Under the pieces are notes generated by a model. The model searched no databases. It saw only the letters and a program-made list of their open reading frames with translations, and was not told the DNA's origin. Positions 1-34,091 of a stretch of 34,091 bases of DNA are shown piece after piece (position 1 is the stretch's first letter; each line of letters opens with the position of its first letter). Both the position numbers and the translations under genes were made by a program. The DNA comes from Bacteroidota bacterium (GTDB taxonomy: Bacteria; Bacteroidota; Ignavibacteria; Palsa-1295), in assembly GCA_030706385.1 (NCBI GenBank), contig JAUZOQ010000032.1, forward strand, positions 1 through 34,091, given 5' to 3'.

Positions 1-452
1 ATCAACTCCAGCTGTCTTTCAATTCCTGAATTCTCTGTCTCAAGACGCTGAATAGAGTCCGTATACCTTTGTTCACGTTCGAGAGAATCAATGTGAGACT
101 TTTCGTACGAAGTAAGCTCATTATTCCTTCGGTCGAGCTCATTTTCCAGTTCACTTATCCTCTTGTCCCGCTCAGCAAGATGCTTTTCCAGTTTCTCGAA
201 TTTCTGAGACAGAACTTGCATCTCTTCAGCCGTCCCCTCGGAAAGCGACTGACGCTGAGCAGTGATTGCGCGCTCGCGATCGAGAAGCTCTTCGATCTCC
301 CTGATCCTCATTTGCGACTTATCGCGTGATAATTCGAGCAGCCGGATGCGATCCGGCAATTCACCGATCATCGCTTCTAATCGGGCAAAAGCTCGTGCAA
401 GCCGTTCGCGGGCTTGGAGCAACTGTGCTTCGCGTTGTTTCGAATCAAGCAT
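1..452 (-). CDS. Coiled-coil protein downstream of pheT (partial, C-terminus beyond window)
   Basis: An open frame runs from an ATG at 452 to the left edge without a stop (about 150 codons seen). A strong Shine-Dalgarno AAGGAGAG lies a few bases upstream, 22 bp behind the pheT stop, so it is probably co-transcribed with pheT. The product starts MLDSKQREAQLLQARERL and is almost entirely charged heptad-like sequence rich in E, R, K, L and Q, with one Pro near residue 33; a long coiled coil is the only visible architecture. There is no signal peptide or membrane segment, so it is probably cytoplasmic. In Bacteroidota relatives a coiled-coil gene and zapA often follow pheT, so a ZapB-like cell-division role is possible, but that rests on context only. 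Confidence 0.8.
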   Translation of the reverse strand, partial: MLDSKQREAQLLQARERLARAFARLEAMIGELPDRIRLLELSRDKSQMRIREIEELLDRERAITAQRQSLSEGTAEEMQVLSQKFEKLEKHLAERDKRISELENELDRRNNELTSYEKSHIDSLEREQRYTDSIQRLETENSGIERQLEL

Positions 453-473
453 GCTCTCTCCTTGTGGAATTAG

Positions 474-2936
474 TTAAGAACGCAATCGCGCAGAAAACTT
501 CGACGTCAGGATCCCGACACACATACTCATGATCTCATCGATTTCAGCATCTTCCAGAGTCCTATCCTGGGCGCGCATTGAAATCCTCAGCCCAAGACTC
601 CTTTCTGAAACCATCTTCATCTCCTTTGATTCAAATTCATCAAATATTCTGACACCTTCAAACAGATCTCTCGGGATCGTCTTACCGATCTCATCGATAA
701 GCCTTTGTGCATCGACGTTCCTCGAAAGCGTGATGGCAATATCTCTTTCAACCTCAGGGAATCTCGGAAGCTCAGTGACCCTGGGCGGATTGAGCATTCT
801 GGCCCGCGCTAGCTCATGAATCATTTCATAGTCGAGCACCGCTACAAATGCTTCACTGCGCAGATCATATTCCTTTTGCACCACCCCCGAAAGCCTTCCG
901 GCCAATCCGAACAATGTCTTTCCAGCCTTAAAGATCAGGGTTTCGGTCGCATCAAGATAGCTTCTCGCATTCACCCAATTCCCGACGGGTGATGATTCCG
1001 AGAGTGGGGCCACTAATACGGATATTCCAAAATGGCGGAGGGCACTCTCGATAACTCCTCGCAAGTAAAAAATATCGGCTTTCTGCTCTTTTACATTATA
1101 TGGGTTTTTCATTTCCATATCATCCTTTATGAGGACAGCAATTTCCCATCGTTCATGCGCGTGCGCAATAGTTTGCCTGGTATCTGCGTAGTTGAAGACG
1201 CTCCCTGCTTCGAACAAGCGCTGCCCCGAAGCACCATATCGTTCGTTCCGCCGAGCAATATCGAGAAGATTTGGCAGGATGCTGGGGCGCATTCTCTCAA
1301 GCTCAACCGTGAGCGGATTCATGACTTCAATTGGTGATGAGTGGAAAATCTCAGCCTGGTTCTTTGGGAGCATGGGTGTAGAAATGCACTCCGAAAATCC
1401 CAGGTCAACGAAATAAGAACGGAGATCGGCGTCAAAATCTCGTTTCGGAAGAACGTCGCGCACCTTCGTTATGGGAATTCGATCTTCGCGGCTCGCCGGA
1501 AGTGCGTCATACCCAATCACCCTGGCGATTTCTTCGATTGCATCGACTTCCTGTTCAAGATCCACTCGCCAACTTGGAGGGGTCAAATCCCAAGAGGCAT
1601 GAGTTTTTCTCCGGCCGATCTCCAACGAAGAAAATATTTTCTCCATTTCGGATTCTGCAACATTTCTCCCAAGTAGGGCCTCTGCCCGTTTAGGCCTAAA
1701 CGGGAAGGATTTTTGCGGTCTCTTTTCAGGATACTCATCAATAATCCCTTGCAGAACTTCCCCACCTGCCAGTTCAGCCATGAGGGCGGCAGCTCGATCG
1801 ACTGCGAAGATCACGTTCTCGATATCGGTACCCCGCTCGAATCTGTGCGATGCATCCGTCGATAGGCCCAATCGCTTTGCCGATCTGCGAATTGATGCGG
1901 GATTGAAATAGGCGGATTCAATTAAGACATTAGTTGTAGAATCGGATATTTCCGAATTTTGGCCTCCCATTATACCCGCAATCGCCAGCGGTTTCTCTTG
2001 ATCGGCTATGAGAAGAGTGGAGGGGTCTAACGAACGCTGCTTACCATCCAACGTTACAAAATTCTTCGCAAAACCTTCTGCACGGCGCACGATGATATGT
2101 GCATCCGCCACGGAGTTCAGATCAAAAGCGTGCAGGGGATGCCCGCATTCCATCAAAACAAAATTTGTTATATCGACGATATTATTCCGCGGTCGAAGGC
2201 CGATCGACTCAAGCTTTTCTCTCAACCATTCTGGCGAAGGCCCAACCCTAACGCCTCGAACAATGCGTGCTGCGTAACGCGGGCAAAGATCTGGATCAGA
2301 AATAGTTACCTTAGCCGCATTATCCGTTTGCTCTGACGAAGACGTCAGTAGTTTCTTCTCAATAGCCGGTTTCTTTATTCTGCCTCCGGTCAATACTGCG
2401 ACTTCTCTGGCAATTCCTATATGACTCAAACAATCAGCTCGATTAGGAGTCAGGCCAATCTCAAATATGATGTCATCTTTTCCAATGGCTTCAGCAAGTG
2501 GCTTGCCAATCTCGAGATCTGAAGGCAATTCCCAAATTCCTTCATGATTCTCGGATAGCCCCAATTCGCGTTCGGAGCAAAGCATCCCTTCGCTTGCCTC
2601 ACCGCGAATTTTTGATTTCTTGATCACGAACCCATCTCCAAGATCGGCGCCGATAGTTGCAACCGCTACTTTGAGACCTATTCTCACGTTGGGCGCACCA
2701 CAAACGATATTCAGCGGCGCGCCACTTCCTATCGATACTGTGGTAAGACGGAGTTTATCAGCATTCGGATGAGGGGTAACCGAAAGCACCTCGCCGACAA
2801 GAATCTTGGCAAATTTAGATGAGAAATCCTCAATGGACTCGACTTCAATTCCGAGTGCAGTCAGACGATCCGCAAGTTCTTTTGGCGGAAATTGATACGA
2901 AACATACTCGGAAAGCCATCGAAGTGAGATCTTCAT
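474..2936 (-). CDS. pheT: Phenylalanine--tRNA ligase beta subunit
   Basis: This is the beta subunit of the cytoplasmic alpha2-beta2 enzyme that charges tRNA-Phe; beta binds tRNA and edits mischarged Tyr. At 820 aa it has the normal family length and the full bacterial order: N-terminal part MKISLRWLSEYV, EMAP-type tRNA-binding domain at about 41-150 (HPNADKLRL, CGAPNVRIG), B3/4 editing domain at about 205-400 (PRNNIVDITNFVLMECGHPLHAFD), B5 domain at about 405-480, a catalytic-like core, and a C-terminal ferredoxin-fold anticodon-binding domain starting near FPEVERDIAITL. It is unusual in not following pheS directly: two lipoprotein genes and a terminator lie between. It has its own promoter whose -7 element ends 4 nt before the ATG, so the mRNA may be leaderless. 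Confidence 0.98.
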   Translation of the reverse strand: MKISLRWLSEYVSYQFPPKELADRLTALGIEVESIEDFSSKFAKILVGEVLSVTPHPNADKLRLTTVSIGSGAPLNIVCGAPNVRIGLKVAVATIGADLGDGFVIKKSKIRGEASEGMLCSERELGLSENHEGIWELPSDLEIGKPLAEAIGKDDIIFEIGLTPNRADCLSHIGIAREVAVLTGGRIKKPAIEKKLLTSSSEQTDNAAKVTISDPDLCPRYAARIVRGVRVGPSPEWLREKLESIGLRPRNNIVDITNFVLMECGHPLHAFDLNSVADAHIIVRRAEGFAKNFVTLDGKQRSLDPSTLLIADQEKPLAIAGIMGGQNSEISDSTTNVLIESAYFNPASIRRSAKRLGLSTDASHRFERGTDIENVIFAVDRAAALMAELAGGEVLQGIIDEYPEKRPQKSFPFRPKRAEALLGRNVAESEMEKIFSSLEIGRRKTHASWDLTPPSWRVDLEQEVDAIEEIARVIGYDALPASREDRIPITKVRDVLPKRDFDADLRSYFVDLGFSECISTPMLPKNQAEIFHSSPIEVMNPLTVELERMRPSILPNLLDIARRNERYGASGQRLFEAGSVFNYADTRQTIAHAHERWEIAVLIKDDMEMKNPYNVKEQKADIFYLRGVIESALRHFGISVLVAPLSESSPVGNWVNARSYLDATETLIFKAGKTLFGLAGRLSGVVQKEYDLRSEAFVAVLDYEMIHELARARMLNPPRVTELPRFPEVERDIAITLSRNVDAQRLIDEIGKTIPRDLFEGVRIFDEFESKEMKMVSERSLGLRISMRAQDRTLEDAEIDEIMSMCVGILTSKFSARLRS

Positions 2937-2940
2937 TAGT

Positions 2941-2970
2941 CAAAAATACGGCTTCAAACGAACACTGCAA
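2941..2970 (-). promoter_or_regulatory. Bacteroidota-type promoter of pheT
   Basis: Read on the minus strand, a TTG (2970-2968) is followed by exactly 19 nt and then TATTTTTG (2948-2941). This fits the Bacteroidota housekeeping promoter (-33 TTG/TTTG, -7 TAnnTTTG). The -7 element ends 4 nt before the pheT ATG at 2936, so transcription would start at or next to the start codon. No Shine-Dalgarno is present. Confidence 0.65.
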
Positions 2971-2990
2971 CAGATTATAGCTAAAATAAA

Positions 2991-3024
2991 TAACCCCGCC
3001 GCTTCAACGAAAGTGGCAGGGTTA
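2991..3024 (-). terminator. Rho-independent terminator after the lipoprotein pair
   Basis: An inverted repeat pairs TAACCC (2991-2996) with GGGTTA (3019-3024) and GCCGCTT with AAGTGGC inside, with one C/A mismatch and a 6-nt loop. On the minus strand it is followed by ATTTATTTTAG, a T-rich tract. It lies just behind the stop of the lipoprotein gene ending at 3044 and just before the pheT promoter, so it separates the two units. Confidence 0.75.
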
Positions 3025-3043
3025 CGAAAAAAAAGCCTTCTGC

Positions 3044-3808
3044 TTATTTTACCGTATAGGATGTAAGTACTCTGAAGTCTCCGGATTTTGAGCCTGCAGT
3101 CCCTGCCGCTGGAATCGGAGGTATTGCAGTCTTAGAAACTTCTTTAGCAATATAGCCGATCTTGGGCGAGAAAGATATGTTCCTCTCGTAGGTCAACGTC
3201 GCCGGCGGAGAGATCAAAATCGTATTCGTTGTCGCAGTTATCGTCAGCTTACAGATACTGGTTACTAAGCTATCAGTCGTTCCAATCTTGACTGTTTCAT
3301 CACCGACATAGGATACGGTCGCAACCAGATGTGTCGGCACCTGAAATCCGGATACAGAAATCGTGGTATTGGTGTCAAGCACTGTAGCGCTAGTGTGAGT
3401 GGTGATGGGGAGAACGATCCAGCGATGCAGTACTTCATCACCAACAGCTTGCTCGATTCCAGTCAGTCCGTTGTTCTCAACAAAAACATTCACGTCATTG
3501 CTGCTAGTATAGGTGAAATATGCAGTGTCACCATCGTCGACAACGGTATACACGTTATTTTGTCCACGAACAGTCTTCCCATCATCAATAACGCTGGCGC
3601 TGATAACCAGATCAGTACCGGGTATTTTCGTACCGTTGGAATCCGTCTGATACTTGGAATAGGTATACGTGCTGCCGGTCTTCGGCGTGACGTTATTGGA
3701 CCCCGTCTGTTGCGGACTCGAAGATGAGCTGCAGCCCGAATCGAAGAGACCAAGAGCGATCAGCAGGAAGGCACCAAAAACGGAAGCGAGAAATTTTCGA
3801 TCTGTCAT
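3044..3808 (-). CDS. Lipoprotein, tandem paralogue 2
   Basis: Predicted lipoprotein of 254 aa. The frame extends upstream to a GTG at 3850 that overlaps the preceding stop, but the ATG at 3808 gives a proper signal peptide, MTDRKFLASVFGAFLLIALG, and a lipobox-like LFDSGC followed by a Ser run. The mature part starts near a TGSTYTYSKYQTDSNG segment and ends with IGYIAKEVSKTAIPPIP. It is clearly homologous to the gene upstream (4668-3850), sharing DTA(Y/F)F, (R/Q)WI.LPI, VP....T..(Y/F)VGD and IGYI.KE. I do not recognise a named domain. It probably faces the periplasm or the cell surface and probably shares a transcript with its neighbour. The function is unknown. Confidence 0.8.
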   Translation of the reverse strand: MTDRKFLASVFGAFLLIALGLFDSGCSSSSSPQQTGSNNVTPKTGSTYTYSKYQTDSNGTKIPGTDLVISASVIDDGKTVRGQNNVYTVVDDGDTAYFTYTSSNDVNVFVENNGLTGIEQAVGDEVLHRWIVLPITTHTSATVLDTNTTISVSGFQVPTHLVATVSYVGDETVKIGTTDSLVTSICKLTITATTNTILISPPATLTYERNISFSPKIGYIAKEVSKTAIPPIPAAGTAGSKSGDFRVLTSYTVK

Positions 3809-3849
3809 ATTGTGTAATTTGAAAGTAAAATCAGAACAACAAGTGTGCA

Positions 3850-4668
3850 CTATCGTAACATATACGAGGTCAATGTCTTTATTGTTGCAGTCGTATCAAG
3901 CGGTATTACGTAAACGGGAACAGCCGGCATATTCGTTCTAGTCATTTCCTTACCAATATAGCCTATTCTGGGTACGAACCAAATATCCCTCTGATGGGTC
4001 AGGGTAACCTGCTCATTACCGAAGGAGAGTTTCGCAGTTATTAAGAGAATACAGTGTTTTGACGCTAACGTATCCGGCATGAGCGTATTCCCGTTTGTTG
4101 CGACAATATTCGAATCCCCGACAAAATCGACGGTAGTATGGATATTTGCGGGCACCTGTCCACCTGAAATAGAAAAGCTCGTATTGAGGTCGGGAAGAGA
4201 AACTGTGCCCTTCGAGGCGATCGGAAGTGTGATCCATTGATGAAAAATGGCATTTGCAACTGCCTCAAGGGTTTCATCGACTCTCTGCCCGTTCCGATAA
4301 TTATTCAAGAATCCTGGGTCTTTGAGGTACATGGAGACATCACTGTTCGATTCATACAAGAAAAACGCTGTATCGTGTGCAGTATTGCTTTGATCAATAA
4401 TCGAGTATGAGCTCGATTTCGAAAAAATTGACAGCTTGCCTGTATCAACGAAGGCATTTCCCTGAATTGTTGATATAGGATCAAGATTCCCCGACTGATC
4501 CAGTTGGGAGATAAGGTATGAATAAGCAGAATTCAAGCGTGGGATGCTATCTCCGATGTTCGTATTGGTATTCTGGTTTCCGGGTTCGGTCGTGGAAGTT
4601 TTGCAGGCCGATAAAAGCATTCCGACAAGCAAGACTGCGGTAAGTGTGTGAAAATAACGTCTAAGCAT
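3850..4668 (-). CDS. Lipoprotein, tandem paralogue 1
   Basis: Predicted lipoprotein of 272 aa with a textbook signal: MLRRYFHTLTAVLLVGMLLSAC, lipobox LSAC, then a TSTTEPGNQNTNTN linker. The mature domain starts NSAYSYLISQLDQSGN and ends RIGYIGKEMTRTNMPAVPVYV, parallel to the paralogue that follows it. It is beta-rich and has no motif I can assign. The gene lies 75 bp behind pheS on the same strand and upstream of its paralogue; the two probably arose by tandem duplication inserted between pheS and pheT. Two similar-looking lipoproteins occur at 16669-17319 and 19458-20126, so this belongs to a lineage family of small extracytoplasmic proteins of unknown role. Confidence 0.85.
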   Translation of the reverse strand: MLRRYFHTLTAVLLVGMLLSACKTSTTEPGNQNTNTNIGDSIPRLNSAYSYLISQLDQSGNLDPISTIQGNAFVDTGKLSIFSKSSSYSIIDQSNTAHDTAFFLYESNSDVSMYLKDPGFLNNYRNGQRVDETLEAVANAIFHQWITLPIASKGTVSLPDLNTSFSISGGQVPANIHTTVDFVGDSNIVATNGNTLMPDTLASKHCILLITAKLSFGNEQVTLTHQRDIWFVPRIGYIGKEMTRTNMPAVPVYVIPLDTTATIKTLTSYMLR

Positions 4669-4743
4669 TATGTGGATCTGTGTTATAGGTGATGAAACAA
4701 AAATCTTACTGCACGATGTCTTTTCGGCTACGTAGTCAATATA

Positions 4744-5799
4744 TTAAAACTGGCGCAAGAAACGGTAATCATTTTCTGCGAAGAGGCGGATATCACCGAC
4801 TCCATATCGCATAAGCGCCGTGCGATCAATTCCCATGCCGAATGCATAACCTGTGTATATTTCCGGATCGATACCGCAATCCCGCAAGACATTCGGATGC
4901 ACCATCCCGGCCCCTAAAACTTCGAGCCAACCCGTATGTTTGCATATCCTGCAGCCCTTGCCGCCACAAATATAGCAACTCACATCAACTTCGACACTGG
5001 GTTCCGTAAATGGAAAATACGATGGGCGCAGACGGATCTTGGAATCGGCACCATAAAACTGTTGTGCGAAGGAAAGTAGCATTCCCTTAAGGTCAGCCAT
5101 AGAGACACCCTTGTCTATTACGAGTCCTTCAAGTTGATAGAAACAAGCAGCACTTCTAGCACTGATCGCTTCGTTTCGGTAGACTCTTCCCGGCATAACT
5201 GCGCGTATAGGAAGATTTCCCGCTTCCATTAGGCGTACCTGAACCGGAGAGGTATGTGTCCTTAGCAGTACAGGCTTCTCTTTGCTGCCGGGCGTCCAAT
5301 CGCTATTTGGCTTGACAAAGAATGTATCCTGCATATCACGAGCAGGGTGATCGGGGGCGAAGTTCAGTTTCCCAAAATTATGTTCATCATCTTCAATCTC
5401 AGGTCCGTACGCCACGTCAAATCCCATGTTGACAAAAATCTCAACCATCTCGTCAAGAGTTGTCGCAAGAGGATGTTTATGTCCTGGTTCTGTAACAGTA
5501 ATTGGTCTCGCAGGCATCGTGAGATCAAGCTGTCTAGATTTAGGCTTTTGCGAGCTGGCAAGAGTAATTTCTATTTCTTTGAATTTTTCCTCAACTGCAG
5601 TGCGCAATTCGTTCAGTAACTTTCCGGCCTCCGGCTTAACCTCCTTTGGTACGGTTTTCAGGTCATCGAAGAGCGTTGCGATGCTCCCTTTTCGTACTAA
5701 ATGGGCTAGTTTGAATGCCTCAAGGTCGGCGGAGCTAGCTACCGATTCCAAAGCTTTGAGTAATTCAGCTTTTCTCGTTCGAAGTTCAGGTATGGTCAT
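4744..5799 (-). CDS. pheS: Phenylalanine--tRNA ligase alpha subunit
   Basis: Catalytic subunit of phenylalanyl-tRNA synthetase, 351 aa, normal length. An N-terminal coiled-coil arm (about 1-95) binds tRNA. The class II core follows, with a motif 1 region around GFDVAYGPEIEDDEHNF, motif 2 around RVYRNEAISARSAACFYQLEG, and motif 3 GYAFGMGIDRTALMRYG near the C-terminus. A four-cysteine insert, CYICGGKGCRIC, precedes the WLEVLGAGMVHP strand; this variant is also known from other bacterial PheS proteins and may bind a metal. The gene follows cbpM by 57 bp on the same strand, so it may be read with the chaperone genes. pheT is not the next gene. Confidence 0.98.
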   Translation of the reverse strand: MTIPELRTRKAELLKALESVASSADLEAFKLAHLVRKGSIATLFDDLKTVPKEVKPEAGKLLNELRTAVEEKFKEIEITLASSQKPKSRQLDLTMPARPITVTEPGHKHPLATTLDEMVEIFVNMGFDVAYGPEIEDDEHNFGKLNFAPDHPARDMQDTFFVKPNSDWTPGSKEKPVLLRTHTSPVQVRLMEAGNLPIRAVMPGRVYRNEAISARSAACFYQLEGLVIDKGVSMADLKGMLLSFAQQFYGADSKIRLRPSYFPFTEPSVEVDVSCYICGGKGCRICKHTGWLEVLGAGMVHPNVLRDCGIDPEIYTGYAFGMGIDRTALMRYGVGDIRLFAENDYRFLRQF

Positions 5800-5856
5800 T
5801 CTTGATATTAACGCATGCAGAGCCGGAAAGTGCCTGTTTACCGGGCTAGGATGGTA

Positions 5857-6147
5857 TTACTCATAGAGTCTTAACCGGTTCCGAAGTTCCGTAAGATCAT
5901 TTTGGGCACTTTCAAGACGCTCAAGCAAGTGAACGATTGCCTCAAGTCCTTCGAAGTTGATTTCCAAGTCCTGATACAGTCGAACAAGCCTTTCCAATTG
6001 TGGCAATTGAATCGCTTCAATGGACAGTACTTCTTCAACCATTGTGGTCTTTATCAATCCGCGCTCCTCAAGATCACGGAAAAAGGTTATTTCCACGCCA
6101 AGTCGTAATGAGCATTCGGAGAGCGGTAATAATAATTCTGGATTCAT
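5857..6147 (-). CDS. cbpM: Chaperone modulator CbpM (MerR-like)
   Basis: A 96-aa MerR-type helix-turn-helix protein. The N-terminal half ([27 protein letters not shown]) is the winged-helix reader, followed by a helical C-terminus ending [12 protein letters not shown]. In the CbpM family the protein binds the J domain of CbpA and inhibits its co-chaperone activity instead of regulating transcription. Its start overlaps the cbpA stop by 4 bp (ATGA), so translation is coupled and the two are made together, as in other bacteria. The assignment rests on this pairing plus the fold. Confidence 0.9.
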
Positions 6148-7049
6148 TGCCTTGATCGAAGTTTTGCTAATTCCTGAAAAAGCTCTGTTTCTTTTTCCGT
6201 AAGGCCAGTGGGGATTCTGATGGAATATCGTACATAGAGATCGCCAAATTCCCCTTCCTTTTTATATACGGGCATTCCCATTCCGGCCATCTTGACCTCG
6301 GTTCCATTTTGAGTTTCGGGTTTCACCTTTAGCTTTACCTTTCCGTTTAGGGTGTGGAAAATAATCTCACCGCCAAGAACAGCCTGATAGAGATCTATTT
6401 CGAGAGTGGTGCGTAGATCCCTACCCAGTCGCTTGAATTTTGGGTCATTCTCGATGACAATAGTAACGTAAAGATCTCCATTCGGCCCGCCTCCAACTCC
6501 AGGACCGCCTTGACCTTGTAGGACAAGCTTCTGTCCATTCTCGATCCCTGCCGGGACGGTAATTCTTAATGTTTTGTCATTGACAACTACGTTCTGTTGA
6601 TGGGTATAATAGATGTCCGTGAGCTTGAGACGTAACTCTGCGTGATAATCCTGACCTCGAAATTTCGTTTGCCTTTGCTGAAACTCAAATCCTCCGCCTC
6701 CGAACATTGAAGTGAAAAATTCCGAAAAATCCGCATTTTCCGGCGTTCGGAAGCCACCTGTCTGTTCGCCAAAGGTTTCCCGGCCACCGCGACTTGCCGA
6801 ACGTGCTTGTTCGAACTCGTTCGCATGTTTCCAATCCTTTCCGTAACGATCATATTTTTCCCTTTTTTCCGGATCGCCGAGGACCTCGTTCGCTTCATTG
6901 ATTTCCTGGAAGATTTGCTTCGCTTTCGGATCGTTAGGATTGAGATCGGGATGATGTTTTCGGGCAAGCCTTCGATAGGCTTTCTTGATCTCCTCCGTAG
7001 AGGCACCCTTCTCGACTCCGAGAATCTTATAATAATCCTTATAATCCAT
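6144..7049 (-). CDS. cbpA: DnaJ-like co-chaperone CbpA
   Basis: A 301-aa class B J-protein. The J domain (1-70) has the helix II basic patch [17 protein letters not shown] with the HPD triad at 33-35, which stimulates DnaK ATPase. A Gly/Phe-rich stretch ([13 protein letters not shown]) and two C-terminal beta-sandwich substrate-binding domains follow. The Cys-rich zinc finger of true DnaJ is absent, which with the adjacent cbpM identifies CbpA rather than DnaJ. It begins directly after the stop of the YdeI-like gene (TGA then ATG with no gap) and overlaps cbpM by 4 bp, giving a tight three-gene operon. E. coli CbpA also binds DNA; that cannot be judged here. Confidence 0.95.
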
Positions 7050-7652
7050 TCAAGCCTGTTTCGTCGTAGATTTGTTGTAGGAAAGCACTTTAATTTTCTT
7101 TCCCAACTCGGAATCGCATATTAGGGTTGCAAGTCTCCTCTCTCGCGTTGATTGTCTTGTGGCGCTAATTACCCACCAGGTAGCAGGTTTTTGATATGAA
7201 GGCGGCATAGCTTGGAAATAACTCCAAGCCTTTCTGTTCGCTCTAAATTTCTTTCCCTCCGCAGAGCTGAATGCGATTGACTGTCTTTCAAATGAATAAC
7301 GGTCTACTTTCCGAGGATCTCGATTTTCGAATACCTTCAAACCTGCCGGCTGCATCCGACCAAGCAGTGTCAACTCATTCACGCGCCGTATATTTACGGC
7401 GCTCCAAATACTTCCTGCTCTGCGAGGAGAAAATCGGATCTGATATCTGTCAACATCCAATCCTTTCCGAACTCCATCGATCCAACCGACGGCAAGTGCT
7501 TCGTCAACTGATTCCTTCCATGAGAGGGTGGCCTTCCCTGTGTGGCGTTTATAGAACCCGACACAGACTTCCTTTGCAGATGAGTGGTGGTGTTTGAGCC
7601 AGTGTCGAAACTCTGCCGCTGATGAGAAAAAAATTGGCGTTGGTAGTTCCAT
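7050..7652 (-). CDS. YdeI/OmpD-associated family protein
   Basis: A 200-aa cytoplasmic protein of the YdeI/OmpD-associated family, often annotated as 'bacteriocin-protection protein'. Diagnostic segments are the N-terminal FFSSAAEFRHWLKHHHSSAKEVCVGFYK, then W-KESVDEALAVGWIDG, then RYQIRFSPRR..SIWSAVN and a C-terminal region with PPSYQKPATWWV (the usual SYR.....W.i.sAKr-type tail). The biochemical function of the family is not firmly established. It is the first gene of the cbpA-cbpM unit: its stop directly abuts the cbpA ATG. An AGGAA sits upstream of the ATG at 7652. Confidence 0.85.
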   Translation of the reverse strand: MELPTPIFFSSAAEFRHWLKHHHSSAKEVCVGFYKRHTGKATLSWKESVDEALAVGWIDGVRKGLDVDRYQIRFSPRRAGSIWSAVNIRRVNELTLLGRMQPAGLKVFENRDPRKVDRYSFERQSIAFSSAEGKKFRANRKAWSYFQAMPPSYQKPATWWVISATRQSTRERRLATLICDSELGKKIKVLSYNKSTTKQA

Positions 7653-7803
7653 TCCGGTTCCTAAAAGACTTATAGATTATTCTTTTGTTCCCAATGAGAT
7701 AATCTTGTGAGAACAATGTAGATGGGCGAAGACACGATGACTGCCTCAGAAACTTACAAATCGAAAGGCGAAAAACTGTAAGGTTTTACGATAGGAGATA
7801 GCC

Positions 7804-7811
7804 TATTTTTG
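7804..7811 (+). promoter_or_regulatory. Possible -7 element of a plus-strand RNA
   Basis: TATTTTTG matches the Bacteroidota -7 consensus TAnnTTTG. There is no clean TTG at the -33 position, only a TTTT run about 16 nt upstream. A short ATAGG/CCTAT hairpin directly overlaps it, so it could instead be a weak terminator. Confidence 0.3.
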
Positions 7812-7817
7812 TATCGC

Positions 7818-8034
7818 AAACAATGAGCTACGCAAGAATTTTGATGGATAGACCTGTGTGTATGAATAACATTGTGCGCGCGAGAATCTGGCATCTGCAC
7901 TGGTGAGACACTATGATTTGTACGAGTTATTCATAAGGGAATTTTCCATTACTTCATCGCATGTAGCGGTTCCGAAGGTTTTTTGGGGAGGAAACACTCG
8001 GTTGTTGCATGCGATGAGTTGGATTTTTTGTTTT
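7818..8034 (+). ncRNA. Putative structured non-coding RNA (unidentified)
   Basis: Inferred transcript of about 217 nt between the TATTTTTG at 7804-7811 and the T-rich tract at 8021-8034. It would contain a perfect 10-bp stem (7861-7870 with 7926-7935) closing a 55-nt loop. A second long hairpin at 7953-8018 has an 11-bp basal stem (one T-G pair), an internal loop, CCGA/TCGG, a 7-bp apical stem and a GGGG loop. I compared it by eye with 6S RNA, tmRNA, SRP RNA and RNase P RNA and found no match. The boundaries are guesses. Confidence 0.3.
7953..8034 (+). terminator. Long hairpin followed by T tract
   Basis: TTCATCGCATG (7953-7963) pairs with CATGCGATGAG (8008-8018). After it comes TTGGATTTTTTGTTTTC, a T-rich run on the plus strand. 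On the minus strand no T run follows the hairpin, so the orientation is plus. It would end the putative RNA. Confidence 0.5.
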
Positions 8035-8070
8035 CTGGGCCTCTGGATACTAAAATGAACTAAGGTGGGG

Positions 8071-8107
8071 TGCCTCACTCAACACGAGTGGGGCATTCTA
8101 TTTAATT
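8071..8107 (+). terminator. Rho-independent terminator, plus strand
   Basis: TGCCTCACTC (8071-8080) and GAGTGGGGCA (8086-8095) form a 10-bp stem with one T-G pair and a 5-nt loop AACAC, followed by TTCTATTTAATT. There is no annotated plus-strand gene upstream. It is either a second terminator for the putative RNA or the end of a longer form. Confidence 0.55.
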
Positions 8108-8188
8108 CAATATTGGCCCCGTGTAGCTTGTTCGGGCCTTCGAATAGGGTGCAAGCTAATCAAACATTCTGAACCAGTTACAGGGCAC

Positions 8189-8638
8189 TCAAATCACAAG
8201 CAAGAAATTCTCCTTATTCAAACGTGTCGTATGGTATTGCCAATTGATACTCAAGACCTCCGCTATCATTTTTTTTAATTTTCCGAATTCGTCTGGTTTT
8301 CTGAGGTAAATATTGGCACCCTTAAGAAATGTTTTCTCTATATCTTCTTCCGAGGAAGATGTGGAATAAATGACGATGGAAATATTCCTATATTTTTCTT
8401 CACTTCTAATTTCTTCCAAGCATTCGATGCCGCCTTTTCGGGGCATGTTCAGATCTAAGAATATGATATCAGGAAGGACTCCGTTGCCCTTAATCAATAG
8501 ATCCATTAGTTGCTGGCCATCATTGACCATTTTCAAGACCGTCTTGACCCGTATACTTTCGATGGCATCTTTAAAAAATAGACGATCGTCCTCGTCGTCA
8601 TCGGCAAGCAAGATATGAAGTGCATCAGTATCCATCAA
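8189..8638 (-). CDS. Single-domain response regulator
   Basis: A 149-aa CheY-like receiver of the Rcp1-type subfamily often paired with phytochrome-like or hybrid kinases. Visible residues are the acidic pocket LLADDDEDD (D13-D15), the phosphoacceptor D62 in IIFLDLNMPRKGG, S92/T93 in IYSTSSSEED and K114 in LRKPDEF. No output domain follows; after residue 130 there is only a short tail. It would act by protein-protein interaction in a phosphorelay. No histidine kinase is present in the window, so it is an orphan here. Two consecutive ATGs (8638 and 8635) are possible starts, and no clear Shine-Dalgarno decides between them. Confidence 0.92.
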   Translation of the reverse strand: MMDTDALHILLADDDEDDRLFFKDAIESIRVKTVLKMVNDGQQLMDLLIKGNGVLPDIIFLDLNMPRKGGIECLEEIRSEEKYRNISIVIYSTSSSEEDIEKTFLKGANIYLRKPDEFGKLKKMIAEVLSINWQYHTTRLNKENFLLVI

Positions 8639-8854
8639 TCGGTCACAAAATAAGGAAAAGTATATTCAGGCGGCGTTGTGATGAAAATACACAGCGTTCA
8701 TTCGGCATGGGCTCAACAGTTTTAGAGGTCTCTTGAGTTTCTATACCCTTCTCTGACTACTTTTTCGGGCACAGGATTATTGGTAAATGGATATGCGATG
8801 GCTTATAATCGCAAATATGATCGTATCAATATATTTGAGGGATTTCGCAGCCCC

Positions 8855-9406
8855 TTAGTCAACCTGGCGTTTCTTAAGCATGATTTCCTTGAATTTCGTA
8901 GGTGTTAGCCCCGTGATCATCTTAAATTGATTTGAGAGGTATGCTACGCTGCTGTAACCAAGCTGATAGGATATTTCAGTAAGGGTGAGATTCTCATTGA
9001 GGAGCATTTCTTTAATACGCTCCACTTTTTGAATAATAGTAAAATGAGTGATGGATGTGTAAGTTGCTTCTGAAAAAACCGCTGTCAGATAGCCATAACT
9101 ATAGTTAAGCTTCTTGCTTAGATAATCCGAAATATTGACATTCGGGCGGTCCTCGCCTTGCTTAACCATATCGACGATCGCTCGTCGGATCTGTTCGACC
9201 AGATCGTCAGGAACATCTTCGGAGAGTTCAATTCCGAATCTTGAAAGTGCAGAGTTTAGCTCTTTTCTTTTTTCATCGCTTATCCTGCCATCTACGATCA
9301 AGGCGCTAGTATTGCCCATTTCGTATTCCACCCCCATGGCCTTTAAATGATCCTCGACGATAACTCTCACTGCTACACCTGGAACGGTATGTATAGTTAA
9401 TTTCAT
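8855..9406 (-). CDS. AraC-family regulator with degenerate HMA-like N-terminal domain
   Basis: A 183-aa protein. Residues 80-178 are a typical AraC DNA-binding domain with two helix-turn-helix units (LSKKLNYSYGYLTAVFSE; LTLTEISYQLGYSSVAYLSNQFK) and the closing GLTPTKFKEI. The N-terminal ~75 residues (MKLTIHTVPGVAVRVIVEDHL...) align with a small heavy-metal-associated-like fold common in Bacteroidota AraC regulators. There the first strand usually continues into a CxxC-type motif; here it reads TVPGVAVRV with no Cys. The protein has no Cys at all, so metal sensing by the usual thiol pair is unlikely. It may respond to another signal or act constitutively. Neighbours on the same strand are the AHSA1 gene upstream and the orphan response regulator downstream. 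Confidence 0.9.
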   Translation of the reverse strand: MKLTIHTVPGVAVRVIVEDHLKAMGVEYEMGNTSALIVDGRISDEKRKELNSALSRFGIELSEDVPDDLVEQIRRAIVDMVKQGEDRPNVNISDYLSKKLNYSYGYLTAVFSEATYTSITHFTIIQKVERIKEMLLNENLTLTEISYQLGYSSVAYLSNQFKMITGLTPTKFKEIMLKKRQVD

Positions 9407-9575
9407 TGTTATTCCGTATTCTGGCGATCAATTAGGGGACGGTGCACTTTCAAACGATTAAGGCGTTGGAAATAGTTTTCCTCGCCGCTCATTAGCGGGA
9501 AAGGAAATGCTTCAAGGGGGAATCTCGCACCCGCTTCTTGTAACAGCATGATATACCCATAGATAAATACACAAT

Positions 9576-9591
9576 AACCGTTCAAACGGTT
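9576..9591. promoter_or_regulatory. Operator-like palindrome upstream of the AraC gene
   Basis: AACCGTT and AACGGTT form a perfect inverted repeat separated by CA. It lies between the AHSA1 stop and the AraC start, about 170 bp upstream of the latter. No T tract follows, so it looks more like a protein-binding site than a terminator. The binding protein is unknown. Confidence 0.35.
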
Positions 9592-9657
9592 GTCGAAAAT
9601 GTGCTTGAGGATCGAGAGATTTTGATACGAAGCTTAAGTATTATTTCACTCTGACGA

Positions 9658-10086
9658 TTAGCATTCCAAGATTCTCTTCATTGCTTCGAGAACGTGCCCC
9701 CAATTCTGTTCGGAATGCTCTCTGGCCGCCTCCGATTTATTGTTATCCTGCGTAAGGGTGAGCCTCGTACCGCCATCCATTTCTTCTAATAGATATGTCA
9801 CTGTGGCATAATTTTCAGGCTTGTCCTCGGTTCCGGACATCGAACTCCAGTACGTGGATTTCAAGATCTTCTTAGGGACGAGTTCCAAAATTGTCCCGCC
9901 ATCCTCATACTCCTTTCCTTCCCAGACACCCTTGTAGCTGATCCTGCCACCAACCTTCCAGTCGGCCGTCATATTTGTCCCGAAAAGATACTGACGGACG
10001 ATCGATGGATCAGTGAGCGCCTCCCAAACCTTTGAGGGAGTTGCTTTAATAAGAATGGATCTATGGACTATCCGATTAGAATTCAT
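9658..10086 (-). CDS. SRPBCC/AHSA1-type protein
   Basis: A 142-aa START-like (SRPBCC) protein of the Activator of Hsp90 ATPase homologue 1 group. It starts MNSNRIVHRSILIKATPSKVWEALTDP and carries the typical (M/L)TADWKVGGRISYKG, W.G..Y.DGGTILELVP, and a C-terminal helix ending EQNWGHVLEAMKRILEC. The frame extends to 10173, but those 29 residues do not fit the family, so I chose the ATG at 10086. Such proteins have a hydrophobic cavity; the bacterial members' ligands are mostly unknown. Although named after an Hsp90 activator, no Hsp90 gene is in view. Confidence 0.88.
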   Translation of the reverse strand: MNSNRIVHRSILIKATPSKVWEALTDPSIVRQYLFGTNMTADWKVGGRISYKGVWEGKEYEDGGTILELVPKKILKSTYWSSMSGTEDKPENYATVTYLLEEMDGGTRLTLTQDNNKSEAAREHSEQNWGHVLEAMKRILEC

Positions 10087-10194
10087 CGTTATCTTAATAA
10101 GTTTATCAACAGTCAACAGCACAGCACCTAGGTCGCAGTTCCTCAATTTCTGTCTAACTTTTTGGCTTTCCACATCGATAGGTTATGGAGGATA

Positions 10195-12561
10195 CTAGAT
10201 ATGCATGGCCATATTTAGCACAAGATTACGCGGGTCTTCCCAGGCAGCCCCGCTAAAATAAGCACCCTTAATCAGGTGGTCATTATCGAACAAATTATTA
10301 ATATACATAGAGAGTTCGATCGAATTTCCGCCCGATAAATGAAGTGTGTATCCTAGGGATAGATTAACAACCCACGAAGGTGTTGTATGTGCACCTTGAT
10401 TGAAATCGAAGAGTCCGGAGCTATACTCAAACATGGAATTCCCGTTCGTCAGCCCCGATGAATAGATGGGCGTCACATCAACATACCAATCGTGCGGTTG
10501 ATATTTTAGCCCCAATACGACTGAAAGCCTCTGATCGTGATCAAGATCGGTTACAATTCCGGCGTTTTGAAACGCGAGGAATCCTCCCGTTATCACACCC
10601 GATCCGAAGGCATGAACGAGAGCGCAATTTGCGTATCCTGAAAAAAAGGTTGATGGATCACTATAAGATAATCCAACCTCCACTCCGTTAGTGACAACTT
10701 TTGAAATATTTACGGGGGTCTTCACTGCACTTGAGCCCACAGTCTGATCGTCAACACCCGGCACTGCGAGCTTGCGAAAAAAGGCAAGTTTAGATCTTAA
10801 ACCGAAGTCCAGATTGTACAGAAACGCAGCCTCATACATGTCATCACTCTCCGCCACTGTCGGGAATGCCGTATTACCCGCGACATTGGAAGAAATCGTA
10901 CGCAATCCTTCTATATTATTCGGCATGAACAGTCGGCCATAGTATAGATAGGCTGTTGCATTTTCATCAAAAAAAATATTCCATTTCAGGCGAGGACTAA
11001 TTTGTTTTTGAAAGGGCGCGTCCGGGGCAATATGCTGATCATAACGAATGCCCAGATCGATAGCAGTCCATTCTGCAGGATGAATCTCCGATTGGGCGAA
11101 AAAACCAAAATCCGATCCGACATAGTTAGTTGCAATTACGGGGCCTGAACTTCCATTCGAATCCATTGAAGAAAAATTCTCTGTACCTCTGGTAACCGAA
11201 AGACTAAGACCAGCCGCGACCATGAATTCATGCGAAAAGCGCAGATCATACTTCACGCGTGTTCCAAAGGTTGTGAATCCCCTATCCTCCGCAAGCGTAT
11301 AGCCCTTGGTAGTATCTGATGGAAATCTGAAATTATGGGCATCTACAGCGCCCGGAGAAAAGATCAATCCCCCCTCACGGGCATAAAATCCAATGAATAC
11401 GTTCGATTCCTTGTCTGCTTCTCTTGAGACGGTGTGGAACAAAGATAAAGTTTGAAAGGCATTTGATGTTTGCTGATGATCATCCTTCGGTCCTTCTTCA
11501 ATTGGATCGTAAGGGATTTCGGTCTGCGTTCTTCCGAAATTTAAATTCATTGTGAGATAGTCGTTGTCACCCGCCAGATAATCAAGCTTCCCATATAAGA
11601 AATAATCAAACCCGTGATCGTGATATATAAATGGAAGTGGAGAATCGATACGTCGATCGGTTTCCTGTCTGGATCCGGAAAGAAAAACTCCAAGCTTTCC
11701 CAAGTGATCGCTGAAAGAGAGAGCTTGACCGTTCACGCTAAATGGCCTTAATTTCTGAGAGTGAATTCCCAAAGAATCGGGAGAATTATTGTCCCGGCCA
11801 AGGTAACTTCCGGCGTACGTGGAAAGATCAAAATGTGCTTTGCCCCCTGGCACCCTATTCTGTACATCAATTACCGCTGCCATTTGTCCGCCATACTCGG
11901 CAGGGAATCCGCCGGTGAGGAACGTTGCACGCTCGATGACTTTGGAATCAACTACTTCGTTCAACCCTCCAAAAACACCGAGTGGTATTGGGATACCATC
12001 GACATAGTACATATACTCACCATGCTGCCCTCGAATATGAACCTCTCCGGTCGGAGCCTTGGCAGCACCGATCATGTTCTCCTGAATCAAATTTGTCATT
12101 CGAGCGATCGGAGAAGGGTGGTATGTTTCGGCCTCGAACACTTGTGCTCCGGTCTTTGGATCGATGGTCGTAATATTCTGGTCATGTTCGCCAGTGACGG
12201 TTAGCTCTTCATGAATGACTTCTCTAAGATAAACGGTCTTTGTAGAGTTGAATTTATCTATGAGTATGGAATCGGAATAGCTCACATAATCGACAAGTTG
12301 CACAGAGATGATATACCATCCCGGCTTAATATCCGAAAAAGTAGCTCTACCTGTAGGATCGGTAATTTTACCTACTACTAAAGCGCCATTCTTCCTCAGG
12401 GAGACTCGTGCTAGCTGAAGAGGGGTATCTTGCGTGCTATCAATAACGACTACGGAATATGACACACCCTCGATCGGCAATGTGGTCGAAAACGCATTGC
12501 TAAATACTCCAACAAGGAGAACGAGAAATACGAAAAAGACAAATCCTTTTCGGCTGAACAT
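10195..12561 (-). CDS. TonB-dependent receptor
   Basis: A 788-aa outer-membrane receptor. The signal peptide MFSRKGFVFFVFLVLLVGVF is followed by a carboxypeptidase-regulatory-like beta-sandwich (about 33-115, D.TQDTPLQLARVSLRKNG... IKPGWYIISVQLVDY). Then come a TonB-box-like EELTVTG (near 120), a plug (about 150-250, VHIRGQHGEYMYYVDGIPIP and GGFPAEYGGQMAAVIDV) and a long beta-barrel to the C-terminus. It imports a substrate across the outer membrane with TonB energy. The small HxH/CxxC membrane protein directly upstream on the same strand suggests a metal or metal-chelate substrate, but the sequence does not prove it. No tonB-exbB-exbD genes are in the window. Confidence 0.93.
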   Translation of the reverse strand: MFSRKGFVFFVFLVLLVGVFSNAFSTTLPIEGVSYSVVVIDSTQDTPLQLARVSLRKNGALVVGKITDPTGRATFSDIKPGWYIISVQLVDYVSYSDSILIDKFNSTKTVYLREVIHEELTVTGEHDQNITTIDPKTGAQVFEAETYHPSPIARMTNLIQENMIGAAKAPTGEVHIRGQHGEYMYYVDGIPIPLGVFGGLNEVVDSKVIERATFLTGGFPAEYGGQMAAVIDVQNRVPGGKAHFDLSTYAGSYLGRDNNSPDSLGIHSQKLRPFSVNGQALSFSDHLGKLGVFLSGSRQETDRRIDSPLPFIYHDHGFDYFLYGKLDYLAGDNDYLTMNLNFGRTQTEIPYDPIEEGPKDDHQQTSNAFQTLSLFHTVSREADKESNVFIGFYAREGGLIFSPGAVDAHNFRFPSDTTKGYTLAEDRGFTTFGTRVKYDLRFSHEFMVAAGLSLSVTRGTENFSSMDSNGSSGPVIATNYVGSDFGFFAQSEIHPAEWTAIDLGIRYDQHIAPDAPFQKQISPRLKWNIFFDENATAYLYYGRLFMPNNIEGLRTISSNVAGNTAFPTVAESDDMYEAAFLYNLDFGLRSKLAFFRKLAVPGVDDQTVGSSAVKTPVNISKVVTNGVEVGLSYSDPSTFFSGYANCALVHAFGSGVITGGFLAFQNAGIVTDLDHDQRLSVVLGLKYQPHDWYVDVTPIYSSGLTNGNSMFEYSSGLFDFNQGAHTTPSWVVNLSLGYTLHLSGGNSIELSMYINNLFDNDHLIKGAYFSGAAWEDPRNLVLNMAMHI

Positions 12562-12634
12562 ATTTAAAAGTGAAGATTCTGATTAATAAAAAGAGAAGCA
12601 AATACTTCTTAACGAAGTTTAAAACGTGCAGAGG

Positions 12635-13024
12635 TTAGGCTATAGAGGGTGGGCCGCGAGATTCCGAAGATGAATGAAATTTACCGAGAAAAGGCGCAAA
12701 TGCTTGGAGTATACGATGCGAAACGCTAAAGGTCTGCATCGGTAAAATTACTGCGTCACCAGGATCTACGGCCTGGGTTGCTTCATATTCGCAGGCATCA
12801 CAATGAAGAACAGAGACCTTTGCAGAGGTTGTTTGAGTCTCGAATACATGTGTGTGAAGATAGGGCGAGGCGAGCCTAATCATAAGTAGTACGACTGCAA
12901 GTAGCCCGATTGAAGCTCGGAATACAGGGGATTTGCGATCGATGTTTACTATTTCATTCTTCACGGCATGGAAAATGAGAAATCGATAGGCTAAGTTCCA
13001 AAGCGCTACCGGGATTTCATTCAC
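12635..13024 (-). CDS. Small membrane protein with HxH and CxxC motifs
   Basis: A 129-aa hypothetical protein. One transmembrane segment (about 38-55, SIGLLAVVLLMIRLAS) is followed by YLHTHVFETQ and then HCDACEYEAT, an HxH plus CxxC arrangement on the outer side. Small proteins of this build often sit beside TonB receptors in Bacteroidota, and the motif order resembles the DUF2946-type group. It may hand a metal to, or sense it for, the adjacent receptor (gap 73 bp). The GTG at 13024 is the furthest start; a GTG about 20 codons downstream would also leave the membrane segment intact. The family assignment is tentative. Confidence 0.6.
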   Translation of the reverse strand: MNEIPVALWNLAYRFLIFHAVKNEIVNIDRKSPVFRASIGLLAVVLLMIRLASPYLHTHVFETQTTSAKVSVLHCDACEYEATQAVDPGDAVILPMQTFSVSHRILQAFAPFLGKFHSSSESRGPPSIA

Positions 13025-13075
13025 TCCGCTCTAAGTTCTATCTACAATAATTCACCATCCGCCCTACAGATTAAG

Positions 13076-14776
13076 TTGAAGCAGATCATTATTCTCTTTG
13101 TCTTGCTACTCGTGATCCTCGAAGCAACTGCCAGTGAGGCATCACCCGGCCAACATACCCTACATAACACCAATGGCGGCAAAAAATATGGCGGTGCCAT
13201 TCATCTCAATGAAAATGAGGAGCCTCGCTCCTTCGACCCTGCCCAGATCAGCGAGAAAGGAAACATCGACATAGCGGAAAATATATATGATCGCCTACTT
13301 GAATACGATGAAAACCTAAATGTAAGACCGAGTCTCGCCAAATCCATGCCCGAGATCTCCCCGGACGGACTGATATATACTTTCCATCTCCGCACTGATG
13401 TCTATTTTCATGATGATCCATGCTTCCCGGGAAGCATCGGTCGAAAGTTCACGGCAAGAGATGTGCTCTATTGCTGGACACGGTCATGTGATCCTCGGAC
13501 GCGTACACTTGCCATGCCATATTTCGAGATAATCCAAGGTGCACAGGAGTATTACGCAGACCCGATATTGCACTCGGAAGGAGTCAAGGGAATACAGACG
13601 CCGGACGATTCCACGTTCGTAGTTACGCTGACTACGCCTTTCTCTCCTTTCATCGACTATTGTGCAACCGTAGGTTTCATTTGTCCGAGGGAAGCAATAG
13701 AGAGGTACGGTGACGACTTTATCCATCATGCCGTTGGAACCGGTCCGTTCAAGCTTGTTGATTATGAGGCAGGTAACTACTGCTTATTACTAAGAAATCA
13801 ACATTATTGGGGCAAGGATCCAGAAGACAACCAATTGCCGTACCTCGACTCCGTTCGATTTACCTTTGTACAGGATAGTCGAATAGAGATGCTCGAATTT
13901 AAAGCAGGGCGTCTTGATCACAAATATCGGATTCCCTCCGGATCATTTGAAAATGTATTCGATAAGAGCAACCGTCTCAAGGATGAATATCGACAATATC
14001 AGATAGGCAGGGTGGCTGCGAATTCAACGCAATTTTACGGTTTCAACTGTGAGATGCCCGGTGTGTCGAACGTTCACTTGCGCCGGGCGATCAGTCTTGC
14101 AATCGATAGAAAAAAAATAGTTGCCGATATCCTGGGGGAACAGGCCTCCGGTCCAGGCGACTATGGCCTAGTCCCGCCCTCTATGTTGCCGAATCGTGCG
14201 ATCAATGGCATGAATTTTAATCCCGCAAAGGCAAGGAAGGAGCTTGGAATCGCGAAAAAAGAATTGAATGGAAAGATACCCGAAATCAAACTTTGTGTTA
14301 ACCAAGGTGGGGGGAGAAATCAGCAAGTTGCGCAGGCCGTGATTTCGATGGTAAAAGACTGTTTGGGGATTGATATTCAAATAGAAATTAGAAGTTGGCC
14401 GGATCTGACCGAATTGATCGATGCGGGCAAGGCTCCATTCTTCAGACTTGGGTGGATATCCGATTATCCTAACCCCCAAAGTTTTCTGGCACTTATCTAT
14501 GGCAACAATATTCCGAGCTCGGGACCTAGTTCGATGAATTTGGTACGCTACCGTAATTCAGTATTCGATAGGTTATATGAAGAGGCTCTACGCGAAACCA
14601 ACCGATCCAAGGCACTCAATTTATGGGCACAATGCGACAGGGTCGCTGTGGAGGATGCCGCAATGGTTATTCTTTACTATGACGAGGACTTCCACTTGTT
14701 GCAGCCCTGGGTTATGGATTTTCCCATCAATTCACAGAATGATAATGCGATGAAACATGTCTGGTTCTCTCAGTAA
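13076..14776 (+). CDS. Oligopeptide-type ABC substrate-binding protein (secreted form)
   Basis: A 566-aa family 5 (OppA/DppA-like) solute-binding protein. The start is a TTG at 13076, the only codon that supplies the signal peptide MKQIIILFVLLLVILEATAS. No Cys follows, so cleavage by signal peptidase I is expected. The mature protein begins with a GGKKYGGAIHLNE motif, then SFDP..I, ENIYDRLLEYDENL.VRPSLAKSMPEIS and FHLRTDVYFHDD. In the C-terminal lobe FRLGWISDYPNPQSFLALIY and YYDEDFHLLQPWV are typical. It is a close paralogue of the next gene. No permease or ATPase genes accompany it. It is divergent from the HxH/CxxC gene, with only 51 bp between the starts. Confidence 0.92.
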   Translation: MKQIIILFVLLLVILEATASEASPGQHTLHNTNGGKKYGGAIHLNENEEPRSFDPAQISEKGNIDIAENIYDRLLEYDENLNVRPSLAKSMPEISPDGLIYTFHLRTDVYFHDDPCFPGSIGRKFTARDVLYCWTRSCDPRTRTLAMPYFEIIQGAQEYYADPILHSEGVKGIQTPDDSTFVVTLTTPFSPFIDYCATVGFICPREAIERYGDDFIHHAVGTGPFKLVDYEAGNYCLLLRNQHYWGKDPEDNQLPYLDSVRFTFVQDSRIEMLEFKAGRLDHKYRIPSGSFENVFDKSNRLKDEYRQYQIGRVAANSTQFYGFNCEMPGVSNVHLRRAISLAIDRKKIVADILGEQASGPGDYGLVPPSMLPNRAINGMNFNPAKARKELGIAKKELNGKIPEIKLCVNQGGGRNQQVAQAVISMVKDCLGIDIQIEIRSWPDLTELIDAGKAPFFRLGWISDYPNPQSFLALIYGNNIPSSGPSSMNLVRYRNSVFDRLYEEALRETNRSKALNLWAQCDRVAVEDAAMVILYYDEDFHLLQPWVMDFPINSQNDNAMKHVWFSQ

Positions 14777-14903
14777 GGCTGGGACGATGGCAGGTCGATC
14801 GACATAATGGAGAACTTGGACAGAAAATCACTGTGGCTGGGGATTCCATCTGTCATTCTTTCCGTTCCAATATCTCAATAATTCTAATTATCTCTGAGTT
14901 AGT

Positions 14904-16613
14904 ATGAAGAAATTCCTCGGTTTATTGTGTCTCAGCTTCGTATTGCTTTTCATATCTTGTGGGAAGAAGTCAGGATCACGGCATGCTCTTAGGGACGCGA
15001 AAGGCGGCAAGAAGTATGGCGGCGCGATACACCTGAATGAAACCGGTGATCTCCGTTCTCTTGATCCTCCTCAGATCAACGATCAAACAAGTGGTCATAT
15101 CGGTGAGAATATATACGACCGTCTTCTTGAATTCGATAATTCACTCCAACTCCATCCATCCTTAGCTAAGGCACTGCCGGAAATATCATCTGACGGAGTA
15201 ACCTATACTTTTCATCTTCGGACCGACGTCTATTTTCAGGATGATGATTGCTTCCCGGGCGGCAAAGGACGAAAAATGACTGCAAAGGATATTGTCTACT
15301 GCTGGAGCAGAGCATTAGACCCGGCGACCAATACGCTTGCGCTTCCCTATTTCCAGATAATCAAGGGAGCCAAGGAATATTTCGATAGCAAGGCTAAGCT
15401 TGCAGGGGGTGTTGCAGGCCTCCAAGCTCCGGATGATTCGACATTCATCGTGACTCTGAAAGTCCCTTTCTCACCATTCATTAACTACTGTATGGTCGGA
15501 AACGCCTTCATCTACCCACATGAAGCTGTTGAGAAGTATGGAAAGGATTTTACTCACCATGGTGTCGGCACAGGTCCCTTCAGATTTGCTGAGTATAAAG
15601 AGGGAAGATATTGCCTCTTGGTACGCAATGAGCATTATTGGGCGAAAGATGAAGCTGGCAACCAGCTTCCCTATTTGGATACTGTTCGCTTTTCATTTAT
15701 GCAAGATGATAAAGCTGAATTCCAGGAATTCAAAGCTGGGAATCTGGACCATAAATATCGCATACCGAACGAGTTTTTTGCCGACGTTGTAGATGAGAAT
15801 AAGAACCTCAAAGGCGATTATAAGAAGTATCAACTTGGTAAGATCGCAGCGATCGCCACACAGTTTCATGGATTTAATTGTCAGTTCCCTGGCGTATCGA
15901 ATGTGCACCTTCGGCGGGCCATTAGTTTCTGTGTCGACAGAAGAAAAATCGTAAAGTACATTTTGAAGAACCAAGCAGCTGCTCCTGGAGAGCATGGCTT
16001 AGTACCTCCGTCGATGCCGGGATTCCCATTCGACCAAGTGCAGGGCTTTGTTTTTAATCCCGATAGTGCCAGAGCCGAGCTAGAGATCGCGAAGAAAGAA
16101 CTCCACGGTGAGGTGCCGGACCTGACACTCTACGTGAATAAAGGCGGTGGAAGAAACGAAGATGTTGCACAGGCAGTCCAGGCAATGATCAAGGAGAACC
16201 TCGGCATCGACATTCATCTCGAAGTCAAGGAGTGGGCACAGCTTACGCCAATGATCGATGACGGCAAGGCTGCGTATTTCAGGCTCGGATGGATTGCGGA
16301 CTACCCTGATCCGCAAAACTTTCTGAATCTGCTCTATAGTAAGAATATCCCATCCAGTGGACCGAGCTCAATTAATCAGACTCGTTATAAGAATCCGGAA
16401 TTTGACAAGCTGTATGAGATGGCGATCCACGAAATTGATCGTTCGAAGGCCATGCAGCTCTGGGCCCAATGCGATCAGCTAGCAATCCGAGATGCTCCTC
16501 AAGTAATCCTATATTACGATGAGGATTATCATGTCATTCAGCCGTGGGTCAAGGACTTCCCCATCGATGCGCAAGATAATAATCCAATGAAAAGGGTATG
16601 GCTTTCGGAGTAA
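14904..16613 (+). CDS. Oligopeptide-type ABC substrate-binding lipoprotein
   Basis: A 569-aa family 5 solute-binding protein, collinear with its paralogue 127 bp upstream along the whole length. The signal peptide MKKFLGLLCLSFVLLFISC ends in a lipobox, so this copy is membrane-anchored, unlike its neighbour. It shares the GGKKYGGAIHLNE motif after the signal, ENIYDRLLEFDNS, FHLRTDVYFQDDDCFPGG, and the C-terminal GWIADYPDPQNFLNLLYS and YYDEDYHVIQPWV. The substrate is probably a peptide or similar small solute. The permease must be encoded elsewhere if the protein serves an ABC importer. Confidence 0.94.
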   Translation: MKKFLGLLCLSFVLLFISCGKKSGSRHALRDAKGGKKYGGAIHLNETGDLRSLDPPQINDQTSGHIGENIYDRLLEFDNSLQLHPSLAKALPEISSDGVTYTFHLRTDVYFQDDDCFPGGKGRKMTAKDIVYCWSRALDPATNTLALPYFQIIKGAKEYFDSKAKLAGGVAGLQAPDDSTFIVTLKVPFSPFINYCMVGNAFIYPHEAVEKYGKDFTHHGVGTGPFRFAEYKEGRYCLLVRNEHYWAKDEAGNQLPYLDTVRFSFMQDDKAEFQEFKAGNLDHKYRIPNEFFADVVDENKNLKGDYKKYQLGKIAAIATQFHGFNCQFPGVSNVHLRRAISFCVDRRKIVKYILKNQAAAPGEHGLVPPSMPGFPFDQVQGFVFNPDSARAELEIAKKELHGEVPDLTLYVNKGGGRNEDVAQAVQAMIKENLGIDIHLEVKEWAQLTPMIDDGKAAYFRLGWIADYPDPQNFLNLLYSKNIPSSGPSSINQTRYKNPEFDKLYEMAIHEIDRSKAMQLWAQCDQLAIRDAPQVILYYDEDYHVIQPWVKDFPIDAQDNNPMKRVWLSE

Positions 16614-16668
16614 AGAACCGGTACTTCGTGGGCAGAGCCTGCTCTTTGTAACGACCTCAGTAAGAGAC

Positions 16669-17319
16669 CTATTTCTGGCCGACTAGTCGCATCTCTTCGC
16701 CAAAATCGGAGTCTGGCTGTTTTGAAGTACTATAAATGAGCCCCACTCCGCGGGCAAACCACTTTACCGTAGAGTCACCGGATTGCGAGGTGTAGACGAC
16801 TTCTGCGACATCGTCGTAGGTCTTGCCATCAGGCATTTTCATTTGCACACCGCGACGGGTGACCTCTGCAGTGTAGCGAGACTGGATGTAGTAGCTGCCG
16901 TTCGAGTTATTGAATTTCCATTGTTGCCCTACCATGAGAGGCGCCTTCAGATCCAACCAGTACTTCTCGTTATTCCCGCATGATACCTTTCCCAGCGTAT
17001 ACGCTTCGCTATCATTCATAGCGTAATAAAAGTTATTCAGGTAGAGATTCATCTTTGTCATGTCAGCCGAATAGCATGCCTGATTTCCCATCATCAAGCC
17101 GGAAGCATCGTTACCTTGCATCGTCATCCAGATCGTATCTGCGCCTGTGGAATTCTTACGGCAGTATGCGTAAGAGGTGCCAATACTTTTTAGCGGCAAG
17201 TAATACTCCTCAATATTCAGAACAGGCTTCTGTTGAGACGGAGCGGAATCGACCAGAGCATTGCAACCAACTAAGGCACTTGCAACGATCAAAATAGCAG
17301 AACCGATAAAGAGTCTCAT
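16669..17319 (-). CDS. Lipoprotein downstream of the anti-sigma gene
   Basis: A 216-aa lipoprotein: MRLFIGSAILIVASALVGC with lipobox ALVGC, then a beta-rich domain starting YYLPLKSIGTSYAYCRKN and ending VKWFARGVGLIYSTSKQ. The ATG has a good Shine-Dalgarno, AAGGAG, 8 nt upstream. It starts 16 bp after the anti-sigma stop, so it is the third gene of the sigma/anti-sigma operon and a likely partner or target of that system. The layout (an S-x-Y-x-Y opening and a GVGL close) resembles the other lipoproteins in the window. The function is unknown. Confidence 0.85.
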   Translation of the reverse strand: MRLFIGSAILIVASALVGCNALVDSAPSQQKPVLNIEEYYLPLKSIGTSYAYCRKNSTGADTIWMTMQGNDASGLMMGNQACYSADMTKMNLYLNNFYYAMNDSEAYTLGKVSCGNNEKYWLDLKAPLMVGQQWKFNNSNGSYYIQSRYTAEVTRRGVQMKMPDGKTYDDVAEVVYTSQSGDSTVKWFARGVGLIYSTSKQPDSDFGEEMRLVGQK

Positions 17320-17335
17320 ATCATGTTCTCCTTAA

Positions 17336-18586
17336 TTAAAATCGATAAATAAGACCGTAATGCAATCTGCCGTTAAGCGTGTTCCGAATATCGGCAGCAT
17401 CGATCATCACAGGTTTCGAACTCGCATTTTCCGCAGCAAGGACAGCGCTTGCCGAAAGAGCATTTGAATGTACACGAGAGAGAGCAAATGCAGCACCGAA
17501 CGAAAGACTCTCAGAAAATGGGATTCGAACACCCGCTTCTGCATCGAGTGTGTATCCGTTCGGTATTAATCCACCACCAAGAGAGAATTCGAGAAGCAAG
17601 TTTCCTGCAAAAAATAGAGGCTCCAGATGGGAGACGAATATTTCCTCGCTAAAACTGCGCTTGGTTTCAATACTTCGTGAGATCAATTCTGTACCATTAT
17701 CATTGCTACGCTTCACATCTCCAAGCTGCTGGTATAATCCGGAACCAAGCCTGAATCCGATCAAATTATTCTCGGAGATATGATAGGCAAGGCTTATGCG
17801 CTGATCAGCAAATGGCTTGATTGGAGATGCATCTGCAGGATAGGTAAATCCGCTGGAAGTCTGTAGGCTCCCTTCAAAGAGAGAACGTTGTTCGGGCAGA
17901 CCATCATGATGATCGAACGGTGAGTGGCGTTCCGCACCAATATCCGAATGCACATCTTCGATCTGCAGATCTACAGGTTGTATGTCGATCAAAGCCGAAT
18001 GCTGTCCGCTTGATGAGCCGTCGACGAAGGCATCCGTGTTCAACTCATTGTGCTCGGCAGCCGGACTCGTCTGCATAACGGGAATTCCCATCGTCCGCCG
18101 AGAAATCGAAACTGCATGGGAGGTATTACTTGAAGTCGAATTCCGTAGCGCCAAAGCCGGCACTTCAGAGCTTGCGCGGTCTGACAATTGCGAACTCGGC
18201 AACGCTCTTCGAGGAAGCACCTCAGCTGCCTCCTGTGAACCTGCGGAAATAAATTTGGGTACAAAGTAGCCCAATGCGCCAGAGCTTAGGATGAGGGCTA
18301 GGGCGGCCAGAACTGCAGTACGTTTTGAAAAGACAAGTATTCCCTTTTGCTTGACCTGAGTAGAGGCAAGGGATTCTATCCTGGAGAAAAGCGACGACTC
18401 GACCTCCGGACTCACCATTACCGATCTAGTTGCATCCTGAGCAAGATCGCGCAGCATCTCATGCTCTCGAAAGAGCAGGCGTATCTCCGGAGAAACACTC
18501 GTCAAATGCAACAGCTCTGCGCTATCGGCATCGGAGAGCTCTCCGTCAAAGTAGGCAATGATCTTATTTTCTAACTCTTTGCTCAT
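17336..18586 (-). CDS. Anti-sigma factor with C-terminal outer-membrane-barrel-like domain
   Basis: A 416-aa protein with a striking layout. Residues 1-75 are an anti-sigma-type helical domain (ELENKIIAYFDGELSDADSAELLHL...REHEMLRDLA) without the zinc-binding HxxxCxxC. A single membrane segment spans 88-110, and a polar Ser/Ala-rich, His-containing linker spans about 111-260. The last ~155 residues are alternating amphipathic strands (RISLAYHIS, NLIGFRLGSGLYQQL, NLLLEFSLGGGL, YTLDAEAGVRIPF, LSFGAAFALSRVH) ending in the aromatic C-terminus YGLIYRF typical of outer-membrane barrels. That length suits an eight-stranded barrel. The ATG overlaps the ECF sigma stop by 4 bp. It fits a dual-membrane-spanning anti-sigma factor that holds the sigma factor in the cytoplasm while sensing the outer membrane. 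Confidence 0.85.
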   Translation of the reverse strand: MSKELENKIIAYFDGELSDADSAELLHLTSVSPEIRLLFREHEMLRDLAQDATRSVMVSPEVESSLFSRIESLASTQVKQKGILVFSKRTAVLAALALILSSGALGYFVPKFISAGSQEAAEVLPRRALPSSQLSDRASSEVPALALRNSTSSNTSHAVSISRRTMGIPVMQTSPAAEHNELNTDAFVDGSSSGQHSALIDIQPVDLQIEDVHSDIGAERHSPFDHHDGLPEQRSLFEGSLQTSSGFTYPADASPIKPFADQRISLAYHISENNLIGFRLGSGLYQQLGDVKRSNDNGTELISRSIETKRSFSEEIFVSHLEPLFFAGNLLLEFSLGGGLIPNGYTLDAEAGVRIPFSESLSFGAAFALSRVHSNALSASAVLAAENASSKPVMIDAADIRNTLNGRLHYGLIYRF

Positions 18587-19347
18587 GCAATCAGTACAGT
18601 CTTTTTACCCTCATGTTGCACACTTTCAACTGTTCCATCTATTTCTGGTACGGGTTTCGCAGGGGATTTCTCTTCGATTGTCTCCAAGCGGTGCTTGAAG
18701 TGCGGAGCTAAAATTTCGCGAAGCATTTTCTTCGCCCTCAAAACACGTACCTTAACATTTACACTCGTCGTTCCCGTGAGTTCCGCAACTTCCTCACAAG
18801 TAAATCCTTCGATTTCGCGGAGCATAAAAGCGTCTCGATAGATCGGGGCGATCTTGTTGAACGCATGCTGAAAGATCTCTTCCGGATACTCCTGGTCAAT
18901 TCCTTCAACGGAAAGTTCTCTGCGATGAGAATATCCTATCGGTTCTCTATGTTCATCATCAAGATGAACAAATTCCGGAGTAAAGACGGATTCGCGAGTC
19001 ATATTCAAGCACACCGATCTCGCAATCAATAAAAGCCAGCTTTTTAACGCCTTCGCCTCCCGAAGCTGATCACGCCGCTGATAGACTCGAATAAACACTT
19101 CCTGAAACGCATCTTCGGCAAGAGACTTATTCCCCATTACATACAGACAGTATGAGAAGATGCGCTCCCTATATTTATTATAGACGTATTTAAACGCCCC
19201 TACATCGCCGGCAATAAATGCCTCGATGATCTTACTTTCGGAAAGGTCCGTATCGGACGCTGTCCCGATCTCTGAATCGCGATATGGTGGTTTCTTATTC
19301 TCTGGCAAGATGCTCCTGCAGGGTATTTGCCTAACCTTTAAAGACAC
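18583..19347 (-). CDS. ECF-type RNA polymerase sigma factor
   Basis: A 254-aa sigma-70 family, extracytoplasmic-function regulator. Region 2 lies at about 47-113 (DVGAFKYVYNKYRERIFSYCLYVMGNKSLAEDAFQEVFIRVYQ) and region 4 at about 157-211 (APIYRDAFMLREIEGFTCEEVAELTGTTSVNVKVRVLRAKKMLREIL); region 3 is absent. A ~45-residue charged C-terminal extension is longer than usual. The start is uncertain: the GTG at 19347 has AAGG 7 nt upstream, while a TTG at codon 14 has AGGAG 4 nt upstream. It is translationally coupled to the anti-sigma gene (ATGA overlap), which should sequester it until an envelope signal releases it. Confidence 0.95.
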   Translation of the reverse strand: MSLKVRQIPCRSILPENKKPPYRDSEIGTASDTDLSESKIIEAFIAGDVGAFKYVYNKYRERIFSYCLYVMGNKSLAEDAFQEVFIRVYQRRDQLREAKALKSWLLLIARSVCLNMTRESVFTPEFVHLDDEHREPIGYSHRRELSVEGIDQEYPEEIFQHAFNKIAPIYRDAFMLREIEGFTCEEVAELTGTTSVNVKVRVLRAKKMLREILAPHFKHRLETIEEKSPAKPVPEIDGTVESVQHEGKKTVLIA

Positions 19348-19457
19348 ATATTCACCTTCAATTGTTACAAAATGGAGATCGATTTGTCTCTTTCAGGCGA
19401 GGTTTATCCACAAGCCATTAAAATATAAGCAATTAAAGGAAGTTACCGCCCAAGGGA

Positions 19458-20126
19458 CTACTTCAGAGAAAAACTCTGTAATTCGAACGTACCATCGAGA
19501 TAGTGCGCCGAAGACGCATATTGATAGTCTCTACCGAGAACCAGACCAACACCGTCGGCGTAGAACTTGTCGGAGACAGAGTTCGTATCCACAATATTTT
19601 GAGGGTAAATATACTCGTTCACAATCCGAAATTGGACACAGGAAAAATTGCCTGCCGGCGTTGAAATTGGCTGGCCGGTCTTAACTAACGTTGCAGTTTC
19701 TTTGACTCGCAATGCCCCACCTATGCTTGAATCAAACAGTGTTAGGCTTTCTCCAACGTTCATAGGATATCTAAGAACCATGTGCGGCGTCGACGTACTG
19801 TCGTTGGGATCGAAACTATAGAGATCAGAATCGACCCAGTATACGAGTGCATATCCCGGAACATTAAGAATCCCATAGTGATAGGCATGGTGCCCCTGAT
19901 AGGTTTCTTCCCCACTGATGAGAACGGTTCCGGTCTCATCCTGCACACTTGTACCATTTACATCGAAAGTTTGCTGACGGTAGACACAGCTATCTCCAAC
20001 TTTCATTGGATAGATGTTGCTGAGGTTTCCGTTCTGGTCGGAAGAGGGCGCAGCAGGATTACTTTTGCAGCCTGGGAAGAGAGCAAAACCAAGGATAAGA
20101 AGGAGCGCGAAGGATTGAGGTTTCAT
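19458..20126 (-). CDS. Lipoprotein upstream of the ECF sigma gene
   Basis: A 222-aa lipoprotein. The ATG at 20126 is preferred over the upstream TTG at 20165 because it gives MKPQSFALLLILGFALFPGC, a signal peptide with lipobox, followed by KSNPAAPSSDQ. The mature domain opens IYPMKVGDSCVYRQQTFDVNG, has PAGNFSCVQFRIVNEY in the second half, and closes with YADGVGLVLGRDYQY. This resembles beta-rich lipoproteins seen in many FCB genomes without known function. It lies about 110 bp upstream of the sigma factor on the same strand, with no clear terminator between, so it may belong to the same regulon. Confidence 0.82.
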   Translation of the reverse strand: MKPQSFALLLILGFALFPGCKSNPAAPSSDQNGNLSNIYPMKVGDSCVYRQQTFDVNGTSVQDETGTVLISGEETYQGHHAYHYGILNVPGYALVYWVDSDLYSFDPNDSTSTPHMVLRYPMNVGESLTLFDSSIGGALRVKETATLVKTGQPISTPAGNFSCVQFRIVNEYIYPQNIVDTNSVSDKFYADGVGLVLGRDYQYASSAHYLDGTFELQSFSLK

Positions 20127-20249
20127 GAACAGGATATTCAAATATTGATCAATAAATTGTGACAATGCGGATAATGAATTAGTTCAGGGCACGATATTCG
20201 GTCGAGACCCTGCAAACTCCGGTGGATCGATCAATCTACGGCAGCCTCG

Positions 20250-20257
20250 TATATTTG
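20250..20257 (+). promoter_or_regulatory. -7 element TATATTTG before the two-repeat protein
   Basis: Exact match to TAnnTTTG, ending 6 nt before the ATG at 20264. No TTG is seen at the -33 position. If used, the mRNA would start at or next to the ATG. Confidence 0.4.
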
Positions 20258-20263
20258 TCGCAA

Positions 20264-21313
20264 ATGGTAAAGTTACAAAGTGGGAAGAGCATTGCCGAAC
20301 AAGTCCGTACAAAATGGTTGGTTATGACCGTAGTTCTGCTGGTTTCTTTCTCAAGCCTTGGCTATGCGCAAGAAGAGTATCTCGGTAAAACCCAGCGGCA
20401 GTGTATTTCTCTGTTCAAAAAATTGCATTATGACAGTAAGATGTATCCGAACCGGTTTACTGATTCATTCGATTCTCTACTGCCTAACATGTATCGCTGG
20501 GGAGAAGAAGGGAGCGGATCTATCCAATGCGATTCGAAAAGACGTGTAGCCGACTTTGACTATGGCTTCTGGCAAAAACATAATGAAAGCAAAGACCAGA
20601 GAAGACATGGCAGAATGTGGAAGCAATCCATCATCGCTTTGGAGGAATTGAAAGAAAAATTCGGGGATCCAAAGGTCTCGGGAACAGATAGCAACGGTTG
20701 GGTAAGCTATACCTGGAAAACGAAACGGTTTTTTTATAAACTCACGGTCCGCCGTACCGACGATACAACGGAAACGACATTTGACTTTGCGGGCATGCTT
20801 AGGAAGCCTATGATCCCTTTTACTCCAGCACCTGCGACCGAACTACCCCAATTCATTGGACTGACAAAGTCTGAGACGCACTCACTTCTTAGAAAATTAC
20901 ATTTAAATTATGCAGACAGTGCCATTTTTTTCGAGGGAAAGTATTATTTGAATATTTCTTTGCCTGTATTCAAACTATGGAATACAAAGTGTTCCGGGTG
21001 GATCGATTTTGACTCAACGGAGCATTCAATTCTATTTTCATTTGATATAGGTGTAAGCTATGAACGCGTCGATGAATCGAGACTTAGGCCAGTCCTATCT
21101 CCTCCGGCACGAAACACTCGGATGCAGATCGAGCACGATCTCACAAAACAGTTTGGCAAAAGTTCAAGCAGCACAGATTGTTCCTTGGGAACAACCTACC
21201 TGTGGAAATCCGGAGATTTCATTTATCAAGTAAACGGGTTGGAACTCGACGATAACGATGAGCATCACATTGTCCGAATTGTTGCCGGCAAGAAAGAGAT
21301 TCTTGGCCAGTGA
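20264..21313 (+). CDS. Secreted protein with two internal repeats, unknown function
   Basis: I do not recognise this 349-aa protein. A hydrophobic segment WLVMTVVLLVSFSSLGYAQ (about 18-36) looks like a signal peptide with a long N-region; an ATG 20 codons downstream or a GTG at 20222 are alternative starts. Two copies of one domain follow, at about 39-176 (YLGKTQRQCISLFKKLHYDS ... SYTWKTKRFFYKL) and about 197-345 (FIGLTKSETHSLLRKLHLNY ... TYLWKSGDFIYQV). Each begins with a helix of the G.T...(C/H)SL.(K/R)KLH form, has a central helix before a KFG/QFG segment, and ends with a Y.WK....Y strand pair. It is divergent from the lipoprotein at 20126. No partner is evident. Confidence 0.75.
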   Translation: MVKLQSGKSIAEQVRTKWLVMTVVLLVSFSSLGYAQEEYLGKTQRQCISLFKKLHYDSKMYPNRFTDSFDSLLPNMYRWGEEGSGSIQCDSKRRVADFDYGFWQKHNESKDQRRHGRMWKQSIIALEELKEKFGDPKVSGTDSNGWVSYTWKTKRFFYKLTVRRTDDTTETTFDFAGMLRKPMIPFTPAPATELPQFIGLTKSETHSLLRKLHLNYADSAIFFEGKYYLNISLPVFKLWNTKCSGWIDFDSTEHSILFSFDIGVSYERVDESRLRPVLSPPARNTRMQIEHDLTKQFGKSSSSTDCSLGTTYLWKSGDFIYQVNGLELDDNDEHHIVRIVAGKKEILGQ

Positions 21314-21382
21314 TGGATGGTATCACGCCTGAACCCCGACAAAGAAAAGCCTTCTTCAAGAACCTCTCTCGCATTTTGTTCG

Positions 21383-21390
21383 TAAATTTG
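21383..21390 (+). promoter_or_regulatory. -7 element TAAATTTG before the TfoX-domain gene
   Basis: Exact TAnnTTTG match, ending 4 nt before the ATG at 21395. No clear -33 TTG is seen. It probably drives the TfoX-thyX pair as a leaderless or nearly leaderless mRNA. Confidence 0.45.
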
Positions 21391-21394
21391 TCAC

Positions 21395-21727
21395 ATGAAG
21401 CCGCTACCGAAACCCGATCCCAAATCACTCCGAAGATACGAAACCATTGCCGATTCGCTTGTCGAAAAATCCGGCGCTGAGAAATCCAAAATGTTTGGCA
21501 TGCCAACTTTAAAAATTCACTCGAAGGCGTTTTGCGGCTTGTTTGGAAGCGATATGGTGTTTAAATTATCCGGCGAAGAGCATAAGAGAGCGCTGGCATA
21601 CGACGGGGCAAAGCTTTTCGACCCCTCGGATATGAACCGGCCCATGAAGGAATGGGTCGTTGTTCCGAAGAAATATTCTGGAAAATGGGAAAGCCTTGCC
21701 GTCGAGGCTCTTAAATACGTAGCATAA
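21395..21727 (+). CDS. TfoX/Sxy N-terminal domain protein
   Basis: A 110-aa protein of the TfoX N-terminal domain family. After a basic start, KMFGMPTLKIHSKAFCGLFGSDMVFKLSGE matches the MFG....... family signature, and MKEWVVVPKKYSGKWESLAVEAL matches the C-terminal helix region. Full TfoX/Sxy regulators of competence have a second, C-terminal domain; that is absent here, as in many stand-alone family members of unknown role. Its stop is 3 bp before the thyX ATG, so the two genes are co-transcribed. Confidence 0.85.
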   Translation: MKPLPKPDPKSLRRYETIADSLVEKSGAEKSKMFGMPTLKIHSKAFCGLFGSDMVFKLSGEEHKRALAYDGAKLFDPSDMNRPMKEWVVVPKKYSGKWESLAVEALKYVA

Positions 21728-21730
21728 TTC

Positions 21731-23335
21731 ATGGCATTACTGGACACGATCGAATCGCGAACAAACGGAAAGCACCTGTCGCAATCAACATTTATCAATT
21801 CTCCCTTAAAAGTCAAACTGATCAATGCATTTGCAAATCCGTTCAAGAATGCGATAGCAACTGCCAGGACCTGTTATTCATCGAAAGGCATCATCACCGA
21901 TGAGGGTGTCTCACTCGAAAAGCACACAGCACTTGCCAAAAGCATTTATGAAGCCGGCCATCATACTACGCTTCAGCATGCCCATTTTCAATTCGCCATC
22001 GAAGGCGTTTCACGGCATTCAATTTGGTCGTTCTTGCATTCGCATCCGTTCTACAATTCTGAGCAGGTCAGTCAGCGTTATGTCGAAGTCAAGAGTGGTA
22101 GCTTTACGACTCCAAATTTTGAGAATAGCGAAGCGCAATCGCTCTATGCATCGGAAATGGATCGAATCATGCGAGACTATCATGATCTCATCGGTCTCCT
22201 GACTCCGGCTGTTGCCGATGCCTATTTCGATCGATTCCCCCATCGAAGGAAAAAGTCGGAGGAATATCAGAAAGAGATCAAGAAGAAAGCCCAAGAAGTT
22301 GCCCGATATGTTCTTCCTGTATCGACAACAGCTTATCTTTATCATACCATCAGCGGCATTTCGCTTCTGCGATATTACCGTCTTGCCAAAATGGCCGATA
22401 CTCCGAGCGAGACATTCCTGCTCGTTCGGGCAATGGTCGACGAACTGTTGCGATATGATCCCAACTATGCTCTCATCCTTGAAGAGCCCCTCGATCCGGA
22501 ATCATATCCCGAGGCCGAATACATCCGCACTGGTAATACTGACCATGACATCGCACATTTCATCAAAGAATTTGATGACGATCTCGATGGCAAATATTCG
22601 AAGCTCGTTGATTATAAGGCCTTTGCCGAAAGGACATTGGCAAGTAGCGTGCGTGAAGTTCTGGGAAAGACGGAACGAGAGATCGATGACGAAGCCGCAA
22701 TTGCACTTGTACTTGATCCTTCACAAAATACCATCCTTGGCGAAACGCTTGTTCTAACGACACAGACAAAATTTTCTCGTGCAATGCATAATGTGCATTA
22801 CACGTTTCGAAAGAAGCTATCGCATACAGCAGACTCCCAGGACCAGCGTCACCGCATGACTCCGGGCTCCAGACCAATTTTACACATGCAATTGCGAGAT
22901 GCCGTACCAGATTACGAAACGCCAATGGTCGTAACAACTTCTCCTCAAGAAGTTCAAGACCGGTACCGGGAGTCGATCGAGCGCTCATGGAAAAGCTACG
23001 CGATTCTCCGTTCGCTTGGGGTTCGACAGGAATTCTGCGAATATATACTGCCCAACGCCACCAATATCCGCTTCACCGAATCAAGTGACTTGCTTGCCTT
23101 GCACCATAAGCATGCTATGCGCCTTTGTTATAATGCTCAGGAAGAGATTTGGCGTGCATCTGTCGATGAAGCGGACCAGATCCGATCAATCCATCCGATG
23201 ATCGGCAAATACTTACTTCCCCCATGCGGATTGCGTGATCTTGCCCATGTCCGTCCGATATGCCCCGAAGGAAACCGGTATTGCGGCGTCAAGGTATGGC
23301 AGATCGATCTCAATGAGTATGAAAGGGTTATTTGA
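21731..23335 (+). CDS. thyX: Double-length FAD-dependent thymidylate synthase (ThyX-like)
   Basis: A 534-aa protein, about twice the usual 220-250 aa of ThyX, with two ThyX-like halves. The N-terminal half has the ...LQHAHFQFAIEGVSRHSIWSFLHSHPFYNSEQVSQRYVE region and a later EVARYVLPVSTTAYLYHTISGISLLRYY segment. The C-terminal half has DSQDQRHRMTPGSRP, close to the flavin/dUMP motif RHRxxSxxxxSxR, and EYILPNATNIRFTESSDLLALHHKHAMRLC. It ends with a Cys-rich tail (PPCGLR...PICPEGNRYCGVK). Long ThyX proteins of this kind are known, for example in Chlamydia. ThyX methylates dUMP to dTMP with methylene-tetrahydrofolate and FADH2. The motif is split between divergent halves, so which one is catalytic is uncertain. 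Confidence 0.88.
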   Translation: MALLDTIESRTNGKHLSQSTFINSPLKVKLINAFANPFKNAIATARTCYSSKGIITDEGVSLEKHTALAKSIYEAGHHTTLQHAHFQFAIEGVSRHSIWSFLHSHPFYNSEQVSQRYVEVKSGSFTTPNFENSEAQSLYASEMDRIMRDYHDLIGLLTPAVADAYFDRFPHRRKKSEEYQKEIKKKAQEVARYVLPVSTTAYLYHTISGISLLRYYRLAKMADTPSETFLLVRAMVDELLRYDPNYALILEEPLDPESYPEAEYIRTGNTDHDIAHFIKEFDDDLDGKYSKLVDYKAFAERTLASSVREVLGKTEREIDDEAAIALVLDPSQNTILGETLVLTTQTKFSRAMHNVHYTFRKKLSHTADSQDQRHRMTPGSRPILHMQLRDAVPDYETPMVVTTSPQEVQDRYRESIERSWKSYAILRSLGVRQEFCEYILPNATNIRFTESSDLLALHHKHAMRLCYNAQEEIWRASVDEADQIRSIHPMIGKYLLPPCGLRDLAHVRPICPEGNRYCGVKVWQIDLNEYERVI

Positions 23336-23413
23336 GGTAGACGACCACGGTAAGTGTTGAATTAGAACCCTGTTGACCTGCCGCTAACGACTCAGCACTA
23401 ATTTCTACCAAAT

Positions 23414-24079
23414 ATGTTTTTCTCCATCATCATTCCGACATTTAACCGCGCTCATCTAATCGCAAGAGCGATCGAAAGTGTTACCAATCAGGATTTTCCG
23501 GATTGGGAAATGATCATTGTTGACGATGGCTCCTCCGATACGACAGGAGATGTAGTCAGAATCTTTTCAGATCGTGATCCAAGGATTTCATATCACTATT
23601 CGGAGAATCAAGGAGCTGCAGCAGCGCGAAATCTTGGCTCATCTTTTGCTTCGGGGAGGTACTTCACGTTTCTTGATTCCGATGACGAATATCTTCCCAG
23701 ACACTTGGGAATTCGAGAAGAAGTACTTTCTCGAGTGCCGGCGATAGAGCTACTACACGGAGGTGTTGAAGTCATTGGTGATCCCCTCGTCGCCGATTGT
23801 TTCGATCCATCGAAGTTGATTCCGATCTACGAGTGCGTTGTTGGAGGCACATTCTTTATCCGGCGCGATCTCTTCAAACGTCTCGGTGGCTTTTCTGACA
23901 TTCCCTACGCTGACGACACTGATCTCTTTACCAGGGCCACTGAACTCGGTGCACTGATCGAAAAGATTGACAGGCCGACATACCGTTATTACAGAACGGA
24001 GGCCGATTCGCTCTGCGCCATTGTTGCACGAGAAGGGACAGAAGGTATCAAGCGATTCAGACAGAAGAAAATCCTGTAA
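23414..24079 (+). CDS. Family 2 glycosyltransferase
   Basis: A 221-aa GT-A fold glycosyltransferase. The opening FSIIIPTFNRAHLIARAIESV and EMIIVDDGSSDTT bind the nucleotide sugar. A metal-binding DSDD lies at 88-91 (FTFLDSDDEYLP), and a later GGFSDIPYADDTDLFTRATE carries the catalytic-region acidic residues. It is short, lacking membrane segments or a second domain, so it is probably a cytoplasmic enzyme acting on a lipid-linked or protein acceptor. It stands alone: 78 bp behind thyX and 7 bp before the endonuclease III gene, with no other polysaccharide genes around. The acceptor cannot be inferred. Confidence 0.92.
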   Translation: MFFSIIIPTFNRAHLIARAIESVTNQDFPDWEMIIVDDGSSDTTGDVVRIFSDRDPRISYHYSENQGAAAARNLGSSFASGRYFTFLDSDDEYLPRHLGIREEVLSRVPAIELLHGGVEVIGDPLVADCFDPSKLIPIYECVVGGTFFIRRDLFKRLGGFSDIPYADDTDLFTRATELGALIEKIDRPTYRYYRTEADSLCAIVAREGTEGIKRFRQKKIL

Positions 24080-24086
24080 TCCGATC

Positions 24087-24749
24087 ATGGCAAAAGAAAC
24101 GAAAGAACAAAAACACGAGCGGACAAAGAAGATATTTTCCAAACTGAGGAAGATGTATCCCCAAGCGCACTGTGCACTCGATTTTACGAATGCGTTCGAA
24201 TTGCTCGTCGCTACGATACTATCTGCTCAGTGCACCGATGCCCGGGTCAATATCGTAATGAAGTCATTTCGTCCCAGATTTCCAACTCCGAAATCCTTAG
24301 CGCATGCCGATCTCTCAGAAATTGAAGAAGTCATCAAATCCACCGGTTTTTTTCGCCAAAAAGCGAAATCGTTGAAATCGATGGCAACGGATATTATCGA
24401 GAAATTTAGGGGAAAAGTACCTCAGACCATGGCTGAACTCACAACCTTGAGAGGCGTGGGGCGCAAGACTGCTAATGTCGTGCTGGGGAATGCCTTTGGT
24501 ATAGCTGAAGGAATTGCCGTTGATACCCATGTCACCAGAGTAGCGAATCTCCTGAAGATTACTACGCATAAAGAACCTGAAAAGATCGAGCGGGACTTGA
24601 TGGAGCTTGTTCCAAAAAAGGAATGGACAATGGCCACGCATTACCTCATCTCCCACGGAAGAAAGATTTGCATTGCCAGAAGTCCGAAGTGTCCTGAATG
24701 CGGAATTGCCGATCTTTGCCCGAGCAAGAAGATCTATTTCCCTGAATGA
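24087..24749 (+). CDS. nth: Endonuclease III
   Basis: A 220-aa bifunctional DNA glycosylase/AP lyase that removes oxidised pyrimidines in base-excision repair. The HhH-GPD fold is complete: helix-hairpin-helix LRGVGRKTANVVLGNAFG with catalytic Lys127, and VDTHVTR with Asp146. The 4Fe-4S cluster Cys are 195, 202, 205 and 211 (C-x6-C-x2-C-x5-C). The frame is open upstream to 23967 but that part overlaps the glycosyltransferase; the ATG at 24087, 7 bp after that gene's stop, is the natural start and suggests co-transcription. A hairpin follows immediately after the stop. Confidence 0.97.
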   Translation: MAKETKEQKHERTKKIFSKLRKMYPQAHCALDFTNAFELLVATILSAQCTDARVNIVMKSFRPRFPTPKSLAHADLSEIEEVIKSTGFFRQKAKSLKSMATDIIEKFRGKVPQTMAELTTLRGVGRKTANVVLGNAFGIAEGIAVDTHVTRVANLLKITTHKEPEKIERDLMELVPKKEWTMATHYLISHGRKICIARSPKCPECGIADLCPSKKIYFPE

Positions 24750-24750
24750 A

Positions 24751-24775
24751 AAAGGGCGCAATAGATGCGCCCTTC
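24751..24775. terminator. Bidirectional terminator between nth and the T9SS-tail gene
   Basis: AAGGGCGCA (24752-24760) and TGCGCCCTT (24766-24774) form a perfect 9-bp GC-rich stem with a 5-nt loop. The minus-strand copy is followed by TTTTTCATT, a good T tract for the gene ending at 24798. The plus side has only TTCGG, so it is weaker for nth. Confidence 0.75.
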
Positions 24776-24797
24776 GGATTCATTCATAGATAATATT

Positions 24798-25676
24798 CTA
24801 CTTCACGACTTGGAAGAAATGCGTATCACTTGATCCATCGGCAAAGGTTAATTTGAGCAAGTAACTGCCGTTTGCAAGTCCGTCGAGCGAACCGATCGAA
24901 ATTGTGTTGTCGCCAAGATTGATATGTTGTTTCGTTACTCCTAATGCAACCACCCTTCCAACTCCATCATAAATAGAATAGGAAAGATTTCCTTCGCGCG
25001 GGCTCGAGACCTTCACCTTGATCGCATCGCCAGAAATAAGCGGGCTCGGATAGATCGAAGTGATCATTGGATGAGAGCCTGATTTAGGCTGAGTGTTCTG
25101 CACAGCAGATGGAGCAGTGAGTAAACCCTTTAACGTGAATGACAATGTGTCTTCCGGATCGCCGCTAAGAGCGGAGAATCTGATATAATCGATGAGAGAG
25201 TCAATGTTGGTATTCTCAGCCGGACAATAGATATTCAACACAAAAGAGCCTGTAATACCGGGGTCTAAACTGAAGGCACTCATCGGGGGAATGCTATCGG
25301 TTGCGGGTGAAAAACAATTTGTCCCAAAACAGACACTTGAAGTCCAGCCGTCAGGAAGTCGCAAATGCTTCCGATTAAAAATAATTCTGACAGTACCGTT
25401 CGTTAAATTCGTTATGTCCCCAGTCATGGTCGCAACACTGCCGGGATTGAAGCTAATCTCATCCTTATGCATAACAATATTGAAGGAAACTGCTGCCTGC
25501 GGAGCATTTTGCATGAGCAATGGATGCCTATCGATCGAAGAGGAAATTGTATGCTGAATGCGCGCTCCGGTCTGGTCATCAACTCGGTTGATCAACGCTC
25601 GAGATTCTTCCACGCGAGATTGGCCGAATGCGAGCAACGGAAATAGGGATAGAGCGACAACAATCAGCTTTTTCAT
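24798..25676 (-). CDS. Secreted protein with type IX secretion C-terminal tail
   Basis: A 292-aa protein from the ATG at 25676 (an AGGA lies 8 nt upstream; the TTG two codons earlier is less likely). The signal peptide is MKKLIVVALSLFPLLAFGQ. The middle part is beta-rich with a Cys pair (SSVCFGTNCFSP). The last ~85 residues match the T9SS sorting-domain type: SIYPSPLISGDAIKVKV, then YSIYDGVGRVVALG, then LANGSYLLKLTFADG.. and final FFQVVK. Such proteins cross the outer membrane through PorU/V-type machinery and are released or attached to the surface. The passenger domain function is unknown. It is divergent from the oxidoreductase gene. Confidence 0.85.
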   Translation of the reverse strand: MKKLIVVALSLFPLLAFGQSRVEESRALINRVDDQTGARIQHTISSSIDRHPLLMQNAPQAAVSFNIVMHKDEISFNPGSVATMTGDITNLTNGTVRIIFNRKHLRLPDGWTSSVCFGTNCFSPATDSIPPMSAFSLDPGITGSFVLNIYCPAENTNIDSLIDYIRFSALSGDPEDTLSFTLKGLLTAPSAVQNTQPKSGSHPMITSIYPSPLISGDAIKVKVSSPREGNLSYSIYDGVGRVVALGVTKQHINLGDNTISIGSLDGLANGSYLLKLTFADGSSDTHFFQVVK

Positions 25677-25783
25677 AGGCAAGATCCTCTCGAGAATATT
25701 ATTAGGATACTTTAATAACCCATTTTTACTCGAATTGTTTCAGCTTTTTCGGTGAAAAATGGCGGCAGGATGCCTCTGTGCCG

Positions 25784-25791
25784 TATTTTTG
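25784..25791 (+). promoter_or_regulatory. -7 element TATTTTTG before the oxidoreductase gene
   Basis: Exact TAnnTTTG match, flanked by GCCG and CGGC and ending 4 nt before the ATG at 25796. No -33 TTG is visible and no Shine-Dalgarno is present. A leaderless mRNA is expected. Confidence 0.5.
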
Positions 25792-25795
25792 CGGC

Positions 25796-26815
25796 ATGGA
25801 TAAGATAAAACTCGCCCTTGTCGGCTGTGGAAACGTAGGTCAGGTCATACATTTACCGATCTTGAGGAAGATGCCGGATGTAGAAGTCGTTGCCGTTGTC
25901 GATCCCGATGAGCGGAAAGCCAAGGCCGTTGCGCTCCGGTTTGGCATTCCCCAAACATTCAAATCGATCGATGCCCTGCTTGCTTCACCAATTGGTTCGG
26001 AGATCCAGGCCGTCGATATTTGTACTCCTACCGATCAGCACAAGAACGCAGCAATAGCTGCCCTGCAATCGGGGAAGGATATTCTTGTCGAGAAGCCGAT
26101 CGCCCGCACATACAAGGAAGCCAAGGAGATCGCCGATGCCGCAAAAAAATACGGTGGCAAGCTTATGGTCGGAATGAATAACCGGTTCCGTCCTGATACG
26201 ATGATCTTGAAATCCTTCATCGAAAATGGCGAGTTGGGTAAGATCTTTTACATCAAATCCGGCTGGCTCAAGCAACAATCCTCGGCAGCAGCCTGGCAGC
26301 AGCAGAAGGAAAAAGCTGGCGGCGGAGTTTTCCTGGATCTGGGAATCGTGATGCTCGATATGGCACTCTGGCTTCTGAATTATCCGGAGGTATCGACGAT
26401 CAGCGCGACAAGCTATCATCAGTATACAAAGAAAGTCGAAGATTCTTGTGCCGTCTTCTTGCGGCTTGCAAATAATGTCACTCTCACTATCGAGTCAAGC
26501 TGGACCTTCCATCGCGAAGGCGATTTCTTCTACTGCAATGTCTTCGGAGATAAAGGCTCAGCCTTCATCAATCCCTTACGTGTTTACAAGAGCGTTGCTG
26601 GAAATCTCGTAAATCTCACACCTGCCAAATCGGATTCACAGGTTGCGCTCTTTAAGAAGTCCTACGAAAATGAGCTTCGCCATTTTGTTAATGTCGTCAA
26701 AGGCATAGTCCCGCTCAGTTCAAGCGGCGAAGAATCCGTTGCAAGAATGCAAGTCGTTGAAGGCTTCTATCAATCGGCTGCAAAGAAGAAGGAGATCGTG
26801 CTGAAGAAGAAATAA
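25796..26815 (+). CDS. Gfo/Idh/MocA-family oxidoreductase
   Basis: A 339-aa NAD(P)-dependent oxidoreductase. The N-terminal Rossmann domain opens IKLALVGCGNVGQVIHLPIL (GxGxxG-type) and contains AVDICTPTDQHKNAAIAALQ and the conserved DILVEKPIA, whose EKP lysine is part of the active site. The C-terminal alpha/beta domain includes GGGVFLDLGIVMLDMALWLL, corresponding to the GG...D.G.H.iD motif; the usual His is replaced by an Ile-Val pair here. Family members act on sugars, inositols and related alcohols, often in sugar-nucleotide or glycan metabolism. No pathway neighbours narrow the substrate. The ATG at 25796 is preferred over the GTG at 25778, which precedes the promoter element. Confidence 0.92.
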   Translation: MDKIKLALVGCGNVGQVIHLPILRKMPDVEVVAVVDPDERKAKAVALRFGIPQTFKSIDALLASPIGSEIQAVDICTPTDQHKNAAIAALQSGKDILVEKPIARTYKEAKEIADAAKKYGGKLMVGMNNRFRPDTMILKSFIENGELGKIFYIKSGWLKQQSSAAAWQQQKEKAGGGVFLDLGIVMLDMALWLLNYPEVSTISATSYHQYTKKVEDSCAVFLRLANNVTLTIESSWTFHREGDFFYCNVFGDKGSAFINPLRVYKSVAGNLVNLTPAKSDSQVALFKKSYENELRHFVNVVKGIVPLSSSGEESVARMQVVEGFYQSAAKKKEIVLKKK

Positions 26816-26899
26816 GGATTCTGCGGACGCTCCAAGAGTTGAGTTTGTGATACTTAAGTAGCAATACCATGCTTAAATTCACACTCCGCTTAATTCAGT

Positions 26900-26931
26900 A
26901 AAATAAAAAGGGTACTCGTTGCCGAGCACCC
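26900..26931 (-). terminator. Rho-independent terminator, minus strand
   Basis: On the minus strand, GGGTGCTCG and CGAGTACCC pair around a GCAA loop with one mismatch (26931-26910). A strong TTTTTATTTT tract follows. It is about 210 bp beyond the stop of the nearest minus-strand gene (27141). Confidence 0.7.
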
Positions 26932-27010
26932 TGCCACGGGATACTTATCCAGGAGATAAGTACTTTGGGAGAACCGCTTTTTGAACACTTGTTAATAAGG
27001 CAATCCTTAC
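26905..27010 (-). ncRNA. Putative ~100-nt small RNA
   Basis: On the minus strand a TATTTTTG element (27022-27015) is followed within about 110 nt by two hairpins, the second a clear intrinsic terminator. The first is an 8-bp stem with loop TCCTG (26962-26942). It could equally be the 3' untranslated part of the 27141-28538 transcript. I see no match to 4.5S, 6S or other known small RNAs. Confidence 0.3.
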
Positions 27011-27014
27011 GCTG

Positions 27015-27022
27015 CAAAAATA
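27015..27022 (-). promoter_or_regulatory. Possible -7 element of the putative small RNA
   Basis: TATTTTTG on the minus strand, flanked by GCTG and CAGC. A TTTTG lies 15 nt upstream, shorter than the usual 19-nt spacing, so it is a weak candidate. Confidence 0.3.
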
Positions 27023-27140
27023 CAGCATAGGCTGACGCAAAACTACACGATTAACTCGACATAGTCCGTCTGTTATGCTACTAACCCTTTCAATAATAAT
27101 AACTTACTGGTAATTATCAAGGTCTGCCTCTCAAATGTAC

Positions 27141-28538
27141 TCATCTGGACGGGAAGTACTTTTCATAGAGTCTTTGAAATAAGAATCCGAGGTGTTCGGC
27201 TCCGGAAGTCGAAAAAAACTTTTCTTTCGTCTTTGCGGCCTTCTGCGTATCGAAACCGATGGTTTTCACAAGATTGCCGACCGCTTTGAGGAATACAATC
27301 TGATATGTTTCGCCACGCTCATATCCATGTCGTTGTGCGTAGCGTATCTGCCGATCGACAGCTTTTTCAAGAGCCAAAGGATCGCCTCGCATCGCTACGA
27401 AGAATACGTCATAGCAGCGGAGCAAGAGATCCGAGTTCACATTCCGATTCCTGCCGGTGTTAGCAGCGAATGCCTTATGAAATGAGAACTCAGCATCCGA
27501 ATATCTTCCTGCATAAACATAGGTGATCATCTCAATGTACCGGTAGTGGATCGCAACATCGTCTCTGAGCAGATCGATATTATAGGGGAAATACTTTGCC
27601 ATGTATTGTAATACCCAGGCATAGTCACCACTACGAAGTATCTTGGGAACAAAGCTTCCGATATAGTAGAGTGATGGACCCAGATGCTTGGATGATGTCA
27701 TCAGATAATGCTTGAAGAGTGCTATCGTATTCTTTTCATCAGCAGAAATAAATTGTAAACATTCAAGTTCATAAAAATCTTTGATCGGTGCAAAGACAGC
27801 CGGATAATCCTTGATAAGTTGCAGGCCGAACGCGGCATAAGGAGCCGGGCTCTTATCTGCGAAGTGGAAACGAGACAGGACCATCATTAGCGTGTTACTG
27901 ACTGCATATTTGGCGAGGATGTGTTCTCCTTTCTTGACTTGCTCAAAGATATCTTCGAGTTCTTCGATCAGCGGGGCCATCTTCCGGATGCTGAATCCTT
28001 GCAGGGGCTCACCGATATGCCTACTGATCTTCAGGACTTGCAGATAGCAGCCATCGTCGGGGTGGTGACTTTCCTGCACTCCCATGTAGCGTTTGGCATA
28101 GGCATCGAACTCTGCTACGATCTCTTCGTTGAATTTCGGATGGAGTAGGAGGAGATTCCGCTCGAGGAGAACTCTGAAATAATAGAGCTCGAGAGCATGC
28201 CTGTTGTTACTCTCGATGAGCACAGCTTCCTGCTTTTTCATCTCATTAAAGAAATGACGGAACAGTTGTTTATTTCCTAAATATAAGAGCAGTGCTGTCC
28301 CGCCTCTTGGAACAATATCATGATAACAAGCATCGAGCAGTTCCGAGAGGATGTGATAGTATCTTTTTTTCGGAAGTCTATACCGGGCAATGATCGCTTC
28401 AGAGTTCAGCGCATTTCGAGTACGGCCATTAATGACCTTCGAAAATATCTTTCGCTTAACTCCGCGAAACTGCAATGACCGAATTTTCGAACGTCCGGAC
28501 TTGCTAAGTGAATAAATAAATTCTTCCAGAAGAGTCAT
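27141..28538 (-). CDS. Helical protein of unknown function (465 aa)
   Basis: I do not recognise a named family. The 465-aa product is rich in Leu, Tyr, Phe and Lys. It appears as successive amphipathic helices resembling a TPR-like alpha-solenoid, for example MITYVYAGRYSDAEFSFHKAF and VFFVAMRGDPLALEKAVDRQ near 330-400. The N-terminus MTLLEEFIYSLSKSGRSKIRSLQF is basic, followed by a segment RGVKRKIFSKVINGRTRN that could be a small winged-helix-like or nucleic-acid-contacting region. There is no signal peptide or membrane segment, so it is probably cytoplasmic. It stands alone between two gene-free regions. The perfect 12-bp palindrome about 75 bp upstream could be its operator. Confidence 0.75.
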   Translation of the reverse strand: MTLLEEFIYSLSKSGRSKIRSLQFRGVKRKIFSKVINGRTRNALNSEAIIARYRLPKKRYYHILSELLDACYHDIVPRGGTALLLYLGNKQLFRHFFNEMKKQEAVLIESNNRHALELYYFRVLLERNLLLLHPKFNEEIVAEFDAYAKRYMGVQESHHPDDGCYLQVLKISRHIGEPLQGFSIRKMAPLIEELEDIFEQVKKGEHILAKYAVSNTLMMVLSRFHFADKSPAPYAAFGLQLIKDYPAVFAPIKDFYELECLQFISADEKNTIALFKHYLMTSSKHLGPSLYYIGSFVPKILRSGDYAWVLQYMAKYFPYNIDLLRDDVAIHYRYIEMITYVYAGRYSDAEFSFHKAFAANTGRNRNVNSDLLLRCYDVFFVAMRGDPLALEKAVDRQIRYAQRHGYERGETYQIVFLKAVGNLVKTIGFDTQKAAKTKEKFFSTSGAEHLGFLFQRLYEKYFPSR

Positions 28539-28610
28539 ACGGCGATCTTACGGGGAGGGGTGGAGTCTGTACAAACATACGAAGAAATGGACTTAGGTAT
28601 GGTAACTCCA

Positions 28611-28622
28611 TGCCATATGGCA
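28611..28622. promoter_or_regulatory. Perfect 12-bp palindrome, operator-like
   Basis: TGCCATATGGCA is fully self-complementary and lies about 75 bp upstream of the minus-strand gene starting at 28538. It may be a repressor site; no cognate regulator is known. Confidence 0.3.
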
Positions 28623-28776
28623 ATATAGCCCTTGACATGCCGGGAGTGCACTTCCTGCTCCTCTGATTGCGGCATCTGTCCAAATTCCCTACAACCATAT
28701 GTAATTCATTGCCTTAGTTCTCTTTGAGCGGGTACAACTCTCCATATTGAGACTTTCCTTTCCAGAACGTCTGTCG

Positions 28777-28784
28777 TATTTTTG
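28777..28784 (+). promoter_or_regulatory. Possible plus-strand -7 element TATTTTTG
   Basis: Exact TAnnTTTG match preceded by GTCG, as in several promoters of this window. It could serve the small gene at 29032 with a leader of about 240 nt, or the 17-codon frame at 28799. No proper -33 TTG is visible. Confidence 0.35.
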
Positions 28785-29031
28785 CGTATAAGAGAATCAT
28801 GCCCAATTCCGGCCTTGCTTTGGCGATCAGGATTTATGACTCTTTACATTAGTTAGTCTGCCTGAAGTACCTCTCACGATTGTGAGACCTGAAAGTGCAA
28901 ATGCCGGCAACATTGCCTGTTATGGCTGAGGTAGTAGCAATTTAGAATCAACAACCGAATGGAGCCGCGGGCCATTAGTCGCACTCACATCGGCCTTGCT
29001 CATACTCGACACGCCTATCAATAAATCATCG

Positions 29032-29283
29032 ATGGAAAAATTAGACACTGTCCGCCAAAATTCAGTCAACACCGAGCGGAGTGAAATTGAATCAATTCGG
29101 TCCTGTGAGTATTGTCAGGCATTCATGTTATTCGGTGGAGTAGCACTGTCTTCTTTCAATGGCAAGAACAGGATCATCTTTTGCTCAATTCACAAACCCG
29201 ATAAGAACACTCTCTCGAAATTCGGGTATGAGCCGGCGCCGCCTGTCCCAATTTGGAGTCAGGCGATGAACATGAATTTCTAA
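29032..29283 (+). CDS. Small Cys-containing hypothetical protein
   Basis: An 83-aa product starting MEKLDTVRQNSVNTERSEIE. It has a CEYC pair, then a FCSIHK Cys/His pair about 26 residues later, and a Pro-rich end (EPAPPVPIWSQ). The C-x2-C plus C-x2-H spacing could form a small zinc site. The frame also opens upstream at a TTG (28996), but the ATG at 29032 is more natural. It is convergent with the efflux adaptor gene, which ends 9 bp beyond its stop. Coding status is uncertain: the protein is short and there is no Shine-Dalgarno, but the patterned Cys/His residues argue that it is real. Confidence 0.45.
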   Translation: MEKLDTVRQNSVNTERSEIESIRSCEYCQAFMLFGGVALSSFNGKNRIIFCSIHKPDKNTLSKFGYEPAPPVPIWSQAMNMNF

Positions 29284-29292
29284 ACGTAGTCT

Positions 29293-30426
29293 TTACTTAA
29301 CAGGCAATGGTGGGGGCGCGATAACTTGGACCTTATCACCGTCGGTGAGTGCATCGCCAATTCCCAGAGCAATACGATCTCCGGCGTTCAGACCCGAAGC
29401 GATCTGGATGACCTTTCCATCGTTATCGGCGATCTCGATCTTACGATAACGAAGAATTCCGGCTGAATCAACCACTGCCGCGAAATAATCTTTACCCTTC
29501 ACGATGAGGGCTTCCGAAGGCATCTGTAAGTAGGGGCGAGCTTTAACCTTGATCGAGACCTGAGTAAAGCTTCCTGGTAAGATCAAATTATTCTTATTAT
29601 CAAGATCGATCTCGGCAAGCAATGTTCTGCTGTGCTGATCGATCTCACCGGTGTATCGGGTTATTGTCGCAGGTATGTTCAATCCCGGGCGTTCGAGGAG
29701 CCTGATCTGAACGGAATCCCCTTCCTTAATGAAGGACGCATCTTTTTGATCAAGATAAATATAGATCCGCAGCCTGTTCACTTCCGATATCGTAACTAAG
29801 GGCACGGAGTTCGTTGTGCTCTGCACGAGCGTTCCTGCATCGACGAAACGTGCAGTCACTTTCCCCGCAAAAGGAGAGGTAACGGTCTCGTATGCTCGTT
29901 GCTGCGCCAGCGATGCAACCGTCTCTTCTGCCGCATCAGCGTTCGATGCTGCCTGCTCTGCATCCTGAGGAGAAACGAGCCCTTGTTTCAGCAAATCCTG
30001 ATTTCGTTTGGCAATACTTCGCAGGTTCTTCGCCGTCACCTGCGCAGCGAGATACGTCTTATCCAGTTCTGGTGATTCGATCGTTGCGACAATTTGACCC
30101 TGACGAACATTATCTCCCTTATCGACATTGATCTTCTTCAAGTAGCCGCTGATCTTTGCATAAAGCGTGACGGAAGTATAGGGTCTCACCTCTCCCGGGA
30201 TCGTCAGGACATATTCCGAAGCCGACGGAGTCACACTGGCAACGCGAACGCGAACTCCGGCGGCGGCTTCTTTCGAGCGCATCGTAGCATCTTCATGTGT
30301 TGCATGGCCTTTCGATATAGTCATATAAAGATAAGCGCCTATGACGATCACCAGGGCAATGACACCCCAAATAATGAATTTATAAGACTTTTTCTTCGAT
30401 GTATTTTCAATCATAATCTCACTCAT
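29293..30426 (-). CDS. RND efflux periplasmic adaptor (membrane fusion protein)
   Basis: A 377-aa HlyD/AcrA-type adaptor. An N-terminal membrane anchor (about 15-36, FIIWGVIALVIVIGAYLYM) is followed by a barrel-sandwich half (TLYAKISGYLKKINVDKGDNVRQGQIVATIESPEL), a short alpha-hairpin (about 125-175, rich in Ala/Gln), and the second half (VTSPFAGKVTARFVDAGTLVQ). Then come a beta-barrel domain and a membrane-proximal domain (ALIVKGKDYFAAVVDS). It links the inner-membrane RND pump to an outer-membrane channel. It lies 43 bp behind the transporter gene on the same strand, the reverse of the more common adaptor-first order. No outer-membrane factor gene is in the window. Confidence 0.95.
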   Translation of the reverse strand: MSEIMIENTSKKKSYKFIIWGVIALVIVIGAYLYMTISKGHATHEDATMRSKEAAAGVRVRVASVTPSASEYVLTIPGEVRPYTSVTLYAKISGYLKKINVDKGDNVRQGQIVATIESPELDKTYLAAQVTAKNLRSIAKRNQDLLKQGLVSPQDAEQAASNADAAEETVASLAQQRAYETVTSPFAGKVTARFVDAGTLVQSTTNSVPLVTISEVNRLRIYIYLDQKDASFIKEGDSVQIRLLERPGLNIPATITRYTGEIDQHSRTLLAEIDLDNKNNLILPGSFTQVSIKVKARPYLQMPSEALIVKGKDYFAAVVDSAGILRYRKIEIADNDGKVIQIASGLNAGDRIALGIGDALTDGDKVQVIAPPPLPVK

Positions 30427-30469
30427 TACTTCATCGCTTCTGATAGCGAATAGATTCTATTCCTCTCAA

Positions 30470-33400
30470 TTAATCTACTACGACATCACTTACAGCATTC
30501 GGATCGTATTCGAATCCTTTCTCCTCTGCGAGGAATTTCTCTTCCAGCTCATGCTTCGTCGGGCGTCCCTTCCGCAAATACGAATAGACAACGGGTACGA
30601 TGAAGAGCGTCGTAAAAGTTGCAAAGATGAGGCCGCCGATAACAGCGCGCCCAAGCGGTGCATTCTGCTCTCCGCCCTCACCTAAAGAGAGTGCCATCGG
30701 AATCATCCCGAGGATCATGGCAAGTGCCGTCATGAGTACAGGACGTAACCGCGTCTTGCCGGCTTCCAGCGCTCCGCGAAGCGAATCATAATTATGCTCG
30801 ACACGGACATCGTTGGCAAAAGTTACTAAGAGAGTAGAATTGGAAACTGCAATACCAACGGACATGATGGCTCCCATCAAGGAAATAACGTTTATCGTTG
30901 TGCCGGTGAGCACAAGCATCCATAATATTCCGCAGAGAGCACCGGGCACTGCAACGATGACAATAAAGGGATCGAGCCACGACTGGAACAGGGTCACCAT
31001 TAGCAGATAGACCATGATAATGGCGATCAAGATACCGAGACCCAGGCTCCTGAACGACTCCGTCATCACTTCGTTCTGTCCGCGAATCGTGATCTTCATT
31101 CCCTTCGGAAGCTGTCCTAATCCGTCGATGACTTTTTGGATATCTGCTGCTGTCGAACCGAGATCGCGATCCTCGACGCTTGCCGTCACGTCAAGAACGC
31201 GCTGTACCGTGTAGTGATCGAGTTCGTTCGGCACCCATTCGGAATGGATCGTTACGAGATTGCCAAGAGTTTGTGAAGGCGGACTCGGAAGATCTGTCGG
31301 CGCCGCTCCGATGGTCTGCACGAGGTTTGCCGCAGATGGAGGCGTTATCGGGCTAGCAAGAAGCTCTTCCAATGACGTCACCCGCTCCATTGGTACCTTT
31401 ACCGACACGTTATAATTCACATTGTTCTGTGGATTGAGGAAGAACGAGGGAGAAATTAACGAGCTCGAAGAAAGTGAAACGAGCATACTGTTAGCCACGT
31501 CCTTGACCGTAACGCCAAGCTGGGCAGCACGCTGACGATCGACATCCAATTTCAATCCCGGATAATCGAGAACTTGCTTCATTGCCACATCGGCCGGACC
31601 GGGCAGAAGTTTAATCTTATCGTAGATCTTTAATGCATATTCATGCGCCTTGTTCATATCCGGATATTGGATCTGAATATCGATCGGAGCCGGAAGCCCG
31701 AAATTCAGAACCTGACTCATGATATCGGCCGGTTGGAAATACATCGTACAGCCTGGAAAATTCTCCGTCAATTGTTTCCTGATCTTCTTCATATAGCCGA
31801 CTGTCGAGTGATGGTCGGGCTTCAATGCGATTAGGATCTCCGCATCCATGCCGCTGGCATTATCCGAAGGCACCATCGAAAGATTGTAGGATACAGGAAC
31901 GCCGATCATATCGTTGATCGTCGCCACCTCCGATTTTGGAATTACCGAACGGATAGAATCTTCTACTCGCAGCACTAACTTCTCTGTTTCTTCCAGGCGC
32001 GTCCCCACCGGTGCGCGGAAATGCAGTTTCATCAGTCCCGTATCGGTGGCCGGAAAGAAATCCGTGCCGACAATATTCATCAGCAATATCGAAACCACAG
32101 CTACGCCGCCGGCAATGACAAGAGCGAAGGGGCGGTGTTTCAGGAAAAGCTCGAGGATGCGGCCGTACGCATTCTGGAATTTCTCGAATCCCCGTTCGCG
32201 TGCGTCGTTAAACTTGGTAAAGATGGTTACCTTCTTGTAGGCATCTCCATGGTGGTGCTCTCCAGGCATCAGCATTCGAGACAGCGTTGGTACCAGCGTG
32301 CGAGAAAGTACGTATGATGCCAACATCGAGATCACAACGGCAAGCGCCATCGGAGTGAAAAGGAATTTCGAGGGGCCGGTCAGGAGAACGACGGGAAAGA
32401 ATACGATACATATCGAAAGCGTTGCCATGATAGCCGGAACGGCGATCTGCGAGGCACCGTCCAGGATCGCCACCGTCAGGGGCTTACCCATATTTCGGTT
32501 TCGATGGATGTTCTCAACTTCTACCGTCGCATCATCAACAAGCATGCCGATAGCAAGAGAGAGTCCGCCAAGCGTCATGATGTTCAGCGAATTCCCCGTC
32601 AGGTTCAAGCCGATCACACCGCACATGATGGCAAGCGGGATCGACGTGCAGACAATGAGAACGCTGCGCCAGCTTCCGAGGAAGAATAAGATCATCAGCG
32701 ATACTAAGATCGCAGCGATGACGCCTTCGCGCATGACGCTATCGATCGCGGCCTGCACGAAAGTTGACTGATCGAAATCGATGCTCAGATCGAGGCCTGC
32801 AGGAGCAACGGCCTTGATCCCCGGAAGTGCATCTTTCGCTCCATTGACAACGGCGAGAGTGGAAGCATTGGACTTCTTAATGATTGCGAGGTACGTGGCG
32901 AGATTACCGTTGACATGCACGATATTCGTCTGCGGGTTGAATCCATCGGCAACCTTTGCAACATCGCCGATCCTGATCGTCGCACCGTTGACGACTTTTA
33001 TGGGAATATCATTGAATTGATCGATGGCCGAGGGGCTGGCATTCATCGCAATGTTATATTCCGTCTTCCCGATTCGCGCAGTTCCTGCCGGAAGGATCGT
33101 ATTGGAATTCGAAAGCGCCGTAACGACGTCTGATGCCGATAGCCCATGCGCTGCAAGTGTTTTCGGATCGACATCAACCGTAATGAGCCTGCTCTTGCCT
33201 CCATAAGGAGCCGGAGTTGCAAGGCCTGGAATCGTAAAAAGACTGATGCGGATGAAGTTCAAACCGTAATCGGTGATCTGCTCCTGCGACATCGTCTTGC
33301 TCGACATCGTAAGCTGTGCGACCGGAACATTGCTGGCATTGAAACGGACAACTGCCGGCGAGCCAATTCCCGGCGGCATGATCTTAATGATAGCTGCATT

Positions 33401-33736
33401 GACAGAAGATATCTGTGCAATGGCGCCGCCGATATCGGTACCGGGTTCGAAATAGATCTTCATGAGTCCGATGCTCGGAATCGACGAGGATTCCATGCGG
33501 GAAATTCCGCTGACCGTTGTTGAGTAAGCGCGTTCGCTGAGAAGCACAACGCGGCGTTCCATATCTTCTGCCGAAAGACCGGTATAGCTCCAAACAACCG
33601 ATACGACAGGGATATCGATCGTCGGAAAAATATCGACGAACATACTCTTTATCGAGAGTATGCCCATGAGCAAGATGAAAAAACAGAAGACGGCCGTCGT
33701 AAAAGGACGCCGAAGGGCTAACCGAACAATCCACAT
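30470..33736 (-). CDS. RND-family efflux transporter
   Basis: A 1088-aa inner-membrane pump of the AcrB/HAE-CzcA superfamily, full length. TM1 is at about 9-30 (PFTTAVFCFFILLMGILSIK). The two large periplasmic loops and two six-helix bundles are present. The TM4 segment GGLSLAIGMLVDDATVEVENIHRN carries the DD pair of the proton relay, and the C-terminal half ends with TTLFIVPVVYSYLRKG and a short cytoplasmic tail. It is driven by proton influx and exports a drug, lipid or other small compound; the sequence does not decide which. It comes first in the operon with its adaptor. No promoter of the TAnnTTTG type is seen before the ATG at 33736. Confidence 0.96.
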   Translation of the reverse strand: MWIVRLALRRPFTTAVFCFFILLMGILSIKSMFVDIFPTIDIPVVSVVWSYTGLSAEDMERRVVLLSERAYSTTVSGISRMESSSIPSIGLMKIYFEPGTDIGGAIAQISSVNAAIIKIMPPGIGSPAVVRFNASNVPVAQLTMSSKTMSQEQITDYGLNFIRISLFTIPGLATPAPYGGKSRLITVDVDPKTLAAHGLSASDVVTALSNSNTILPAGTARIGKTEYNIAMNASPSAIDQFNDIPIKVVNGATIRIGDVAKVADGFNPQTNIVHVNGNLATYLAIIKKSNASTLAVVNGAKDALPGIKAVAPAGLDLSIDFDQSTFVQAAIDSVMREGVIAAILVSLMILFFLGSWRSVLIVCTSIPLAIMCGVIGLNLTGNSLNIMTLGGLSLAIGMLVDDATVEVENIHRNRNMGKPLTVAILDGASQIAVPAIMATLSICIVFFPVVLLTGPSKFLFTPMALAVVISMLASYVLSRTLVPTLSRMLMPGEHHHGDAYKKVTIFTKFNDARERGFEKFQNAYGRILELFLKHRPFALVIAGGVAVVSILLMNIVGTDFFPATDTGLMKLHFRAPVGTRLEETEKLVLRVEDSIRSVIPKSEVATINDMIGVPVSYNLSMVPSDNASGMDAEILIALKPDHHSTVGYMKKIRKQLTENFPGCTMYFQPADIMSQVLNFGLPAPIDIQIQYPDMNKAHEYALKIYDKIKLLPGPADVAMKQVLDYPGLKLDVDRQRAAQLGVTVKDVANSMLVSLSSSSLISPSFFLNPQNNVNYNVSVKVPMERVTSLEELLASPITPPSAANLVQTIGAAPTDLPSPPSQTLGNLVTIHSEWVPNELDHYTVQRVLDVTASVEDRDLGSTAADIQKVIDGLGQLPKGMKITIRGQNEVMTESFRSLGLGILIAIIMVYLLMVTLFQSWLDPFIVIVAVPGALCGILWMLVLTGTTINVISLMGAIMSVGIAVSNSTLLVTFANDVRVEHNYDSLRGALEAGKTRLRPVLMTALAMILGMIPMALSLGEGGEQNAPLGRAVIGGLIFATFTTLFIVPVVYSYLRKGRPTKHELEEKFLAEEKGFEYDPNAVSDVVVD

Positions 33737-33895
33737 GTGATGCTTTGCCTAATCAGTAAATACCAGTGCCTTCTACTGTAAATGCACTGCATAGTTTCGC
33801 GATCGGGGGAAAACGAATGTGTGATAACGAAATAATATTAAAGAAAGAGTCCGGCAAGATGCTCTGCATGACATCAACTCAATAACACCGCCAGT

Positions 33896-33923
33896 ACGAG
33901 GCCGCAGCAGCGGCCGTAGCGAC
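33896..33923. repeat. GGCC palindromic element, copy A
   Basis: Shares the pattern CGAGGCCnnAGCAGCGGCCGnAGC with copy B 80 bp downstream. This copy contains a perfect hairpin, GGCCGC-AGCA-GCGGCC (33900-33915). It resembles the REP-like short palindromes (the GCAA...TTGC/GGCC type) that are scattered in many bacterial intergenic regions. Confidence 0.6.
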
Positions 33924-33973
33924 TTGCATTCAGTGGAGTCAGAGTTCGGCAGTTGTATAAAGGAACCAAGTAA

Positions 33974-34002
33974 TTGCGAGGCCAAAGCAGCGGCCGAAGC
34001 AA
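33974..34002. repeat. GGCC palindromic element, copy B
   Basis: Imperfect palindrome TTGC-GA-GGCC ... GGCC-GAA-GCAA, related to copy A at exactly 80-bp spacing. No T tract follows on either strand, so it is not a typical intrinsic terminator. Confidence 0.6.
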
Positions 34003-34058
34003 TCTTTAGCTGAATCTTCGCTATTACTCTCGGCTCCGGACAATTCGTCAAACTTGAC

Positions 34059-34090
34059 TTTTGTATTTCCTTGAATTTGTAGTAACTTTG
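34059..34090 (+). promoter_or_regulatory. Bacteroidota-type promoter reading out of the window
   Basis: TTTTG (34059-34063), then 19 nt, then TAACTTTG (34083-34090) on the plus strand. Both elements and the spacing match the Bacteroidota consensus. It should drive a gene beyond the right edge, divergent from the RND operon. Confidence 0.6.
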
Positions 34091-34091
34091 C

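Follow-up and report, generated by a model that had tools for sequence, protein, structure and literature searches.

Whether a single polypeptide can link the outer membrane to a cytoplasmic sigma factor in Bacteroidota outside the gut Bacteroides is the question raised by a sigma/anti-sigma gene pair from a Bacteroidota bacterium (Ignavibacteria; Palsa-1295; assembly GCA_030706385.1). The window, i.e., the whole stretch of DNA analysed, comprises 34,091 nt of contig JAUZOQ010000032.1 (forward strand). A preliminary description had reported an ECF sigma factor coupled to an anti-sigma factor that seems to reach both membranes. The observation is confirmed and its reading is supported: both open reading frames lie where they had been placed, and the locus very probably encodes a dual-membrane-spanning sigma/anti-sigma switch with the release mechanism and regulon proposed below.

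On the minus strand of the window, the ECF sigma gene is followed by the anti-sigma gene and a lipoprotein gene, referred to here as the third gene (Table 1). The sigma factor contains regions 2 and 4 (Pfam Sigma70_r2, 3.4e-13; Sigma70_r4_2, 8.8e-12), and its closest NCBIfam entries are general ECF families and sigma_PG0214, the latter under the cut-off. The sigma and anti-sigma reading frames share a 4-bp ATGA overlap, and the third gene starts 16 bp downstream of the anti-sigma gene. Translation of the sigma gene likely begins at a TTG codon, giving a protein of 241 aa, rather than at the GTG of the ORF list, since this GTG lies inside the conserved −10 element; the ortholog L033 and an AGGAG motif point to the same start. 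Upstream of the sigma gene, TTGTAAC-N15/16-GTGTC is found in 10/10 orthologs. The best spaced motif pair was common to 8/10 ortholog upstream regions, with at most two in shuffled sequences, and the sigma operon promoter is the sole match to the pattern in the window (shuffle mean 0.00). Across the 13 genomes of the family the pattern occurs 48 times, compared with 13 for the reversed control, and a stricter form occurs 24 times versus 5 in the control.

Table 1. Features of the sigma/anti-sigma locus and its surroundings (window coordinates).
Feature	Position	Strand	Basis
-35 element TTGTAAC, sigma operon promoter	19364..19370	(-)	conserved in ten orthologs
-10 element GTGTC, sigma operon promoter	19343..19347	(-)	includes the GTG taken as start in the ORF list
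ECF sigma gene	18583..19308	(-)	likely start TTG 19308, AGGAG at 19313-19317; ORF list 18583-19347
Anti-sigma factor, 416 aa: TM helix, tether, predicted C-terminal barrel	17336..18586	(-)	orthologs, model, Foldseek
Probable anti-sigma domain of N-terminal helices, residues ~3-81, cysteine-free	18343..18580	(-)	helices 3-74 modelled; weak zf-HC2 match
Predicted inner-membrane helix, residues 88-110	18257..18325	(-)	Kyte-Doolittle maximum 2.11 at 91-109; modelled helix 88-105
Predicted disordered periplasmic tether, residues 111-236	17879..18256	(-)	pLDDT <50 for 100-233
Predicted outer-membrane barrel of eight strands ending in YRF, residues 237-416	17339..17878	(-)	model, Foldseek; Y414/F416
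Third gene, lipoprotein downstream of the anti-sigma factor; lipid-bearing Cys19	16669..17319	(-)	adjacent in ten orthologs
Neighbouring lipoprotein, distantly similar to third gene	19458..20165	(-)	weak PF21347 match; third-gene HMM match

The sigma factor would transcribe from promoters of the form TTGTAAC-N16-GTGTC. Three such N16 sites are present in the source genome, one before the sigma operon and two before lipoprotein paralogs bearing an HH[ML] motif, and members of this lipoprotein family in G001, G002 and G006 are also preceded by an N16 site. The family behind the N16 promoter (L203, L202, L205, L197, L186) carries HHM and GHxHxxG motifs and is preceded by this promoter in four genomes; it is possibly copper monooxygenase-like, the top Pfam match, Cu2_monoox_C, being insignificant (0.058). 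In several genomes the N15 form (L174, L194, L208 and others) lies ahead of another ECF sigma gene; it also stands before genes for secreted proteins. Assigning all TTGTAAC-N15/17-GTGTC sites to this sigma factor was rejected, since N15 sites often lie before such genes and are therefore probably part of the regulon of a paralogous sigma factor.

Of the 13 genomes in the family, 10 carry the anti-sigma gene at full length, and in one it is broken up by contig ends. The ten orthologs share 29-66% identity with the window copy, with a variable tether and conserved ends, and the order of sigma, anti-sigma and lipoprotein genes is kept. As had been claimed, the setting lies outside the gut Bacteroides: related records are Kapaibacterium, Ignavibacteriae and Bacteroidetes MAGs, and scans of contigs matched Kapabacteria-type records only (NCBI places Kapaibacterium in the Bacteroidota, class Eximiradiia). 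In a class-wide survey, an ECF sigma gene lies directly before the anti-sigma gene in 88 of 91 full-length relatives, and the next co-directional gene encodes a lipobox at 49 of 82 loci, compared with 20 of 299 background ORFs. The survey p-values (7e-24 and 4e-37) are to be read as strong but not exact, since the loci are related to each other and the values overstate the evidence. Sigma/anti-sigma modules with a predicted barrel tail, usually with a small lipoprotein, are widespread in Kapabacteria, a finding that is new here. A single-protein scan of the contig collection gave no match; the relatives were found by an alignment-based search. Two queries of the plasmid collection for Bacteroidia relatives gave no match, and a search of the phylum outside the class yielded nothing but shorter relatives of the anti-sigma factor, of which those inspected had no barrel-like ends. 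Seven of the out-of-class relatives of the anti-sigma domain (L068, L070, L074, L081, L083, L084, L089) are about 240 aa long with a conserved DDGFGNKNAV end; given this length and end, these proteins seem to carry another kind of sensor domain.

The third gene encodes a single lipoprotein family in 10/10 orthologs. An iterative HMM of this family recovers 33/82 downstream slots, its other matches being confined to three lipoprotein genes of the window, and Cys19, L124, W134, A151 and G193 are invariant among 28 members. Sequence searches of Pfam, NCBIfam and PDB gave no match for the third gene, and a relationship to DUF4943 or NigD is unsupported, as the family members match neither. An AlphaFold2 model of the protein (pTM 0.66, mean pLDDT 65) yielded weak Foldseek matches to a Parabacteroides lipoprotein (4fvs, 9e-5), a YmcC-like protein of B. 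fragilis (3fzx, 2.7e-3; also the fourth profile match, E 0.33) and RseB (2v43, 3e-3), these three with TM-scores of 0.3-0.4, as well as LolB and MucB; over all of them TM-scores are mostly 0.2-0.4. On the basis of this model, a LolA/LolB/RseB-type fold may be regarded as a lead only.

The pair had been described as bundled with lipoprotein genes. This applies to the third gene, which is a conserved partner, but not to the neighbouring lipoprotein gene on the other side of the pair: at the corresponding position of the ortholog contig, in the nearest relative, a homologue of the latter was not found, and it was set aside as a part of the system because its position is not conserved. The iterated third-gene HMM recovered two tandem lipoprotein genes at 3044-4668 of the window. 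At some loci (L045, L060, L097 and others), third-slot lipoproteins of 500-630 aa show an apparent repeat or propeller insertion within the family domain. At two others (L130:2990-4213, L131:1924-3147), a serpin-like lipoprotein gene directly follows a barrel-type anti-sigma gene (PF00079, 3e-114 for one A11 member), placing a protease inhibitor beside a switch that is probably run by proteolysis. Furthermore, two adjacent paralogs in the window (13076-14776 and 14904-16613) resemble peptide-binding proteins of ABC transporters, and 14904-16613 keeps its place beside the operon in three relatives.

The co-encoded lipoprotein most likely either acts as a modulator of the switch or is the first product that the switch turns on. 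That it is an effector only, like the NigD lipoproteins of Reo and Dma1, and takes no part in sensing has slightly less than an even chance of being correct. The gene sits directly behind the anti-sigma gene in the sigma factor's own operon and is therefore probably induced together with the switch, yet the close tie of its family to this gene slot could equally mark a co-regulator. Likewise, known regulons of the Dma and Reo kind are rich in lipoproteins (PMC13114119, PMC13088901) and the same promoter precedes other lipoprotein genes in the source genome, while the weak fold similarity to RseB, an anti-sigma partner, could equally point to co-regulation.

The anti-sigma protein matches no Pfam, NCBIfam or PDB sequence family at the usual cut-offs. 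The N-terminal helices that had been described as an anti-sigma-type domain are present in the model and likely form such a domain, although it scores weakly: zf-HC2 matches residues 4-25 with E 0.15 (8.5e-4 in the relative L050). A DGxL...SVSPE motif in this part is strongly conserved, and several paralogs of the N-terminal part exist in the source genome. The zinc motif is absent, as reported earlier, since the protein has no cysteine at all. The single inner-membrane helix is predicted as described. The linker, put at about 150 aa, is indeed predicted to be disordered but is closer to 126 aa, and the C-terminal domain, put at about 155 aa, does consist of strands but is closer to 180 aa.

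From this layout and from precedent we infer how the switch would operate. The N-terminal helices would sequester the ECF sigma factor in the cytoplasm, the single helix would anchor the protein in the inner membrane, and the disordered tether would span the periplasm to an eight-stranded barrel in the outer membrane. If the outer membrane is disturbed or the barrel fails to assemble properly, the signal would then pass down the same polypeptide and free the sigma factor, most likely via regulated proteolysis of the tether and transmembrane segment. Free sigma factor would transcribe its own operon and a few genes for envelope lipoproteins from TTGTAAC-N16-GTGTC. It is improbable that the protein, while possessing an outer-membrane barrel, is instead cut constitutively into a plain outer-membrane protein and a conventional inner-membrane anti-sigma factor. 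The 126-residue tether is an obvious protease target, but its estimated length is rarely below about 95 residues across 88 relatives, which fits the need to cross the periplasm, and the domains are fused in every full-length ortholog. Homologs of the site-2 protease (M50) and of HtrA-type proteases are encoded in the source genome, which would suit constitutive cutting as well; they occur likewise in all 14 control genomes and, being nearly universal, prove little. Moreover, published work on Dma and Reo takes the full-length protein to be the switch (PMC13088901, PMC13114119).

The C-terminal domain is predicted to sit in the outer membrane. An AlphaFold2 model based on 7 sequences is of moderate confidence (mean pLDDT 59, pTM 0.42), with pLDDT of 56 to 90 in 10-residue blocks from residue 241 onward, and contains eight strands (237-249, 263-269, 274-296, 299-323, 331-341, 344-356, 361-374, 403-415). 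For residues 260-416, a soluble fold had been named beforehand as the outcome that would count against the reading; the model shows these strands, and the top Foldseek PDB matches are instead membrane barrels (FadL, E 1e-6; NspA, 6.7e-5; Ail, OmpA and OmpX), together with a designed transmembrane barrel (TM 0.75 on target). The strand pattern is stronger than chance would give, being reached by 18 of 2000 within-strand shuffles. The YGLIYRF end had been read as that of a barrel, in keeping with an invariant Y-R/K-F in 10/10 orthologs (Y414, F416), and OMP-like C-termini are found in 59/91 full-length relatives versus 18/410 background ORFs. It is highly improbable that the domain is instead a soluble beta domain in the periplasm, in which case the protein would be an ordinary anti-sigma factor that crosses one membrane and bears a large periplasmic sensor. 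Against this stand the modelled strands, the barrel matches (the 50 Foldseek matches listed contain no periplasmic beta-sandwich) and these C-termini, even though the domain matches no Pfam or PDB sequence family, the model is of moderate confidence and the amphipathic alternation is clear in some strands but not all.

The closest known counterparts are Dma1 and Dma2, which are described with Das1 and Das2 in Bacteroides thetaiotaomicron (PMC13088901; PNAS 2024 e2321910121 as cited there). Dma comprises an N-terminal anti-sigma domain, a TM helix, a disordered tether and a C-terminal barrel (PMC13088901); set against this published description, the predicted architecture here is the same, in part order as in the adjacent ECF sigma gene, which bears out the likeness drawn previously. 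As at the present locus, Dma2 belongs to a three-gene operon, which it regulates itself: loss of Dma2 frees Das2 and raises expression of Dma2's own operon (PMC13088901). The host here is of a different Bacteroidota class (Kapabacteria), and the third gene represents an undescribed lipoprotein family unmatched to the DUF4943 protein BT_1557. EcfO-Reo of B. fragilis and Phocaeicola vulgatus likewise pairs a sigma factor with an anti-sigma factor reaching from cytoplasm to outer membrane; its regulon includes surface lipoproteins, and envelope stress strongly raises expression of the sigma gene. In P. vulgatus, the toxins BcpT and Bd-A induce Reo, and bacteroidetocin A inhibits BamA (PMC9308784, PMC13114119). 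The regulon lipoproteins are of the NigD type there, whereas here they would comprise the HHM-containing family and the third-gene family. Judging from the predicted structure, the locus likely works like a Dma or Reo switch and is likely to be a formal member of that kind. A connection with outer-membrane vesicle formation, which the preliminary description mentioned for the Dma class, would be no more than a possibility here.

In Escherichia coli, the RpoE-RseA-RseB system also combines an ECF sigma factor, an inner-membrane anti-sigma factor and a third envelope protein, and senses the state of the outer membrane. RseA, however, lacks a barrel and the periplasmic RseB is not lipidated, and the signal comes from separate misassembled porins via DegS. 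The third envelope proteins of the two systems may be related in fold, as the weak Foldseek match to RseB hints. It is conceivable, though doubtful, that the Kapabacteria loci are parallel three-part modules of outer-membrane surveillance in which the RseB/LolB-like lipoprotein acts as a lipid- or LPS-sensing co-regulator shielding the tether from cleavage. Were this true, a failure of the barrel to assemble would be signalled in cis by its own C-terminus, and one polypeptide would perform the jobs split in E. coli among porin tails, RseA and RseB. In FecA/FecR/FecI, an outer-membrane barrel also signals to a cytoplasmic ECF sigma factor; the TonB-dependent transporter and the anti-sigma factor are separate proteins there, whereas barrel and anti-sigma factor are joined in one protein here. 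The many diverged sequences provide material for finding the essential parts of the switch, and the conserved promoter and lipoprotein partner bear on the signal of the barrel and the release of the sigma factor. Taken with the Dma and Reo systems, the present loci indicate that signalling across two membranes by one polypeptide extends well beyond gut Bacteroides: in a distant class it is widespread, with several copies per genome.
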